Shown piece by piece: positions 1 to 64,000 of a stretch of DNA of 64,000 nucleotides (the first letter of the stretch is position 1; every line of letters begins with the position of its first letter). This DNA comes from Alloacidobacterium dinghuense (GTDB taxonomy: Bacteria > Acidobacteriota > Terriglobia > Terriglobales > Acidobacteriaceae), in contig NZ_CP060394.1 in NCBI RefSeq assembly GCF_014274465.1, positions 2,170,001-2,234,000 of the forward strand. The letters are read 5' to 3'. The translations under genes were made by a program, and so were the position numbers. The notes beneath the pieces are model-generated. The model did no database searches and was not told the DNA's origin. It saw nothing but the letters and a program-made list of their open reading frames with translations.

Positions 1-353
1 CGTCCGCCAGGCATGCCTCCCGTAAATTTCGTCCCATGATGATCGTCGGCATTTTCTCCCGTACAGTGAATCGCTACTTCCACACCTGAACTGCTTGTGG
101 GCGCTGGAATTCCATCCACAGCAGCAACTCCCGCAGGCAAGATCGACTTGATCCGTAGCCGGTTGTCCAGAAATTCAAAAGAAAAGATGACACCTTCGGC
201 CCGCCATTCGAAGGGCGCTACAGTGCGCGCTGGCTCTGGCAGTGGTTTTGTTTCTGCTGAGCCCTCGGCCAGTCCATTCAGTTCGCTGACCACCGGACCG
301 ATGGCCAGAGCACCGGTTTCCTTCAAGAATGTCCTGCGATCGATGTTGGTCAT
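1..353 (-). CDS. Alpha-galactosidase-like glycoside hydrolase, N-terminal part (cut by window edge)
   Basis: An open frame reads leftward from an ATG at 353 and is still open at base 1, so only about 117 N-terminal residues are present. The start DRRTFLKETG is a twin-arginine-like signal, suggesting an exported enzyme. The residues before the edge (VAIHCTGENADDHHG, then FTGGMPGG) resemble the N-terminal beta-domain of acidobacterial proteins annotated as melibiase/alpha-galactosidase (GH36/GH27 type). The catalytic domain lies outside the window. The gene is transcribed away from the receptor gene at 830, so the two share an upstream region. The family call rests on a short segment and could instead be another carbohydrate-active enzyme. 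Confidence 0.5.
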   Translation of the reverse strand, partial: MTNIDRRTFLKETGALAIGPVVSELNGLAEGSAETKPLPEPARTVAPFEWRAEGVIFSFEFLDNRLRIKSILPAGVAAVDGIPAPTSSSGVEVAIHCTGENADDHHGTKFTGGMPGG

Positions 354-829
354 CTTTACAGATCCTTTTGCTAACTACCGTCATTTTGTTCCAGGAGATC
401 TCTCTTCAAACTTCTTCAAAAGGGATTTCTCAGGCTCTCGTAAACAGAAACAACAATTACAGCAAAACGTCTCCTAGATCAAAACGTTGGATGTCCCTTG
501 GAGCGAGAAATCGTTCCTGCTTGAATTTTGGGAAGGATGTCAATGCAATTGCCAAGGCGTCCACCGAGCGCGTCGTCGTTGACTATGGTTGCGACACTCG
601 CATGTTCACAAGCCAACAAACAGCGATCATATTTCGCTTGACAGGAGGTATTCGGACGAATAGCGTTAACGACCACGGAAAACAGGTCGCTCTCGTTAGC
701 GGATAAATTCCCTTCGAGAAAACGATTACCGAACGCGGTCGTACATTAACTTTTAAGTGCTAGCCAACTCATTTAGACCACCGCCTAAAACGATCTAGGG
801 ACGAGTCGTCAATTTCAGGGAGGGTTAGG
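354..829. other. Divergent intergenic region, no gene seen
   Basis: These 476 bases separate the leftward galactosidase-like gene from the rightward TonB receptor and must hold both promoters. Small open frames occur on both strands but none has a ribosome binding site or recognisable protein. No clear -35/-10 pair was identified. The last bases contain GGGAGGGTTAGG, a strong Shine-Dalgarno for the receptor ATG at 830. Confidence 0.5.
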
Positions 830-3800
830 ATGAATGTACATCGTAGTATTCCACGAAGTTCGTTTCTAGGGACAGGGCTCGCGGCTCTGGGCTTGATCGC
901 CTTTTTACTCTTCAACCTACCTTTTGCGCATGCTGCCGGGCCTACTGGGAAAATTGTAGGAACTGTCATAGACAACACAGGCGCAGCGGTACCCGACGCT
1001 AACGTTTCCATCATCAATGAAGGCACAAACGAAACCAGGACAGCGCGCAGTGGCGACGCTGGTGAATTCAGCTTTCCCGTCTTGCCGGTCGGCAACTACA
1101 CGGTGCGTGTCACTAAGGATGGCTTCCGAACTTTCGAGCAAAAGGGCATCATTCTTCAGGTCGATCAGAACGTTACCGTTCCTGTCTCGTTGCTTGTCGG
1201 CGCTGTCGGTGAGACCGTCGAAGTTAATGGTACCGCCGCGGCTATCAATTTGACGGATGCAACGATCAGCCACGTGGTTGATGAAGAAAGAATCGTCGAT
1301 CTACCTCTCAATGGGCGCGACTCCCTTCAGTTGCAATACATTATGCCCGGTGTGTCCTATGACAATGACAACGTCGCCCATGGCCAGGGACAGCACGAGG
1401 GGGTCGTTGTTAACGGCAACCGACCTGGTTCGAACTACTATCTGCTCGATGGCGTGGACATGACCGATAGCTACCTGTCCGTCGCGCCTACCTTTCCTGC
1501 CCCGGATGCGCTCCAAGAGTTCGACATTCAGACAAGCAACTTTACCGCGCAGTATGGCAGGAGTTCCGGCGGCATTGTTAACGCTGCCACCAAGGCCGGT
1601 ACGAATCAATGGCATGGCGATGCATTTGAGTTTTTCCGCAACGACGTGCTCAACGCACATAACTTTTTCGATGTCCCGGGAGCGAAGAAGCCCTCGTTTA
1701 AGCTTAACCAGTTCGGAGGAACGATTGGGGGTCCAATTCAGAAAAATAAGACCTTCATCTTCGGTTATTACCAGGGCACTCGTCAGCGAAAAGATACAAC
1801 AACAACAACCGGAACGGTTCTTACTGATCTGGAACGCCCCGATCTCAACCCGGCCGGAGATGCCAATTTCAGCGACTGCGGCGGTCCGGGCATACCTTGC
1901 CCAGCGGATCCACGGACCATCACTGTGGCCAATCCATCTGGTTCACCCTTTCCTGGAAACGTAATTCCTGCGAGTCGCATAGACCCTACCGCCGTCAACT
2001 TCATCAAAGCGTTACTGCCACGGCAGAACGCTTCAAGCAACGGCGTTCCCACTTATATCTTCGCGGCTCCCTCGGCTCCCAACCTCGACGATGACAACCA
2101 GAATCAGTTTGCCGTTCGGGTCGATCACAACTTTAATCCAACTAACACTGTCTTCGCCCGCTACTTCTTCAACCAGGATCGGGCGACAGGTCTCGGCTTT
2201 GACAACTTTCCTGGCGGCAAGCACTACAAAAACTTCCGGAATCAGAACGTCGCCATCGATTACACGCACACATTCTCACCGAACCTGCTCAACACGGCGG
2301 TCTTTGGGTTCACGCGACTCTCACACACTCGCGGCCCGTCTCAGAATCTTGGATGGGCGAGCTACGGTGGCCCGGCTTCGCAGGGCACGAAAGGGTTCAC
2401 CGAAATTTACTCAAACGTCAGCGGATCGATCAACGGAGGCGGCGACGGTACTTTTACCCAGAATCGTCAGACATGGCAATACACGGACTACCTGAGTTGG
2501 GTCAACGGTAAGCACATCATGGCATTTGGTGGTGACTACCGCAAAGAATCCGTGAATCGTGTCGAGGATTATTACACCGATCCTAACTTCAGCTTCAATG
2601 GCAGCTTTACCGGAAACTCCCTCTCCGACCTGCTGCTCGGCCTTCCCGATTCTTTTGACTTACAGACCGAGGTAATAAGCCAGCTTCGTCACGGCGCCTT
2701 TGATCTCTACGCGTCCGACAACTATAAAGTCCTTCCCAATGTGACCATCGATGCCGGGTTGCGATGGGAACCGTTCCTTCCGCCAGTCGACCAGTACAAC
2801 GATCAGATTTGCTGGGATCCTACCTTTACCGCAAAGTCGACGTACTATCCCACTGCGCCTCCGGGACTGCTCTTTCCTGGCCCACCGGTCGGATCAAGTT
2901 CGCTTGGCAAAGGTGACAGCGGATGCTCGCGTCAGCTCATCCCTACGCGTTGGAAGAACTTCGCTCCACGGATCGGAATCAACTGGGATCCGACCAAAGC
3001 AGGCAAGACATCTGTCAGTGCCTCCTATGGCCTCTTCTGGGATCAGGCGCGGCTGATTGCCTACAACCGCTTCTCGACCGCCCAGCCCTTTGACGCTAAT
3101 AGCGCCGTCAATAACCCCGGTTCACCGGCGAACAACTATGCACCCAGCCTGACCGGAGACAGCGTCTATACAAACACAGGTCTCGTCAATCCCTACCCGT
3201 TCATCATTCCGCGCGCTCCTGAGCAGAGAGCAGCCTTCAGCCCCAGCTTTGGCGGCTTCTGGCCAACATATTCGACGGAAGATGTACTGGCACCTAACTA
3301 CAACAACGGCTACACCCAGGAATGGAACTTCACAGTGCAGCAGCAGTTCCACGATGACTATACTCTATCTGTCTCGTATATCGGCAATCACGGGACTCAC
3401 CTGTACATCTCCAGGGAGTACAACTACGCCCTTGCATCAAGCTACGTCATCAATCCTGCCCTGACCGCCGAGCAGAATTTGAGCGCCAACCTCTCGGCCC
3501 TGGGCGCTCCGGACGGCACGCGTCGTCGGCTAAGCGATGTCACATGCAATGGCATCCCATGTTTCGGAAACTTCGAAGAGGAAGATCCCGCCGCGTGGTC
3601 AAACTTCAACTCGTTGCAGGTGACGATCAATCGTCGCATGCAGCGGGGATTGACTTTCCTCGCTTCGTACGTCTTCGCCAAGTATCTTGATATTGTTTCC
3701 TACGGCGCCGAAGGTGGCACAGGTCCGCGTGATCCTGAAAACTTCTCCCTGAGCTACGGACCCTCGGACATGAACGTGAAGCATCGCTTCGTGGCGTCCT

Positions 3801-4300
3801 ATATCTGGCAAATCCCTAAGGCTCAAGCATTTCACGGCTTCACGAACGCTCTTCTAAACGGCTGGAGCATTCAAGGCATTGCAACCGTTCAGACCGGTGC
3901 GCCTTATTCCATCAACAGCAATCAGGATCGGGCTGCGCGTGGTATTGGCAATGACACTGCCGACCTGGTTCCCGGCGAATCACCCAACATCTCAAACCGC
4001 TCCCGTCGTGAGTACTTCAATACCGCCGCATTCATCAACGCCGCTCCGAACACCTTCGGGAGCACTGGACGAAACTTCCTCACCGGTCCGGGGCTTGTGA
4101 ATTTCGACACTTCTTTCTTCAAGGAATTTCCGATCAGCGAGCGCTTCGGCAAGATCGAGTTTCGCACTGAGTTCTTCAACACGTTCAACCATCCCAATTT
4201 CTATAACCCGGACAACACCGTTGGAGATGGCACGTTCGGCCAATTTACTTCATCACGCGATCCGCGATTCATTCAGTTCGCTTTAAAGTATTTGTTCTAG
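830..4300 (+). CDS. Oar-like TonB-dependent receptor with carboxypeptidase regulatory-like domain
   Basis: This is an 1156-residue outer membrane protein. Residues 1-36 form a signal peptide ending near FAHAAG. Residues 38-122 are a carboxypeptidase-regulatory-like beta-sandwich (GKIVGTVIDNTGAAVPDANV). A plug-like part follows with VDLPLNGRDSLQL and YLLDGVDMTD, then SSGGIVNAATKAGTN, and a long barrel that ends in a terminal Phe (ALKYLF). This order is typical of the Oar/TonB receptor family that is greatly expanded in Acidobacteriota and thought to import large substrates such as glycans. The start is supported by GGGAGGG just upstream. The substrate is unknown. Its neighbours are a divergent galactosidase-like gene and downstream TPR/CRTAC1 genes, which fits a nutrient-uptake locus, but that is inference. 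Confidence 0.9.
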   Translation: MNVHRSIPRSSFLGTGLAALGLIAFLLFNLPFAHAAGPTGKIVGTVIDNTGAAVPDANVSIINEGTNETRTARSGDAGEFSFPVLPVGNYTVRVTKDGFRTFEQKGIILQVDQNVTVPVSLLVGAVGETVEVNGTAAAINLTDATISHVVDEERIVDLPLNGRDSLQLQYIMPGVSYDNDNVAHGQGQHEGVVVNGNRPGSNYYLLDGVDMTDSYLSVAPTFPAPDALQEFDIQTSNFTAQYGRSSGGIVNAATKAGTNQWHGDAFEFFRNDVLNAHNFFDVPGAKKPSFKLNQFGGTIGGPIQKNKTFIFGYYQGTRQRKDTTTTTGTVLTDLERPDLNPAGDANFSDCGGPGIPCPADPRTITVANPSGSPFPGNVIPASRIDPTAVNFIKALLPRQNASSNGVPTYIFAAPSAPNLDDDNQNQFAVRVDHNFNPTNTVFARYFFNQDRATGLGFDNFPGGKHYKNFRNQNVAIDYTHTFSPNLLNTAVFGFTRLSHTRGPSQNLGWASYGGPASQGTKGFTEIYSNVSGSINGGGDGTFTQNRQTWQYTDYLSWVNGKHIMAFGGDYRKESVNRVEDYYTDPNFSFNGSFTGNSLSDLLLGLPDSFDLQTEVISQLRHGAFDLYASDNYKVLPNVTIDAGLRWEPFLPPVDQYNDQICWDPTFTAKSTYYPTAPPGLLFPGPPVGSSSLGKGDSGCSRQLIPTRWKNFAPRIGINWDPTKAGKTSVSASYGLFWDQARLIAYNRFSTAQPFDANSAVNNPGSPANNYAPSLTGDSVYTNTGLVNPYPFIIPRAPEQRAAFSPSFGGFWPTYSTEDVLAPNYNNGYTQEWNFTVQQQFHDDYTLSVSYIGNHGTHLYISREYNYALASSYVINPALTAEQNLSANLSALGAPDGTRRRLSDVTCNGIPCFGNFEEEDPAAWSNFNSLQVTINRRMQRGLTFLASYVFAKYLDIVSYGAEGGTGPRDPENFSLSYGPSDMNVKHRFVASYIWQIPKAQAFHGFTNALLNGWSIQGIATVQTGAPYSINSNQDRAARGIGNDTADLVPGESPNISNRSRREYFNTAAFINAAPNTFGSTGRNFLTGPGLVNFDTSFFKEFPISERFGKIEFRTEFFNTFNHPNFYNPDNTVGDGTFGQFTSSRDPRFIQFALKYLF

Positions 4301-4311
4301 GTCTTTGCTAC

Positions 4312-4354
4312 AGAGGGGTCTCACAGAGGCCCCTCTCTAGCGTTTCTTTCTTTT
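4312..4354 (+). terminator. Rho-independent terminator after the TonB receptor gene
   Basis: The arms AGAGGGG (4312-4318) and CCCCTCT (4330-4336) form a 7-bp stem with an 11-base loop. A T-rich tract (TTTCTTTCTTTT) follows. It lies 12 bases past the receptor stop, so the receptor is probably a separate transcription unit from the TPR/CRTAC1 genes or is expressed above them. Confidence 0.75.
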
Positions 4355-4432
4355 GGGTTCGGATTTGTATCGCATTGCATCACGATCCCAGGTGCGGTCT
4401 GCGAATATAATCAACTACCAGGGTCTTACGAT

Positions 4433-5620
4433 GTGGTAAAGTATACTAAGTTTTGCACCACCTTCTTGCCACGGCTCTTCCTATTCGCCGCGATTCCTCT
4501 TGCCGCGCAAAATAACGACGATGCGATTCAACTGCACCGAAATGCCGCAACCAGCGCGCTCAAGGCCAACGACCTTTCTCGAGCGGAGCGGGAATACCTC
4601 GCCATCCTTTCTATCGATCCCAAGAACGTGGAGGCATCCTCTGCCCTCGGAGTAGCACTGTATGCCTCGGGGAATCTTAGGGAGGCCTCGGCAGCTCTCC
4701 AAAATGCGCTCGGGCTGGATCCTTCCCAACCTCGCATTCAACTCTTTCTCGCCCTTACCCAAGCCGAGCTAGGACAATGCGTTCAAGCTTTGCCAGCACT
4801 TGAGCTTCAATGGAAAGATCAGCCTGACCTTCGCCTGCGCCGCTTGGCCGGACTGTCAGCTCTTGATTGCGAATTGGCGGCGGGGCACCTGACCACCGCC
4901 CTCCAGTTAGCCGAACCCCTAAAGGCACAATACCCTGGTGATCCGGACGTCCTCTATAAGCTCGCCGGCCTGTACTCGCGTCTCTGGAACAAGGCCGCGG
5001 GCGAACTGATCCAAAAACACCCAGAGTCCTATCGCGTCCATCAGCTCGCCGGTGAGGTCTACGAGGCGCAGGGCAAAGGGGACCAGGCAATCCGTGAATA
5101 CACCCTCGCTCTCAAGGAAAACGAGCGAGCAGCGGGCATTCATTTGCGCATAGGACAGATCCTCGTGCAACTGGCCGCCCCTGATTCTGAGACAAAGGCC
5201 CTCGCCGAATTCCAGCGCGAGCTTGCAATCGATCCTGAGTCGGCCGCTGCGGAGTACGCCGTCGGCGAACTCTTCCGCCGCCGTCAGGACTTTCCGCAGG
5301 CAGCGCAACACCTGCAGCGCGCCGTAGCACTGGATTCTTCCCTTGCTGAAGCACACATCGCGTTGGCGCAGATGTTCATGGCGCAACACGATCCCCATCA
5401 GTCCAGCCATGAAGCTGGGATCGCCGTCCAACTAGATCCCCGCAACGCAAAGGCACACTATGCTCTGATGGTCGCTTACCGCGGCGAAGGCAAGATGGAC
5501 GATGCAGGCAAAGAACTCGCTCTTTTTCAGCAGTTACAACAGGAACACGACACCAATTTCGACAACAAACTTAACATCCTGCTCACAGGAAAAGCCGGCA
5601 TGGGACAGACATCGAATTGA
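4433..5620 (+). CDS. Exported tetratricopeptide repeat (TPR) protein
   Basis: This 395-residue protein begins at a GTG codon. Its N-terminus (FLPRLFLFAAIPLAAQ) is a signal peptide. From about residue 25 to 385 it is built of TPR units; recognisable ones include SRAEREYLAILSIDPKN, REASAALQNALGLDPSQ and PQAAQHLQRAVALDSSL. TPR domains are protein-binding scaffolds, and no catalytic domain is visible. It is followed 53 bases later by a CRTAC1 protein, and the TPR-CRTAC1 order recurs immediately downstream, so the two products probably act together in the periplasm or at the cell surface. No ideal Shine-Dalgarno is visible (AGGGT lies about 10 bases upstream), so the start is somewhat uncertain. 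Confidence 0.8.
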   Translation: MVKYTKFCTTFLPRLFLFAAIPLAAQNNDDAIQLHRNAATSALKANDLSRAEREYLAILSIDPKNVEASSALGVALYASGNLREASAALQNALGLDPSQPRIQLFLALTQAELGQCVQALPALELQWKDQPDLRLRRLAGLSALDCELAAGHLTTALQLAEPLKAQYPGDPDVLYKLAGLYSRLWNKAAGELIQKHPESYRVHQLAGEVYEAQGKGDQAIREYTLALKENERAAGIHLRIGQILVQLAAPDSETKALAEFQRELAIDPESAAAEYAVGELFRRRQDFPQAAQHLQRAVALDSSLAEAHIALAQMFMAQHDPHQSSHEAGIAVQLDPRNAKAHYALMVAYRGEGKMDDAGKELALFQQLQQEHDTNFDNKLNILLTGKAGMGQTSN

Positions 5621-5673
5621 ACTACATCCGGTTTTTCTTGATGGTGCCATTGAGGCGGCCGGCATAAAAACTT

Positions 5674-7425
5674 ATGAAATTGGACCGCAGAGCAGCCCTG
5701 AAGCTTCTCGGTTCGGAGCTGGTATTTGCGCGGCTCTGCGAGCCAGTGGCCCGGGCTGCAAAGTTGGCTGGTATACAGTCGCCCGTCTCCACGCGGCCTA
5801 TGCTGGATTACCACCTCACAGACGTAACGCGTCAAGCAGGGGTTGATTTCTTGCACGTTTGCGGCGGAGATACCGGCAAAAAATACATCCTCGAAACGAC
5901 AGGTTCAGGTGCAGCATTTTTTGACTACGACAACGATGGCTGGCTCGATATATTCCTCGTCAACGGTTCCCGGCTCGGAGGCTTTCCCGCGGGTCAAGTA
6001 CCTACCAATCGCCTCTTCCGCAACAATCGCGATGGAACATTCACGGATGTCACGGCCCGCGCAGGCCTCGGTCGCGCTGGCTGGGGACAAGGTGTCTGCA
6101 TCGGCGACTACGACAACGACGGTTACGAGGACCTTTTCGTGACCTACTGGGGCGAAGACGTCCTCTACCACAACAATGGGGACGGAACCTTCACTGACGT
6201 CACTCACCGCGCCGGTGTTGCAGGCGCCCCTTTTCGCTGGAGCACCGGAAGTGCCTTTGTTGACTATGATCGCGATGGTCATCTCGATCTCTTCGTCACC
6301 CATTACGTCAAATTTGACCTGCGGACCGCACTCGATCCCGGGAGTAACCCTTACTGCGTCTATCGCGGTCTGGCGGTCAACTGCGGACCCAAAGGCCTAA
6401 TCGTTGAAAAGAATTCCCTCTATCACAACAACGGCGATGGGACATTCGCTGACGTCACTGCAAAAGCTGGAATCGACCGCGCCATCGGCGGCTTCGGACT
6501 GGGTGTGCTTACAGGCGACTTCGACAACGACGGCTGGCCGGACATCTACGTCTCCTGCGATACGACGCCCAGCCTTCTTTTTCTGAACAATCACGACGGA
6601 ACTTTTCGGGAAGAAGGCGCCTTACGCGGGGTCGCCTATGGAGAAACTGGTCAGGAGCAGGCTGGCATGGGTGTCGCTGCTGCAGATATCGATGGCAAAG
6701 GGTGTCTCGACATCCTGAAGATGAATTTTTCCGATGAGTTTCCCAACCTTTACATCAATTCCGGCAAAGCAATCTTCAATGATCTCGGTCAGAGTGCCGG
6801 AGTCCATCGCTATGGAAATCTCGTGGGATGGGGTTGCGGCTTCTTCGACCCTGACAACGACGGCCACCCCGATATCTTCTATGTCAACGGCCACGTCTAT
6901 CCGGAGTTGAATCGCATCCAAGCCAACGTCACCTATCGTCAACCGCGCGTTCTCTATCGCAATCTCGGCAACGGAAAGTTTGACGATGTATCCGCCGAAT
7001 TGGGTTCGGTTGTCACCTTTCCATCCACGGGGCGCGGCTGCGTCTTCGGGGACTTCAACAATGATGGCGCCGTCGATATTCTTATCAACAATCAGAACTC
7101 GCCTCCTTCCCTTTTGCGTTGCGAAACGACCAATCATAATCGTTGGATTAACCTGAAGCTTGTGGGGGTTAAGTCCAACCGTAGCGCTATCGGCGCGCGC
7201 GTCGTCTGTGAGGCGGGTGGTCTTCGACAGATCGATGAGGTCAGAAGTGGCGGCAGCTATATCTCACAGAATGACCTGCGTATCCATTTCGGCCTGGGTG
7301 AAGCGCACGTCGTGGATCTGCTACAGGTCAGCTGGCCCAGTGGAACCGTCGATATCTGGCGCAAGCTCCCTACCAACAGATTCCTTAAACTGCGCGAGGG
7401 TGGAGAGATGAAGTTACTAATCTAA
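5674..7425 (+). CDS. CRTAC1 family protein (FG-GAP/VCBS propeller plus ASPIC/UnbV domain), copy 1
   Basis: This 583-residue protein has a twin-arginine-like N-terminus (DRRAALKLLG). At least seven calcium-binding-type repeats follow, including DYDNDGWLDIFLVNG, DYDNDGYEDLFVTYW, DYDRDGHLDLFV, DFDNDGWPDIYV, DPDNDGHPDIFYVNG and DFNNDGAVDILINN. The Dx[DN]xDG loops are those of FG-GAP/VCBS beta-propeller blades. The last 90 residues (IGARVVCEAGGLRQIDEVRSG, then FGLG and VSWPSG) form an ASPIC/UnbV domain. The family is abundant in Acidobacteriota and Planctomycetota and its biochemical role is not established; extracellular ligand binding is likely. It is clearly paralogous to the gene at 9253. Confidence 0.9.
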   Translation: MKLDRRAALKLLGSELVFARLCEPVARAAKLAGIQSPVSTRPMLDYHLTDVTRQAGVDFLHVCGGDTGKKYILETTGSGAAFFDYDNDGWLDIFLVNGSRLGGFPAGQVPTNRLFRNNRDGTFTDVTARAGLGRAGWGQGVCIGDYDNDGYEDLFVTYWGEDVLYHNNGDGTFTDVTHRAGVAGAPFRWSTGSAFVDYDRDGHLDLFVTHYVKFDLRTALDPGSNPYCVYRGLAVNCGPKGLIVEKNSLYHNNGDGTFADVTAKAGIDRAIGGFGLGVLTGDFDNDGWPDIYVSCDTTPSLLFLNNHDGTFREEGALRGVAYGETGQEQAGMGVAAADIDGKGCLDILKMNFSDEFPNLYINSGKAIFNDLGQSAGVHRYGNLVGWGCGFFDPDNDGHPDIFYVNGHVYPELNRIQANVTYRQPRVLYRNLGNGKFDDVSAELGSVVTFPSTGRGCVFGDFNNDGAVDILINNQNSPPSLLRCETTNHNRWINLKLVGVKSNRSAIGARVVCEAGGLRQIDEVRSGGSYISQNDLRIHFGLGEAHVVDLLQVSWPSGTVDIWRKLPTNRFLKLREGGEMKLLI

Positions 7426-7482
7426 AAGCCCTTGGCTTAACTGCCGCTGGAAATAGCTTGGCATGCCAGCACGGATTCGAAA

Positions 7483-9246
7483 ATGCGCTCCGGACATCAT
7501 CGGAAGACGACAAAGATTGTAAACAGAATACGAAGCCTCCTTCTGTTTGTTGTGGCCTGTCTCGCCCTTTGTCTGTCTACTCTTCATGCGCAGGTTGAAA
7601 CTCCTGAGTCAACGCATGTTAACCAGGGAATCGCGTTGCTGCGGGCCCGCGACTACTCCGGGGCCCTCAAAGAATTCGAAACCGCCAGCACGCTCAATCC
7701 GAAATCCGCTCAGACATATGCCTGGTTAGGCATTACCCAAAACCAGCTCAGAGAGTTTGCCCAGGCGGCTAAGTCCTTCCAGTCCGCTCTCCGGCTCGAC
7801 CCTTCCCTGCTATCGGCTCGCTACAATTACGCTCACACCCTGGTCGAGCTGGGTGATTTGCAGGGCGCTATTCGCGAACTCACCACCGTTGTGAAGACCA
7901 ACCCGTCTGTCCTGGAGGTGCAGTACAACCTTGCTGTTCTGCTTTCTCAGACACGACGTTATTCCGATGCTGGTGAGCATTTCGAGATCGTGCACGAAAA
8001 ACAACCTTCTGACGCGGCGGCTACTGCTCGTCTTGCAGATTGCTACTTCCACACCTCGCGGCAGGACCGGGCGACGCAATTGATTGCAAATCTCCAGCCA
8101 GCCAGCCTCGATCCCACTACGGCTGCCCTACTCGCTTCTGACCTCATCGAGAGTGGCTCCTACTCACAAGCCGTATCTATCCTCACTGCCAGCGATACCT
8201 TCTCTGCCTCGCTTCCCGGCAAAGTCTTACTTGCCAAAGCGTATCTTGGCAACAATCAGCCCGACGCCGCAATCCAGGTCTTGCAGACAGGCGCGGACAC
8301 ATCCACACAAGTCTCCTATCTTCTCGGCCTCGCTTACCTCTCTTCACATCAATCCGAACATGCTTTGAGCGCGTTTCGGGCTGCTGCCGCCACCGATCCG
8401 AAAGACGCGCTCGCCCACTATCACCTTGGCGTCCTGCTGCTGCAAAATACCTCGCCAGAAATTCAAAAGCAGGGAGCGGCGGAACTTCAAACCTCCATCC
8501 AACTCATGCCTGGGCAATCTGCATCGTATGAGGCTCTCGCCAAATGGCAGCTGCAAACCAATCAGGCTGGCGCCGCGCTCGCGCTCCTCCAGGATGCCGC
8601 CCGTTACGCGAAGCTGACCGCGCAGACCACTTTGCTGCTGGGTCTCGCCCAAGCCTCCGTGCACGGGACGGACGCGGCCCGTCCTATGATCGAGCAGGCG
8701 ATTGCCCTCGATCCTCATATAGCCCTCGCCCACAATGTGCTCGGCTTCTGTTACTTCCGCGCCGGAGACTATCGTCGCGCCAGCGACTCCTATGCCGAAG
8801 CCCTGCGTTTAGAACCTGCCAACGGCCTCTTCGCATATGACGTCGCTCTTGCCCTTGAAAAACAAAACAAGATTGCGGAAGCCATTCCCTTCGCGGAAAA
8901 GGCTGCCGCCGCAACACCGCCGCCGCCATCCGCTCACTACTTACTCGGCAAGCTATACGCTAAAGCAGGCAAGTTAGTCGATGCTATTCATGAGTTAGAA
9001 ATAGCCATCCAGTTGAATCCATCCATGCCTTATCCTTACTATCTTCTGGCCCGTACCTACATGCAAAGTGGAGACGCGCAAGAAGCCCAGGAATGGAATA
9101 CCAGGTTCAAGGACCTGAAGCGGGCTCAGGACAAACCGGGCACTCTTGGACCGCCATCTTCTGAGCCAGTCGATGGCCTCGCTCCTTCGCTGAACATCAC
9201 AGGGCCGCACGACGCCGCGCTGCCCGCGCCATCGAAGGCTCAATAG
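7483..9246 (+). CDS. Large exported TPR protein
   Basis: This is a 587-residue protein with an N-terminal signal (SLLLFVVACLALCLSTLHAQ). Residues 40-550 are nearly continuous TPR helices; clear units include SGALKEFETASTLNPKS, AQAAKSFQSALRLDPSL, RRASDSYAEALRLEPAN and VDAIHELEIAIQLNPSM. The last 40 residues are Pro/Ala-rich and probably disordered. It is longer than the first TPR protein (587 against 395 residues) but holds the same position before a CRTAC1 gene. Only 6 bases separate its stop from the next start, so the pair is almost certainly cotranscribed and translationally coupled. No strong Shine-Dalgarno precedes the ATG at 7483. Confidence 0.83.
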   Translation: MRSGHHRKTTKIVNRIRSLLLFVVACLALCLSTLHAQVETPESTHVNQGIALLRARDYSGALKEFETASTLNPKSAQTYAWLGITQNQLREFAQAAKSFQSALRLDPSLLSARYNYAHTLVELGDLQGAIRELTTVVKTNPSVLEVQYNLAVLLSQTRRYSDAGEHFEIVHEKQPSDAAATARLADCYFHTSRQDRATQLIANLQPASLDPTTAALLASDLIESGSYSQAVSILTASDTFSASLPGKVLLAKAYLGNNQPDAAIQVLQTGADTSTQVSYLLGLAYLSSHQSEHALSAFRAAAATDPKDALAHYHLGVLLLQNTSPEIQKQGAAELQTSIQLMPGQSASYEALAKWQLQTNQAGAALALLQDAARYAKLTAQTTLLLGLAQASVHGTDAARPMIEQAIALDPHIALAHNVLGFCYFRAGDYRRASDSYAEALRLEPANGLFAYDVALALEKQNKIAEAIPFAEKAAAATPPPPSAHYLLGKLYAKAGKLVDAIHELEIAIQLNPSMPYPYYLLARTYMQSGDAQEAQEWNTRFKDLKRAQDKPGTLGPPSSEPVDGLAPSLNITGPHDAALPAPSKAQ

Positions 9247-9252
9247 TCGCCT

Positions 9253-11052
9253 ATGACCCCGCTCATTTCCCGCCGCAGCCTTCTTCGCTTGCTTCTTGGC
9301 TCCTGTGCAGCAATCCGACCTGCGAGGGCTTCAAGCCTGCTGCAAATGTCTTCCGGCAATCTCGGCCCCGGCACCGAGCCCAAGATAGGCCCGGCAGTAG
9401 CCGATTATCGGGATATCGCCGCGCTCGCCGGCTTGACAGCCAAGACTGTGATCGGCGGTGAAAGCACCAAGAAGTTCATCCTCGAAACCACCGGCGGTGG
9501 TGTCGCGCTCTTCGATTACGACAACGACGGTTGGCTCGACATTTTCCTGGTTAACGGCTCCCGTCTTGAGGGCTTTCCGAAAGGGCAAGAACCCACAAGC
9601 CACCTCTATCGCAACAATCGTGATGGCACATTTACTGATGTAACCCTTGCCGCCGGTCTTACTCATGTTGGTTGGGGCCAGGGAGTCTGCGTCGGCGACT
9701 ATGACGGAGACGGGAACCTCGATCTTTTCGTGACTTACTATGGGAAAAATGTCCTTTACCGCAATCGCGGGAACGGCACCTTTATCGACGTTACTCGCGA
9801 AGCTGGCCTCCTGACTGAATCCCCGATGTACAGCACCGGCGCGGCTTTCCTCGACTACGATCGCGACGGAAAGCTTGATCTCTTTGTCGCCCACTATACG
9901 GATTACGCAGAAGCTACGAGCCATTCTCCAGGTGATCAGGCGGGTTGCAAATGGAAAGGACAACCCGTGATGTGCGGCCCTCGCGGACTGAAGGGCAGTG
10001 TCAATATTCTCTATCGCAACAATGGCGACGGCAGATTTACTGATGTAACCCTAAAGGCTGGAATCGGAGCTGAGACACACTATGGTTTCACACCGCTGGT
10101 GCTTGACTACGATAATGACGGGTGGCCCGACATCTATGTCGCCAATGACTCCACCGCCTCGCAGCTTTATCACAACAACCGCAACGGCACATTCACGGAG
10201 CTTGGTAGTCTCGCCGGTGTCGCCTACAACGAAGACGGGCGCGAGCAGAGCGGCATGGGTGCAAGCGCCGGAGACTATGACTGCGATGGCTCTCTCGATA
10301 TCGTTAAGACGAACTTCGAAGAAGACACCAGCTCTCTCTATCACAATCACCGCAACGGTACCTTCGATGATGTGACCTTTGCTTCAGGCATCGGAGTGAA
10401 TACACGATATGTCGGCTGGGGCACGGGCTTCATTGATTTCGACAACGATGGCTGGCCAGATATCTTCATCGCCAATGGCCATGTCTATCCCGAAGTTGAC
10501 CGCGACCAGAATGGCTCGTCGTATCGCCAACGCAAGATCCTCTATCGTAATAAGCGCGATGGTTCCTTCGAGGATGTTTCCCTGCGCGCTGGACCTGGCA
10601 TTCTCCTCAAGCGCAGTGCGCGCGGCGCTGCCTTCGGTGATCTCTTCAATACTGGCCAGATGGACATTGTCATCAACAACTCTGGTGACATCCCCACGAT
10701 CTTGCGAAACTTCGCTCTTACCTCCAACCGTTCACTGTCTTTGCAATTGGTCGCTCGCGGCTCAAATCTTTTCGCGATCGGTGCTCATGTCACGGTTTCT
10801 GTGGGAGACCACCGCATGATTGACGAAGTCCGCAGTGGCGGCAGTTATCTGTCGCAGAACGAGTTGCGCCTTCACTTTGGGTTGGGCAACGCGACTCGCA
10901 CTGGCAAGGTGGAAGTCCGCTGGCCTGATGGCTCATCCGATACCTACGCTGATCTCCCTGCGAACCATCTGGTCATTCTTCGCGAGGGAAATCCAAAGCC
11001 CGAGTTCTCCGCCTTTCACCCCGTCCCGCCAATGTATAAGAAATCCGAATAA
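9253..11052 (+). CDS. CRTAC1 family protein (FG-GAP/VCBS propeller plus ASPIC/UnbV domain), copy 2
   Basis: This 599-residue protein is a close paralogue of the one at 5674: both share FILETTG or a near match, DYDNDGWLDIFLVNGSRL, NNRDGTFTDVT and GWGQGVC in the same order. Its N-terminus (ISRRSLLRLLLGSCAA) is a twin-arginine-like signal. Seven or so D-x-D-x-D-G repeats follow, then a C-terminal ASPIC/UnbV domain (FAIGAHVTVSVGDHRMIDEV, LHFGLG, VRWPDGSSDTY). It ends the TPR/CRTAC1 array. The paralogues differ mainly in the inter-blade loops and the C-terminal tail, which suggests duplication followed by divergence in ligand specificity (inference). Confidence 0.9.
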   Translation: MTPLISRRSLLRLLLGSCAAIRPARASSLLQMSSGNLGPGTEPKIGPAVADYRDIAALAGLTAKTVIGGESTKKFILETTGGGVALFDYDNDGWLDIFLVNGSRLEGFPKGQEPTSHLYRNNRDGTFTDVTLAAGLTHVGWGQGVCVGDYDGDGNLDLFVTYYGKNVLYRNRGNGTFIDVTREAGLLTESPMYSTGAAFLDYDRDGKLDLFVAHYTDYAEATSHSPGDQAGCKWKGQPVMCGPRGLKGSVNILYRNNGDGRFTDVTLKAGIGAETHYGFTPLVLDYDNDGWPDIYVANDSTASQLYHNNRNGTFTELGSLAGVAYNEDGREQSGMGASAGDYDCDGSLDIVKTNFEEDTSSLYHNHRNGTFDDVTFASGIGVNTRYVGWGTGFIDFDNDGWPDIFIANGHVYPEVDRDQNGSSYRQRKILYRNKRDGSFEDVSLRAGPGILLKRSARGAAFGDLFNTGQMDIVINNSGDIPTILRNFALTSNRSLSLQLVARGSNLFAIGAHVTVSVGDHRMIDEVRSGGSYLSQNELRLHFGLGNATRTGKVEVRWPDGSSDTYADLPANHLVILREGNPKPEFSAFHPVPPMYKKSE

Positions 11053-11959
11053 TTCGAGGTCACGCGGACTGGTGATTGAAACTACTTAGGCATGATTTCA
11101 CGGATAATGCGCCTACCTGGAGTTCGATCCCTAAAGCCCGTACAACACCTTCACAGTTTGCAGGATTAGTACGCCTACACTTCTTGACGTGACGTCGCAA
11201 CATATCTTCTCTCGCGCCGTTTATCGCGCGTGCCGTAATTTCCTGCAACCTCAACTACTGTTGAATTTCAGGTGGTGCCGCCTTGCTATTGTGAGCAATG
11301 CAATCACATGTTCAAAACAGGTCAGATTGAGAGAACCGTACGACTCAAAGCAGATCCTTCCGCATCGTTTTGCAAGAATGAACGATGGCGTGTCATTTAT
11401 GTGCAATTTGCTTAACTACGGGCTTACTCGATTCCTTTGCTGAGTTGGTATGCCAAGCCTCGTCAAGCCTGGATACTTCGCCCGGAATGGCCGAAGCGGC
11501 GAAGCAGCGGCGGGGCAATTTTGCAAGCAAATTGAAAGCACAGCCGGGCTTGATTTCTTCGCCCGACCTATATGTAAGAGCCATTAAGAGTCCTTGTGAC
11601 AAATCATCGTTTCACACGGGCTGGGGACAAAACACCTGGATCACATTCGCTGTGCCTTGGCTCTTCCTTTGGTGAGCACTTCGGTAAGTCTAGGACGACG
11701 TTAGTCTCCTCTTCAGCTTTTCGGACGTTCACCAAGAGCTGAATAATGTTAACGGCACAAGCAACCGCTGCCACCGCGGGGATTGCACGCAGTTGGGTTC
11801 TACTGCGGTACTGCGCTGAGTACGAATGCTCGCTCATTCACTCGGACTAGCACAGTTCAGCGGGGTCGCCACTGGCGTACAGATACCGTCGGAGTTCCAC
11901 GTCACGCTGCGTCGGTTCAGATCAATTGCACTGGTGCGGATGCCCGTTGGCCCGAGCGT
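11053..11959. other. Non-coding or decayed stretch beside a mobile-element remnant
   Basis: About 900 bases hold only short open frames without ribosome binding sites or recognisable domains, and the dense coding of the surrounding window stops here. The stretch borders the RHS/recombinase remnant at 11960-13437. It is best read as degenerate DNA left by insertion and deletion events. No tRNA, CRISPR array or intact insertion sequence was seen. Confidence 0.45.
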
Positions 11960-12103
11960 CTAGCTGTAGGCTGTGTTCGAGGCTGTCATCGATGTCATTC
12001 GATGCAGGCTGTCATACTGGAGGGTGCCATTGCCGTCATAGAGCAGCGTGACTACTCCGCCGTTCATCGAAACCAGATGGTTCTCTGAGTCGTAAAGCGA
12101 GGC
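11960..12103 (-). pseudogene. RHS/YD-repeat protein fragment fused in frame to the recombinase
   Basis: The last 47 codons of the leftward recombinase frame do not belong to a recombinase. They read YDSENHLVSMNGGVVTLLYD and then YDSLHRMTSMTA, which are typical RHS/YD-repeat sequences (usually written YDxxNRLxSx). Two non-adjacent repeat pieces are joined, so the source gene suffered an internal deletion before or during fusion. Only about 144 bases remain, with no RHS core or toxin domain. The fragment presumably marks a former RHS locus into which the recombinase element inserted. Confidence 0.6.
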
Positions 12104-13437
12104 TCTTGCGGCTCGTCCACTCGCCTCAACGTTCACCCTCGGGGAACTGTATCGCCTACTATTTCTGCTTCCGCACTTTGCGGCGGTAGAGATTGATCGA
12201 GAGTAGCCTTCAACCTTGTCATCCAATTCATCCATGCGCAAAGCCGCCAGATATTTCTCCGTAGTCGAAAGCTTCTTGTGACCGAGTAAAGTCTGGAGCG
12301 TTTTTATATCCACGCCTGAGCGGAGCAAGTTTGTCGCGAAGCTGTCCCTCCAGCGGTGCAAATACCAGCGTTCACAGTTTGCCGTCGTGGCGCACTTCCC
12401 TTTTGTGCTCTTGCAATGACCACAATTGAGTTCAGCCCGGAAAGCAACTTCTTTGCATAGCTCCAGATGATGTGCGTCCGGCTGATCGCCGCCGTAGCTA
12501 GGCCGCTTCGGATGTGGCCGCGTTGGAAACACCAGACGGGTCTTGCTGCTCTTCTGGCGCTGCTTGAGTGATTCGATCAGTGAGGAGGGAACCTTGACGC
12601 TACGTACCTCATGGTTCTTAGGCTTAAAGCCATAGATAACGTCAGGCTTTACCCACAAAACGTTGCGCCGGAAGTCCACACGATCCCAGGTCAGCGTATT
12701 GACTTCACGGAAGCGGAAGCCGGTCGCAAGATAGACCTGAAAGAGCAACTTCTCCTCAGCAGCGCAGACGTCAAAAAACGCCTTGATCTCATCCTGTGAG
12801 CAGACATCGACATCGTTGTCGACTGTCTTCGGCCAGTCCCCCTTTTGTAGCTTGATGGTCGCTCCGGCATTGCGGAGCGCCACGAGCAGAACCATCGCCC
12901 TGCGATTGATCGTTTTCTGATTGGCGTCTTCTTCTCTGCCAGCGCCGAGCAGTTTGAGGATGTCGTTCCGTGTGACGTCCTGGACGTGCATCCGGTCGAG
13001 ATGACCTTTGCACCACTCAAGATCGCGCGCGTAGGCGCGATGCGTCTCCGGTTCTTTGGTGGCTTTCGTCTGCGTGAGGAAGACGGCGACGGCAGTCTCG
13101 ACTAGCGTACGCGCCCTCGGCTCCGCTGGCCGATCCTCAAGATCGGCAGGTAGCGCTTCGCCGTTTAGCTCCGCTTGCTTTGCCCGGAGTGCATCAACCG
13201 CCGCCCTGCCCTCGTTGCCGACGCAACTTGCTTTCGCCTGCCGTCTTGTCTGTAGTCCAGGTAGAAGCTGCCGATGTCACACTTCACCGGCTTACCGTCG
13301 AGCACGATCAGATCGGTACGCCAGCGGTCGCCGCCTCTGGTTTGCTCACGGAAAACTGAAGCATATCGCCAGCGGTCATTGATTCTCAGGTATCGCTTGA
13401 GCGATACTCTGATGGAGTGCTTCAATATCTTGTTCAC
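12104..13437 (-). pseudogene. Tyrosine recombinase/integrase, frameshifted near 13221
   Basis: The C-terminal catalytic domain is complete to the eye: TGFRFRE holds the first Arg, HRWR the H-x-x-R, LLGHKKLSTTEKYL the second His and the nucleophilic Tyr. The N-terminal arm-binding part (LDGKPVKCDIGSFYLDYRQDG) lies in a different frame, beginning at a GTG at 13437. The two frames join if one base is restored at about 13221-13222, giving KQVA followed by GNEGRAAVDALRAKQ. The length and this N-terminus match a site-specific integrase type common in Acidobacteriota. The gene is therefore broken, unless the shift is a sequencing error. Its C-terminus runs on into an RHS remnant, which also argues for decay. 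Confidence 0.75.
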
Positions 13438-13544
13438 TATCCATCACTCCCCGGGTTTTGGGTTCTGACGGCGCTGTTTTCCTTGCCTGGAAGCTCAGTC
13501 AATGCCTCGATTGTATCAAGATGGATAGTGAATGTGGATAGTGA
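13433..13544. repeat. Inverted and direct repeats at the recombinase start, possible recombination site
   Basis: TTCACTATCCATC at 13433-13445 recurs inverted as GATGGATAGTGAA at 13520-13532. The core TGGATAGTGA is then repeated directly at 13535-13544. The first arm overlaps the start of the recombinase gene and the whole set lies 36 bases upstream of tRNA-Gly. Such repeats beside an integrase gene can be arm-type binding sites or autoregulatory operators. No matching attachment-site duplication was found at the other end of the remnant. Confidence 0.45.
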
Positions 13545-13579
13545 GCCTAACATAACTATTAAGTAGTTTATTTTAAAGT

Positions 13580-13654
13580 GCGGGAGTAGTTCAGTGGTAG
13601 AACGTCAGCTTCCCAAGCTGAATGTCGCCGGTTCGATCCCGGTCTCCCGCTCCA
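13580..13654 (+). tRNA. tRNA-Gly (anticodon CCC)
   Basis: A full cloverleaf is present. The acceptor GCGGGAG pairs with CTCCCGC, the anticodon stem TCAGC pairs with GCTGA around the loop TTCCCAA (anticodon CCC), and the T arm GCCGG-TTCGATC-CCGGT is intact. The CCA end is encoded at 13652-13654. It lies between a broken recombinase gene upstream and a convergent phosphodiesterase gene downstream. Confidence 0.95.
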
Positions 13655-13692
13655 GACAGGTCAACACCCTCCTAAACGTTACGGGGACGAAG

Positions 13693-14457
13693 TTAGAAGT
13701 TGTACTCCCTCTCACACTCGCCAATCTCCAGATTGGGAAGCTGAAGCGCCTGCAATTCCCGTATTACCTGCTCGCGATAGCGAACTTTAATGTGCACTGC
13801 TACCACCTTGATTCCAGAAGGCATCTTGGCCACTTCGCGGCCGAACATATCAACCGTTAGGTGAAGGGAAGCTTCAGCCAGCCCAGTCAGATGGTTGGGA
13901 AAGCATGCTTCAAGAAAGACCGCCCGTAGACCTGGAGTTTGATGAGCGACTTCCCACAGTCTCTCCGTCGGCCCCGAATCGCCCCCGAAAATGACTGCGC
14001 TTTTACCGTCACCGACGACATACCCGAAGGTTGGAACCACGTGATGGACCGGAACTGGTACTACCTGAAGGCCATCGGCCTCCACAGGCACCTCGGCTTC
14101 AATCGGGAAGGCACGCAGAAACGGCGGCATGTTTCTTGAGAGCGCGATGAAGTCCGGCCACATCACGTCATTGAAGATGTGCTTCTGCACTCCATCAAGA
14201 GTTGCCACGCTTCCATAGATGCGCGCGCAATTTCCGGCAGGCGTCCAGGCATTCTCCACAAATATCGGCAGGCTGGCCGTATGGTCGGTGTGGGAATGGG
14301 TGAGAAAAACATGGCGAATCGCTTCCTGTTCCTGAGGAGTGCCGTAGAATCCCAGGCAGCCTACATCGATTGCCACTGTTCCGTTGACGAGATAGCTGCT
14401 TACGTATTGGCGCCGGGCGGGATCTGGCACCGACGATCCTAGAAGCTTGATTTTCAT
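13693..14457 (-). CDS. Metallo-beta-lactamase-fold cyclic nucleotide phosphodiesterase (class II-like)
   Basis: This 254-residue protein carries the metal-binding motif HSHTDH at residues 54-59 and a GGDSGPTERLWE segment that matches class II 3',5'-cyclic-nucleotide phosphodiesterases (CpdP/yeast PDE1 type). The fold is shared with ribonuclease Z, which is the main alternative. Context favours the phosphodiesterase reading, because its start overlaps by one base (TGATG) the stop of an adenylate cyclase gene. The two would be translated together and respectively degrade and make cAMP. No signal peptide is visible, so it is likely cytoplasmic. It converges on tRNA-Gly 38 bases away. Confidence 0.8.
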   Translation of the reverse strand: MKIKLLGSSVPDPARRQYVSSYLVNGTVAIDVGCLGFYGTPQEQEAIRHVFLTHSHTDHTASLPIFVENAWTPAGNCARIYGSVATLDGVQKHIFNDVMWPDFIALSRNMPPFLRAFPIEAEVPVEADGLQVVPVPVHHVVPTFGYVVGDGKSAVIFGGDSGPTERLWEVAHQTPGLRAVFLEACFPNHLTGLAEASLHLTVDMFGREVAKMPSGIKVVAVHIKVRYREQVIRELQALQLPNLEIGECEREYNF

Positions 14458-16595
14458 CAGACCACCTCGGCGGTGCGCATTTGACCATGCAATATCCAGG
14501 TTTCAATCTCGCCTTTGCCCTTCACCTGGACGATGCCGCGGCTTTCGAACTGATAAGCGTCCTTCAATCGCTCGTACACGCTGCGGGTGACTTGAATTTG
14601 TCCCGGCACGCCTGTCGATTCCATGCGGCTGGCAAGGTTCACAGTATCGCCCCACAAGTCGTAAATAAACTTTGTAGTGCCGATGACGCCGGCTACCACC
14701 GGGCCAGAGTTCAGTCCGATCCGCAACCGCAGGTCCAGCCCTTTCTCCTTGCCATAGCTCCCTGTCGCATCAAGCATGCGGAGCGCCATCTGAGCCATCT
14801 TGTCAGCATGATCGGGACACGGCCGCGGCAAGCCGCAGACGGCCATATAGCAATCTCCGATGGTTTTAATTTTTTCGATGCCAAGTTCGCTCGCCTCGTG
14901 ATCGAACAGGCTGAACAATCCATTGAGCATCTCCACAATTTCCGTCGCAGATGTCTTGCTCGACAAAGCGGTGAAACCAACAATATCGCCGAACAATACC
15001 GTCACGTCCGCGAAGCTATCGGCAATGTCTTGCTCGCCTTCTTTCAGGCGCGCCGCAATTTCTCCGGGAAGAATGTTAAGGAGCAGCGCTTCATTCTCGC
15101 GATTCTTCTGCTCGATGAGCTCCGTCTTCTCGCGAATGCTCTTTGTCATCGCATTGAATGTGTCGGAGAGTGTTCCAAGCTCGTCCTTGTATTTCCATTC
15201 GACCTGCGCCGTCAGATCTCCAGCAGCGACTTTCCCTGCGGCAGCCACCAGAGCATTCACCGGACGCAGGATTTGGCGCGTCATGAGCCACGCCGCCAAC
15301 ACCGTCAAAAACAACAAACCCACGCCCCACCATGTGAATAGCCGCCGCATTTCGCTTACTGGCTTGAGCGCTTCCTCCAGATACATCCGGGCGGCGATTG
15401 CCCAATGGAGGCCCTCGATATGTAAGGGCATGTATGAGACCAGGGAGGCTGTTCCCTGCCCTCTCGCATTTCGTTCGATAACCGTTCCTTCTTTGCCGTC
15501 GAGCGCCGCGGTCACTGAAGGAAACTTCGCCAGGATCTGCAGAATCGTCGTCTTGTAGGTACGAATCCTGTCCAGCTTTTCCTCAGAAACTCCATTCGCC
15601 TTCAGCCTCGCAAGAAATCCGTCCGGATTCTCGAGATATTGGCGAGCATTTGTACGGAGTAAATAATCGTCCCCAATAATGACTGATTCGCCCGTCGTCC
15701 CCAAGCCGTCCCGCACCCATCCGCGATTCCCTGTCATAACTTCGTCGATGGCCGCCGTCGAAAGCTGGAGCGCTAATACGCCTACGTGCTCCTGGCCATC
15801 CCAGATAGGGCTTGCGATATATTGTGTCGGCTCACCCATCGAAGCCTCGTAGGGCTCGAAATCGGTGAGAAAGACATCGTCCACGTTGTTGGTTTCGGTG
15901 CATAGCTTGAACACTTTTGCCAAGTTGCTGTCCCGGTACGGACCATCTTTGAGGCTTGTGGCGAAATCTCGGTCCTTGCTCACCTCATAGACAATGCGCC
16001 CGGTGTCATAGTCGATCAGATAGAGATCGTAGTAGCCGAATTTATTGATAAGACTTTGGAACGTGGCGTGGTATTTCTCATGTACCCTGCTGTAATCGCT
16101 ATTGTCTCCAGCATCAGCAAGCTGGTCGCGGCGGCCTGCAGGGTTCGGGTTTTTCGCGATATAGAGGTATTGCAGCTCAAGCGCTGCAGGAGTAAACGGC
16201 AGGTAATCCTCAACCCGGGGCCTTGCCATCTTGAGCCTCTGCATGTCCGGATAGAAGTGGTTCTGATAGTCTTCGCGGACCGCATTCAGAGCATCTGCCG
16301 GAATCGGAGCATCATCCATTTTCCGGTATGCTGCCCGGAATTCCCGCATCGCCTCGATGAACATCCTGTCATCACTGAGAGTTTCGGTGTGGTTATGAAT
16401 CGTCCGATAGTATGCCTGGATTTGAAATGCTTTGGAACGAGTGACACCGGTGAGCTGGTTCATCACATCGTTCTTCAAAGCGCTGAGGTATTTGATATAG
16501 GCAATCGTTCCCGTCACAGCGAACGTCATCACGCCCAACAACAGAAGAAGCGACAGCAGCTTGTAACGAATGCTCCAGTGCCCAAACCTCCTCAT
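14457..16595 (-). CDS. Membrane-bound class III adenylate cyclase with periplasmic sensor and HAMP domain
   Basis: The protein has 712 residues. TM1 spans about 12-34, a long extracytoplasmic sensor (probably Cache-like) about 35-410, TM2 about 415-437, then a HAMP domain (ILRPVNALVAAAGKVAAGD), a short coiled coil and a class III cyclase domain. Catalytic residues are intact: metal-binding Asp in VLFGDIVGFT and TIGDCYMA, Lys in EKIKTIGD and Asp in YDLWGDTVN for adenine recognition, and the Asn/Arg pair in VNLASRME. The Lys/Asp pair predicts cAMP rather than cGMP. GGAGG sits just before the ATG. It begins 18 bases after a glycosidase gene and overlaps a phosphodiesterase gene. Confidence 0.9.
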   Translation of the reverse strand: MRRFGHWSIRYKLLSLLLLLGVMTFAVTGTIAYIKYLSALKNDVMNQLTGVTRSKAFQIQAYYRTIHNHTETLSDDRMFIEAMREFRAAYRKMDDAPIPADALNAVREDYQNHFYPDMQRLKMARPRVEDYLPFTPAALELQYLYIAKNPNPAGRRDQLADAGDNSDYSRVHEKYHATFQSLINKFGYYDLYLIDYDTGRIVYEVSKDRDFATSLKDGPYRDSNLAKVFKLCTETNNVDDVFLTDFEPYEASMGEPTQYIASPIWDGQEHVGVLALQLSTAAIDEVMTGNRGWVRDGLGTTGESVIIGDDYLLRTNARQYLENPDGFLARLKANGVSEEKLDRIRTYKTTILQILAKFPSVTAALDGKEGTVIERNARGQGTASLVSYMPLHIEGLHWAIAARMYLEEALKPVSEMRRLFTWWGVGLLFLTVLAAWLMTRQILRPVNALVAAAGKVAAGDLTAQVEWKYKDELGTLSDTFNAMTKSIREKTELIEQKNRENEALLLNILPGEIAARLKEGEQDIADSFADVTVLFGDIVGFTALSSKTSATEIVEMLNGLFSLFDHEASELGIEKIKTIGDCYMAVCGLPRPCPDHADKMAQMALRMLDATGSYGKEKGLDLRLRIGLNSGPVVAGVIGTTKFIYDLWGDTVNLASRMESTGVPGQIQVTRSVYERLKDAYQFESRGIVQVKGKGEIETWILHGQMRTAEVV

Positions 16596-16613
16596 AACGC
16601 CTCCGCTACCCTA

Positions 16614-19352
16614 TCACCGCCTCCAGTCCTCGATCAGAGCCGCCACCAGAGCGCTCCAACCAGTCTGGTGTGACGCTCCCAGCCCCGCTCCGTTATCGCC
16701 GTGATAGAACTCATAAAACAGGATCAGGTCTTTCCAATATGGATCTTCTTGGAACTTCGCTGTCCCGCCGTAAACAGGTCTTCTTCCGTCCGCGCCACGA
16801 GTAAAGATGGAAATCATGCGGTTGGCGATCTCGCCTGCGATCTCAAGCAGGTTCTGTTCCCCGCGCGGATCGCCCGGAATCGCAAGCTTGAAGTCGTCGC
16901 CGTAGCCCGCGCCAAGCGTCCGCAGCGACTCAATGATCAGAAAAGTAGTTGGAAACCAGATCGGGCCGCGCCAGTTTGAATTGCCGCCTTTGATCTTATT
17001 GTTCGACTCCGCGGGATCGTAGTGCACTTCGCTGTTTCCAAAAACAAAGGGATGCTCACCGTGGTATTTCGACAAGCTGCGAACGCCATAGTTGGAGAGA
17101 AATTCCTCAGATCCGAGAAGACGAATCAACATACGCCGCATCTGACCTTCATCCACAATTGTGAGTTCGTATTGTCTTTTTCGCTCAATGTAATGGCAAC
17201 AGCTATCAGTCAGCTGCTTGCGATTCTTCACAAACCACAGGAAGTTAGTTTTGAATTCTTGAAAGGTCTCAATATCGTCGAGCTTCAGTGTTTCCGCAGC
17301 GTAAAGCGGAACGATCCCAACCAGTGAGCGGACGCGGAACTTGTTGAAGCTGCCATCAGGGAAGCGGAGCACATCGTAAAAGAATCCGTCGTCTTCATCC
17401 CAGAGCGAATACTTTCGTCCGCCCATATTCTTCATGGCGGCACCAATGTAGATGTAGTGCTCGAAAAACTTCAGCGCAAGGCTCTCGTATGCTTTGTTCT
17501 CTTTCGCCAGTTCCAGCGCAATGCGCATCAGGTTGAGGCAGAACATCCCCATCCAACCCGTAGCGTCCGATTGCTCGAGCACCGCACCACCCGGCAGCTT
17601 CTCACTGCGATCGATGACCGTGATGTTGTCCAGCCCCAGGAAACCGCCTTCAAAGACGTTGTTCCCCGCGCTGTCCACCTTGTTAACCCACCATGCAAAG
17701 TTGATCAGCAGCTTATGAAAACACTTCTCCAGAAACTCCCGATCACCTTTTCCAGCACGTGTTTTGTCCATGTTGTACACGCGCCACACAGCCCAGGCAT
17801 GCACCGGAGGATTCAGGTCAGAAAACTCCCATTCGTAAGCCGGAATCTGCCCGCTCGGGTGCTGGAATTGTTCAAACAACATGAGAAAGAGCTGCTCTTT
17901 CGCGAACTCCGGATCAATCAGCGCAAACGGCACCGTATGAAAAGCGAGGTCCCAGGCCGCAAACCACGGATATTCCCACTTGTCCGGCATTGACAGGACG
18001 CGCATGGAGTTGAGGTGTCTCCAGTGCTTGTTTCGAATCAACTGCCGCGAACCCGGCGGCGGATACTTCGGGTTATCGCCGTCAAACCACTCATTCACAT
18101 CGAACAGATAAATCTGTTTCGACCAGAGCAACCCTGCAAAAGCCTGCCGCTGAACACGCTTTTCATCTTCGGTTGCCTTCGGTGGGTGAATTACCGCATA
18201 AAACTCATCGGCCTCTGCGCGCCGCTGATTGATGATCTTATCCACGTCCTCTAGTGGGGAATTCAGCATCTCCGGCGTGAGCCGCAGCCGCAAAACTACC
18301 GAGCCGCCCGCCGGAACCAGATATTCGTAATGCAGGCAGGCTTTCGTTCCCGAGCGGTTTGGATTCACCGCATCCTGCTCGCCGTTTACGACCGCACTGT
18401 GAAATGCATCCTTGAAGTAGCGGTACGCGCTCGGAATCCCAAATAGCCGCTGTGCATTCGTCTCGTTGTCGGTAAAGAGTGCTTTGCCATCCGCCTGCGC
18501 ATACAAGTAGCGCTTGCCGAGCTCATAATCAAAGGGCAGATTCTTGAGTCGCTCAGCCTTGGCGTCATCGGCAAGGAGGCTAATCGTTCCCTCTGCTGTG
18601 GGCCCGTCACTGATCACCGGCGTTGCGCCGCGACGATCAGACCATCCCCAGATATTGCGAAACCAAAGTTGCGGAAGGATATGCAATGGAGCGGAATCCG
18701 GTCCGCGGTTTATCGCCTCAATCCGCACGCACATGTCCTCGGCAGACGCCTTGCCGTATTCCACGAACACGTCGAAGTAACGGTTCTCTTCGAAAATGCC
18801 GGTATCCAGAAGCTCGAACTCGAATCCCTGCCCCCCGCGCCTGCGGTTCTCATCCAGCAGCCACTCAAACGGATAGCGTGCCTGAGGGTACTTGTACAGA
18901 TACTTCATGTACGAATGCGTCGGCGTGCTGTCGAGATAGAAGTAATAGTCCTTTACATCTTCGCCATGATTGCCTTCACTCGGCGTCAGTCCGAAGACCC
19001 GCTCCTTTAGAATCGGATCTTTGCCATTCCACAATGCAAGCCCGAACACCAGCAACTGATAGCGGTCGCAGATCGCGGCCATGCCGTCTTCGCCCCAACG
19101 GTAAGCCTTGCTCCGTGCCGCGTCATGAGACAGGAAGTCCCAAGCGGCTCCGTTCGGACTGTAGTCTTCGCGCACAGTCCCCCAAGATCGCTCGCTGACA
19201 TACGGCCCCCAGCGCCGCCAGAGCAGCTTTCCATGCGTTTCAAGGAGTCGGCGACCTTCAGCGGTACCTTCGGCCGTTGGGATTCCAACCGTTGTTATCT
19301 TTTCGACAGGACGTTCCTGAGTTGACGCCGATTGACCGCTTGCTGTGCCCAT
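16614..19352 (-). CDS. GH63/MGH1-like glycoside hydrolase (glucosidase family)
   Basis: The start chosen is the ATG at 19352, because AAGGGAG lies right before it and the protein-like sequence begins there; an upstream in-frame ATG at 19550 would add 66 unlikely residues. The 912-residue product has (alpha/alpha)6-type motifs of the GH63 and mannosylglycerate-hydrolase-like group: [26 protein letters not shown] and [12 protein letters not shown]. No signal peptide is visible, so a cytoplasmic role on an alpha-glucoside, trehalose-like or mannosylglycerate-like substrate is likely; the exact substrate cannot be read. It is the first gene of a three-gene unit with the cyclase and the phosphodiesterase. 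Confidence 0.85.
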
Positions 19353-19556
19353 ATCTCCCTTCTCTCTGCACACATGACTTGCAGCAAAATCCGCTTGCTC
19401 GTGGCTCGAACAAGTGCGGACACCGAAGAACGAAAGAGCGCCTTGAACTCTCAGCGCTCGCTTCACTTTGACTACGGTTGCGAGAGCGACTGAGAAGCCT
19501 TTTATAACGAAAGACGTACCCATCTGGGTGCTACGCCTTTCTCCCGGCATACTAGT

Positions 19557-19575
19557 GCCTTATCTCTGATAAGGC
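19557..19575. promoter_or_regulatory. Palindrome GCCTTATC-TCT-GATAAGGC between bshB1 and the glycosidase
   Basis: An 8-bp perfect inverted repeat with a 3-base centre lies 205 bases upstream of the glycosidase start and 75 bases past the bshB1 stop. No T-tract follows on either strand, so an operator is as likely as a terminator. A second short inverted repeat (TGTCA...TGACA) lies at about 19588-19600. Confidence 0.35.
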
Positions 19576-19650
19576 CAGAGTAAATTGTCATGGTTGACAG
19601 TCTTGTGAGTTATTTGCAGCTATGTCCGGCGAATAGGCATAGGGTCTCAA

Positions 19651-20373
19651 TCACATTGATTGCACAGGAATGTGAAGGAGATCGTCGATCAACCCAACTT
19701 CCTTCTGTACAAATGGCTCTGCATAACGCACCCCGCCTAGTAAACCATAGTGTCGCGCTTCCGAAAAGGTGCGTTCGCGGATCTCTTCTTCAGGAACAAA
19801 GAGCCCACTGCCAGCCATTTGATCCTGGTATTGCGATTTGTATGCCATCAGAGCCAGATGCCGTTGCTGGATGTATGGGGTTATATCTACAACGAAAGTG
19901 GGCCGCACGTCAGCGTAGAGGCTGGCGTAAAGGATTTTGAATGGGCGATGAGGCGGTGCTCCCGTATCGAGCTTAGCCAACCCTGCAAGAAAGCAAGCTT
20001 CGTAACCCAAAGTCGATGTCGTGTAATGATCTGGATGCCGTCCTGTCCAATAGGGCAGAATCACGACCCGTGGGCGAACTTCGCGCAGAATGCGAACTAT
20101 CTTGACCCGGTTTTCATAGATGTTCTCAACTCGGCCGTCTGGAACATCCAGCGCCTGCCGCCAGCTCACGCCGAGAATGCGCGCTGCAGCGGCCGCTTCA
20201 GCCGCGCGTTCTGCGGCTGAACCGCGCGTTCCTGCTTCGCCCTGTGTCAAATCAAGGATCGCCGTTCGCCAACCTAGAGCTTTCATCTTGAGCAGCGTGC
20301 CGCCGCAGGTCTGTTCTACGTCGTCGCGATGCGCAGCAATCGCAAGAATATCGGCGAGTGAGTTTTCTGGCAT
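19651..20373 (-). CDS. bshB1: Bacillithiol biosynthesis deacetylase BshB1 (PIG-L/LmbE family)
   Basis: The 240-residue protein matches BshB1, which removes the acetyl group from GlcNAc-malate during bacillithiol synthesis. The zinc-binding AHRDD motif is at residues 14-18, followed by QTCGG, and the third ligand is in GRHPDHYTTS. Further family motifs are LDLTQGEAGTRGS and LPYWTGRHPDH. The length is typical. No other bsh gene lies in the window, so the pathway is dispersed. It is transcribed divergently from the metallo-beta-lactamase gene at 20509. Confidence 0.92.
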   Translation of the reverse strand: MPENSLADILAIAAHRDDVEQTCGGTLLKMKALGWRTAILDLTQGEAGTRGSAAERAAEAAAAARILGVSWRQALDVPDGRVENIYENRVKIVRILREVRPRVVILPYWTGRHPDHYTTSTLGYEACFLAGLAKLDTGAPPHRPFKILYASLYADVRPTFVVDITPYIQQRHLALMAYKSQYQDQMAGSGLFVPEEEIRERTFSEARHYGLLGGVRYAEPFVQKEVGLIDDLLHIPVQSM

Positions 20374-20508
20374 TTATAAGACAGAGCGCGTTCATTTCGA
20401 ACGCTCACATTTTCCCCTCAAGCTTTTGTATCACTGATTTGCAGCAGGTACACAAAACGTCATTAGTTTCTGGAAGCGGACGATAGCGACAGCACGGTAG
20501 CCAATGTA

Positions 20509-21381
20509 ATGCTGTTGGCTATGCTTATTCGCTTGTTTGCTCTCGCCTTTTTCCTTGCAGGCAATCTGTTTGCGCAGACCAAACCCGACTGGACCGATTC
20601 ATTTCCACCGCATCGTGTGATTGGCAACGTTTATTACGTCGGTAGCAAGGACCTGGCCGTGTTCCTAATCACTACCCCGCAAGGCCACATCTTGATCAAT
20701 AGCAACCTCACAACTTCAGTACCGCAGATTAAGAAGAGCGTCGAAGATCTGGGGTTTCGTTTCAGCGATATCAAGATCCTGCTGATTAGCCACGCGCATA
20801 TCGATCATTGCGCGGGAAGCGCGCTTATCAAGCAACTAACAGGCGCGAAATACATGGTGATGGACGCTGACGTTCCTGAGATCGAAGACGGCGGTCGAAG
20901 TGATTTTCAATACGGCAAATCAAGGGACATGTTCTATCCGCCTGCAAAGGTCGATCGCACTCTGCACGATGGTGATGAAGTGCGCTTAGGGGACGTTGCG
21001 CTCGTTGCACATTTGACACCAGGCCATACCAAAGGCTGCACAACATGGACGCTCAAGGTCGCCGATGGAGGCAAGACCTATAACGTAGTCATCGTCGGTA
21101 GTCCAAATGTCAATCCCGGATACAAACTTGTGAACAACGCAGCGTATCCACAGATTGCGCAGGACTACGAGCGCACATTCCGTGTTCTAAATTCGTTGCC
21201 GTGTGATGTTTTTCTAGGGGCGCACGGTGGCTACTATGGAATGACTGGAAAATTTGCGCGCATTGGCAAAGCCGGGGCTAACCCGTTCATCGATCCTCAA
21301 GGCTACAAAAGCTATGTGGTCGATCGGGAGCAAGCTTTCTATATGGAGTTGAAAAAGCAGCAAACAAAAGGCGCGATGTAA
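20509..21381 (+). CDS. Subclass B3-like metallo-beta-lactamase
   Basis: This 290-residue exported protein (signal about residues 5-23, LFALAFFLAGNLFAQ) has every zinc ligand expected of subclass B3 enzymes: HAHIDH at residues 95-100 (His95, His97, Asp99, His100), His173 in TPGHTKG, and His239 in GAHGGYYG. Subclass B3 enzymes hydrolyse beta-lactams in the periplasm; related soil proteins may have other substrates, and activity cannot be read from sequence. Two start codons are possible, ATG 20509 or ATG 20521, neither with a strong Shine-Dalgarno; the second places the signal peptide closer to the start. No resistance genes or mobile elements are adjacent, so it looks intrinsic. Confidence 0.85.
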   Translation: MLLAMLIRLFALAFFLAGNLFAQTKPDWTDSFPPHRVIGNVYYVGSKDLAVFLITTPQGHILINSNLTTSVPQIKKSVEDLGFRFSDIKILLISHAHIDHCAGSALIKQLTGAKYMVMDADVPEIEDGGRSDFQYGKSRDMFYPPAKVDRTLHDGDEVRLGDVALVAHLTPGHTKGCTTWTLKVADGGKTYNVVIVGSPNVNPGYKLVNNAAYPQIAQDYERTFRVLNSLPCDVFLGAHGGYYGMTGKFARIGKAGANPFIDPQGYKSYVVDREQAFYMELKKQQTKGAM

Positions 21382-21411
21382 TCTTCGCGCCTCGTTAGTC
21401 TGGATGATGCC

Positions 21412-22908
21412 TTAGTAAGTGGTGTTATCGCCGTCGCTGGCGGCATCCATGTAGGCCACGTCGTACGCTGTTCCCGTAACCGTCACGTTCGTGTTGTCGC
21501 GGGCCGAACCGTCCGGCGTGTTGTAGATGTAGACCTGACCACCCTCCGCCGTATAGACCTTGTTCAGGCCGGTCACAGCGGCAATGCCAGTGCCGTCGCC
21601 CTTGAACGACTCCACCAAGACTGAGTTGTTCGAGGTGTTGAACATCGTAATGCAGCCAAAGGGAGTTCCCGGTGCGGTGGATTGGCTCAGCTTGTAGCGT
21701 TCACCGGACTGGCACTGATACGAACCGATCCAAAGGGTGTCATTATCAGCCAGGGCCATCTTGTTGTGGGTACCGTCGCTGATTGAATATTGACCAGTCA
21801 CCTGTCCGGTGGTCGTGTTCACAATCGAAAGATTGCCGGCCAGCAGACCATCGCTCTGCAGTTGCTGACCCGCTACATAAAAGGTGCTGCCGCTAAACAG
21901 ACCGTTGGTCGCTCCGCCCGGGACTGCGATGTTGCTTGCGGCTACCAGCGCAATGCCGCTGGCTCCAATTCCCGAGGGATTCAGCGAGGCCCCCGTAATC
22001 GGCAGGGTCGTAATGCCGGAAGCCGTGCCACCACACTCCGGCCCGCAGTTCAGAACATATGCGGTGGAACCATCAGATGAAAACACCGCCTTGACAGGAC
22101 GATCGAACGTTGCCGTCGGTGTAGAGGATGGATTCGTGATCGTGCCCGCATTGGCTGCAGAACTCACCGGAAACACGCAGTAGACCGGAAGATTCTGCGG
22201 CTCGCAGTCCTGAGCTGGCTGCGTGTTTTGCAGTTGCGGATTCGTCAGACCCGGATTCCAGTGGGGATTGTTGATCGCCTGTTGCTGCTGGTCCGAATTG
22301 AGATGGACGATGCTATATACATCATCGGTATTCTGCACAAAAGCCAGCGCCACCGTATTTCCCGGGTTCATGGAAACGCGATAGACACCGGGAACATTCA
22401 GCGTATAAGTTGCGCCGTGATCCACCACAGTAAGCGAATGCGCAGATTGCGAAGCTGCGTAAATGTAGTTCAGATCACGTGAGATGAAGATGCTTTGCGA
22501 GACTCCATTCAGGTTGCCGGCTGCTGTCGTCGACTGCACCTTCTCCGAGGCATAGCTCACCGTTGTGAGGCTCCCGTCACCAATGGAAAACACCGCGCCT
22601 ACCTGCTGCTCGGGCATGTTCTGGATGGTGACCGGAAGAGCGCCTGAGAATCCGCTGATCGAAAACGTCTGATTTACGTTGTTGAAGGCGTGACGAATGT
22701 CATACAACGCGTCGTCGAACAACAGGGAGCCTTTGGCTAGAGCGCTGGGATTCTGGACAGCTACGATAACGCGGTTGAGAACTCCGCTGGGTGGAAGGCT
22801 ACGGCCGGCAAAGTAAAAGTTTTTGCCGCAAGCGGTCAAAAACGATACGGAGCACATTAATCCAACAACTGAGAGCAGACTTCTTCTCTTCAAATCCTGA
22901 GACCTCAA
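21412..22908 (-). CDS. Lipoprotein with beta-propeller (YncE/NHL-like) repeats, function unknown
   Basis: The 498-residue protein has a lipoprotein signal peptide ending in the lipobox LTAC (FLTACGKNFYFAG). The mature part is rich in short beta-repeats such as SIFISRDLNYIYAAS, KAVFSSDGSTAYVLNC and LADNDTLWIGS, which resemble seven-bladed propellers of the YncE/YVTN type. Two cysteine-containing insertions (QPAQDCEPQNLPVYCVF and NCGPECGG) may form disulfides. No enzymatic motif is visible. Proteins of this kind are frequent in acidobacterial genomes. It converges on the beta-lactamase-like gene, 30 bases away. Confidence 0.75.
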   Translation of the reverse strand: MRSQDLKRRSLLSVVGLMCSVSFLTACGKNFYFAGRSLPPSGVLNRVIVAVQNPSALAKGSLLFDDALYDIRHAFNNVNQTFSISGFSGALPVTIQNMPEQQVGAVFSIGDGSLTTVSYASEKVQSTTAAGNLNGVSQSIFISRDLNYIYAASQSAHSLTVVDHGATYTLNVPGVYRVSMNPGNTVALAFVQNTDDVYSIVHLNSDQQQQAINNPHWNPGLTNPQLQNTQPAQDCEPQNLPVYCVFPVSSAANAGTITNPSSTPTATFDRPVKAVFSSDGSTAYVLNCGPECGGTASGITTLPITGASLNPSGIGASGIALVAASNIAVPGGATNGLFSGSTFYVAGQQLQSDGLLAGNLSIVNTTTGQVTGQYSISDGTHNKMALADNDTLWIGSYQCQSGERYKLSQSTAPGTPFGCITMFNTSNNSVLVESFKGDGTGIAAVTGLNKVYTAEGGQVYIYNTPDGSARDNTNVTVTGTAYDVAYMDAASDGDNTTY

Positions 22909-23038
22909 CCGATCCTTCTACGGAGTTCGTGGGAAAGCCAAGTATAACAAAGCAGACGTACTGTAGTCTGTCACGTCAACATGATTCAGCGTATCGCAAC
23001 TGATTCCCCGCTGGCGCTCTCGACGCAAGTGCCTTAGC

Positions 23039-24976
23039 ATGACTAGAAGGCCAATGACAAACCGTCTTCACAACCTGTTTGGCAACCGCACTGTCATATT
23101 TGACGGCGCTATGGGCACAATGCTCTATGCTCGCGGTGTATTTATTAACCGGTGCTACGACGAACTCAATCTATCGCAACCTGAACTGGTTCGTTCCATT
23201 CACGAAGAGTACCTGCAAACCGGCGCCGAGGTCATTGAGACCAATACTTTTGGCGCAAACCAATTCCGGCTGGTTCGCTATGGGCTGCAGGACCAGGTCG
23301 CAAAGATCAATCAGGCTGGAGCACGCATCGCGCGGCAAGCAGTTAACCAACTGAAAGACAAACAGGCTGGCATGGCCTGGGTCGCTGGTTCTGTCGGTCC
23401 GCTGGGCATTCATCTTGAACCTCTGGGCAAGACATCCCTTGAAGAAGCTCGCGCTGCATTTGCCGAGCAGATTCAGGGCCTTATTGCTGGCGGTCCAGGT
23501 GTTGGCGTAGACCTGCTGGTGATCGAGACCATGCCCGCATTGAACGAGGCCGAGCAAGCTCTTCTTGCGGCGCGCGAAATCGCGCCTGATCTGCCCGTGA
23601 TGGCTCTCGTCACCGTCGATGAAGAGGCGCATTGCCTTGATGGCGCTACTCCAGAAGTCGCGGCAGCCAAGCTGGCGTCCTGGGGCGCAGACGCCATCGG
23701 CGTGAACTGCAGCACAGGACCGGCGACGGTTCTGACTGCGATTGAATGCATGGCTGGCGCAAGCGACCTTCCCCTTGCCGTGATGCCGAACGCGGGCATG
23801 CCTCGCGCTGTAGACGGGCGCAATATCTATCTCTGTTCGCCAGAGTACATGGCAAGCTTCACGCGAAAGTTCTTGAAGTCGGGCGTACAGATTATTGGCG
23901 GTTGTTGTGGCACCACACCGAATCACATTCGCGCGATGAAGTCTGCGACACGCGCTGTGGAGGCGCAGAAAAGCAGCGCAGGACATACCGCGCGCGCGCC
24001 CATCGTGACAGAAACGCCTCCACCACCGATCGACGAACGCTCAAGCCTCGGACGACTCATTCGCGACGGCAAATTCGTGGCGATGGTTGAGATTGTTCCG
24101 CCAAAGGGCATTGACTGCTCCAAAGAGCTTGCCGGAGCCAGTCTGCTCGCCGGCCTTGGCATCGACGTTATTAACGTGCCGGATTCTCCGCGTGCCTCAG
24201 CACGCATGAGCGCGCAAAGTCTTTGCATTCAGATTCAGCAGAAGACCGGCATCGAGACGATCCTGCACTACACCTGCCGCGACCGGAATGTGCTTAGCAT
24301 TCAAAGCGATCTGCTGGGCGCATCATCGATCGGTCTGAGAAATATCCTGTGCCTGACTGGCGATCCGCCGAAGCTTGGCAATTATCCCGACGCAACCGCA
24401 GTTTTCGATGTGGATGCGATCGGGCTAGTAAACATAGTGAACCGGCTGAATCACGGACTCGACATCGGTGGCAACCCTATCGGTGCATCCACCGGCTTTA
24501 CCATCGCTTGTGCCGCCAATCCCGGCGTGCCGGATATTGATAACGAAGTCCGGAGGTTCGCTTACAAAGTGGAGGCTGGCGCGGAATACGCAATTACGCA
24601 GCCCGTCTTCGACCTGCGGGTCCTCGAAGCATTTCTCAAACGTATCGAGAGCTTCCGGATTCCGGTCATTGCCGGCATTTGGCCGCTCACCAGTCTGCGC
24701 AACGCTGAATTCATGAAGAACGATCTGCGCGTCGCCGTACCGGATACCATCATGCTGCGGATGCAGTCAGCAGCGTCGCCCGAGACTGCACGCGCTGAGG
24801 GTATTCGTATCGCCCAGGAAATGCTGGAAACGGCACGACCGATGGTCCAGGGCGTCCAGGTCAGCGCACCCTTCGGACGCTACACGTCTGCCGCCGAAGT
24901 GTTGGCTGCCGTGCTCCCCAACGTCACAGTGACAAAACAGGACATCACCGAGGGAACAAGCGTTGTCAAGCTTTGA
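23039..24976 (+). CDS. Bifunctional homocysteine S-methyltransferase / 5,10-methylenetetrahydrofolate reductase
   Basis: This is a 645-residue fusion. Residues 1-300 are a homocysteine methyltransferase domain with its zinc cysteines in GVNCSTGP and GGCCGTTP. Residues 335-630 are a MetF-like flavoprotein domain (MVEIVPPKGIDCSKEL, NILCLTGDPPKLG, EYAITQPVFD). The same arrangement occurs in Bacillus YitJ. The product would make methyltetrahydrofolate and pass a methyl group to homocysteine for methionine synthesis. Two in-frame ATGs (23039 and 23054) are possible; AGAAGG precedes the second. The 3' end overlaps xseB by 14 bases. Confidence 0.9.
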   Translation: MTRRPMTNRLHNLFGNRTVIFDGAMGTMLYARGVFINRCYDELNLSQPELVRSIHEEYLQTGAEVIETNTFGANQFRLVRYGLQDQVAKINQAGARIARQAVNQLKDKQAGMAWVAGSVGPLGIHLEPLGKTSLEEARAAFAEQIQGLIAGGPGVGVDLLVIETMPALNEAEQALLAAREIAPDLPVMALVTVDEEAHCLDGATPEVAAAKLASWGADAIGVNCSTGPATVLTAIECMAGASDLPLAVMPNAGMPRAVDGRNIYLCSPEYMASFTRKFLKSGVQIIGGCCGTTPNHIRAMKSATRAVEAQKSSAGHTARAPIVTETPPPPIDERSSLGRLIRDGKFVAMVEIVPPKGIDCSKELAGASLLAGLGIDVINVPDSPRASARMSAQSLCIQIQQKTGIETILHYTCRDRNVLSIQSDLLGASSIGLRNILCLTGDPPKLGNYPDATAVFDVDAIGLVNIVNRLNHGLDIGGNPIGASTGFTIACAANPGVPDIDNEVRRFAYKVEAGAEYAITQPVFDLRVLEAFLKRIESFRIPVIAGIWPLTSLRNAEFMKNDLRVAVPDTIMLRMQSAASPETARAEGIRIAQEMLETARPMVQGVQVSAPFGRYTSAAEVLAAVLPNVTVTKQDITEGTSVVKL

Positions 24977-25184
24977 AGAATCATTGAAGCGGCTGGAAAA
25001 GATTGTGGAACAGATGGAGCGCGGTGACCTTCCCCTCGAGGAATCGATCAGATTATTCGAGGAGGGCATGAGTCTTTCCGCGGTCTGCAAGGAGCATCTG
25101 GATCAAGCCGAAGGCAAAGTGCAGATTCTCATGAAGCAACGCGACGGTTCGATGAAAGCAGAGCCGTTCCCACCGCAGAAATAA
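24963..25184 (+). CDS. xseB: Exodeoxyribonuclease VII small subunit
   Basis: This small protein of 73 residues matches XseB: FEESLKRLEKIVEQMERGDL, then PLEESIRLFEEGMSL and LDQAEGKVQIL. It forms the helical small subunit that binds the XseA nuclease. The start is TTG, supported by GAGGGAAC about 8 bases upstream, inside the end of the preceding gene. The 14-base overlap implies translational coupling. The large subunit gene xseA is not in the window. Confidence 0.93.
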   Translation: MSSFEESLKRLEKIVEQMERGDLPLEESIRLFEEGMSLSAVCKEHLDQAEGKVQILMKQRDGSMKAEPFPPQK

Positions 25185-25196
25185 CCTTGAAAGCCG

Positions 25197-25790
25197 CTAT
25201 TGGCGGCGTGTATACACTCCTACGAGCTTGCCTTCAGCCAGCACGTGGCCTTTTGCAGCTTGAACTACGTCCTCTGGGGTTGCACCTTCGTGGAGTTGCA
25301 ACTGAGTATCGAGCGCATAAACATTGAAGACGTAGTGATGAGGCTTCTTCCCCGGCGGACACGGGCCGCCATAGCCGATCTTGTCAAAGTCGTTCTTTCC
25401 CTGCACCGCACCATGTAGGCTTTCTGCTTGCGATGAGACGCCTTCAGGTAAATCGCGCATTTCTGCAGGGAGATTGAAGGCCACCCAGTGCACGAAGATC
25501 ACTGGAGAATCGGTATCATAGACGATCCATGCCAGGCTCTTAGTAGCCGCCGGCGGCCCAGAAATCGACAGTTGGGGCGATAGATTACCTCCATCGCATG
25601 TAAATCTCGGCGGAACGATGCCGCCGTTGGCAAAATCCGAACTTGTGACAGTAAGGACCGGCACTGTCCCTGCATCGACGATGTCCCTGCCGCGCTTCCC
25701 TCTCCAATAAAGCAACCATGCAGCAAGAGAGCCGATGACCAACAAGAGGAACAGAAGAAGCCCGATGCCCCATCGTCTTCCCATTCCCAT
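25197..25790 (-). CDS. Membrane-anchored YbhB/YbcL-family PEBP-like protein
   Basis: The 197-residue protein begins with a membrane segment (WGIGLLLFLLLVIGSLAAWLLYW) and continues as a phosphatidylethanolamine-binding-protein fold: FANGGIVPPRFTCDGGNLSP, then WIVYDTDSP and GYGGPCPPGKKPHHY. These are signatures of the bacterial YbhB/YbcL (Raf kinase inhibitor-like) group, whose role is not well defined. The anchor would place the domain outside the inner membrane. A short GCCGC/GCGGC hairpin overlaps its stop codon in the 12-base gap to xseB, with little T-tract. Confidence 0.88.
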   Translation of the reverse strand: MGMGRRWGIGLLLFLLLVIGSLAAWLLYWRGKRGRDIVDAGTVPVLTVTSSDFANGGIVPPRFTCDGGNLSPQLSISGPPAATKSLAWIVYDTDSPVIFVHWVAFNLPAEMRDLPEGVSSQAESLHGAVQGKNDFDKIGYGGPCPPGKKPHHYVFNVYALDTQLQLHEGATPEDVVQAAKGHVLAEGKLVGVYTRRQ

Positions 25791-25931
25791 AGATTTCCTT
25801 TCTTGTTATGAGCCGTGCGGCTTATGCGCTGCTGCGCAAAACTCACCACATCATCGTTCAATCAGGTGGCAACGGCCGAAGTCCTGCCTATATTGCGTGA
25901 GTGTCCGCCGATGACGACAATGGCCAAGATC

Positions 25932-26939
25932 CTAGTCTTCCTTCTTCTTCGACGACCGAGTCAGCCGGGCGAGCACGGCTAGCTCTTTAAGATAGTCCTT
26001 GATTGGCCGCGCTGGTGTACCCCAGAAAACAATCCCAGGGCCACGAATCTTCTTGCGTGACGGGATTCCGGCCTGCGCTCCGAGAATGACCTTATCGCCA
26101 ATCTCAACATGATCGGCAATCCCCACCTGACCGCCGACGATGGCGTCATCTCCAATGACGCTGCTGCCCGAAACGCCAGTCTGCGCCGCGATCACCACGT
26201 TCTTTCCAACGCGTACATTATGTCCGACATGGACCAGGTTATCTAATTTCACGCCGCATGCGATGCGCGTTTCTTCAAGTGCGCCGCGATCGATGGTGGT
26301 ATTCGCGCCAATCTCAACGTCGTCTTCAATGATGAGCTTTCCCTGCTGTGGAAACTGAAGGTATTCACCCGTTGCGGCATCGCGCACGTAGCCGAAGCCA
26401 TCCGCACCCAGTACAGCGCCGGCGTGGACTACCACACGCTCGCCCAGGGTAACCCCTGGATACAGAACCACACGCGGATATATCCGACAACTTTTCCCAA
26501 GGCGCACCCCTGCGCCCACAACTGAACCACTACCAATGCTCGAACCTTCGCCAATTTCCGCATCATCCTCTACAACGGCATACGGACCAACAAAAATATC
26601 GTTATGGAGAACAGCAGTGGGGGCTATCACAGCGGTTGGATGCACTCCGGTCTTTTCCTGCGAAGAACGCAATAAACGCGCTGCCTTCGCAAATCCGAGA
26701 CGAGGCTGTCGCATCACCAGCAATGGCTTCGCGCCACCTGCGTGTATTGACAACTCCTCCGTTACCAGCACGGCTGCTGCTTTGGATTCGAGTGCCTCGC
26801 GTAACGTCAACTCGTCCTCAGCGAAGACAAGCGAATCGGCATCAGCCAGCGAAGCACTTGTCACGCGCCGGATCACGACACCATTCGATCCCACTAGATC
26901 CGCGCCAATCGACGCTGCAATTTCCCTCAGTTGAAGCAT
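25932..26939 (-). CDS. lpxD: UDP-3-O-(3-hydroxyacyl)glucosamine N-acyltransferase LpxD
   Basis: The 335-residue protein has the LpxD layout. Residues 1-100 form the N-terminal uridine-binding domain, and from about 100 a left-handed beta-helix follows with hexapeptide repeats. The catalytic His lies in LDNLVHVGHNVRVG, and GADGFGYV is also diagnostic. It adds the N-linked acyl chain in the third step of lipid A synthesis. The gene follows an LpxL/HtrB-type acyltransferase by 25 bases on the same strand, making a small lipid A operon. The Lys-rich tail (SSKKKED) is unremarkable. Confidence 0.95.
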   Translation of the reverse strand: MLQLREIAASIGADLVGSNGVVIRRVTSASLADADSLVFAEDELTLREALESKAAAVLVTEELSIHAGGAKPLLVMRQPRLGFAKAARLLRSSQEKTGVHPTAVIAPTAVLHNDIFVGPYAVVEDDAEIGEGSSIGSGSVVGAGVRLGKSCRIYPRVVLYPGVTLGERVVVHAGAVLGADGFGYVRDAATGEYLQFPQQGKLIIEDDVEIGANTTIDRGALEETRIACGVKLDNLVHVGHNVRVGKNVVIAAQTGVSGSSVIGDDAIVGGQVGIADHVEIGDKVILGAQAGIPSRKKIRGPGIVFWGTPARPIKDYLKELAVLARLTRSSKKKED

Positions 26940-26964
26940 GAACTCGTCCGAAATTTTTCCGCGG

Positions 26965-27864
26965 TCAATAGATTGGAGGCTCGCCCTCTGGGCGCGTCTT
27001 CCATCGCCGGTGAACCCACAGCCACTGATCAGGATACTGCCTCACATACGCTTCTATTGCCGCTGTACATTTGGCAGTGTTCGTAACGGTGTCCGCTTCG
27101 TCATCACCGGTGCGGTCAAAAACAATCTCATCACCAAAGTGCAGCACGTATTTCTGCTCGGCCTTCTCCCACAGCATAAATCCCGGCAGGACCGCGGCTC
27201 CGGTTTTCAACGCCACCCGTGCAAGACCTGACGCCGTGCAAGCAGGCTTCCCAAAGAACGGCACAAAGACACCCTGTGGCGGAGTCATATTTGTATCCAT
27301 CAGAATGCCAACGGTCTCGCCCTGACGCATCGCCCCCAACAATCCCCGAGCAAAGTCATCCTTGTGCAGCACGCGATTCCCGTGGAGGCAACGAATGTGA
27401 TTCACCAGTCCATCCACGCGAGCGTTATCAAGACGCCGTATGACCATGCTCATGGGATAGCCCATGAGCGAATGATAGAAGCTCGATAGTTCCCACGCGC
27501 CCAGGTGGCCAGTAACGATGAGCACGCCTTTGCCCTTATCGCGGGCAGCCAGATAGCGATCCAGCCCATCATATCGAAGAAAGGATCGCGAATTCTCACG
27601 TGTGTACCGGGGCATCTGACAGAATTCAGCCAGCAGCCAGCCCAGATGACGATAAAGGTTGCGCAAGACGTCATATCGCTGCTTGTGATTCCAATCTGGG
27701 AATGCCAGTTCCAGATTCCTGAGCCCGACACTCCGTAGCCTGGGTACGATGCGGAACGCCAGCAATCCAATGCCAACTCCAACAGCCCGCGCAACGTTGC
27801 CCGGCAACAGGCGAAGCAGACGGACCAATCCCCAGACGACAGCGAACTCAAGGCTCTCTTGCAT
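26965..27864 (-). CDS. LpxL/HtrB-family lipid A acyltransferase
   Basis: This 299-residue protein has a hydrophobic N-terminal part (LLPGNVARAVGVGIGLLAF) and the acyltransferase motif HLGAWE (H-x4-E), with MDTNMTPPQGVFVPFFG further on. These match the lysophospholipid/lipid A late acyltransferase family, which adds secondary acyl chains at the inner membrane. Which of LpxL, LpxM or another member it is cannot be told from the sequence. It precedes lpxD with a 25-base gap. Confidence 0.9.
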   Translation of the reverse strand: MQESLEFAVVWGLVRLLRLLPGNVARAVGVGIGLLAFRIVPRLRSVGLRNLELAFPDWNHKQRYDVLRNLYRHLGWLLAEFCQMPRYTRENSRSFLRYDGLDRYLAARDKGKGVLIVTGHLGAWELSSFYHSLMGYPMSMVIRRLDNARVDGLVNHIRCLHGNRVLHKDDFARGLLGAMRQGETVGILMDTNMTPPQGVFVPFFGKPACTASGLARVALKTGAAVLPGFMLWEKAEQKYVLHFGDEIVFDRTGDDEADTVTNTAKCTAAIEAYVRQYPDQWLWVHRRWKTRPEGEPPIY

Positions 27865-27922
27865 GAACGAAAATTAATTGTCAGTGTAAATGCAAAAGGA
27901 ATTCGTAAGGCTGCAGCAGGGA

Positions 27923-27955
27923 TGAAATAGAAAAGGAGCCGCTGGCGCGGCCCCT
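27923..27955 (-). terminator. Rho-independent terminator after the SYLF gene
   Basis: On the minus strand AGGGGCCGC pairs with GCGGCTCCT (9 bp, one G-U) around the loop GCCA, followed by TTTTCTATTTC. It lies 25 bases past the stop of the SYLF gene. Confidence 0.8.
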
Positions 27956-27979
27956 CTTCTATTTTGCAATCAAAGATGG

Positions 27980-28675
27980 CTATTCGCCTGACTGCTGTTG
28001 TGACTCATGGAAGTATTTGGCAATCGTGCGAAGAAACGGCCTTGAGTCTTCGGGTGGCAGCACATTTCCCTTCAGGACTTGATCAAAGGCATGCGGCCCG
28101 CCGTAGAACGTCGTCGTGTCATCGGTATTCTGGCTTACAGTAGTCCCGTCCAGATCGATGCCGGCAAAGAGTCCCTTGGTGCGCGAATAGGTCAGCAATT
28201 CCGCATGCAGCGTAACGTCGGTCGAAGCCTGCGCAGTACGCCCCACCGGTCCAGCCGCTGCAGAAGCATCCCCACCAATCTTGAACTTGCTCTTCAACAG
28301 ATCCTGCAAGCCCTTGTCGTTCACCGCAACCAGCACCAGATCTGTCCCCTCGCCGCCGATTTGGAATCCAAATGAACCGCCCGCCATACGGATGAACACC
28401 GGACCGCTCCAGCCACGCCCTGTTCGGCAGGTGACGACGCCCTGCCCATACTGTCCGCCCACAATGAAGGCGCCCTTCTTGAGGCTGGGCACAACGGCAA
28501 TGCAGGTTGCCTGCTTCACAATCGAGTCGGGAATTCCCTTGTCCGGAGTTTGCATGATCTCATCGATCACGGTCCTTGCATTCTCCAGACGCGTATCCAG
28601 AGCCGCCTTATCGCTGGCTGCAAGCGCCGGTAAAGACATTCCTGCAACACACAACAGCGCAAATAGCTTTTTCAT
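27980..28675 (-). CDS. Secreted SYLF-domain (Ysc84-like) lipid-binding protein
   Basis: The ATG at 28675 is preferred because it opens a signal peptide (MKKLFALLCVAGMSLPALAA); an upstream frame extension to 28738 adds 21 non-signal residues. The 231-residue product has the SYLF domain: GIPDSIVKQATCIAVVPSLK, FIVGGQYGQGVVTC, then SFGFQIGGEGTDLVLV and SKFKIGGDASAAAGPVGR. SYLF domains bind phosphoinositides in eukaryotes; the bacterial role is unknown, probably periplasmic lipid contact. It ends in a Gln-rich tail and is followed by its own terminator. Confidence 0.9.
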   Translation of the reverse strand: MKKLFALLCVAGMSLPALAASDKAALDTRLENARTVIDEIMQTPDKGIPDSIVKQATCIAVVPSLKKGAFIVGGQYGQGVVTCRTGRGWSGPVFIRMAGGSFGFQIGGEGTDLVLVAVNDKGLQDLLKSKFKIGGDASAAAGPVGRTAQASTDVTLHAELLTYSRTKGLFAGIDLDGTTVSQNTDDTTTFYGGPHAFDQVLKGNVLPPEDSRPFLRTIAKYFHESQQQSGE

Positions 28676-28925
28676 GTTGATTCTTTTTCTCCCTACGGTC
28701 GATATTTGATCTTTCGCCAAATCGACGCCGACTCTCATCCTTCAGCAGAATGCTGTGTGCGTCAAGAAACTGGGAAACACGTTCTTCGCTTCAGACACTG
28801 TGATGCAGGGCACTCGTCTAGGGTTGAGTTGCAACGGCAACGTAGACGTAAAATTCAGGGCAGGGAAAGAGCCTGTGGATCAAAGATTGACAAATTGACA
28901 AGATGACCAGGGATGGGGAGATAAA

Positions 28926-28974
28926 GAAGAGAAAAAATGGGGTGGCCGTGCATTGATCTGCACAGGCCAGCCCC
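28926..28974 (-). terminator. Long hairpin terminator downstream of the regulator/dcd unit
   Basis: The bases 28939-28974 fold into a long stem with two single-base bulges (GGGG-TGGCC-GTGCA against TGCAC-AGGCCA-GCCCC). On the minus strand it is followed by TTTTTTCTCTTC, a strong T-tract. It sits 140 bases beyond the stop of the NarL-type gene and probably ends that transcript. The rest of 28739-29113 shows no gene. Confidence 0.75.
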
Positions 28975-29113
28975 GTTCCCCAGATCTGCGTTGTTGCTAA
29001 TAGGGTTTTACGGCTTTCCCGACAGACCCGCAAGATAACAGAGGTAGGATGGACCTAAGTAAGCCCTGAATAAGGGGATTTAGGGAGTTGAAAGTAGCCG
29101 ATTCGAACGAATA

Positions 29114-29779
29114 TCAGCTGTTTTGACCAGGACCGCCACCCAGCGCATGCTTGGCGGCATGAATTGAGAGCGCAATCCGGTTTCCCACGCCAACCTTCCG
29201 CATCATGCGTCCTACGTATGACTTAACCGTACGTACCTCAATTCCTAAAGCTTCGGCGATTTCCCTGTTAGAGCGAGCTGAAACCAGCAATTGCAGGACT
29301 TCCAATTCGCGGTGGGTGAATTGTGGGGCAGAGCGTGGTGAGATGGTCCCGCCATCGATCATTCGATCAACCAACAGCGAGAGCGTTCTCCTTGGCGCCC
29401 AAATCGAGCCGCTAGCCACGAGTTCGACCGCGCGGGAGACTTCATCGGGCGTGGCTGTATCCAGCAAATAGCCCTTCGCGCCAGCCATAATCGCCGCGAT
29501 CACGCTCTCATCATCACCGTCTTCACTCATCACAATGATGCGAATCGAAGGCGTAGCAGCTCTCAGGCGCTCGATGGTTGTGAGGATCTCGGAGCGGACC
29601 ATCAGGCTGATTACGGCAAGATCCAGCGATTCTGCGACCAACAAACCGTCAAGACCGGCATCGATAAGCTCAATGCCGCGAATTTCTTCAAGTATGCTGC
29701 GCAGGCCTTCTCGACGAATGGGTTCCACAGCAAACAAGCCCACTCGCAGGCGCTGCGCGTAAATGCGTTTCTCTTCCAT
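29114..29779 (-). CDS. NarL/LuxR-type regulator with a receiver domain lacking the phospho-acceptor Asp
   Basis: The 221-residue protein has a receiver-like N-terminal half and a LuxR-type helix-turn-helix at about 152-215 (FTHRELEVLQLLVSARSNRE, then EVRTVKSYVGRMM). In the receiver the normal Asp is replaced by Ser58 (LDLAVISLM), and the acidic pair is reduced to Val18-Glu19; Ser85 and the conserved Lys102 (GAKGYLLD) remain. It is therefore probably not activated by ordinary phosphorylation. The start can be GTG 29782 or ATG 29779; both overlap the stop of dcd, so the two are translationally coupled. Confidence 0.85.
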   Translation of the reverse strand: MEEKRIYAQRLRVGLFAVEPIRREGLRSILEEIRGIELIDAGLDGLLVAESLDLAVISLMVRSEILTTIERLRAATPSIRIIVMSEDGDDESVIAAIMAGAKGYLLDTATPDEVSRAVELVASGSIWAPRRTLSLLVDRMIDGGTISPRSAPQFTHRELEVLQLLVSARSNREIAEALGIEVRTVKSYVGRMMRKVGVGNRIALSIHAAKHALGGGPGQNS

Positions 29780-30333
29780 CACAACTTCGGTAAAACAATT
29801 CCCTGTTGCTTCTGATACTTCCCGCGACGATCAGCGTAGCTGATCTCGCACACCTCATCGGACTGGAAAAACAGAATCTGGCAGAGCCCTTCGTTGGCAT
29901 ACACACGCGCCGGCAAAGGCGTCGTGTTTGAAATCTCCAAGGTCACGTAACCCTCCCATTCTGGCTCAAATGGGGTTACGTTTACGATGATCCCGCAACG
30001 CGCGTAGGTTGACTTCCCTACGCAGATAGTCAACACATCACGCGGAATCTTGAAATACTCAACAGAGCGCGCCAGTGCAAATGAGTTTGGGGGGATAATG
30101 ACTGACTCGGCCTGCACCGTCACAAAAGACCGCTCGTCAAAGTCCTTGGGGTCAATGATAGCGCTATTTACGTTTGTAAAGATCTTAAATTCGTCAGAAA
30201 CCCGCAAATCGTACCCGTAGGACGACAACCCGTACGAAATAACCCCTTCCTTTACTTGCTTTTCGCTAAAAGGATGGATCATCTGGTGTTTTGTGGCCTG
30301 TTCCCGAATCCAACGGTCGCTCTTAATTGACAT
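29779..30333 (-). CDS. dcd: dCTP deaminase
   Basis: The start at ATG 30333 is chosen because GAGGAG lies 5 bases upstream and the family sequence MSIKSDRWI begins there. The 184-residue protein matches dCTP deaminase: [31 protein letters not shown], then the catalytic region [18 protein letters not shown] with its conserved Glu, and LCQILFF. It converts dCTP to dUTP as a source of dTMP. The closing residues overlap the start of a LuxR-type regulator, an unusual partner for dcd. It diverges from the HU gene. Confidence 0.93.
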
Positions 30334-30426
30334 GCAACTCCTCACCATGCTCTTTAAGCGTATCGCGAAATCAAAAAAAGTTGAATAATCCACTCAAAAT
30401 GCGCATCTTATGAGTCATTTAGCGCA

Positions 30427-30455
30427 TTGACAACACAGGAAAAGCTTTCTAGTAT
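30427..30455 (+). promoter_or_regulatory. Sigma70-type promoter of the HU gene
   Basis: TTGACA at 30427-30432 and TAGTAT at 30450-30455 are separated by exactly 17 bases. This is a near-consensus housekeeping promoter. It lies 53 bases upstream of the HU start, on the correct strand. Confidence 0.75.
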
Positions 30456-30507
30456 CCCTGTAGCCGTGAATCCCGGCGGCAATGCCTAAGAAATAGAGGT
30501 GAACGCG

Positions 30508-30780
30508 TTGATAAAACAAGACATTATCCATCACGTCATCGAACGCACAGGCCTGCCGCGCAACAAAGCTGAAGCGGCGGTGGATACGGTCTTCGAAAGC
30601 CTGAAAAAGGCTCTCGCTCAGGGCGACCGCATCGAATTGCGGGGCTTCGGAGTCTTTAATGTACGTCCCCGTAAAACCGGCATTGGCCGCAACCCACGCA
30701 CGGGCGCGGAGGTAACCATAACCCCAGGCAAGGCGGTCCGCTTCAAGCCTGGTAAGGAACTGCACCTTCTCGATTCCTGA
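30508..30780 (+). CDS. HU/IHF-family DNA-binding protein
   Basis: This is a 90-residue histone-like protein: IKQDIIHHVIERTGLPRNKA at the N-terminus, the DNA-binding arm RPRKTGIGRNPRTG, and the C-terminal VRFKPGKEL. The TTG at 30508 is preferred because AGAGGTGA lies 5 bases before it and family members begin at this point; a GTG at 30499 would add three residues. HU proteins bend and compact DNA. A strong promoter lies upstream. The gene converges with priA. Confidence 0.93.
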   Translation: MIKQDIIHHVIERTGLPRNKAEAAVDTVFESLKKALAQGDRIELRGFGVFNVRPRKTGIGRNPRTGAEVTITPGKAVRFKPGKELHLLDS

Positions 30781-30817
30781 CTTTTTGCTGCAAAAACCTG
30801 TCTGGAGCGAGGCAGCC

Positions 30818-33283
30818 TCACATCAGGCTTATTGCGTCCACATCCACAATCAAACTTCGACGCGGAATCCCAATTTCTTCGGCATGTGCCAGCACAGATC
30901 GCAGCCCGTTTCCGAGAACCTGGCGCTTTTCTGCTTTCATCACCAGGTGGAAGCGGTAAATGCGCTTGATTCGGGAGATCGGCGCAGTAGCTGGACCAAG
31001 CACACGTACGCCAGTCAACTGCGTCTGCTGAAACCATCGCCCGAGAGAGGAAGCCCATCCGGCGGCTTCCTCCAAATGCTGACTTTGAATGAGGACATTT
31101 GCCAGCACATCGAAGGGCGGATAGTGCATCCACCGTCTGTACTTCAACTCTCGTTCAACGAAAGCATGGAAATCGTGCTTGGCGGCACACTCAATCGCGT
31201 AGTGGCCCGGGTGGTATGTCTGAACAATAACCTTGCCGGGCAGTTCACCTCTGCCTGCGCGCCCTGATACCTGTGTCAGTAGCTGAAAGACACGCTCCGA
31301 GGCGCGAAAATCGGGCAGTCCTAGCGCATGGTCGCAACCGACAACCCCCACGAGCGTCACTCCGTGAATATCGTGACCCTTAGCGATCATCTGAGTGCCA
31401 ACCAGCAGATTGATCTCACCCGAATGCAGGCGCATCAGCAGCCGTTCCAGATCATGTCGCCCGCGCACCGTGTCGCGATCCATCCTTCCGATACGCGCGC
31501 CCGGGAAAATCTCCTGTAGCCGTTCTTCGCCCTGCTGCGAGCCGGCACCCAGAAAATACAGGTGCTCGCTCTCACATTTGGGACATAGCTTTGGCACCGT
31601 CCGTTTGTAGCCGCAGTAGTGACACTCCAGGCGCTGACCCACGTGAGCATGCTGATCGTCGTTCGGAACAGTCTTGTGATAGGTCAGAGCGATGGCGCAG
31701 TTCTCGCATTCCAGCTTTTCACCGCAGGCCCGGCATAAAACCACATAGGAATAACCTCGACGATTCAGCAAAATAATTGCCTGTTCTCCGCGCTCCAGCG
31801 TGGCCTTTGTTTCTTCAATCAACGCCCGCGAAAAGAGTTGTTCCTGACCTGTCTCCTGAAACTCCCGCCGCATGTCGACCAGATCTACCATCGGCAGTGG
31901 GCGTTGATTCACGCGTTCATGCATTTTGATTTTTTCGTAACGCCCGCGCTGCGCGTTCCGCCACGATTCCAGCGACGGTGTAGCCGATCCGAGCACAACA
32001 ACCGCGGATGATAGCTTCGCCCGCATTACCGCCACATCTCGCGCATGGTAACGCGGCATCTCTTCCTGTTTGTAGCTCGAATCATGCTCCTCATCGACGA
32101 CAATCAGTCCGAGGTTTGCCACTGGAGCAAAGACCGCTGACCGCGTCCCCACTACTATGCGCGCATCGCCTCTGCGAATCCTGTGCCACTGCTCCGCGCG
32201 TTCCTCAGGAGTGAGTGCCGAATGCAGCAATGCAACCTCAGACGCGAAGGCGTGGTGCAATTGCGCCGCCATCGCTGGAGTCAAACCGATCTCCGGCACC
32301 AGGAGAATCGCGGACTTGCCGAGATCCAGTACATGTCGCATCGCCGCCAGGTATACGGCAGTCTTCCCTGACCCGGTAACACCATGCAACAGATACGGTC
32401 GAAACTCGTTCGAGGCTACAGCGGTGATAATGGCATCGAAGGCTGCTCTCTGCTGCATGTTCAGCTCATATTCAGGTCGTTTCACCCTCAGACCACTGAG
32501 ATGAAAATCTGCCGCGCGCTCTTCAATCCGAACCAATCCGCGCTTCACTAGGGTGGCCACCGTCGATGCGGGCGTTGGCAACTTGCGCAATTCCGCCACA
32601 GGTAACTCGCCACCACCCGCACCGGCCAGTTCTGCAAGAATCGCTTGCTGATTTTCATTCAGCTTCGGAAGCCGCGCATTTTCAATCACCACTGCCCACC
32701 GCACCGTTCGTCGCGCATCGCGGGCATCTGCTTGCGTCTCTCGCGCGATCCAGCGCTTACGCAGCATGCCTTGAAGCAACTGCAGACTTGCTCCAGTGGA
32801 GGACCGCAACCGTGAAACCCTGGCTGTTCCCCCGCCCTCCAAGTAATTGAGAACCGCATATTCAAGGTTCTGCTCGCCGGGAGGAAGCTTTGAGCGCCGC
32901 GACGAGCCTCTCTCTGCGCCATCTTGCAGCACCTGCCGTCCTGTATCGGTAATCCGATACAGCACCATGCGCCGCACCTCGGCCATCAACGGCAGCATCG
33001 TCCGCAAAACCTCACCCAACGGAGCGATATAGTATTGCGCGATCCACTGCGCCAACTCCAGCAATGGACCAGAAATCAGCGGCTCCTGATCAAGAATGCC
33101 GATCAGAGCTTTTGCTTCGACCGGCGGAGCGTCGTCATGCACGCGTACCACGACACCAGCAAGCTTTTCATTGCGAAAGGGCACAAGGACGCGACAGCCG
33201 ACGCCGGGAATCTCGCCATTTAACGCATAGGTAAAGGCGCGATCCAATGGAACAGGCAAGGCAACATCACAGAACTCAGGCAT
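30818..33283 (-). CDS. priA: Primosomal replication protein N' (PriA helicase)
   Basis: The 821-residue protein has the PriA order: an N-terminal 3'-end-binding domain, Walker A in HGVTGSGKTAVYL, the DEEH box in VVDEEHDSSYKQEEMP, and paired zinc-binding cysteines (CRACGEKLECENC, then CHYCGYKRTVPKLCPKC). Helicase motifs such as GTQMIAKGHDI and SGRAGRG follow. It restarts stalled replication forks. The length is slightly above the usual 730-800. The start ATG at 33283 lacks a strong Shine-Dalgarno. It diverges from the DAHP synthase gene. Confidence 0.95.
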   Translation of the reverse strand: MPEFCDVALPVPLDRAFTYALNGEIPGVGCRVLVPFRNEKLAGVVVRVHDDAPPVEAKALIGILDQEPLISGPLLELAQWIAQYYIAPLGEVLRTMLPLMAEVRRMVLYRITDTGRQVLQDGAERGSSRRSKLPPGEQNLEYAVLNYLEGGGTARVSRLRSSTGASLQLLQGMLRKRWIARETQADARDARRTVRWAVVIENARLPKLNENQQAILAELAGAGGGELPVAELRKLPTPASTVATLVKRGLVRIEERAADFHLSGLRVKRPEYELNMQQRAAFDAIITAVASNEFRPYLLHGVTGSGKTAVYLAAMRHVLDLGKSAILLVPEIGLTPAMAAQLHHAFASEVALLHSALTPEERAEQWHRIRRGDARIVVGTRSAVFAPVANLGLIVVDEEHDSSYKQEEMPRYHARDVAVMRAKLSSAVVVLGSATPSLESWRNAQRGRYEKIKMHERVNQRPLPMVDLVDMRREFQETGQEQLFSRALIEETKATLERGEQAIILLNRRGYSYVVLCRACGEKLECENCAIALTYHKTVPNDDQHAHVGQRLECHYCGYKRTVPKLCPKCESEHLYFLGAGSQQGEERLQEIFPGARIGRMDRDTVRGRHDLERLLMRLHSGEINLLVGTQMIAKGHDIHGVTLVGVVGCDHALGLPDFRASERVFQLLTQVSGRAGRGELPGKVIVQTYHPGHYAIECAAKHDFHAFVERELKYRRWMHYPPFDVLANVLIQSQHLEEAAGWASSLGRWFQQTQLTGVRVLGPATAPISRIKRIYRFHLVMKAEKRQVLGNGLRSVLAHAEEIGIPRRSLIVDVDAISLM

Positions 33284-33400
33284 GGGCTACTGAGGCGAGA
33301 GTACCAGATGCGGTCACTCGAACGTCGAAGCGCAGCATTCCGCGTGGCTCGTGCCGAAAGTCAGCAAGCGGACTCCACTGTTACATTAAAAGTAAGACCC

Positions 33401-34453
33401 ATGTTCTACCCAACAAATGATTTACGCATAAAAGCGACGAAGGTTGTCCTACCGCCGGTATTTCTCGAAGAAGAATTACCTGTCACCGAGCGGGCATCAG
33501 CGACTGTTTTTCAGGCCCGAAACGAGATCATCAACATTCTCAATGGAAGCGATTCGCGCCTTGTTGTGGTCGTTGGGCCTTGTTCCATCCATGACACCAA
33601 AGCTGCGCGCGAGTATGCCGGATTGTTGAAGAATGCAATCGACGAATTCGGGAATGAGTTGCGAATCGTGATGCGCGTCTATTTTGAGAAGCCACGCACC
33701 ACGCTTGGCTGGAAGGGACTGATTAACGATCCTCATCTCGATGAATCTTTCCGTATCAACGATGGACTGAGACTGGCACGGCATCTGTTGCTCGATCTTG
33801 CGGAGATGGGCGTGCCTGCGGGGACTGAATTTCTGGATATGATCTCGCCGCAGTATGTTGCTGAACTGGTCAGTTGGGGAGCCATCGGCGCGCGCACTAC
33901 GGAAAGTCAGGTACACCGGCAGCTCGCCTCCGGCTTGTCTTGCCCGGTCGGCTTTAAGAACGGGACCTCTGGCAATGTACAGATCGCGATTGAGGCCATC
34001 GTTTCGGCGGGACATCCGCATACGTTTCTTGGTACTTCGGAAACAGGCCAATCTGCGATTCTCTTTACGGCGGGAAATCCCGACTGCCACATCATTCTGC
34101 GCGGCGGCAGGCAGACGACGAACTACGATACGGCCTCTGTTGCCTCGACATCTGAGCAGATGGAAAAAGCCGGCGTTAAGGCTCGGATCATGATCGACTG
34201 CAGCCACGCCAATAGTGGCAAGGATCACAAGAAACAGGGTGTGGTTTCTCGCGAAGTGGCTACGCAAATTGCAGCGGGCGATCGCCGCATTATGGGTGTA
34301 ATGCTCGAAAGCAATCTGATTGCGGGTTCACAGAACCTTGTGAATGGCAAGGCTCTTACGTACGGGCAAAGCATTACCGACGCATGCATCGACTGGACCG
34401 AAACCCACGGCCTACTTAAAGATCTGGCGGGTGCGGTTCGTGCGGGGCGATAA
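33401..34453 (+). CDS. aroF: 3-deoxy-7-phosphoheptulonate (DAHP) synthase, type I (AroFGH type)
   Basis: Starting at ATG 33401 gives 350 residues, the usual length for the E. coli AroF/G/H type; an upstream frame extension to 33308 is not conserved in character. Motifs include VVVGPCSIHD, RVYFEKPRTTLGWKGLINDP, GARTTESQVHRQLASG, PVGFKNGTSG and MIDCSHANSGKDH. The enzyme condenses PEP and erythrose 4-phosphate, the first step to aromatic amino acids. Which feedback type it is (Phe, Tyr or Trp) cannot be told, so the symbol is nominal. aroA of the same pathway lies at 59.8 kb. Confidence 0.93.
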   Translation: MFYPTNDLRIKATKVVLPPVFLEEELPVTERASATVFQARNEIINILNGSDSRLVVVVGPCSIHDTKAAREYAGLLKNAIDEFGNELRIVMRVYFEKPRTTLGWKGLINDPHLDESFRINDGLRLARHLLLDLAEMGVPAGTEFLDMISPQYVAELVSWGAIGARTTESQVHRQLASGLSCPVGFKNGTSGNVQIAIEAIVSAGHPHTFLGTSETGQSAILFTAGNPDCHIILRGGRQTTNYDTASVASTSEQMEKAGVKARIMIDCSHANSGKDHKKQGVVSREVATQIAAGDRRIMGVMLESNLIAGSQNLVNGKALTYGQSITDACIDWTETHGLLKDLAGAVRAGR

Positions 34454-34543
34454 ATGTCAGCCGGAAAGGCCGAGACACTTCATTGCAAAGCGCCATAAAG
34501 TTGCTTGGGGCGACGGGGCCTTCTGTGTAGACTACGCGCAAGC

Positions 34544-35887
34544 ATGACCACGATTACGTCACCAGAAAAGCGCGGGAGCTTTGTCTCCGCTCTCGAGCGT
34601 TACTTCCTCTTTGAAGCGCTTGAAACAAACTGGCGCACCGAGATTCTTGCTGGCTTCACGACGTTTGTCACGATGGCCTACATCGTCTTCGTGAATCCGG
34701 CGATTTTGCACGAGACCGGGATGCCCGTTGCCGCGGTGACTGCGGCAACGTGCTGCTGCGCCGCCTTGGGCAGCATCCTGATGGGGGCGCTGGCAAACTA
34801 TCCAATCGCACTCGCACCGGGGATGGGACTCAACGCTTACTTCACCTACACCGTGGTAAAACACATGGGCGTGCCATGGCAGACGGCTCTCGGTGCAGTT
34901 TTTCTTTCCGGCGTGATTTTTCTGCTGCTCACCGTCGGCGGCATTCGCCAGTTGCTGGTCGGTGCGATTCCGCATGAACTGCATGCGGCTGTCGCGGGCG
35001 GCGTCGGACTCTTTATCGCATTTATCGGACTACGAAATGCTGGCATTATCGTTGCCGACCCGGCGACCGTTGTGGGACTTGGGAATCTGCGCAATCCGCA
35101 GACTGCACTTGCCATCTTTGGATTGTTGCTCATTGCGCTGCTCCAGGTATTTCGCGTGCGCGCGTCCATGCTGATCGGAATTATGGGCACAGCGCTGACA
35201 GGGTGGGCCTTCAGCCTTGTACATTGGCATCCGGAGGCATACCGCTTCAGCGACATCACGGCAACAGCCTTTAAGCTCGACATCCGCGGGGCACTGCATA
35301 TTGGCGTTTTCGAGATTATTTTTGTCTTCCTCTTCGTCGATCTCTTCGACAACATTGGCACGCTAGTGGCAGTGAGCCAGAAGGCTGGACTGATTGATGC
35401 GCAACATCGTATCGCGCGCTTGAACCGCATTTTTTTTGCCGATGCGACTGCAACCATTGCCGGCTCGCTTACGGGAACGAGTACGGTCGTCAGCTACATT
35501 GAATCGAGCGCGGGGGTTGCCGCGGGAGGGCGGTCGGGTGTAACTGCGATCGTTACGGGCATTCTGTTTATTGTGGCTCTGTTTGTAGCGCCGCTCGTCG
35601 GCGCCATCCCAACAGCCGCAACGTCGCCAGCGTTGATCATTGTCGGTGGACTGATGCTCTCGTCCATCAGCGAAATCAAGTGGTCTGATCCGCTGATAGC
35701 CTTCCCGGCATTTCTGACACTTGTGACGATTCCGCTGACGTACTCAATCGCGAACGGATTGAGCTTCGGCATCATTGCTTTTGCGCTGCTGCATATCTTC
35801 AGCGGGCGCTTTCGCTGGCAGGACTGGCTGCTGTATGTTTTGGCCGCGCTATTTCTCTTGCGCTTCATCTATATGGCCAAGGGATGA
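34544..35887 (+). CDS. NCS2-family purine permease (AzgA-like)
   Basis: The ATG at 34544 is preferred over an upstream one at 34505 because the conserved sequence begins near YFLFEALETNWRTEILAG. The 447-residue protein is almost entirely membrane helices and shows the AzgA signatures TTFVTMAYIVFVNPAIL, APGMGLNAYFTYT and SLTGTSTVVSYIESSAG. AzgA-type transporters import adenine, guanine or hypoxanthine with protons. That would fit the hpt gene at the right edge of the window, although the two are far apart. It converges with the BFN gene. Confidence 0.9.
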   Translation: MTTITSPEKRGSFVSALERYFLFEALETNWRTEILAGFTTFVTMAYIVFVNPAILHETGMPVAAVTAATCCCAALGSILMGALANYPIALAPGMGLNAYFTYTVVKHMGVPWQTALGAVFLSGVIFLLLTVGGIRQLLVGAIPHELHAAVAGGVGLFIAFIGLRNAGIIVADPATVVGLGNLRNPQTALAIFGLLLIALLQVFRVRASMLIGIMGTALTGWAFSLVHWHPEAYRFSDITATAFKLDIRGALHIGVFEIIFVFLFVDLFDNIGTLVAVSQKAGLIDAQHRIARLNRIFFADATATIAGSLTGTSTVVSYIESSAGVAAGGRSGVTAIVTGILFIVALFVAPLVGAIPTAATSPALIIVGGLMLSSISEIKWSDPLIAFPAFLTLVTIPLTYSIANGLSFGIIAFALLHIFSGRFRWQDWLLYVLAALFLLRFIYMAKG

Positions 35888-35949
35888 TTGGCATCAGTCT
35901 CTGTTAATCGACGATAGGGCCTTCGTTTAAACTACGAACGCCTGCTCAA

Positions 35950-36435
35950 CTACATCTTGTAACGTCCGAGATCCTCGTCGTTCAGATTCTCCAGCCAACG
36001 ACGCAGCTCTTCCTGTGTTGCCTGATCGGTGGGGTTAGAGATGACTTTGGCGACGCGCAGGACATCTTCATCCACGAAAATCGGGCAGTCAGCGCGCAGT
36101 GCGAGCGCCAAAGCGTCGGATGGGCGGCAATCAATGGTGACGGACTCTCCGTCTTGCTCAAGCCACAACACAGCGTAAAAGGTGTCGTTCTTAAGCTCTG
36201 TAACCACAACACGTTGCACGGTGGCGTTCAGACCTTGGACCAGGTTTTTAAGCAGGTCGTGTGTCATGGGGCGCGGCGTCGTCGCCTTTTCCACTTCAAG
36301 GGCGATAGCGTTGGCCTCATACAAACCCACCCAGATAGGCAACACAGTATCTCCCTGCACGTCTTTCAGAATGACGATCGGCGCATTGGTTGATGGATCG
36401 ACCATCAGGCCCCGGATTTTCATCTCGATTTCCAT
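35950..36435 (-). CDS. Bifunctional nuclease (BFN/DUF151) domain protein
   Basis: This 161-residue protein has the DUF151 core: ILKDVQGDTVLPIWVGLYEA, then RPMTHDLLKNL and TIDCRPSDALALALRADCPI. The fold has been linked to DNase/RNase activity in plants and to thermotolerance in Thermotoga, but its bacterial role is unclear. GAGGTCAC precedes the ATG. It lies just downstream of miaB on the same strand, 13 bases away, so the two are probably cotranscribed. Confidence 0.9.
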   Translation of the reverse strand: MEIEMKIRGLMVDPSTNAPIVILKDVQGDTVLPIWVGLYEANAIALEVEKATTPRPMTHDLLKNLVQGLNATVQRVVVTELKNDTFYAVLWLEQDGESVTIDCRPSDALALALRADCPIFVDEDVLRVAKVISNPTDQATQEELRRWLENLNDEDLGRYKM

Positions 36436-36448
36436 CCAGCGTGACCTC

Positions 36449-37837
36449 TTATGCTACCGCTTCGCCTACGAGGCTGTTCGGGAAAGTCTTTGTAACTCTC
36501 ACCGGCAAATAGCTTCCCGTAGCGGGAAGAATAGGCTGGCTAGCGGTAAAGTTCAACGTTTTATTCTGTGAAGTGCGTCCGATGACCTGTCCCCTGGCCT
36601 GATTATGACCCTCAACCATCACCTCCAGAACTTGCCCCATGTAATTGCTATAGTTGACCCTTTGGATTTCACGCTGGCGATCAAGGAGGACTTGCAGGCG
36701 CTCGGCTTTGATCTCGTCGGATATGGAATCCGGCATCCTCACAGCAGGGGTGTTTGGGCGCGGCGAATACTTAAATGCAAAGACACCGTCGTATTGAACC
36801 GCATGCAGAAGCGTAATGGTTTCCTCGAAATCTGCCTGCGTTTCGCCAGGGAAACCTACGATGACGTCCGTAGTCATACTGATCTGGCGTTTAGCCGCCT
36901 TGATCCATGAGATGCGCTCAAGGTACCAGTCGCGTGTATACTCGCGCTGCATCATGTGGAGCACATCAGATGATCCGCTCTGCACCGGCAGGTGAACGTG
37001 ATCGCAAAGTGATGGTACAGCATCAATGGCGTCGACGATGTCGCGTGTAAAATCCCGCGGATGCGAGGTCGTGAAACGCACGCGGCGAATGCCGGGAATT
37101 TCACCTATGGCAGCGAGCAACTCCGCAAATGACTTCTTTCTTTCTGGATCACAGTAGGAATTAACATTCTGACCGAGAAGTTGGATTTCGGTGTAACCAC
37201 TATCGGCCATCCGGCGCGCTTCGACCAGAACCGACGTCGATGTGCGGCTTCGTTCTTTGCCACGTGTATATGGAACGACACAGTAGGCACAGAACTTATC
37301 GCAGCCCTCAATAATGGTGATATAGCCGCGATGAGGATTGCTGCGTGTCGTGAATTCGGTTTCGAAGGTCTCTTCGGTTTGGCGGTCGTCGAGACCGGTA
37401 ATCCGTTTTTCACCGAGTTCCAGGCGCACGAGCATCTCGGGAAGCTTGCGGTAGGACGCCGAGCCGGAAACCAGCGAGACATAAGGGGCACGCTCGAAGA
37501 TGCGCTCGCCTTCCTGCTGCGCCACGCATCCGAGAACGCCGAAGCGCTTGCCCTGCGCGGTCAGTTTCTTGTAGTCATTCAGGCGGTTGAAGACCTTCTG
37601 CTCTGCCTTGTCACGGATGGAACAGGTGTTATAGAGGATGAGGTCGGCAGCCTCTTCGGTTTCCACCTGGTGATAGCCCTGCTGCGTGAGCGTGCCGATG
37701 ACTTTTTCCGAGTCGTGCACGTTCATCTGGCATCCGAAGGTTTCCAGATAGAAGGTTCTTGAATGCGCCGCTGCTTCTGGCTGGGGCGCATCGATTAAAT
37801 CGAAGTTCGGCATAGATATTGTGATTATATCGCTCAT
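36449..37837 (-). CDS. miaB: tRNA-2-methylthio-N6-dimethylallyladenosine synthase MiaB
   Basis: The start ATG at 37837 leaves a 462-residue protein; the longer frame to 38083 runs into the divergent dehydratase gene and is not protein-like. It has the N-terminal iron-sulfur cysteines (FGCQMN, NTCSIRDKAEQ, LGCVAQ), the radical SAM motif CDKFCAYC, and a C-terminal TRAM domain. It adds a methylthio group to i6A37 of tRNAs. No strong Shine-Dalgarno is present. Its upstream region is shared with the dehydratase gene at 37926. Confidence 0.94.
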   Translation of the reverse strand: MSDIITISMPNFDLIDAPQPEAAAHSRTFYLETFGCQMNVHDSEKVIGTLTQQGYHQVETEEAADLILYNTCSIRDKAEQKVFNRLNDYKKLTAQGKRFGVLGCVAQQEGERIFERAPYVSLVSGSASYRKLPEMLVRLELGEKRITGLDDRQTEETFETEFTTRSNPHRGYITIIEGCDKFCAYCVVPYTRGKERSRTSTSVLVEARRMADSGYTEIQLLGQNVNSYCDPERKKSFAELLAAIGEIPGIRRVRFTTSHPRDFTRDIVDAIDAVPSLCDHVHLPVQSGSSDVLHMMQREYTRDWYLERISWIKAAKRQISMTTDVIVGFPGETQADFEETITLLHAVQYDGVFAFKYSPRPNTPAVRMPDSISDEIKAERLQVLLDRQREIQRVNYSNYMGQVLEVMVEGHNQARGQVIGRTSQNKTLNFTASQPILPATGSYLPVRVTKTFPNSLVGEAVA

Positions 37838-37925
37838 AGCATCGTGTTCAGAGTTGTTCCTGGTCACAAAGGCGCAGTCACGATGAGTGGTAAAAATTTG
37901 GTAGCTTAACGATAAAGAGTCCTCT

Positions 37926-38885
37926 ATGAAACTGCCCACTCTCGATGAGATCAAGAGCGCAACACAGGTTGTCCGCGCGGTCATGCCACCTACACCGCAA
38001 TACACATGGCCGCTGCTGAATGCACGCTGTGGCACTGAGGTGTGGGTTAAACATGAGAACCACTCACCCGTGGGTGCCTTCAAGCTTCGTGGCGCCGCTG
38101 TTTATATGGACTGGCTCAAAAAGAGTAAACCTACGCTGACTGGCGTGATCGCAGCGACACGCGGCAATCATGGACAGGGCGTGGCGCTCGCAGCGTCACG
38201 TCTTGGATTGACCTCGGTCATTGTGGTTCCGTTTGGCAACAGTCGCGAGAAGAATCGGGCGATGCAGTCACTCGGAGCAGAGTTGATTGAGTATGGCGAT
38301 GATTTTCAGGCGGCCCTGGAGCACTCACGGACTCTCGCAGAGACTCGTGGTTTGCATCCTGTGCCCTCGTTTCACACGCTGCTGGTGTACGGCACGGCTA
38401 CCTATGCGCTTGAATTCTTCCAGGGTGCGCCCGAACTCAGCGTTGTATATGTGCCGATTGGGCTTGGATCTTCAATATGCGGGATGATCTCCGTACGAAA
38501 TGCTCTTGGACTGAAAACGAAAATCGTAGGCGTGGTAGCGAAAGATGCGCCCGCTTATGCGTTATCGTTCCGTAAAAAAAAGGCACTTTCCGCAACGGCA
38601 AATTCACGACTGGCGGACGGGCTCTCATGCCGGGTGCCGGTTCCCGAGGCGCTTGAAATCATCCTTGCAAATGTCGATCACATGGTTGAAGTGAGTGAAG
38701 GCGAGATTGCTGATGCGATGCGCTCCTATTATGAAGACACACACAATGTTGCTGAAGGCGCGGCAGGAGCAGGATTGGCAGCTGTTCTAAAAGAACGCGA
38801 GACGCACGATGGGCGCGTGGGTGTGGTGTTCACTGGCGGCAATGTCGATCGGGAACTCTTTCTGGATGCGCTGAAGACCGCATGA
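37926..38885 (+). CDS. PLP-dependent threonine/serine dehydratase-like enzyme
   Basis: The 319-residue protein belongs to fold type II PLP enzymes. The Schiff-base Lys is in GAFKLRGA, the substrate loop is TRGNHGQGVA, and the phosphate-binding loop is GLGSSICGM. It lacks a C-terminal ACT regulatory domain, like TdcB and threo-3-hydroxyaspartate ammonia-lyases. The substrate is probably Thr, Ser or a hydroxyaspartate. The stop overlaps the next start by 4 bases (ATGA), placing it in a three-gene operon with a thioesterase and an alcohol dehydrogenase. Confidence 0.88.
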   Translation: MKLPTLDEIKSATQVVRAVMPPTPQYTWPLLNARCGTEVWVKHENHSPVGAFKLRGAAVYMDWLKKSKPTLTGVIAATRGNHGQGVALAASRLGLTSVIVVPFGNSREKNRAMQSLGAELIEYGDDFQAALEHSRTLAETRGLHPVPSFHTLLVYGTATYALEFFQGAPELSVVYVPIGLGSSICGMISVRNALGLKTKIVGVVAKDAPAYALSFRKKKALSATANSRLADGLSCRVPVPEALEIILANVDHMVEVSEGEIADAMRSYYEDTHNVAEGAAGAGLAAVLKERETHDGRVGVVFTGGNVDRELFLDALKTA

Positions 38886-39337
38886 AATCCAAGGCCGTCA
38901 CGCCCCTATCGCATGGCGCGCCCAATCATTGTTTTGGGTGTGGCGAGACAAACCGCTCTGGGCTGCGGCTGAAGTTTCTCGTCGACGATAACCATCAGGT
39001 AGTCTGCTATACATCGCTGGCGAGGCGATTTGAAGGACCTCCGCAACATGCTCATGGCGGCGTGATCGCTACACTCCTGGATGAGGCAATGAGTAAAGCC
39101 AATCGCGTACACGATGTGATCGCCATGACACGGCAGATGGAGATTGAGTATTTGCACCCGGTACCGATACGGCAGAAGATCACTGTGACTGGCCGGAGGA
39201 TTTCGCACGAAGGACGCAGAAATTACTGCGAGGCCGAAATTGAGTCCGCTTCAGGCGAAATTTTAGCGCGAGGCAAGGCGCTGTTTATTACTGTCGATCG
39301 AAGCGTGCTGCAGCGGTCGGAAAAGGTTCGAACATGA
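38882..39337 (+). CDS. PaaI-family (hotdog) thioesterase
   Basis: This 151-residue protein has the single hotdog domain of PaaI-like acyl-CoA thioesterases: HCFGCGETNRSGLRLKF at the N-terminus, PQHAHGGVIATLLDEAMS in the central helix, then LHPVPIRQKITVTGRR. The conserved catalytic-helix region HGGVIATLLDE is intact. The substrate acyl-CoA is unknown. It overlaps its neighbours by 4 bases on both sides, so it is tightly coupled to the dehydratase and the dehydrogenase. Confidence 0.88.
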   Translation: MKSKAVTPLSHGAPNHCFGCGETNRSGLRLKFLVDDNHQVVCYTSLARRFEGPPQHAHGGVIATLLDEAMSKANRVHDVIAMTRQMEIEYLHPVPIRQKITVTGRRISHEGRRNYCEAEIESASGEILARGKALFITVDRSVLQRSEKVRT

Positions 39338-40341
39338 AGGCACTGATCATGGAAGCTCCGGGAAGACTGACCGTTGGGACCCGCTCGGTCCCTCTGCGCG
39401 CGCCTGACGAAGTTCTGTTGCGCGTGCGCCTGGTCGGGCTTTGTGGCACCGACCTAAGCTCCTTTCGTGGCAAGAATCCGCTGGTTTCTTATCCGCGTGT
39501 TCCCGGCCACGAGATTGCTGCCACAGTGGAAGATGCGGGTGAGAATAGCGATTTGGCGCAGGGGGCCAATGTCACGCTTCTGCCCTACAAGAATTGCGGC
39601 CAGTGCGCATCATGTTTGCAACAGAGACCGAACGCATGCGAGTTCAACCAGACAATGGGCGTGCAGCGTGATGGAGCGCTTACGGAGTATATCTCTGCTC
39701 CGCTCAACAAGATCGTGCGCGGGAATCTAAGCCTGAAAGAACTTTGTTTGGTTGAACCGCTTTCGATTGGCTTTCACGCAACTTCTCGCGGGCAGCTTAC
39801 GGCAAAGGATACGGTCGCTGTTCTTGGCTGTGGCGGTGTTGGGCTCGGCGCGATCGCGGCTGCCAGTTTTGCTGGAGCAACCACGATTGCCATGGATATC
39901 GACGACCGGAAACTGGAGATCGCGCGCAAGGCCGGGGCGCAGCATTCGATCAACAGCGAGACGCAGGATTGCCACAGCGCTTTACGAGAACTGACAAACG
40001 GTCTAGGGCCAGACGTATTCATTGAGGCGATTGGTCTTCCGCAAACATTCCGCATGGCGGTGGAAGAAGTGGCCTTTACCGGGCGGGTTGTCTATATCGG
40101 ATACGCGAAAGAGCCGGTGGCTTACGAGACAAGATGGTTTGTCCAGAAAGAGCTGGATATACGCGGCTCACGCAATGCTCTGCCGGGAGACTTCCGCACA
40201 GTAGTTCAAATGCTCGAGGCGAAGCGGTTTCCCGTGGAGGATGCAGTCAGCCTGATTGTTGGACTCAATGAAGCGCCACGGGCGATCGCAGAGTGGGCAG
40301 AAAAACCCTCTGCTTATAGCAAAATCATGGTTTCAATGTAA
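39334..40341 (+). CDS. Zinc-dependent medium-chain dehydrogenase (MDR, sorbitol/threonine dehydrogenase-like)
   Basis: The 335-residue protein has the GroES-like N-terminal half with the catalytic zinc ligands Cys in GLCGTD and His-Glu in GHEI, and structural zinc cysteines in [15 protein letters not shown]. The Rossmann half begins at [13 protein letters not shown], and the Asp in AMDIDD suggests NAD. Relatives include L-threonine 3-dehydrogenase, sorbitol dehydrogenase and L-galactonate dehydrogenase; the substrate cannot be fixed. It is the last gene of the operon that starts at 37926. Confidence 0.88.
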
Positions 40342-40510
40342 TAGTGGCGCATCTTGGGACCAGAAGTCCGGACTTAGCAGTCGCCAGGATCTGCATGAGA
40401 CGCCCATGCAAAAGCTGCTAAACTGTAGTGTTCACAGACATTTTCAAAGGGCGTATATCTGTAAACCGCTTATTTTCCCAGGCGGCCAGCAACGCCGGGA
40501 GGAACGCAAA

Positions 40511-41458
40511 ATGAGCACAAATAATGGCAACACAACCGCCACGAGTCTTCGGCTAAAGATCGGCCTCGCGGAAATGCTGAAGGGCGGCGTCATTATGGAC
40601 GTCATGAACGTTGAGCAGGCGCGCATCGCGGAAGAATCGGGCGCGGTCTCCGTCATGGCTCTGGAGCGCGTTCCCGCCATGATTCGGGCTGAAGGCGGCG
40701 TGGCGCGCATGGCAAGTCCCAAGCTTATCAAAGAGATTATGGGCGCGGTTTCCATTCCGGTTATGGCAAAGGCGCGCATCGGCCACTTCGCGGAAGCACA
40801 GATATTGCAGGAGATCGGGGTGGACTTCATTGACGAGTCCGAGGTCCTTACCCCAGCCGATGAGGCTCACCATATCGATAAGCATGCTTTCACCACTCCC
40901 TTTGTCTGCGGCGCACGCGATCTTGGCGAAACTCTTCGCCGCATTGCCGAAGGTGCGGCGATGATCCGTACCAAGGGCGAAGCTGGAACGGGTGACGTTG
41001 TCCACGCGGTGAAGCATATGCGCCAGATCGTTCGAGAGATGCGCGCCCTTACAGTGCTTTCTGATGACGAGCTTTACGTGGCGGCCAAGGAACATCGCGC
41101 TCCGTACGAACTCGTTCGCATGGTTGCGAAGGCTGGTAAGCTTCCGGTACCCAACTTTTCTGCAGGAGGTATTGCTACTCCTGCGGACGCAGCCTTGATG
41201 ATGCAACTGGGCGCTGAGACCGTTTTCGTAGGTTCCGGGATATTCATGAAAGAGCGCGCTACTCCGTTGGATGTGGAACATGATCAAGCTGCGCGCGCGG
41301 AAGCTGTGTCCAGAGCTCGCGCCATTGTCCTAGCGACGACACATTACAACGATCCGAAGATTGTCGCAGAGGCTTCAGAACAGGTGACAGGCACGATGAA
41401 GGGACTCGCCGTGTCCGCATTGGAGCAAGACCAGTTGCTCCAAACTCGTGGTTGGTAG
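40511..41458 (+). CDS. pdxS: Pyridoxal 5'-phosphate synthase lyase subunit PdxS
   Basis: The start at ATG 40511 is set by GGGAGGAA just upstream and gives 315 residues; the frame is open further upstream, inside the previous gene. It is a (beta/alpha)8 enzyme with the catalytic lysines in VMAKARIGH and [10 protein letters not shown], and the motif [20 protein letters not shown]. With PdxT it makes pyridoxal 5'-phosphate from ribose 5-phosphate, glyceraldehyde 3-phosphate and ammonia. pdxT follows after 119 bases. PLP is the cofactor of the dehydratase encoded just upstream. Confidence 0.96.
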
Positions 41459-41577
41459 TCCGCTATTGAGACGGACGCGCTCCGCGTTGATTGGAAGTCG
41501 CATCTTGTTGAGGGCTATCAGCACTGCTTCTTTGCGATTTCGCTGAATAGCTTCAGTACCGAGGTATCTCTTCGAAC

Positions 41578-42186
41578 GTGTCAACAAAGTCAGAAGTGGG
41601 TCAGACGATTCCCCAAATTGGCGTACTGGCGATACAAGGCGACTTTGATGCGCATGGGGTTGCTCTGCGCGAAGCGGGCGCGGAGGCAGTGCTGGTTCGT
41701 AGACCCGAACAACTGGCGGCTATCGATGGCCTGATTATCCCCGGCGGCGAATCGACTACCTTTCTCAAGTTCCTCGCGCGGGATGGATTTCTTGAGGCCC
41801 TTCAAAGTTTCGTGCGGGAGAAGCCCACCTTCGGTACCTGCGCCGGGTGCATCCTGCTCGCGAAAGAAGTACGCAATCCCAGCCAGGAGAGTCTCGCAGT
41901 GCTTGACGCAACGGTGGAGCGCAATGCGTATGGGCGGCAGATCGACAGCGCGATTCTCAACGCTGACACGCGCCTTGAGGGAGGACCGCTGGAAATGGTT
42001 TTCATTCGTGCGCCGCGTATCGTGAAAACAGGCGCCGAAGTCGAGGTGCTCGCTGAGCGCGATGGCTTCCCTGTTCTGGTAAGACAGGCAAAGCTGCTTG
42101 CAGCAACATTCCACCCGGAACTCTCGTCCGACCGTCGTGTCCATCGCCTCTTTGTCGATCTGGTTCGTTCTGGACAGAGCCACTGA
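41578..42186 (+). CDS. pdxT: Pyridoxal 5'-phosphate synthase glutaminase subunit PdxT
   Basis: This 202-residue class I glutamine amidotransferase starts at GTG. The nucleophile Cys88 lies in FGTCAGCILLA, the His-Glu pair is in TFHPELSSD, and IIPGGESTTF is diagnostic. It supplies ammonia to PdxS. The Shine-Dalgarno is weak (GAGG about 17 bases upstream), so the start could lie a few codons later. The coxB gene begins 14 bases after its stop. Confidence 0.95.
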   Translation: MSTKSEVGQTIPQIGVLAIQGDFDAHGVALREAGAEAVLVRRPEQLAAIDGLIIPGGESTTFLKFLARDGFLEALQSFVREKPTFGTCAGCILLAKEVRNPSQESLAVLDATVERNAYGRQIDSAILNADTRLEGGPLEMVFIRAPRIVKTGAEVEVLAERDGFPVLVRQAKLLAATFHPELSSDRRVHRLFVDLVRSGQSH

Positions 42187-42200
42187 GAGACAATCATTGC

Positions 42201-42950
42201 ATGATGGCTGATCGCGTCTGGTGGATGCCACCGAACGGCGCCTTGCACGGCGTTCCAGTCGACAGCTTGATGTGGTGGAATCTGGTAATCCTAGGAACGC
42301 TGTTTCTTCTGGCGCACGTTTTTGTGCTGGCCACAATGATCCGCCGAAAAGGTCCTGTTCTAAACCGTTTTGGCGTTTCGCCGAAGCATGAACTGGTTCC
42401 GCTGATCGCACTGACGCTTATCTATGCGTGGATGGCCGTCAGTGCGCAACGCCTCTGGGCAACAATCCGGTATCAGGGAGCTGCTCCCAATGCCCTCCAA
42501 GTGGAGGTGACTGGGATGCAGTTTCAGTGGTACTTCCGTTATCCCGGAGCCGACAACTCGTTTGGGCCGACGCGGCCGGAACTTATCAACGCGCCGGCTG
42601 GAAACCCGCTTGGGCTCGATCATACGGATCCGCACAGCGCGGACGATATTGTCTCGAGCGTTCTCCTGCTCCCCGCCGGACGCGAGGTCGATCTCAGGAT
42701 TCGCTCCATTGATGTAATTCATGGATTCTTCGTTCCAGGCATGCGCGTAAAACAGAATGCGGTGCCAGGCATGGAGATGCATATCCACTTCACGCCTACA
42801 GTTGCAGGCGACTATCCCATTCTTTGCTCTCAAGTCTGCGGACTAGGACACGCGCGGATGCAATCGCATCTTCGGGTGGTATCGGAGAGCGAATATTCTG
42901 CTTGGCTGTCAAGCCACAGTCCCACAGGCATTTCGGGAGCCGGACGATGA
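42201..42950 (+). CDS. coxB: Cytochrome c oxidase subunit II (CuA)
   Basis: The 249-residue protein has two N-terminal membrane helices (about 25-46 and 65-85) and a periplasmic cupredoxin domain. The CuA ligands are His174 (DVIHGFF), Cys209, Cys213, His217 and Met220 in CSQVCGLGHARM. The residue between the cysteines is Gln211 where Glu is usual, but it ligates by its backbone carbonyl, so the site should still form. No cytochrome c domain is fused. It overlaps subunit I by 4 bases. Confidence 0.93.
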   Translation: MMADRVWWMPPNGALHGVPVDSLMWWNLVILGTLFLLAHVFVLATMIRRKGPVLNRFGVSPKHELVPLIALTLIYAWMAVSAQRLWATIRYQGAAPNALQVEVTGMQFQWYFRYPGADNSFGPTRPELINAPAGNPLGLDHTDPHSADDIVSSVLLLPAGREVDLRIRSIDVIHGFFVPGMRVKQNAVPGMEMHIHFTPTVAGDYPILCSQVCGLGHARMQSHLRVVSESEYSAWLSSHSPTGISGAGR

Positions 42951-44662
42951 GTTCAGGAGTGCAGATCACCAAGGCGCCACGTCGATGGTTTCTCACGACA
43001 GATCACCGTACCATTGGCATTGCCTACCTGCTGCTCTCGCTGATAGCCGTCGCTGTCGGCACCATGCTTTCGATCTTCATGCGGATTCACATCGTCGCGC
43101 CAAATCTTAAGTTGCCGCTCTGGGGCGTAGTACCGCCTGAAGGATATCTGGCGCTGGTAACAATGCACGGCACTCTAATGGTCTTCTTTGTGCTGACGAC
43201 AGCTCCAGTGAATGGATTTGCCAGCCTTGTCCTTCCAGCGCAGATTGGTGCGCGGCGTATGGCCCTCCCGCTGTTGAACGCGGTTTCACTGTGGCTAACT
43301 GTGGTCTCGTTCGGAGTATTGATCAGCGCGTTTTTTGTTGGCGGAGGAGCGCCAATCTCCGGGTGGACAAACTATCCCCCGCTCAGTGCGATCGCTGCCG
43401 CGGGGCCCGGCCAAGCTGCAGGCATGGATTTGTGGTTGGCGAGCATCGGTATTTTCTGCCTGGCTTCGGTGTTAAGCGCAATCAATCTGCTGACGACTGT
43501 CATCTCCAAGCGCTGCGAAGGAATGACAGCGATGCGCATGCCGCTTACCGTCTGGGCATGGCTGGTGACGGCGGTGCTCATTCTCTTTGCCTTCAGCGTT
43601 CTATTTGCAGCGGTAGTGCTGCTGCTGAGCGATCGGCATCTGGCAACGAGTTTTTTTGTGCCGCCTGGAGAAGTCATCGACGGGCTGGTCCTTGATCGAA
43701 CTCATCCGCACGCGAGCGGATCGCCAATGTTGTGGCTTCATCTTTTTTGGTTCTTTGGGCACCCGGAGGTCTACATCGCGATCTTGCCGGCAATGGGGTT
43801 GACTTCCTCTCTTCTGGCTAATTTCACGCGGCGTCCAGTTTTCAGTTATCGGTTCATGGTGGCAACTACACTCGCAATCGGTTTTTTCGGGCTGCTGGTG
43901 TGGGGACATCACATGTTTGTGAGCGGAATGAATCCCTATGCAGGAACAGCGTTTGCATTGACGACGATGGCAATCGCCATCCCCAGTTCTGCGAAGATGT
44001 TGGGATGGATGGCCATGCTGTCTCGCGGTCGTGATAGCCGCGTCACTCCTCTACCGACGCCAATGCTGTTTACGTTGGGATTTCTATCTTTTTTTATTGC
44101 GGGCGGCCTCACAGGGCCCATTCTTGCGCAGCCGGTTCTGGATGCTTACCTGCACAATACCTATTTCGTGGTTGCACATTTTCACCTGATCATGGCGATG
44201 GCAGGGATGTTTTCACTCTTCGCGGCGGTGTACTACTGGTTTCCCCTGATGACCGGTCGCATGATGAACGAACGGCTGGGCAAATGGCACTTCTGGCTCT
44301 CTCTCGTCGGAGCCTATGCGACCTTCTTTCCCATGCACTTCGCCGGCCTTGCCGGACAACCGCGACACTACGCCCAACTTACCGGGAGCACGTCGATGCT
44401 GAATTCCCTGCTGCCGCTGCAAACCGGAATTACGCATTCGGCGCTCTTCCTGGCGACGGCGCAGCTGCTTTTTCTGATCAATCTTGTCTGGAGCGTGCGA
44501 CGCGGAGAACCTGCCGGGGCAAATCCCTGGCGAGCTACAACGCTGGAGTGGGCACCCGATAACATCCAATACAGGGTCAACCGGGGCCCTTATGAATATC
44601 GTTTTCACACAAATTCAGCCGACTTCGTTCTGCAGTGTGCCGAGGAGGCCGAACAGGAGTAA
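42947..44662 (+). CDS. coxA: Cytochrome c oxidase subunit I (heme-copper oxidase), D-channel Asp replaced
   Basis: The ATG at 42947 overlaps the coxB stop and follows GGGAG. The 571-residue protein has about 12 helices and all metal ligands: His74 (heme a), His272 with Tyr276 (FGHPEVY), His321-His322 (GHHMF), His411 and His413 (VVAHFH). The K-channel Lys350 (IPSSAKMLGW) and Glu274 are present. The normal D-channel entrance motif GAPDMAFP is instead GARRMALP (residues 101-108), so the entrance Asp is Arg104. It is the catalytic subunit with coxB and the subunit III gene. Confidence 0.92.
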   Translation: MSSGVQITKAPRRWFLTTDHRTIGIAYLLLSLIAVAVGTMLSIFMRIHIVAPNLKLPLWGVVPPEGYLALVTMHGTLMVFFVLTTAPVNGFASLVLPAQIGARRMALPLLNAVSLWLTVVSFGVLISAFFVGGGAPISGWTNYPPLSAIAAAGPGQAAGMDLWLASIGIFCLASVLSAINLLTTVISKRCEGMTAMRMPLTVWAWLVTAVLILFAFSVLFAAVVLLLSDRHLATSFFVPPGEVIDGLVLDRTHPHASGSPMLWLHLFWFFGHPEVYIAILPAMGLTSSLLANFTRRPVFSYRFMVATTLAIGFFGLLVWGHHMFVSGMNPYAGTAFALTTMAIAIPSSAKMLGWMAMLSRGRDSRVTPLPTPMLFTLGFLSFFIAGGLTGPILAQPVLDAYLHNTYFVVAHFHLIMAMAGMFSLFAAVYYWFPLMTGRMMNERLGKWHFWLSLVGAYATFFPMHFAGLAGQPRHYAQLTGSTSMLNSLLPLQTGITHSALFLATAQLLFLINLVWSVRRGEPAGANPWRATTLEWAPDNIQYRVNRGPYEYRFHTNSADFVLQCAEEAEQE

Positions 44663-44687
44663 GCTGTACGCGAGAGGGATTCCGCGC

Positions 44688-45446
44688 ATGCCCGCCACCT
44701 TTACTCGTACCCCAGCCGAAATTGATCGTAAAGATACTGGAATTGGCGGCAAGCCGCCAGTCGACAGGCGGCCTACGGGTGGAGGCGGAGGCGACGATAA
44801 CTGGGATAATCATCCACAGGGGAGGCGCGGGCCACGCGAACTGTTGACACGCTATCGTCTTGGGCTTTTCTTTGCCCTGGCGGGCGATCTGATGTTTTTT
44901 ATCGCGATTGTGAGCGCTTTTTTTGTGCGGCAGAATGCCGGGCATTTCGATCCCCGCGATAACTACGTGTCCGACTGGCACCCATTGGCAGTTCCACCGA
45001 TTCTCTGGATTAATACAGCTATTTTGCTTCTGAGCAGCGCGACGATCGAAACTGCGCGCCAGCACCTTTTTCACGAAGTCGATGTGATGGAGGAGTGGCT
45101 TGGGCTTGGACGGCCAGCCGTGCGACGCGCGTCACCCTGGCTGATCGGTACAGTTGTCTTAGGCCTAATGTTTTTGGCCGGACAATGGATAGCTTGGCAG
45201 CAGCTCGCCTCGCAAGGCCTCTTCTTCGGGACAAATGAAAACAGCCACTTCTTCTACCTGATCACAGCGACCCACGGAATCCATCTTGGATTGGGTATTC
45301 TGGCGCTCGCGATCGCACTCTGCGCGCTGTTTCTACTTCGACGGGTTGAGATGCGTCAGATTGTCGTCGATTGTACGGCGTGGTATTGGCACACCATGGG
45401 TATCTTCTGGGTCTTCTTGTTTGTCCTTCTGACTTGTTTTCAATAA
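44688..45446 (+). CDS. coxC: Cytochrome c oxidase subunit III
   Basis: Starting at ATG 44688, with GAGAGGGAT upstream, gives 252 residues. After a hydrophilic N-terminus of about 60 residues rich in Gly (GGGGGDD), membrane helices follow with subunit III features: LTRYRLGLFFALAGDLMFF, WINTAILLLSSATIE, THGIHLGLG and AWYWHTMGIFWVFLF. Subunit III stabilises subunit I and its proton entry. The long N-terminal tail is less common in the family. The gene completes the operon, 25 bases after coxA. Confidence 0.9.
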   Translation: MPATFTRTPAEIDRKDTGIGGKPPVDRRPTGGGGGDDNWDNHPQGRRGPRELLTRYRLGLFFALAGDLMFFIAIVSAFFVRQNAGHFDPRDNYVSDWHPLAVPPILWINTAILLLSSATIETARQHLFHEVDVMEEWLGLGRPAVRRASPWLIGTVVLGLMFLAGQWIAWQQLASQGLFFGTNENSHFFYLITATHGIHLGLGILALAIALCALFLLRRVEMRQIVVDCTAWYWHTMGIFWVFLFVLLTCFQ

Positions 45447-45533
45447 CGCCTTTGTCACACCGCTGAAGCTTCACAGGTCCTGTTCCATGGCCGACCTAGA
45501 GCCAACTTCTGCTGCAATTACACTTACCACTAC

Positions 45534-46208
45534 ATGCTTGCCTGCTCACAACTGGGACGTACACTTACATCACCTGAACCACGCTCTCTCCTTACTGATG
45601 TGAACTTCGAATTGCAGCGCGGCGAAGTGCTCGCCGTGGTTGGACCAAGCGGTTCGGGCAAGAGCACTCTGCTTCGACTGTTAAATCGGCTGGATGAGCC
45701 CACAAGCGGTACCGTCTGCCTGAACGGGACAGACACACGCACGCTGCCTCCACGCGAACTGCGACGGCGAATGGGGATGGTGATGCAACGCGCTTATCTC
45801 TTCCCCGGATCAGTTGCAGAGAATGTTGCCTTTGGCCCAAGGCAAAATGGCCAGAGCATTCCCGCAAATGAAATAAACGCATTGCTTGCCCACGTTGGAC
45901 TGGCAGGGTTCGGATCGCGCGATGCACTTACGCTCTCCGGGGGAGAGGCACAGCGTGTTGCCATTACTCGAGCGCTGGCGAATAACCCGGAGACGTTGCT
46001 GCTCGATGAACCCACCTCAGCGCTCGATGAAGCAGCGCGGCTGGGGGTCGAGGCACTTCTGGAATCGTTGATCTACGAGCGCCATTTAACGTGCGTATGG
46101 GTGACACACAGCAGCGAACAGGCTCGCGCAATGGCGGACAAAGTTCTCGCTCTTGAATTTGGACGCGTTAAAGCTTATGGACCTGCGGCTGAGGTGCTGC
46201 GTGCTTAA
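45534..46208 (+). CDS. fetA: ABC transporter ATP-binding protein (FetA/YbbL-like)
   Basis: This 224-residue ATPase has Walker A in GPSGSGKST, a Q-loop in MVMQRAYLFPG, the signature LSGGEAQR and Walker B in TLLLDEPTSALDE. The next gene is a FetB/YbbM-type permease that overlaps by 8 bases, and the pair matches E. coli FetAB, associated with iron export and resistance to oxidative stress. The metal specificity is inferred from the partner only. Confidence 0.82.
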   Translation: MLACSQLGRTLTSPEPRSLLTDVNFELQRGEVLAVVGPSGSGKSTLLRLLNRLDEPTSGTVCLNGTDTRTLPPRELRRRMGMVMQRAYLFPGSVAENVAFGPRQNGQSIPANEINALLAHVGLAGFGSRDALTLSGGEAQRVAITRALANNPETLLLDEPTSALDEAARLGVEALLESLIYERHLTCVWVTHSSEQARAMADKVLALEFGRVKAYGPAAEVLRA

Positions 46209-46980
46209 TCATTTGTTTCACTCGCAGCTTACACTCGGCATTGCGGAATGCGTTGTGGCCGCACTGCTCGCGTTGGCGGTCATGCTCCTGGCGCGCAAGC
46301 GTGCCCCCGGAATACTCAAAGAATTGCCCGTCGCGGAGATTCGAGGTGTAGTACAGATCGTGGCCGTGGGTGCGATTCTCGCGCTCATGCTGCGCGGACC
46401 TCAGTGGACATCCCTACTGGTTCTTGCTGTGATGATGCTTGCTGCGGCAAGCATTGTGCGGAAACGCGCGAAGCGCATTCCACGCGCATTCTTGCTGGCA
46501 TTGACCTCTATTTGCGCCGGTACGGGCGTGGTACTGGCAATCATGATCGTCTTCGGCGTGATTCCACTGAAAATCACGATGCTTGTGCCGGTAGGAAGTA
46601 TGGTGATTGCGAATACGATGAACACGCAGTCACTTTTTCTTGATCGACTACGTGGTGAGGTCACCTCTCATGTTGGAGAAATTGAATCGGCATTGGCACT
46701 TGGAGCGAGCGCTGATGCGGCTGTACTGCCCTATCTCAACGCCGCGTTTCGCGCTTGCCTGATTCCTTCGGTCGACAATATTCGCTCGCTAGGAATTGTC
46801 TGGATTCCTGGTATCATGGCCGGCATGGTGCTTTCAGGAGCTTCGCCTATGTTTGCTGCACTCTATCAATTTGTTGTGTTGACGACGATCTTCTCTGCCT
46901 CCGCGCTTGCTTGTTTTGTTTCCAGTCACCTGGTCACGGGGCGGATTTTCACACTTCATGAGCAGTTGATGCTGCGATGA
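46201..46980 (+). CDS. fetB: FetB/YbbM-like ABC transporter permease (UPF0014)
   Basis: The GTG at 46201 is preferred; GAGGTG lies about 9 bases upstream and the protein begins with a membrane helix (LGIAECVVAALLALAVMLL). The 259-residue product has several helices and the UPF0014 motif PVGSMVIANTMNTQSLFLDR, plus ALALGASADAAVLPYLNAAF. It forms the membrane part of the exporter with the overlapping ATPase. A convergent lipoprotein gene ends 2 bases later. Confidence 0.85.
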   Translation: MLNHLFHSQLTLGIAECVVAALLALAVMLLARKRAPGILKELPVAEIRGVVQIVAVGAILALMLRGPQWTSLLVLAVMMLAAASIVRKRAKRIPRAFLLALTSICAGTGVVLAIMIVFGVIPLKITMLVPVGSMVIANTMNTQSLFLDRLRGEVTSHVGEIESALALGASADAAVLPYLNAAFRACLIPSVDNIRSLGIVWIPGIMAGMVLSGASPMFAALYQFVVLTTIFSASALACFVSSHLVTGRIFTLHEQLMLR

Positions 46981-46982
46981 AG

Positions 46983-47543
46983 TCAGTCGGGAATCTGCCA
47001 TCCGACTCCAGCATTCGCCAGGGTGTTTTCGCCGGTGGCGTCGCCTAAGAGCGCTTTGGCCATCTCCGGAAACGCCTTTTGCACTTCATCGGTTCTCGCC
47101 CACACCGGCACGTCCATCATTTTATATTTGTAGGTAACGGTCGATTTGAGCATTCCATTCGCTTCTTTCGATGGCGGCGTAAAGCTGTCAATGCTGGTCA
47201 CTTCACGATGCCCATAGCAGAACCTGCTCCCTGCGCGCTCGCCCGCAGCGGTTAGCGCATAGACCTCAACATGAATACTCTGGTCTTCCGTGCGCTTCAT
47301 CAGTCCGGAATTCATCAGTGCATCCATGCGCTGTTTGTCTTGTTTCGCATCGGGTCCCGGACTGACTTCGTATGGGAATCGCAGCGCGCTTGGAAAGAGA
47401 CAGTCGTTGTGGTTCGCGTAATAAGCATTTAAGCCTGCCATAAAGTTTTCGTCTGTTGGCTTTGTTTTGGATGAGCATCCCGCCACCAGCAAAATCACAC
47501 CAGTCAGAATTACCGTTAATTGCTTTCGAATCGTGCCTTGCAT
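46983..47543 (-). CDS. Small lipoprotein of unknown function
   Basis: The 186-residue protein begins with a lipoprotein signal peptide whose lipobox is VAGC (ILLVAGCSSKTKP). The mature part has ENFMAGLNAYYANHNDC, VYALTAAGERAGSRFCYGH and MDVPVWARTDEVQKAFPEM, and no domain is recognised. Two cysteines may pair. Similar short lipoproteins occur in many Gram-negative genomes with no known role. It is convergent with fetB and has no clear partner. Confidence 0.75.
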   Translation of the reverse strand: MQGTIRKQLTVILTGVILLVAGCSSKTKPTDENFMAGLNAYYANHNDCLFPSALRFPYEVSPGPDAKQDKQRMDALMNSGLMKRTEDQSIHVEVYALTAAGERAGSRFCYGHREVTSIDSFTPPSKEANGMLKSTVTYKYKMMDVPVWARTDEVQKAFPEMAKALLGDATGENTLANAGVGWQIPD

Positions 47544-47753
47544 TCTTGCTCCTTGCTATTCTTTTCAACTTGTTACACATCTAAGAAGCATTTGTTGCAG
47601 AAAGGGCAGTCCGGATCTCCATGAAGAAGTTTGATCAGGCGCGATGCGGAGACCTGCACAAAAATTGTCTGCACACGCCTTCGGCATGCAAATTGAGAGA
47701 AGATTCATCGATAGCATTATGCGACTTGCGCTGTCGCGCCTAAAATTGAGCTA

Positions 47754-49661
47754 ATGCGATTTCGACCTCCCCTGCACATTTGCGCATGCGCGATCACGGT
47801 TCTCCTTGCAGCTTTTTCTCTCAGCGGGCAGACACAGGATCAAAAGCCTGCCACTGCAACGCTTGATGAGCGGCAGATATTACACCACCTCAATTCGGTC
47901 ATTACCTGGTATCGCAAGAACAAGACGCAGATCCAGCCGGTGGGCCTTCCCACGGATGCGCTCTATCAGTCGACTGCGAACAAAATGGCGACCGAGGTAG
48001 TGGCGCTTGCATTTGCATCCGCGGAAAAGGCTGCTCCCCTTCTGCCCAGCGAGATTCCTCAGGGGGCGGCCTCAACATCGCACCAGAACCTCGTGAAGCT
48101 GCTGCAGGATACAACCACCCACAACGCTCAGTTACAGACGCAGATCAACCAGCTGAACAGCAAAATCGCTTCGGCCCGGCGCCGCGATGTACAGGCGCTG
48201 ACCGACCAGAGAGATCGCCTGCAGGGCGAACTCGATCTCGGCAAGTCGATGATCAATTCGCTGACTCAGTTGACCAGGAATTCTGAGCAGAAAGCTACAA
48301 AGAAGAAGGGGGATTCGGAAAATCAGCCCAATCCAAATGGGTTTGAAGCCAGTGTTGCGCAACTGAAGAGTACTCTGCCGGAAATTTTTGACCCTAAGAA
48401 CCAACCGGTTACCGCGTCGACTCCGCAGAACATCAATAGTCCAACTGGATTGTTCGGGGCCCTTCACAGGCTTTACGACCAATCTGTGAGCCTCCGACAA
48501 ATTGAAAGCCTTCAACTCGAGACGAACCAATTGGAGGATTTCGTCAACACCTTACGCTCGCCTCTCCGCACAGAGCTGCGAGCAACGATCCAACAGGGTC
48601 GCGCGTTGTCAACCACTGCGGATAATCCTCAACCAGGCGAGGCGCTCCCTTCAAAGCAGGACTTTGACACGCTCGCTGCCAGATTCGATCAGATTGCGGG
48701 AGTAGAAGTGCCGCTGAGCCAGGAAGTGGTGGCCCTCGACGAGAGCAAGGCGAACCTTGAGGATTGGCGCAACTCCATACGGCGCGAGTCAGGTGCGCTT
48801 TTACGTAGCGTTTTGGTCCGCGTGGGAATCATGATCGCAGTGCTTGGTTTTCTGCTACTGATTTCCGACTTATGGAAAAGGGCGACGTTTCGCTACATTG
48901 CCGACAATCGACGCAGAAGGCAATTCCTCGTCGTTCGACGATTTGTCATCGGCTTTCTGATCGGGCTGGTCTTGATCTTCAGCTTTGTTACCGAGTTCAG
49001 CGCACTGGCTACATTCGCCGGATTTCTAACGGCCGGCATCGCCGTAGGACTCCAGACCATTCTTCTGTCAGTCGCGGCGTATTTCTTCCTGATTGGTCGC
49101 TATGGTATCCGGGTGGGTGACCGCATCACGATTTCGGGCGTGACGGGCGATGTTATCGATGTCGGCTTTGTGCGGTTTTATATGCTCGAGTTGGCCGGCA
49201 CAGGCATCGACCTGCAGCCGACGGGACGCGTTGTTGCCTTTGCCAACGCCGTGCTCTTTCAGCCGACGACGCCGATGTTTAAGCAGGTTCCCGGGACGCA
49301 TTACTCATGGCATGAGATTTCGATTGGATTGCAACCTGCGGGCAATCACAAGCTGGTCGAAGAGACGATGATGCAGATTGTTCAGAGTGTCTATGAAAAA
49401 TATCAGCCGCTCCTCGACCGACAGCAACGCAGCATTGAGGAGAGGTTTGAGGTACCGTTTGCGCCGCTGAAGCCGAAGGCACAGCTCCAGCTTACGGACA
49501 CTGGGCTTGAAGCGGTGGTGCGCTATCCAGTGAGCCTGCGTCACAATGTCGAGGCCGACGACGAAATTACGCGTCGATTGCTGCAACTGATCTCGCGGAA
49601 TGGGGAACTGAAAGAGACGGTCGCTGGATTGCCGAAGATTCGATCTGCTGTTCGCGCATAA
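47754..49661 (+). CDS. MscS-family mechanosensitive ion channel with a long periplasmic coiled-coil domain
   Basis: The 635-residue protein has a signal peptide (TVLLAAFSLSGQTQ). A helical periplasmic region of about 300 residues follows, with coiled-coil stretches (LQTQINQLNSKIASARRRD). Membrane helices lie at about 350-370 and 392-450, and the pore-lining helix is TAGIAVGLQTILLSVAAYFF. The MscS beta-domain follows (GDRITISGVTGDVIDVG). It is larger than E. coli MscS (286 residues), as in the MscK/YbiO group. These channels release solutes on hypo-osmotic shock. It has no operon partner. Confidence 0.88.
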   Translation: MRFRPPLHICACAITVLLAAFSLSGQTQDQKPATATLDERQILHHLNSVITWYRKNKTQIQPVGLPTDALYQSTANKMATEVVALAFASAEKAAPLLPSEIPQGAASTSHQNLVKLLQDTTTHNAQLQTQINQLNSKIASARRRDVQALTDQRDRLQGELDLGKSMINSLTQLTRNSEQKATKKKGDSENQPNPNGFEASVAQLKSTLPEIFDPKNQPVTASTPQNINSPTGLFGALHRLYDQSVSLRQIESLQLETNQLEDFVNTLRSPLRTELRATIQQGRALSTTADNPQPGEALPSKQDFDTLAARFDQIAGVEVPLSQEVVALDESKANLEDWRNSIRRESGALLRSVLVRVGIMIAVLGFLLLISDLWKRATFRYIADNRRRRQFLVVRRFVIGFLIGLVLIFSFVTEFSALATFAGFLTAGIAVGLQTILLSVAAYFFLIGRYGIRVGDRITISGVTGDVIDVGFVRFYMLELAGTGIDLQPTGRVVAFANAVLFQPTTPMFKQVPGTHYSWHEISIGLQPAGNHKLVEETMMQIVQSVYEKYQPLLDRQQRSIEERFEVPFAPLKPKAQLQLTDTGLEAVVRYPVSLRHNVEADDEITRRLLQLISRNGELKETVAGLPKIRSAVRA

Positions 49662-49688
49662 GATTGCACTCACAGCAGCCCGTAATTC

Positions 49689-50007
49689 TTATTCGGCAAT
49701 GCCTTCTGTTTGGGCCTTTACCTTTCCGCTCTTGATGGCTTTTACGAGAGTCGCATGATCGGCTTCCGTCTGGTCGCCGTACCGCTCGGCCCAATCGGCC
49801 AGAGCTTCATCAAGAATTTTCGAATTGCCGCAGTAACTGCCGGCTCACTGGTGCGGGAATGAGCGCGTGCCAGGATAGTGCCACAGGCCCAGGCAACAAA
49901 GTTGAACGACTCGCCGCTCAGTCCCAAGGACCGACTACCGTTTCGTCGAAGTCGTTTAAATCAAATACGAGGTCGCGCTGTGGCGTACCGAAAAAACCGA
50001 AGTTGTT
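49689..50007 (-). pseudogene. DUF2252 protein remnant (internally deleted and frameshifted)
   Basis: Three pieces of a DUF2252 protein are present in order on the minus strand. The first (NNFGFFGTPQRDLVFDLNDF, then DETVVGPW) is at 49921-50007 and ends in a stop. The second (SFNFVAWACGTILARAHSR) is at about 49820-49915 in another frame. The third (KILDEALADWAERYGDQT, then HATLVKAIKSGKVKA) follows after a second shift near 49817 and ends at 49689. The roughly 200 residues that normally separate the first two pieces are missing. The gene is clearly dead. Confidence 0.7.
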
Positions 50008-50157
50008 ACCTTCAGCTTTGCCTTTGTCATTCGCCCTGGCAGCGGCTGGCACATGCCGGGAATGCCGTTCTACCTGGCGGCTCTCTTCGTCTTCATGTCG
50101 CTGATCCTCGCGCTCTTCGTAACGCGGCGACAGGGAAGTGTCGGGACCAGCAATTAA
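50008..50157 (+). pseudogene. C-terminal fragment of an MFS transporter
   Basis: A plus-strand frame reads VTFSFAFVIRPGSGWHMPG and then PFYLAALFVFMSLILALFVT before a stop at 50155-50157. The last part is a transmembrane helix like the final one of TetA-type MFS efflux proteins, where a PG-xPF-LAA pattern is common. No start or upstream helices exist. The fragment abuts the DUF2252 remnant exactly, so a deletion probably joined them. Confidence 0.5.
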
Positions 50158-50163
50158 AAAGTT

Positions 50164-50207
50164 GTCATCCTGAGCGGAGCACCGAAGGTGCGCAGTCGAG
50201 GACCTGC
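50164..50207. repeat. Dispersed repeat copy 1 (GTCATCCTGAGCGGAGC...GGACCTGC)
   Basis: This stretch starts GTCATCCTGAGCGGAGC and ends GAGGACCTGC. A diverged copy lies at 52106-52145 and a shorter one at 59652-59678. All three are in spaces between genes. Repeats of this type are widespread in acidobacterial genomes. Confidence 0.6.
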
Positions 50208-50276
50208 TGTTCCGCAAACCAGCGACAAATGTGTGCGTGGGTCGGTGTCCAATTTATTCAGCAACCTTTGGGTGCG

Positions 50277-50307
50277 CCATCCTTTCGCGTTCTTTGCGAA
50301 AGGGTGG
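50277..50307. repeat. 12-bp hairpin repeat, possible bidirectional terminator
   Basis: CCATCCTTTCGC at 50277-50288 pairs with GCGAAAGGGTGG at 50296-50307 (12 bp, one G-T pair) around the loop GTTCTTT. It lies 24 bases past the stop of the amidohydrolase gene, where a terminator is expected, but has no T-tract on the minus strand. It may be a repeat element used as a transcription stop. Confidence 0.55.
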
Positions 50308-50330
50308 GATCAATCCACAGCCGCAGGGTC

Positions 50331-52070
50331 CTAACGCGCCTTCACGCCAGCCTGATATACCGTCTGCCCGTTCACCACTGTCCGCAAGACCTGCGTCCTC
50401 AAAATCTCAGGCGGAGCGACAGAGGTAATATCACGATCCAGCACAACAAAGTCGGCAAGATAGCCATTCGCCAGCTTGCCTTTCCTGCTCTCCGCAAATT
50501 CGGCGTAAGCAGACCCCTGCGTATACGCATAAATCGCCTGCCAGATCGTGAGTTTTTGCTCCGGGAAATAGGTCTGCGTCCCCGCCTCATTCATGCGCGT
50601 CACCGCGCAATACACGCCGCGATACGGCGTGATCGGCTCAACCGGATAATCGGTACCGAACGCAAGCGGCACACCCGCATCCAGAAATGACTTCCAGGCA
50701 TACGCATACTTGGCGCGATCCGGCCCCAAACGCTGCTCGGCCCAGTTCATATCGGTGAGCAGATGGTTCGGCTGCATCGAAGCAATCACGCCCAGCTGTT
50801 TGTAGCGCGCAAAATCCGCCGGGTCGACCACCTGCGAATGCTCAATGCGATTGCGCGAACCCGTCAGGGTCGCGTGGATGATCTTGCGCCCGTTAGGAGC
50901 GCGCATTGTCTGCATATCAGCCTTCAGCGGCCCAGAACCCTGTGCCGCCGCAAACGCATCCAGAGCCATACTCACCGCGCGATCGCCAATCGCGTGAAAG
51001 CCCATCTGAAAACCAGCCTGCGCGCGCTCAATCGCCATCTGGTTCAGTTGCGCCTGCTGATAGCGCGGAATCCCCGAGTTGCCCGGATCGTCGCCATATG
51101 GAGCCTTCAGAGCCGCCGTCCGCGACCCTAGAGACCCGTCCATAAAACCCTTCAGCATCGTGGTATGCAACATCGCATCATCTGCCGGATGATACGCGCG
51201 ATGCTGCTTCAGCAGATCCACAGAAGCATTGAACGGCAGCCATTCGCTGATGCGAGCCGGAAGCTTGCCTTCCTTTTCCAGTTGCTCGTAGACCAAAAAA
51301 TCTTCCCAGTCAGAATTGTCCTGAACCGAAGTGACGCCATGCTCGACCGCATCCGCCAGCGCCAGTTCAATCCCACGCCGCCGCAGCTCCGGAGTAGGCG
51401 GCGGAATTACCTTGTCGATCAGCGCCTGTGCCGTCTCACGAATAATGCCCGTAGCCACGCCATTCGCGTCGCGATCGATCTTGCCGCCCTGCGGATCAGG
51501 CGTCGTCTTCGTGATCCCGGCCGCATTCAACGCTGCTGTGTTGGCAATCGCAATATGCCCGTCTACGCGAACCAGAAACGCCGGATGCCCGCCTGCAGCA
51601 GCATCGAGATCCGCCTTCGTCGGCAGCGTCTTCGAAGCCCAGAGCGTGTGATCCCATCCCCCTCCCGTAAGCCAGGCACCCGGAGCAGCCGCCTGAGCCG
51701 CAGCCTTCACTCGCTCCTGCATCTCCGCAAGCGACTTCGTCCCCGTTACATCCACCGAAAGCTTGATCCGCCCCGCATCTCCCAGATGCGCGTGCGCATC
51801 ATTGAACCCCGGCATCACAAACGCCCCGCCAAGATCCACCATCTTGGTCGAAGCACCCTGCAGCTTCTTCACATCGGCATCCGTTCCGGAAGCCACAACC
51901 ACCCCACCGCGAACAGCAATCGCCGAAACCCGCTGCGGCTGCGCCGCCTCAAGATCGACGCCGGTAAGAATATTGCCGTGAAAATAAATTGTGTCGGCAG
52001 GAGTAGCCGTCTGCGCTGAAACACAAGCAGAAATCAAAAGAGAAGGGAAGAGAAGAAGGATTGCTTTCAC
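50331..52070 (-). CDS. Exported amidohydrolase (YtcJ-like, amidohydrolase 3 family)
   Basis: This 579-residue protein has a signal peptide (ILLLFPSLLISACVSAQ), which includes a Cys but a poor lipobox (SACV). The metal-binding HxH is in GFNDAHAHLGDAG, further family motifs are TGGGWDHTLW and LVRVDGHIAIANTAAL, and a late Asp is in AFGTDYPVEPITPYRG. YtcJ-like enzymes hydrolyse N-substituted formamides or similar amides, but the substrate is unknown here. It is an isolated leftward gene, with repeats on both sides and the M20 gene upstream. Confidence 0.88.
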   Translation of the reverse strand: MKAILLLFPSLLISACVSAQTATPADTIYFHGNILTGVDLEAAQPQRVSAIAVRGGVVVASGTDADVKKLQGASTKMVDLGGAFVMPGFNDAHAHLGDAGRIKLSVDVTGTKSLAEMQERVKAAAQAAAPGAWLTGGGWDHTLWASKTLPTKADLDAAAGGHPAFLVRVDGHIAIANTAALNAAGITKTTPDPQGGKIDRDANGVATGIIRETAQALIDKVIPPPTPELRRRGIELALADAVEHGVTSVQDNSDWEDFLVYEQLEKEGKLPARISEWLPFNASVDLLKQHRAYHPADDAMLHTTMLKGFMDGSLGSRTAALKAPYGDDPGNSGIPRYQQAQLNQMAIERAQAGFQMGFHAIGDRAVSMALDAFAAAQGSGPLKADMQTMRAPNGRKIIHATLTGSRNRIEHSQVVDPADFARYKQLGVIASMQPNHLLTDMNWAEQRLGPDRAKYAYAWKSFLDAGVPLAFGTDYPVEPITPYRGVYCAVTRMNEAGTQTYFPEQKLTIWQAIYAYTQGSAYAEFAESRKGKLANGYLADFVVLDRDITSVAPPEILRTQVLRTVVNGQTVYQAGVKAR

Positions 52071-52105
52071 GAATCGGAGTCTAACATCTCGATAAATTGA
52101 TGGCT

Positions 52106-52145
52106 GTCATCCTGACACTGAACGAAGTGAAGGGGAAGGACCTGC
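52106..52145. repeat. Dispersed repeat copy 2 (GTCATCCTGACACTG...AAGGACCTGC)
   Basis: This is a diverged copy of the element at 50164, starting GTCATCCTGA and ending GGAAGGACCTGC, between the M20 peptidase and amidohydrolase genes. The middle differs (ACTGAACGAAGTGAAGGG), as expected for a drifting repeat family. Confidence 0.55.
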
Positions 52146-52174
52146 TTTTTTCGCTTGTGAATCACAGGAGAAGT

Positions 52175-53404
52175 TCACGAGCAGCAAGCTAGCAGCAGTA
52201 ATAAAATTCGCCGCAGTCCAAGCTCGCGCCCGCGCGCGTCATACCACTCGTTGCGCGTATGAATCCCGCCGCCATCGCCGCCCGCTCCGAGAGAAAGCGC
52301 GGGCACTCCCAATGACAGCGGAATATTCGCATCCGTGGAAGCAATCCGCGTCTCGGAGCGAATCCCGAGATGACGATCCACCGCCCGCAAATTCTCAAAG
52401 ATGATCGAGTGCTCCGCCAGAGCCCCGGCAGGCCGGTCGCCAATCATTTCAATCGAAAATCGCAGCGCATGCTCCCGCTTCACACCCTCGTTGGCTTCGA
52501 TCACCGCGTCTTCCACCGCGCGATGAATCTCCACCTCCAGTCGGATCAACTGCTCAGCATCCGTCGACCGAGCATCAAAGCGCGCCGTCACCTGTTCTGG
52601 AATCGCGTTCACCGAAGTACCACCCTCAATTGTGCCGACATTGAGCGTAGTTCTGGGCTTCGTAGACAAATTCAGATCGCCAAGCCCCGCAATTGCCCGG
52701 CTCAGCACTACCACTGGATTCGCGCGTCCCGCATCCGTCCAAGAATGCCCACCCGGTCCCGCAATGGTCACAAGATACCGCCGGCTTCCCAGCGCATGCG
52801 TCACAGCCACTTCGTGTCCCGCTCCATCCAACACAACGTGTGCCGCCACGCGATCGCGCAGCGGAGCATGCTGATAAAAATGCCGCATGCCGCGCAGATT
52901 GCCCTCACCCTCTTCGCCCACATTGCCAACAAAAACAAGATCGCAAGCCGGACGAATCCCCGCATGGCCCAGTGCCGCCGCGACCGCGAGCAGCGCCGCC
53001 ACGCCTGCGCCGTTGTCGCATGCTCCCGGAGCAGTCAGCCGCGTCCCATTAAGCTGTGGCTCAATCGGAGTATCAGCAGGGAAGACCGTATCAATATGCG
53101 CCGAAAGCAGCACACACGCGCCGCCGCTCTCCTCGCCGCGATAGACGCCGACCGCATTCCCAATCCCGTCCAGCCCAACATCATCCAGCTCCAGCTCGCG
53201 AAATTTCCCGCACAGCCACTCCGCGCGCGGCCCCTCGCCAAACGGAGGCGCAGCCACCATCACCAGTTCCTGCTGCCACGCCATAATCTGCTGTTCATGC
53301 AGATGCAGCCAGCCAAACGCCTCATGCACGGGCCGGAGCGAGGCGAGTTGGCCGATGCGCGCAAACGCAGTAGCCAAACCCGCCGCTGGACCCGTAACCG
53401 CCAT
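52175..53404 (-). CDS. M20-family metallopeptidase
   Basis: The ATG at 53404, 23 bases after the truA stop, is preferred over a GTG at 53452 that lies inside truA; the product has 409 residues. Zinc ligands of the M20 family are visible: His and Asp in SAHIDTVFP, Asp in GACDNGAG, Glu-Glu in VGEEGEGNL and His in GGIHTRNEWYD. The dimerisation region is around GGHSWTDAGRANPV. These enzymes cleave peptides or acyl-amino acids; the PepT-like and carboxypeptidase G2-like groups are closest. The C-terminus ends LLLLACCS. It is probably cotranscribed with truA. Confidence 0.86.
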   Translation of the reverse strand: MAVTGPAAGLATAFARIGQLASLRPVHEAFGWLHLHEQQIMAWQQELVMVAAPPFGEGPRAEWLCGKFRELELDDVGLDGIGNAVGVYRGEESGGACVLLSAHIDTVFPADTPIEPQLNGTRLTAPGACDNGAGVAALLAVAAALGHAGIRPACDLVFVGNVGEEGEGNLRGMRHFYQHAPLRDRVAAHVVLDGAGHEVAVTHALGSRRYLVTIAGPGGHSWTDAGRANPVVVLSRAIAGLGDLNLSTKPRTTLNVGTIEGGTSVNAIPEQVTARFDARSTDAEQLIRLEVEIHRAVEDAVIEANEGVKREHALRFSIEMIGDRPAGALAEHSIIFENLRAVDRHLGIRSETRIASTDANIPLSLGVPALSLGAGGDGGGIHTRNEWYDARGRELGLRRILLLLLACCS

Positions 53405-53427
53405 AACTTTGAGCGTAGCACCAGCCG

Positions 53428-54258
53428 TCAATACTCCACTGAAATCAGCCACAAACCCCGAGCCGGAGCCGTTGCTCCGGCAGCCGTCCGCGACCGCGCC
53501 TCCAGAATCCGCTTCATTTCCGTAGCCGCAATATGGCCGCGCCCCACATCCAGAAAAGTACCGACCAGATTTCGCACCATGTGATGCAGAAACGCTGACC
53601 CATGCACCCGATACACCAGCAAATCCGAATCAACGCAATCCCAGCGCGAAGAGAAGATCGTCCTCACCGTAGAAGCACCTTCACCCTGATCTGAGATCGA
53701 ATCAGAGATCGTATTCGGGGCCGATCGCCTCGCCAGATCCGGATCGCTGGCCGCAAACGAAGCAAAGTCATGCTCGCCAACCACCACGGCAGCCGCCTCC
53801 CGCATCGCATCCAGATCCAGCGGCCAGTTCAACGCATAGACATACCGCGAAATCCACGGCGGGCAGATCTCCCCACGAAAAATCCGGTACTCATATCGCT
53901 TTCCAACGGCGCTATGCCGCGCATGAAAGTCAGGTGCAACACTCGCCGCCTCCAGCACCCGAATTGAAGCCGGTAGGGCGCGGTTCAACGCTCGATGAAA
54001 ATTCGCCGCCGGAATCGCCGCCGCCATGGCAAAACTAGCCACCTGTCCCAGCGCATGAACCCCAGCATCCGTTCGCCCGCTGCCCTGCGGCAGAACCCGC
54101 TCGCCGGTGATGCGCTCAATCGCATCCGCCAGCGTGCCTTGAATCGTCACCTGATCCGGTTGCACCTGCCAGCCATGGAAGTCCGTGCCGTCATACGCCA
54201 GCACCAGCTTCCACCCCGATACCCCCGGCTCGCCGCGTTCGCGAATTTTCTCAACCAT
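53428..54258 (-). CDS. truA: tRNA pseudouridine synthase A
   Basis: The 276-residue protein has the TruA motifs AYDGTDFHGWQVQPDQVTIQ, the catalytic Asp in GSGRTDAGVHALGQ, and VYRVHGSAFLHHMVRNLVG. It makes pseudouridine at positions 38-40 in the anticodon arm of tRNAs. The length is typical. The start ATG is at 54258. The M20 peptidase gene follows closely downstream. Confidence 0.95.
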   Translation of the reverse strand: MVEKIRERGEPGVSGWKLVLAYDGTDFHGWQVQPDQVTIQGTLADAIERITGERVLPQGSGRTDAGVHALGQVASFAMAAAIPAANFHRALNRALPASIRVLEAASVAPDFHARHSAVGKRYEYRIFRGEICPPWISRYVYALNWPLDLDAMREAAAVVVGEHDFASFAASDPDLARRSAPNTISDSISDQGEGASTVRTIFSSRWDCVDSDLLVYRVHGSAFLHHMVRNLVGTFLDVGRGHIAATEMKRILEARSRTAAGATAPARGLWLISVEY

Positions 54259-54592
54259 TTAGAGCGTCCAAACGCGAGCATAGAACATCTAGAGTCTGAA
54301 GATTCGTACTTTTAGGAAGGACAGAGACGGGGCACTTGAGAACCAGGTCTCAACAGGCCTGCGATATACTCAGCTTTTCCTGTCACGGTGGTGATTTTGC
54401 GTCTGTTTTCTACGACATGTCTGTCGAATCCACGGAACGAAGCCGGGATGAATCGCGTATAGACGAGGAGTAACGCCCAAGTTACGCAACCATAAACCAG
54501 TGTGCTCTTGAGCAGCGCGAGGGCGCACACGAGGAAGCCAGCCGCGTCTGAAAATGCCGTATCTGCGTCTGGAACGTGACCGCTGTAATTAG
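54259..54592. other. Intergenic region before the TolC-family gene
   Basis: The 334 bases hold the divergent upstream regions of truA and the TolC-family gene. A leftward frame (54312-54530) codes for a hydrophobic stretch (LVYGCVTWALLLVYTRF) but lacks a ribosome binding site and a clear start, so it is not called a gene. No tRNA or obvious promoter was found. Confidence 0.4.
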
Positions 54593-56863
54593 ATGGAGAG
54601 GCGAATGGAATTTTTGAGTGAACGCCGCGAAGTATCGAAGTTGAAATCGGTTGGGAAAGGCGCGTTCTTTTTGAAATTGCGGGCCACAGCTGCCATTACC
54701 ATGCTGCTTGCCAGCACCGCCCCGACATGGGCGCTCGGCCAGCAGACACAGCAGCCCCCGACGACTGCCCAGGCTACGACCCCGGCCGCCGCGCCGGCCA
54801 ATGCGCAACAGACATTTCCAACGGAGCCGGCCCCGAACTTTACCCAGCCGCTCTATATGCGCGACACGCCGTATGACTTTTCGAAGCCGCGCGGGTACTG
54901 GCCAAACCCCATTGCTCCTTACAAACCGCTCAACCCGGCGTCGCCCCGCTTCAGCAATTCGGTCCGGCTCGACGATCTGGTCAAGAACGGCAAAATTTAT
55001 CTCAGCATGAGCGACGCAGTTTTACTCGCGCTTGAAAATAACTACGACATCGCCATCCAGCGCCTCACGCTCGATATCGCTGATACCGACATCATGCGCG
55101 CGAAATCCGGCTCCAACCTGCTGCTCGGCGTCAGCAGCGGTCTTGTCACCAACACCCTCGGCGGCGCAGGCACCACCGTCACCGGAGGCGGCGGTCCCGG
55201 TGGAACAAGCGCAGCCGTGGGCGGCGCGGGTACCGGTACCGGCGGTCAGGCGCTCACCACCAGCGGGACCGGACCGGCCCCTGGAAACTTCGATCCGGCA
55301 CTCACGGGCAGCATCGAGCTTCAGCGCCAGACCATTCCGCAAAGCACTCCCGCGTTCGCCGGCGCCCCGGCGCTGTCGCAGAACACGAACCAATACAACT
55401 TCAACTACGCCCAGGATTTCATCACCGGCACGAATCTGAAAGTAGGGTTTAACAACAGCTACCAGACCACCGCGAACGTCTTTGCTGCCTACAGCCCGCA
55501 GCTGTCTTCGACCTTCAACGCGCAGATCACCCAGCATCTTTTGTATGGCTTCGGTTGGGGCGTCAACGGCCGCTTCATCGTCCAGGCCAAGAACGACCGC
55601 CGTATCGCCGATTCGGCCTTCCGTCAGCAGCTTCTCTTCACCATCAATCAGATCGAGAACATCTATTGGGGATTGGTCAGCGCCTACGAGGACCTGCAGG
55701 CCAAGAATCGTGCTCTGCAGCAGTCCTCCCAGCTGGCTTCTGATAACGAGAAGCAACTCCAGATCGGTACGCTGGCTCCGCTCGACGTAGTAAGCGCCAA
55801 CAGCGCGGTCGAACAGGACAAGCAAGCAGTCATCGCGTCGCAAAGCAATCTCGAATATCAGCAGCTGGTCATGAAACAGGCCATTGCGCGCAGCCTGGAA
55901 GATCCAACCCTTGCGAATGCGCCAGTCATTCCCACCGATCGCATCAGCCTGATCGAAATGCCTGAGGAGCGCCGCTCGGCTGATGACCTGGTGCGGCAGG
56001 CAGACGCGAATAGTCCGGCTATCGAGCAGTCCCTCCTCGCCATCAAGAACGATGAGATCACGCTGAAAGGCGCAAAGAGCGGCCTCCTGCCGACGCTCGA
56101 CGTCTACGGCTTTTATGGAGCCTCGGCCCTGGGCGGCTCGCAGAATCCCAACTGCGTCAACTTTGGAGCATCGGGTACGGTCCCTTGCCCTCCCGGACAA
56201 TACCCCAGCGTCGACTACAGCACCACCTTCTCCAATCTCTTCAACAGCAGCGGTCCGAACAAGGGCGTGGGCTTCAATCTTAGCGTTCCAATCCGCAACC
56301 GCTTCGCGCAGTCTGTGCAGGAGCGTTCAGAACTTGAGTACCGCCAGGCGCAGATGCGTTTGCAGCAGCTCTACGTGCAGACGCGCATGAACGTGGTCAA
56401 CGCGCAGTTTGCCCTCACCAACGATCGCGCTGCGGTGCAATCGGCGCTGGCCACGCGTGACTACGATCAGCAGAGCCTCGACGCAGAGCTCAAGAAGCTG
56501 CATCTCGGCGCATCCACGACAGCCCTGGTGCTGCAGCAGCAGCGTGCTCTGGCCATCGCGGAGAACACCGTGATCTCGTCGACAGCAAAGTACGCCATCG
56601 ACCGCGCCGCGCTTGGACAGATCCTGGCCGCCACGCTGGACCGTTTCGGCATCAGCATCACCGAAGCGGCAACCGGAAACATCTCGCAGGCGCCCATCGT
56701 CCCGGGGCTTCAGCCAGCGAAGTCGCTGCCGGAAGTGACGCTTCCGGCACAACAGCAGAACCTGCAGCAACAAGAGCAACGGCCTGTGCCTGAACCACAG
56801 GCCCGGCCGCAGTCGCAACCGTTGCCGCCACAGCCAACACAGCCGCAACCCCAGCCACACTAA
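54593..56863 (+). CDS. Large TolC-family outer membrane protein with Gly-rich insert and Pro/Gln tail
   Basis: This 756-residue protein has a signal peptide (AITMLLASTAPTWALGQQ) and the two repeated helical coiled-coil halves of outer membrane efflux proteins (SMSDAVLLALENNYDIAIQR and SAYEDLQAKNRALQQSSQLA). It is far longer than TolC (about 470 residues). A Gly-rich insert lies at about 190-231 (TVTGGGGPGGTSAAVGG), and the last 45 residues are Pro/Gln-rich (PQPTQPQPQPH). No membrane-fusion protein or inner membrane pump lies next to it. An ATG at 54605 with GGAGAGG directly before it is an alternative start. Confidence 0.85.
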   Translation: MERRMEFLSERREVSKLKSVGKGAFFLKLRATAAITMLLASTAPTWALGQQTQQPPTTAQATTPAAAPANAQQTFPTEPAPNFTQPLYMRDTPYDFSKPRGYWPNPIAPYKPLNPASPRFSNSVRLDDLVKNGKIYLSMSDAVLLALENNYDIAIQRLTLDIADTDIMRAKSGSNLLLGVSSGLVTNTLGGAGTTVTGGGGPGGTSAAVGGAGTGTGGQALTTSGTGPAPGNFDPALTGSIELQRQTIPQSTPAFAGAPALSQNTNQYNFNYAQDFITGTNLKVGFNNSYQTTANVFAAYSPQLSSTFNAQITQHLLYGFGWGVNGRFIVQAKNDRRIADSAFRQQLLFTINQIENIYWGLVSAYEDLQAKNRALQQSSQLASDNEKQLQIGTLAPLDVVSANSAVEQDKQAVIASQSNLEYQQLVMKQAIARSLEDPTLANAPVIPTDRISLIEMPEERRSADDLVRQADANSPAIEQSLLAIKNDEITLKGAKSGLLPTLDVYGFYGASALGGSQNPNCVNFGASGTVPCPPGQYPSVDYSTTFSNLFNSSGPNKGVGFNLSVPIRNRFAQSVQERSELEYRQAQMRLQQLYVQTRMNVVNAQFALTNDRAAVQSALATRDYDQQSLDAELKKLHLGASTTALVLQQQRALAIAENTVISSTAKYAIDRAALGQILAATLDRFGISITEAATGNISQAPIVPGLQPAKSLPEVTLPAQQQNLQQQEQRPVPEPQARPQSQPLPPQPTQPQPQPH

Positions 56864-56882
56864 GAATCAGCAGAACGCACGG

Positions 56883-56919
56883 AAGGCCCGGTTCATCATC
56901 GCCGGGCCTTTTACTTTTC
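56883..56919 (+). terminator. Strong Rho-independent terminator after the TolC-family gene
   Basis: AAGGCCCGG (56883-56891) pairs perfectly with CCGGGCCTT (56902-56910) around a 10-base loop, followed by TTACTTTTCT. It lies 19 bases past the stop codon. Confidence 0.9.
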
Positions 56920-56967
56920 TCCAGGTGAATGGAAGACTCTCCTATCAAGCAGGAGGGAATCATCCGC

Positions 56968-57480
56968 ATGGCAACCGCTGTTGCTACCGTCCCGCGTCCC
57001 CGGGCCTTGGCCACCATTGCCGGTGGAGGCCTGCTGGCTGGTTTCCTCGATGGTTCTGATGCCATCATCCACTACACATTCATGCTGGGCATTCCTGCGC
57101 GGAACATCTTCCGTTACATCGCCAGCGGCCTTATAGGCATGCACGCGGCGACACAACTGGGCGCGCTCGGCGTTCTTCTCGGAGTCATCCTGCATTTCAC
57201 CATCGCCATCGGAGCCGCCACCGTCTACTACTTTACTGCTCTGAAGTTACCGATCCTGATCCGGCGCCCGTATCTCTCTGGCGCCATCTTTTGTGTCGGG
57301 CTTCATCTCTTTATGCAATACGTGGTGATCCCGCTCTCTGCTGTTCCGAAGAACCCAAATGCAAGGTTTTCCTGGACAGAGCTGGCCAGCGCACTTTTTG
57401 CCCACATCGTTCTCATCGGCTTCTCCATCTCCCTGATCGCGCGACACTCGGCGCGTGCCAGGCCCCTTCCAACCCCATAG
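56968..57480 (+). CDS. Small integral membrane protein, unknown function
   Basis: The ATG at 56968 is favoured because AGGAGGG lies 10 bases upstream; a start at 56929 would sit on the end of the preceding terminator. The 170-residue product has about four membrane helices: TIAGGGLLAGFLDGSDAII, GALGVLLGVILHFTIAIGAA, GAIFCVGLHLFMQYVVIPLS and AHIVLIGFSISLIARHS. No family was recognised, although short charged loops suggest a compact four-helix protein. It is a separate unit, isolated by the terminator upstream. Confidence 0.72.
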   Translation: MATAVATVPRPRALATIAGGGLLAGFLDGSDAIIHYTFMLGIPARNIFRYIASGLIGMHAATQLGALGVLLGVILHFTIAIGAATVYYFTALKLPILIRRPYLSGAIFCVGLHLFMQYVVIPLSAVPKNPNARFSWTELASALFAHIVLIGFSISLIARHSARARPLPTP

Positions 57481-57687
57481 CGTGTTACACACGGATAGTT
57501 TCTACCCATGAGTTGAAGAAATCGCAAACGAGTTCGTCCTGAGATTGTCCCAAAGGTAGAAGAATTTATAGCGAAACCAATCCCCTGATTAGTCCGGTTG
57601 GGTAGTTGTCTGCTGTTGGACTGAGGTTCATCGTAGACAGCAGCGCCGGGTCCCTGCTTTTTAGACAGCGCTTAGGAGAACCCGAAA

Positions 57688-58308
57688 ATGCTAATCTCTA
57701 GATCCAAATTCCTATCCCTGGGCTTGGTACTCGTTGGCCTCGCAGTAGCGGGCGCTGGCGTGGCCTCTGCTCAGGACGTCTACAAAGTCAACTATTTTGA
57801 CTTCAACGCACCGGTCCTCGCCGGATTTCCGGTGCCAGACGCAACAGTCCGGATCGACAATCCCGGCCTGACGTATGGCAACCTCTGCGCGATGATTTAT
57901 GTGTTTGCGGCGGATCAGCAGCTGGCCGAATGCTGCGGATGCGTCGAAACACATAATGGCCTGCGCAGGTTGTCGGTTCGCACCGATCTCACCAAAAACC
58001 CGCTTACCGGCCCCGGCACCAGCCCATTCTCCGGCGTGATCAAGGTCATCTCCGCCGCTGTGAACAACTCGCCGTGCGATCCGACCGCAAATGTAACCCC
58101 CAAGGCTAACCTTCGCGTGTGGGCGACCCATATTCAGCCTGGGACTGCCTTTGGCAGTTTCGGCGGGATAATATGGCCGGTCACTGAAACCGAGTCCTCG
58201 GACTCGACACTGGGTGCCACTGAGCTGGCGAACCTGCAGGCGCAGTGCTCATTTATCAACATTCTCGGCAGTGGCGCAGGCATTTGCACCTGCGGCACCG
58301 GCGACTAA
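57688..58308 (+). CDS. Secreted Cys-rich protein, acidobacterial family of unknown function
   Basis: The 206-residue protein has a clean signal peptide (LGLVLVGLAVAGAGVASAQ), and AGGAGAAC lies just upstream of the ATG. The mature part has eight cysteines, at 67, 82, 83, 85, 130, 187, 200 and 202, in the pattern NLCAM, AECCGC, NSPCDP, AQCSF and GICTCGTGD. Such an even, paired set suggests disulfides in a secreted domain. Similar proteins recur in acidobacterial genomes by recollection, but no named domain can be given. Confidence 0.75.
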   Translation: MLISRSKFLSLGLVLVGLAVAGAGVASAQDVYKVNYFDFNAPVLAGFPVPDATVRIDNPGLTYGNLCAMIYVFAADQQLAECCGCVETHNGLRRLSVRTDLTKNPLTGPGTSPFSGVIKVISAAVNNSPCDPTANVTPKANLRVWATHIQPGTAFGSFGGIIWPVTETESSDSTLGATELANLQAQCSFINILGSGAGICTCGTGD

Positions 58309-58520
58309 TTGTCTGTTTCGTCTCTGCACCGCGGGGATGCATGAGACCATTTGGAAGTGGATGGCGTGCCGACGACGACCCGGCACGCCAATCCCACACA
58401 TAAGGTTTTCGTAAAATAGATCTGGCCATGCCCTGCATCTCGGAGCGGCTGGGGGCAAATGTCCCTTCCACAGTTGTCTGGAAAGAAGACTTGACATCGA
58501 CAAGGCAGTGGCCTGAGGCT

Positions 58521-58566
58521 GAGACAAAGAAGGACCTGCCCCCGTGGAAACGAAGACAGGCCCTTC
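58521..58566 (-). terminator. Terminator of the 37-residue mini-gene
   Basis: On the minus strand GAAGGGCCTG pairs with CAGGTCCTTC (10 bp, one G-U) around an 18-base loop, followed by TTTGTCTC. The stem begins 5 bases after the mini-gene stop at 58572. Confidence 0.65.
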
Positions 58567-58571
58567 AATGG

Positions 58572-58685
58572 TTAGTTATTGTTAAGCTTGCTCAGTAAGT
58601 CGACAAACTTCCCAGCAAGCACTAGAACAATTCCAAGGAAGTTGAGCAGGGGTCTCGCCCGCTCAATCCAACAAGGAGTGCTCAT
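58572..58685 (-). CDS. Putative 37-residue hydrophobic single-helix mini-protein
   Basis: A frame of 37 codons runs from ATG 58685 to TAA 58572. AAGGAG lies 5 bases before the ATG, an ideal Shine-Dalgarno. The protein (MSTPCWIERARPLLNFLGIV, then LVLAGKFVDLLSKLNNN) has one hydrophobic helix at about 13-31, a positive N-terminal flank (IERAR) and a short polar tail. A terminator follows at once, and a 13-bp hairpin lies just upstream. The shape fits small membrane proteins, including type I toxins. The frame stays open upstream to 58805, but that extension runs through the hairpin and is less likely. No homologue is recalled. Confidence 0.55.
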   Translation of the reverse strand: MSTPCWIERARPLLNFLGIVLVLAGKFVDLLSKLNNN

Positions 58686-58698
58686 ACATCTCCTTCCT

Positions 58699-58736
58699 AA
58701 GAAGCCTAGTGGTGACACACTAGGCTTCTTTGTTTT
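58699..58736 (+). terminator. Perfect 13-bp hairpin with plus-strand T-tract
   Basis: AAGAAGCCTAGTG (58699-58711) pairs perfectly with CACTAGGCTTCTT (58718-58730) around GTGACA, followed by TGTTTTC. It would end a plus-strand transcript that runs antisense to the mini-gene at 58572-58685. On the minus strand it lies in the mini-gene leader. Confidence 0.8.
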
Positions 58737-59415
58737 CAGGGCTTCAAAAACCTTCTCTATGTGGCCCTGTCGTTTTTGGCGATCAAAAATGTTCCGTTTT
58801 GCCAATCACAGGTGCAGACTACCATTATTTCGTTCGAGGAAAACGTGGCGCGAATGCCTGTGAATTTGGTTGAAAAACCGGGTAGTTCGGTGCATTTTTC
58901 GCTGCAAGAAATGCAGATTTCCTCCATAAGATTTTTCATTGCAGCCTCTGTTCCTGAAGATTGCATTTCTAGCCGTGCCGTGCAAATCTGGGGTGATTTT
59001 TTAGGTGATTTTTCAAGCCGAATGTCCTCAGGTGTTTCAGAACGGTTGAAGACGGTTCAGGACGTTCTAATGGGTTCTAATGACACTCTGTGGTGTTAAC
59101 TCTCTTGATTCCCTGTTCCCTGCAGGGTAACGGCTGAGGATTCAGCCTTGGTCAGGCAAGTGCATTCCGGGGTAAAAACGTCCCTTGCGCAGCTATCAGA
59201 AGAATGACAGCTGCGCGTCGGGTTCGTTAAGGATCTTCGCCGGGTTACGTGCTTGAATAGGCCGCGCAGTACTACGGCTCCGACCGGCGCAAACGAGTTT
59301 TACCATGGGCATTGGTTCTTCGCTGAAAAGGCCGTTCTGCGGTTCGACGGTGTTTCGACGCGGCTGGGGCAGTTGTCCAGCCAGGTCAGCAACTCGGTGG
59401 TGGTATAACGGCTCC

Positions 59416-59457
59416 AAAGGCGCGGCACACTCTCAGGTGTGCCGCGCCTTTAATTTA
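59416..59457 (+). terminator. Perfect 15-bp terminator hairpin, no clear gene upstream
   Basis: AAAGGCGCGGCACAC (59416-59430) pairs perfectly with GTGTGCCGCGCCTTT (59437-59451) around TCTCAG, followed by AATTTAAG. It is the strongest hairpin in the region, yet no recognisable gene precedes it. A plus-strand frame ending at about 59408 (GHWFFAEKAVLRFDGVSTR) has a protein-like look but no start. Confidence 0.75.
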
Positions 59458-59651
59458 AGCTGCTTTGGCTGCTCGTCGGTATTCGACCGCCCCGACCGCG
59501 CGGCACTCTGCACGTGTCAAGCTCCTTGAGGCAGCTTGATATCTGTAAACAACTCATTCTGAGCAGGTTGCGGGAGGAATAAGTTTGGCGTACTATTTCG
59601 CGAAATTTGCTATTCTGGAAATAGAGGGTGTTTTTTCAGGCTACATAGCTC

Positions 59652-59678
59652 GTCATTCTGAGCGAAGCGAAGAGGACC
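59652..59678. repeat. Dispersed repeat copy 3 (GTCATTCTGAGCGAAGCGAAG)
   Basis: This is a short copy of the element at 50164 and 52106, with CATTCTGAG in place of CATCCTGAG. It runs directly into the palindromic repeat that follows. Confidence 0.55.
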
Positions 59679-59779
59679 CCCCCCGCTAAGTGATTGAAAA
59701 CACTAGAAAGTACTTAACTCATTTAGTTTCATACGCATAGCGGGGGATCATCCCCCGCTAAATCATTGAAAATAAAGAG
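59679..59779. repeat. Composite palindromic repeat (CCCCCGCTAA units)
   Basis: A perfect palindrome TAGCGGGGGAT-C-ATCCCCCGCTA occupies 59738-59760. The right arm continues as CCCCCGCTAAATCATTGAAAA, and a similar unit CCCCCGCTAAGTGATTGAAAA lies at about 59681-59702. The three arms suggest a mobile or REP-like element, 22 bases from the end of aroA. Confidence 0.65.
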
Positions 59780-59801
59780 AGCCAAAATTGGGGAGGGGGG
59801 A

Positions 59802-61100
59802 CTACCGCTCCGCCACCTGATCCAGCAATTCATAAAACTCAGGAAACGAAATCGCAGCCGACTCCGCGCCCTGAATCACCGTGTCGCCCGAGGCCTTCAG
59901 CGCAGCCACAGAAAACGCCATGGCAATGCGATGATCGCCACCTGAATTGATCTCTGCGCCGTGCAACTGCTGGCCGCCTGGAACATCGAGCCCATCCTCG
60001 AACTCCTCAACATGGGCGCCCATCGCGCGCAGGTTGTTCGCCACCAGCGCAATGCGATCCGATTCCTTCACGCGAAGCTCCTTCGCATCGCGGATGCGAA
60101 TGCCATTCTGCGTGTAAGGCGCAATTGCCGCTAAAACAGGCAATTCATCGATTAATTGCGCTGAAAGCGCACCGGAAATCGTCGTTCCCGTAAGTCCGTT
60201 CACCGGAGCATTCACCTGCACCATTCCAACCAATTCGCCGTGCTTCTCCTCAAGGTTGAGCACGCCGATATGAGCGCCAAGGGCAGTCAGAACATCAAGC
60301 AGCGTGGCTCGCGTGGGATTCAGCCCAAGCGAGTCGAAGACAAGGTTCGAACCGGGAAAGAGCGCAGCAGCGCACAGAAAGAAGGCAGCCGAAGAGATAT
60401 CGCCCGGAATCGCAGCCTCAATCGCCGTCAGAGCCTGACTACCGGCAATGCTCACCGAATCCGCCGAGCGATCAACGTGAGCGCCAAAGGCGCGCAACGC
60501 CAGCTCGCCATGGTCGCGCGTGCGAACCGACTCGTGCACAGTCGTCGTCCCCTCAGCCTGCAATCCGGCAAAGAGCACCGCGGTCTTCACCTGCGCGCTC
60601 GGAACAGGAGTCGTATAGTCAATCGCCTTGAGCTTGCCTCCGCGAATCGTCACCGGAGCATGCCCATCCGTGAGCGTAATCTCGGCCCCCATCTGCGAGA
60701 TGGGCTTGCGTACGCGCTCCATCGGACGTCGGCTCAACGATGCATCGCCGATCAGCGTATACGTGTGAGGCGTAGCAGCAAGCAGCCCCGTAAGCATGCG
60801 CATCGTAGAACCGGAGTTGCCACAATCCAGAGGAGTAGACGATGCCTTGAATTCGCCCGATCCGAGGATCTCGATCGTGCCATCGTCCCGGCGAGTGACG
60901 GCAGCCCCCAGCGCAGCGGCGCACCCCAGGCTGCTGGCGCAATCCGCCCCAGTTGAGAAGTTGGTGATCTTCGTTGTTCCGGACGCGAGCGCACTCAACA
61001 ATGCGTAGCGATGTGAGATGCTCTTGTCCCCCGGCAGGCGTAGGCTGCCGAGAATGTTGCGTGCAGGCGTAACAATGCGTTCGGTTTTCGTCTCAAGCAT
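59802..61100 (-). CDS. aroA: 3-phosphoshikimate 1-carboxyvinyltransferase (EPSP synthase)
   Basis: The 432-residue protein has the EPSP synthase motifs SLRLPGDKSISHRYALLSAL near the N-terminus, LDCGNSGSTMRMLTGLLA, and RIRDAKELRVKESDRIALVA near the C-terminal half. It joins PEP to shikimate 3-phosphate in the sixth step of the shikimate pathway. The first enzyme of that pathway is encoded at 33.4 kb. The start at 61100 is the first ATG, without a strong Shine-Dalgarno. It lies 48 bases downstream of the phosphatase gene on the same strand. Confidence 0.95.
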   Translation of the reverse strand: MLETKTERIVTPARNILGSLRLPGDKSISHRYALLSALASGTTKITNFSTGADCASSLGCAAALGAAVTRRDDGTIEILGSGEFKASSTPLDCGNSGSTMRMLTGLLAATPHTYTLIGDASLSRRPMERVRKPISQMGAEITLTDGHAPVTIRGGKLKAIDYTTPVPSAQVKTAVLFAGLQAEGTTTVHESVRTRDHGELALRAFGAHVDRSADSVSIAGSQALTAIEAAIPGDISSAAFFLCAAALFPGSNLVFDSLGLNPTRATLLDVLTALGAHIGVLNLEEKHGELVGMVQVNAPVNGLTGTTISGALSAQLIDELPVLAAIAPYTQNGIRIRDAKELRVKESDRIALVANNLRAMGAHVEEFEDGLDVPGGQQLHGAEINSGGDHRIAMAFSVAALKASGDTVIQGAESAAISFPEFYELLDQVAER

Positions 61101-61148
61101 TTCTATGTATCGTACCGGAAAGTTACTAGAGAAGAATGGATGGAAAAT

Positions 61149-63032
61149 CTAAAGCACGCGAAGCACAACAACGGTCTCGTCATCGAAACGTTCGACGCCT
61201 TTTTGAAATTTGCCGACCTCGTTGAAAATGGCCTCTGCAATTTTCGACGCCGACTTGTGCTGATGCTTCTTGACCACAGCCGTCAACCGCTCGTTGCCGA
61301 ACATGTCACCCTCCGCATTCTGCGCATCGGCGATGCCATCGGAGAAGAAGATGAGTGAATCGCCAGGCTGCGTTGAAAGAGTGAACTCTTCATACTTGAC
61401 GCTAGGAAACATTCCGAGTGGAAATCCTTCCGCCTGAATCGTCTCGACCTCGCCTTCGCGGCAGAAGAGAGGCTGAACAGAACCAGCATTGGAGATCTGC
61501 AGTGTCTGATTTTCGTCATTCCACACGGAATAGAGCATCGTCACATACTGCGAATCGACCCGACGCTCTTGCAACGAGTCATTCAGAGTCTTCAGCATCT
61601 CTGAAGGAGACAGATGCGCTGTCGCCTCCGATCGCATAATGCCGCTCACCAGCGCTGCGTACAGCGCAGCCGGAGCAGCCTTACCGCTCACATCGCCCAG
61701 CACGATGGCAGTGCGGTTCGCATCATACGGAACGAAGTCATAGAGATCGCCGCCAAGCGTCCGCGCAGGCAGAAATCGTGCCGCAAACTCAGCCCGCGTA
61801 TGTTTGGGCTTGAACGGAGGCAACAACCGCAACTGCACCTCGCGTGCCATCGCAAGATCGCTCTCCAGCCGCTGCTCCTGCTGTGCAACGCGCTGGTAAA
61901 GCCGCGCATTCTCGATAGAGATGGCAATCTGCGCCGCGAGTGTCGTCAGCGCGCGTTCATGATCCTCGTTGAAGAAGTGCGCGCGCGTGTGTTCGATATC
62001 GAGGATGCCGATAACCTTACCCTTATAAATGAGCGGCATCGCCATCTCCGAGCGCGTCTCGGGATTGAACATGCGATAGCGCGGATCTTTGCGCACATCG
62101 GGAATATGAATCAGCCGACGTTCCGCAATCGCCACGCCCACCAAACCACCATCGAGCGGCAGCTTTTCGCTCGGATAGAAACGCTCGCCGAAGCGCAGCG
62201 CGAATCGATTCTCAAGCACCTGCTCACGCTCGTTCACGATCCATACTGAGAACATCTGGTAGTCGATGATCCGCCGCAGCAGCGTGCCGATGCGTTCCAG
62301 CAGCGACTCCAGATCCAGGATCGACGTAAACTCGCGGCTGATCTCGTTCAGCACCTGCAGCGTCTGTGCTTGCCGCGAGACGCGCGTGTAAAGCCGCGCG
62401 TTCTCAATAGCCTGTCCGATGCGTGACGCGGTCAGCTTGAGTAGATGCAGGTGTTCGGGCTGAAAGTAGTTAAGCTGCTCGGATTGGATATCGATGATGC
62501 CGATCACGCGGTTCTTGACGATCAGCGGTACTGCCAACTCTGAGCGGACATGTGGATGGACGTTGATGTAGTTCTCCGCTTTGCTGACGTCGTTTACCAG
62601 CACGGCCTCGCGTGTCTGCGCTGCCTGGCCGACGATTCCTTTGCCCACGCGAATGCGCAAACGCTCGGCTTCCGGCGTATGGCCGATCTGAAAACGCATG
62701 CGCAGATCGTTGGTGCGGTCGTTGAGCAGCATGATGGCAAAGATGCGATAGTCGATAACCGCACGAACCAGGTCGGCCGTGCGCTGCAGCAAGGTTTGGA
62801 GATCGAGAGTGGTATTGAGAGCATCAGCCAGCCGGACGAGGAATTCCGTCTGCAGCGGCTCCACGCGTACTTGCACCTGCGGTGCGACCGCCTGAGAAGT
62901 CGGCCTGTAGTCGCCCTCAAAGTCAGGATCGGTATCTCTGCGCTCGGGAGTCTGCGGTCCCCCCGCGCGCTCAGGCGCAGGGAGATTCTTCGCTGCAGTA
63001 CGATCTTGTTCTTTGGCTTGCTCTTTGGTCAC
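61149..63032 (-). CDS. GAF-GAF-SpoIIE phosphatase (PP2C-type stress regulator)
   Basis: The 627-residue protein has two GAF domains, at about 55-205 and 230-380, a short helical linker (QRVAQQEQRLESDLAMARE) and a C-terminal PP2C/SpoIIE phosphatase domain. Metal-binding Asp residues are visible in VLGDVSGKAAPAALYA and SLIFFSDGIADAQN. Such proteins act like RsbU: the GAF domains sense a signal and the phosphatase acts on an anti-anti-sigma factor. No sigma, anti-sigma or STAS gene lies in the window. The N-terminal 50 residues are charged and probably disordered. Confidence 0.92.
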   Translation of the reverse strand: MTKEQAKEQDRTAAKNLPAPERAGGPQTPERRDTDPDFEGDYRPTSQAVAPQVQVRVEPLQTEFLVRLADALNTTLDLQTLLQRTADLVRAVIDYRIFAIMLLNDRTNDLRMRFQIGHTPEAERLRIRVGKGIVGQAAQTREAVLVNDVSKAENYINVHPHVRSELAVPLIVKNRVIGIIDIQSEQLNYFQPEHLHLLKLTASRIGQAIENARLYTRVSRQAQTLQVLNEISREFTSILDLESLLERIGTLLRRIIDYQMFSVWIVNEREQVLENRFALRFGERFYPSEKLPLDGGLVGVAIAERRLIHIPDVRKDPRYRMFNPETRSEMAMPLIYKGKVIGILDIEHTRAHFFNEDHERALTTLAAQIAISIENARLYQRVAQQEQRLESDLAMAREVQLRLLPPFKPKHTRAEFAARFLPARTLGGDLYDFVPYDANRTAIVLGDVSGKAAPAALYAALVSGIMRSEATAHLSPSEMLKTLNDSLQERRVDSQYVTMLYSVWNDENQTLQISNAGSVQPLFCREGEVETIQAEGFPLGMFPSVKYEEFTLSTQPGDSLIFFSDGIADAQNAEGDMFGNERLTAVVKKHQHKSASKIAEAIFNEVGKFQKGVERFDDETVVVLRVL

Positions 63033-63137
63033 GCAACTCCTGTCAGGCCCATTGGATACACGAAAAGGGAACGAGCCATGATATCGCGGCTCGTAAGTCC
63101 TTTGCTGATGGCGTTGGGTAGCGAAGCTGATTCCCGT

Positions 63138-63890
63138 TCAGCCCTGATGAAGTTCGCGCAGAATGTTGACCGAAGCACTTGCCCCGATCCGGTTGGCTCC
63201 AGCCTCAAGCATCACCCGGGTATCAGCCAACGTGCGTATGCCACCCGAAGCCTTCACGCCGCAGCGCGAACCAGCTACGCCGCGCAACAATGCAACATCT
63301 GCCGGAGTAGCCCCGCCGGTTGAGAACCCAGTGCTCGTCTTCAGAAAGTCAGCCCCGGCCGCAATGACCAACTCTGAAGCGCGCAGCTTCTCTTCGACAC
63401 TGAGCAGACAGGTTTCAAGGATCACTTTAACAATGGCGCCAGCCTCATGCGCGACTTCCACTACGCCTCGAATATCCTGTTGGACGCGTTCGTTCATCCC
63501 TGACTTCAACATCCCGATATTCAGAACCATATCGAGATCATGCGCGCCTAGCTTCACCAACTCTACGGCTTCTTCGCGCTTCGAGACAGAGAGTGAAGCG
63601 CCCAGCGGGAATCCGAGAACCGTACCAATGGGAACCCCACTGCTCGCGAGTACCGTGTGCGCTGTGCCAACCCAACCCGGATTCACCATGGCGCAGGCGA
63701 AACGATACTCCGCCGCCTCCTCGCAAAGCTTGATAACCTGCTCGCGTGTTGCTTCGGGCTTTAAAAGGGTGTGATCGAATACTGCGGCCAGCGACCGGCC
63801 ACTTGAAAGTACTTGCTGGCTGAAAGCAACGGCATCAAAGGATCCGTTCTCTTTCTCTACTTCTTCTAGGGTGACTACTTTGGTCGTCAT
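63138..63890 (-). CDS. deoC: Deoxyribose-phosphate aldolase
   Basis: The 250-residue class I aldolase has FDHTLLKPEATREQV at the N-terminus, the Asp in HDLDMVLNIGML, the Schiff-base Lys in DFLKTSTGFSTGGAT and the second Lys in GVKASGGIRT. It splits 2-deoxyribose 5-phosphate to acetaldehyde and glyceraldehyde 3-phosphate in deoxynucleoside salvage. An N-terminal extension of about 35 residues precedes the usual start of the fold. It lies 24 bases from hpt on the same strand, so the two form a nucleotide salvage operon. Confidence 0.95.
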   Translation of the reverse strand: MTTKVVTLEEVEKENGSFDAVAFSQQVLSSGRSLAAVFDHTLLKPEATREQVIKLCEEAAEYRFACAMVNPGWVGTAHTVLASSGVPIGTVLGFPLGASLSVSKREEAVELVKLGAHDLDMVLNIGMLKSGMNERVQQDIRGVVEVAHEAGAIVKVILETCLLSVEEKLRASELVIAAGADFLKTSTGFSTGGATPADVALLRGVAGSRCGVKASGGIRTLADTRVMLEAGANRIGASASVNILRELHQG

Positions 63891-63914
63891 GAGGTTACTT
63901 CACTCCAGGCATGC

Positions 63915-64000
63915 CTACTCCGGATAATCCGGAGGCATGAGACAGATATCAGGTAAATTACGGAAACGCTCGGCATAATCCATGCCGTAGCCAAGGACAA
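63915..64000 (-). CDS. hpt: Hypoxanthine phosphoribosyltransferase, C-terminal end (cut by window edge)
   Basis: Only the last 27 or so codons are visible: VLGYGMDYAERFRNLPDI, then CLMPPDYPE and a stop at 63915. The GYG-DYAERFRNLP motif is the C-terminal hallmark of bacterial hypoxanthine phosphoribosyltransferase, which makes IMP or GMP from the free base. The gene precedes deoC on the same strand. The 24-base gap suggests cotranscription. Confidence 0.85.
   Translation of the reverse strand, partial: VLGYGMDYAERFRNLPDICLMPPDYPE

Follow-up and report, generated by a model that had tools for sequence, protein, structure and literature searches.

The core of this locus is a pair of adjacent genes, one for a TPR protein and one for a CRTAC1-family protein; the pair recurs across genomes, is tightly spaced, and changes its companions. 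In the window (the whole stretch of 64,000 nucleotides that was analysed) two such pairs follow an Oar-type TonB-dependent receptor. The linkage of Oar to the pair is facultative yet real.

The arrangement given in a preliminary description of this DNA is confirmed: five ORFs on one strand encode the receptor and the two pairs, with domains recognized by Pfam. The span then given to the module, 4433-11052, covers the pairs and leaves outside the receptor that the description itself named. This receptor matches PF25183 (6.5e-216), PF13620 (2.4e-20) and PF07715 (1.6e-5); with a PF25183 barrel, a Plug, an N-terminal CarboxypepD_reg domain and a signal peptide judged by eye, it belongs to the Oar-type group, and it has no sequence match among PDB chains at 0.001. 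Its six Pfam families (E 0.01 or better) do not include the STN domain of signal-transducing TonB receptors; the surface location and the sensing role that had been envisaged are hypothetical. All five proteins carry export signals, as had been noticed, when scored by eye and simple rules rather than by a trained predictor: Sec-like in the receptor and both TPR proteins, twin-arginine-like in both CRTAC1s, weakly so in copy 1 whose h-region holds charged residues. Gene calling and the detection of TPR, Tat signals and terminators likewise followed our own rules. The divergent galactosidase-like gene is indeed a GH36 melibiase, complete as L033:13146-15353 (735 aa); this neighbour perhaps forms one sugar locus with the receptor block. 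At gathering scores, tRNA was the sole Rfam match.

Features of the locus (window coordinates)
Feature	Coordinates	Strand	Length (aa)	Characteristics
GH36 melibiase-type alpha-galactosidase, N-terminus only in window	3..353	-		PF02065 8.1e-35, PF16875 2.5e-6; twin-arginine-like signal
Oar-type TonB-dependent outer-membrane receptor	830..4300	+	1156	CarboxypepD_reg + Plug + barrel; Sec-like signal
Strong hairpin then T-rich run, intrinsic-terminator-like	4307..4354	+		receptor-TPR 1 gap
TPR protein 1	4433..5620	+	395	GTG start; Sec-like signal; CxxCH = 0
CRTAC1 copy 1	5674..7425	+	583	FG-GAP_3; UnbV_ASPIC residues 505-571; twin-arginine-like N-terminus; six Dx[DN]xDG
TPR protein 2	7483..9246	+	587	Sec-like signal; CxxCH = 0
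CRTAC1 copy 2	9253..11052	+	599	UnbV_ASPIC residues 508-573; twin-arginine-like signal; six Dx[DN]xDG

Both CRTAC1 copies have the organization of the CRTAC1/ASPIC-UnbV family: an FG-GAP/VCBS propeller, with Dx[DN]xDG putative metal-binding motifs in its blades, then the UnbV_ASPIC domain, which we take to be transthyretin-like. Shuffled sequences yield a mean of less than 0.1 such motifs, with a maximum of 2. The copies are identical at 296 of 559 positions (53%), and the blocks previously reported as common, DYDNDGWLDIFLVNGSRL and GWGQGVC, are found in each. As for the duplication, the congener holds a separate orthologue for each copy (support 100/100 each), one clade for the four CRTAC1s of the two species is neither favoured nor rejected (AU p 0.17), and the best BLAST piece between the two TPR proteins reaches 27% over 114 aa. 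These comparisons indicate that the CRTAC1 copies are old paralogues, and do not support a recent tandem duplication of the pair. The term "duplicated module" thus holds loosely.

The preliminary description would have been abandoned if TPR and CRTAC1 genes were rarely adjacent elsewhere; their adjacency is far above background in several phyla. In 80 named loci, a TPR gene adjoins CRTAC1 on the same strand in 39 of 87 clusters, against 3 of 115 distant genes. Our TPR detection was incomplete (9 of 104 neighbours labelled "other" carry TPR by Pfam, the check having taken 104 of 132 neighbours and left out one above 1300 aa and 27 at random), and loci L114-L141 did not enter the analysis. TPR neighbours are present in Poribacteria (4/6), Gemmatimonadota (3/5) and Latescibacterota (2/5, plus one fusion), for a background of 0/83; in the own genome, a TPR partner or fusion accompanies 8 of 14 CRTAC1 clusters, compared with 2 of 283 background genes. 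Over all sets eleven proteins fuse CRTAC1 to TPR, the median gap from TPR to CRTAC1 is -1 bp (39 junctions), and the divergences of the two partners are correlated (Mantel 0.15, p 0.014, 65 pairs). We are highly confident that TPR and CRTAC1 form a real functional pair. Found beside different partners in several phyla, these helpers resemble a component that can be used again in new settings more than an apparatus of constant composition.

The association with Oar is of another kind. In the own genome an Oar lies within three genes of 9 of 14 CRTAC1 clusters, against 27 of 283 background genes, a background that may be undercounted since 65 of 87 candidate Oars were scored (14 in each of the other genomes in one survey). 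The congener keeps the five-gene block in the same order between different flanks, with identities of 36-66%. On the other hand, among the matches listed, CRTAC1-rich genomes of Poribacteria, Gemmatimonadota and Latescibacterota have few or zero Oars, and CRTAC1 is absent from 10 of the 20 Oar-rich genomes in a 60-genome sample of the phylum; an obligatory three-part system is ruled out by these matches. Neither do the receptor and the propeller show significant co-evolution over 33 pairs, where L029, with one CRTAC1 and three flanking Oars, counts as three: Mantel r is 0.10 (p 0.14) for identity and 0.03 (p 0.31) for normalised bits. A weak signal may exist inside the own genome (0.33, p 0.085, 10 pairs; 0.20, p 0.096, 16 pairs when G044 is added). 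The conserved set of receptor, scaffold and propeller proposed earlier thus stands as a linkage above chance here and a block kept in the congener; as an obligatory system it is not supported, given the genomes with one part and not the other, a hairpin that usually lies between receptor and pair, and divergences that do not correlate significantly. That Oar is functionally linked to TPR-CRTAC1 in this lineage seems to us quite probable.

Such a linkage might reflect shared regulation only, Oar and the pair being expressed under the same conditions without physical contact. The receptors are freely swapped, CRTAC1s 54-66% identical being accompanied by Oars 19-29% identical, and Oar stands upstream or downstream of the pair on either strand. 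A terminator-like hairpin separates Oar from the pair at 11 of 13 junctions; in the window, the whole gap between the receptor and TPR 1 has an MFE of -46.1 kcal/mol (z -3.6), and its hairpin is not listed by a simple terminator scan. Moreover, across the 60 genomes Oar-rich and CRTAC1-bearing status do not co-occur significantly (p 0.26; moving two doubtful genomes to the other class gives 0.06). These features would all suit shared regulation, but the gene order is not random: 16 of 20 co-directional three-part blocks, plus the window, read Oar-TPR-CRTAC1, some of them being orthologues. Furthermore, the six Oar pairs at least 40% identical all have CRTAC1s at least 57% identical, so that orthologous blocks appear stable. 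We regard shared regulation without contact as a rather unlikely explanation on the whole.

Alternatively, the release of CRTAC1 could depend on Oar. In Myxococcus xanthus, Oar is needed for the secretion of PopC and interacts with it (PMC6434023), and Tat-like signals are more frequent in Oar-linked CRTAC1s (21/45) than in unlinked ones (19/93; own, rel and named sets, p 0.002), although this count comes from a regex rule and is confounded with lineage (0/25 in another set). Besides, Tat proteins are often just periplasmic, and PopC, which lacks a signal peptide, most likely passes in an unfolded state, according to PMC6434023. Since Oars are few or absent, among the matches listed, where other phyla are rich in CRTAC1, CRTAC1 export cannot generally require Oar, and we consider this export route improbable.

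Some companions of CRTAC1 point in another direction, being TPR proteins that are themselves multihaem cytochromes. At least four CxxCH motifs occur in 13 of 72 CRTAC1-adjacent TPR proteins, compared with 15 of 1654 other genes and none of 44 TPR genes that do not adjoin CRTAC1; the four checked among these 13 all have cytochrome c554 domains. Fusions of the type CRTAC1-redoxin-TPR also occur, and hydrazine-synthase-like subunit genes are flanked by a CRTAC1-family gene in some taxa (PMC12758564). The pair could thus ancestrally partner multihaem cytochromes, or be an extracytoplasmic metalloprotein assembly platform, the Oar loci being a secondary use. This redox origin is unlikely in our opinion: 59 of the 72 adjacent TPR proteins are without haem motifs, as are all 19 canonical Oar-block TPR proteins and the proteins of the window pairs, so that the multihaem group is represented in other loci and not here. 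CRTAC1s about 72% identical sit in Oar-TPR-TPR-CRTAC1 and in cytochrome-TPR-CRTAC1 loci. Because the partner can be a cytochrome, any explanation based on one context, that of the preliminary description included, is too narrow.

We come back to the pair itself as the unit that selection would act upon: an exported TPR solenoid with an exported beta-propeller that carries putative metal-binding motifs and ends in an ASPIC domain. The TPR protein would be a docking adaptor that keeps the propeller next to a companion encoded in the locus, on its periplasmic (or surface) face. In the window the companion would be the Oar-type receptor, with alpha-galactosidases adjoining; the propeller would capture or hand on galactosides set free by the enzymes for import through the receptor, and the hairpin after the receptor gene might let the receptor be made in excess over the pair or independently of it. 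This is the explanation we prefer, and as a whole chain, sugar hand-over included, it is proposed tentatively. With slightly more reserve still, TPR-CRTAC1 might be a portable extracytoplasmic coupling cassette, whose TPR element, either a protein of its own or joined to the propeller, to a multihaem cytochrome or to a redoxin, docks the propeller into various envelope machines: TonB sugar receptors here, cytochromes elsewhere. If true, it would give the bacterial CRTAC1/ASPIC family its first common role; the open literature searched yielded no functional study of a bacterial ASPIC-type protein. The linkage can be tested at two points, a direct interaction between TPR and CRTAC1 and the predicted alpha-galactoside substrate of the window locus.

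The predicted structure of CRTAC1 copy 1 (pLDDT 94.4) resembles murine CRTAC1 (9etn) over its whole length, propeller and C-terminal domain (Z 42.1, 456 residues, 2.3 A, 25% identity), and an animal CRTAC1 is also matched by sequence (E 1.1e-18). After CRTAC1, Foldseek ranks fungal lectins that bind GlcNAc (E 1e-10 to 2e-9), whereas VIA-align ranks LGI1 propellers second, not lectins. The calcium-blade lectins of Psathyrella velutina and Agrocybe aegerita likewise have a propeller whose calcium blades bear Dx[DN]xDG motifs (PMC3123361), but their TM-score is 0.34-0.36 on model length. A lectin-like fold in this model does not show that the propeller binds sugar. Similarly, the model of a natural fusion (L070:9989-12751; pTM 0.69, low-confidence linker, unpaired alignment) does not establish a fixed packing of TPR on the propeller.

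Concerning the substrate, GH36, GH36 and GH27 genes lie upstream of the window locus, and GH97 and GH27 flank its congener orthologue. As both species have alpha-galactosidase-type enzymes beside the locus, though not the same ones, an alpha-galactoside is our best guess from gene content. The glycan substrate suggested earlier is favoured by these flanks, but an excess of sugar enzymes over Oars without CRTAC1 was not demonstrated: they stand beside 6 of 19 canonical Oar blocks, amounting to two orthologous groups, and 79 neighbours of 20 control Oars, hand-picked far from CRTAC1, include six GH-type families with one member each. Several Oar-TPR-CRTAC1 loci have non-sugar neighbours such as nitrite/sulphite reductase, COX15 and LMF1.

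In Bacteroidota the TPR-CRTAC1 pair may join SusCD. The SusCD loci resemble ours by the carboxypeptidase-regulatory-like domain at the N-terminus of the TonB receptor, by adjoining exported accessory proteins, and by the glycoside hydrolases, with LacI-type genes also near some Oar-TPR-CRTAC1 loci. They differ in that the accessories here are TPR proteins and CRTAC1 propellers, mostly non-lipoprotein by simple rules, and that sugar genes are not universal; SusD/RagB (PF07980) has 0 matches in the own genome, the Bacteroides control being positive. The Oar-PopC system likewise combines an Oar-type receptor with what may be a partner protein that is exported, but this partner is a protease, and the passages of PMC6434023 consulted mention no TPR or CRTAC1 partner. 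As to animal CRTAC1, which in humans is measured as a plasma protein, the bacterial copy differs by its Tat-like signal and by the TPR gene alongside. ASPIC-type matches number 20 in the own genome, and reach at least 51 elsewhere.

The five genes of the window locus (see the table) lie in a genome of one contig of 6.27 Mb, of which the window is positions 2170001-2234000; the closest named relatives would place it in Acidobacteriota. The two CRTAC1 proteins are 53% identical over 559 positions and each carries six Dx[DN]xDG motifs, for a shuffled mean below 0.1; the two TPR proteins bear hardly any likeness to each other. Of 77 aligned relatives, 74 have both cysteines 228 and 237 of CRTAC1 copy 1 and 3 have neither; since they are kept or lost together, they might form a disulphide, which fits an exported protein. 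The model of this copy (mean pLDDT 94.4, pTM 0.91) has murine CRTAC1 as clear best structural match (Z 42.1), then LGI1 (Z 31.3); with Foldseek the next group is that of fungal GlcNAc-binding lectins (E 1e-10 to 2e-9). With a profile of the 77 relatives CRTAC1 was matched at 1.2e-39, and there were weak matches to integrin alpha chains.

Features of the window and of the loci compared with it
Feature	Position	Strand or remark
Oar-type receptor	window 830-4300	co-directional with the other four genes
TPR protein 1	window 4433-5620	co-directional
CRTAC1 copy 1	window 5674-7425	co-directional
TPR protein 2	window 7483-9246	co-directional
CRTAC1 copy 2	window 9253-11052	co-directional
Tyrosine-recombinase ORF	window 11960-12991	(-)
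tRNA-Gly(CCC)	window 13580-13654	
MBL-fold protein	window 13693-14457	(-)
Class III adenylate/guanylate cyclase with HAMP	window 14457-16595	(-)
CRTAC1-ASPIC-AhpC/TSA(redoxin)-TPR fusion, ~1280-1300 aa	L022:14020-17853	(-)
CRTAC1-ASPIC-AhpC/TSA(redoxin)-TPR fusion, ~1280-1300 aa	L036:1811-5704	(+)
NQR2/RnfD-like membrane protein	L025:12428-13282	(-)
CxxCH-bearing TPR neighbours of CRTAC1	L038, L039, L056, L064, L067, L073, L078, L079, L084, L090, L097, L035, L230	4-7 motifs, 693-969 aa

The preliminary description of duplicated TPR and CRTAC1 genes behind an Oar-type receptor was right for the five genes as read, and neighbourhood counts against background put the arrangement beyond chance. 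The genome has 20 matches to ASPIC, the domain of the CRTAC1 family, and at least 65 Oars. Twelve further loci gave 13 clusters (neighbourhood groups holding CRTAC1), 14 with the window: 8 of the 14 have a TPR partner or fusion, 9 an Oar within 3 genes and 8 both, for 2, 27 and 1 respectively of 283 ordinary genes in 20 background stretches (17 random, 3 hand-placed), a comparison somewhat tilted towards clusters by the counting unit, cluster or gene. An Oar lies within 8 kb of 10 of 13 clusters, for a mean of 2.1 expected when positions are rotated round the chromosome (p 0.0008; p 0.0018 at 10 kb), the Oar positions being a lower bound. A TPR gene adjoins 7 of the 9 Oars in own-genome CRTAC1 loci with both neighbours visible; among 20 CRTAC1-free Oars chosen as controls it adjoins 1. 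TPR families were absent among the top 25 families of 108 neighbours of control Oars, and of 104 neighbours of Oar-CRTAC1 clusters that had been left uncalled, 9 have TPRs by Pfam. The TPR signal at CRTAC1 thus goes beyond that at Oars in general, which is not demonstrated for sugar genes.

In the 80 best named loci, picked by likeness to the query and mostly from Acidobacteriota by title, 39 of 87 clusters (42 including fusions) have a TPR gene next to them on the same strand and 26 an Oar within 3 genes, for 3 and 2 of 115 background genes at least 5 genes away. Twenty stretches from three genomes of the same phylum (G018, G044, G053) gave a TPR or fusion in 10 of 23 clusters and an Oar in 5. 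Over all sets eleven CRTAC1-TPR fusions were counted; in the model of a natural one (L070, pTM 0.69), which also has a TPR solenoid, the propeller is confident and the linker of low confidence, with no fixed TPR-propeller packing seen.

The TPR-CRTAC1 adjacency recurs in Poribacteria (4 of 6 clusters), Gemmatimonadota (3 of 5) and Latescibacterota (2 of 5, plus one fusion); it is found in 1 of 5 clusters of another Acidobacteriota genome, G067, and in 0 of 2 of the Planctomycetes. That of the receptor does not: an Oar lies within 3 genes of 0 of these 23 clusters (background 0/83). Among the matches listed, the eight genomes searched have 7 to 51 ASPIC matches each, whereas PF25183, the Oar-type receptor family, has 22 matches in G067 and 0 to 5 in the others, with a single strong protein match in G062 and another in G064. 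In the window's phylum at least 23 of 60 genomes have ASPIC: by the matches listed, 10 of 20 Oar-rich genomes (at least 9 PF25183 matches) and 13 of 40 others (p 0.26), or 12 of 22 and 11 of 38 (p 0.06) when G018 and G001, left out of that class with 27 and 9 fragmentary matches at a laxer limit, are counted as Oar-rich. Neither Oar nor CRTAC1 requires the other. With Oar optional and companions varying, the conserved receptor, scaffold and propeller set proposed as a surface uptake or sensing system is not borne out as a fixed system; a TPR-CRTAC1 pair that is portable and changes its companions agrees better with the data. A search of an open-access library gave nothing on CRTAC1 together with both bacteria and Acidobacteria, or with a TonB-dependent receptor, and nothing joining Acidobacteria, TonB-dependent, tetratricopeptide and FG-GAP. 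Excerpts of three papers report ASPIC/UnbV and TonB-receptor paralogue families in Solibacter, not linked to each other there (PMC3174227), multiple copies of ASPIC domains in Poribacteria (PMC3909097) and a CRTAC1-family gene adjoining hydrazine-synthase-like genes (PMC12758564).

One congener, G124, has the five genes in unchanged order (identities: Oar 62%, TPR1 46%, CRTAC1-1 66%, TPR2 36%, CRTAC1-2 65%), and in the tree each CRTAC1 copy pairs with its own G124 orthologue (support 100/100); the flanks, by the genes called there, share nothing but two distant GH27s. Two other congeners, 59% and 77% complete, have no such tandem among the matches listed, and over 60 genomes of the family the listed matches of CRTAC1-1 reach 59% identity for the top-scoring and 60% for a partial one. 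Oar and CRTAC1 divergence do not correlate significantly over 33 pairs (own genome alone: r 0.33, p 0.085). CRTAC1 pairs at least 54% identical have Oars mostly just 19-29% identical, and Oar pairs at least 40% identical have CRTAC1s at least 57% identical in 6 of 6. Orthologous blocks are thus stable, and paralogous blocks exchange receptors. In co-directional blocks with CRTAC1 the Oar is first in 19 loci and last in 7; 16 of 20 blocks holding all three genes, some orthologues of each other, have the order Oar-TPR-CRTAC1, the window being additional. Close relatives of the window CRTAC1s often form convergent pairs (L034, L232, L233, L234, L235, L236, L240, L241), whose members fall in different clades where both are in the tree (L034, L232, L233, L236, L240).

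Over 39 junctions the median gap from TPR to CRTAC1 is -1 bp. Of 13 Oar to TPR gaps of 30-300 bp, 11, that of the window among them, contain a hairpin with a T-run, for a mean of 1.0 and a maximum of 4 when shuffled; without the three lacking a same-strand CRTAC1 after the TPR (L046, L102, L148) it is 9 of 10. Such structures occur in 24 of 129 co-directional background gaps of own-genome sets, 14 of 144 of other sets, and at 3 of 18 TPR/CRTAC1 junctions. They are partly a general property of Oar genes, because they also occur in 14 of 26 gaps between Oar and other genes and at 8 of 20 control Oar 3' ends. The whole window gap folds at -46.1 kcal/mol (z -3.6); a generic terminator scan of the region gave 16, close to the shuffled mean of 13.8, and its list lacks the window's Oar to TPR hairpin. 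These Oar 3' structures are strong and differ in sequence (L142, L148, L028, L144, L055, L102, window).

Upstream of the window locus stand a GH36 (N-terminus at 3-353), a GH27 and a second GH36; downstream of the G124 block, a GH97 and a GH27. Identity between the two GH27s is just 28%. For the adjoining GH36 the best match in G124, at 29%, is not a close one; the incomplete congener G125 has one at 57%. As differing alpha-galactosidase-type enzymes adjoin orthologous receptors, the gene content would point to an alpha-galactoside as substrate; the GH97 family includes alpha-glucosidases too. Other blocks have other neighbours: GH30, GH5, GH3, GH2, a rhamnogalacturonase-like protein and LacI-type regulators in the orthologous set L026, L144, L055 and L231, a COX15-type gene at L024/L228, a sulphite-reductase-type gene at L223, LMF1 and MFS genes at L142. 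Among 19 canonical blocks (co-directional Oar-TPR-CRTAC1; 18 loci and the window), 6, forming two orthologous groups, have a GH-type gene within 2 genes, the neighbours being partly typed. Control Oars also have GH neighbours: for 79 neighbours within 2 genes of 20 Oars, the 25 families listed include six GH-type ones with one member each, counted by family and not by locus. A link of sugar genes to CRTAC1 over and above that to Oars is thus not demonstrated. As to the mode of action that we infer for the TPR-CRTAC1 pair, sugar hand-over has no more than a modest lead in likelihood over each of three others: shared regulation, a redox role and export.

That TPR partners are of two kinds, haem-bearing or not, is the main point beyond the reach of the preliminary description. 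At least 4 CxxCH motifs are found in 13 of the 72 TPR proteins encoded next to CRTAC1 on the same strand; among other genes the count is 15 of 1654, and among TPR genes that do not adjoin CRTAC1 it is 0 of 44. Pfam gave a cytochrome c554 domain with TPRs in 4 of 4 checked (L038, L064, L090, L230). A redox module is possible. In canonical Oar blocks none of the 19 TPR proteins bears such motifs, for 12 of the 43 that have no Oar nearby (p 0.012); in an intermediate setting 1 of 10 does. CRTAC1s about 72% identical to each other are found with either kind of partner (L024 versus L038, L039, L056). In L225, L229 and L148, homologues of the L022 redoxin fusion have as neighbours a CRTAC1 gene and an Oar gene that diverges. 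In the own genome the NQR2/RnfD-like gene is flanked by two CRTAC1 genes.

Just downstream of the window CRTAC1 genes, the C-terminus of the tyrosine-recombinase ORF continues into an RHS-repeat-like fragment, near the tRNA gene and DNA in which no genes are clear; this region is perhaps the remnant of an integrated element. The MBL-fold gene overlaps the cyclase gene by one base, and its product matches a cyclic-nucleotide phosphodiesterase model far under the cut-off; the two could possibly make and break a cyclic nucleotide.
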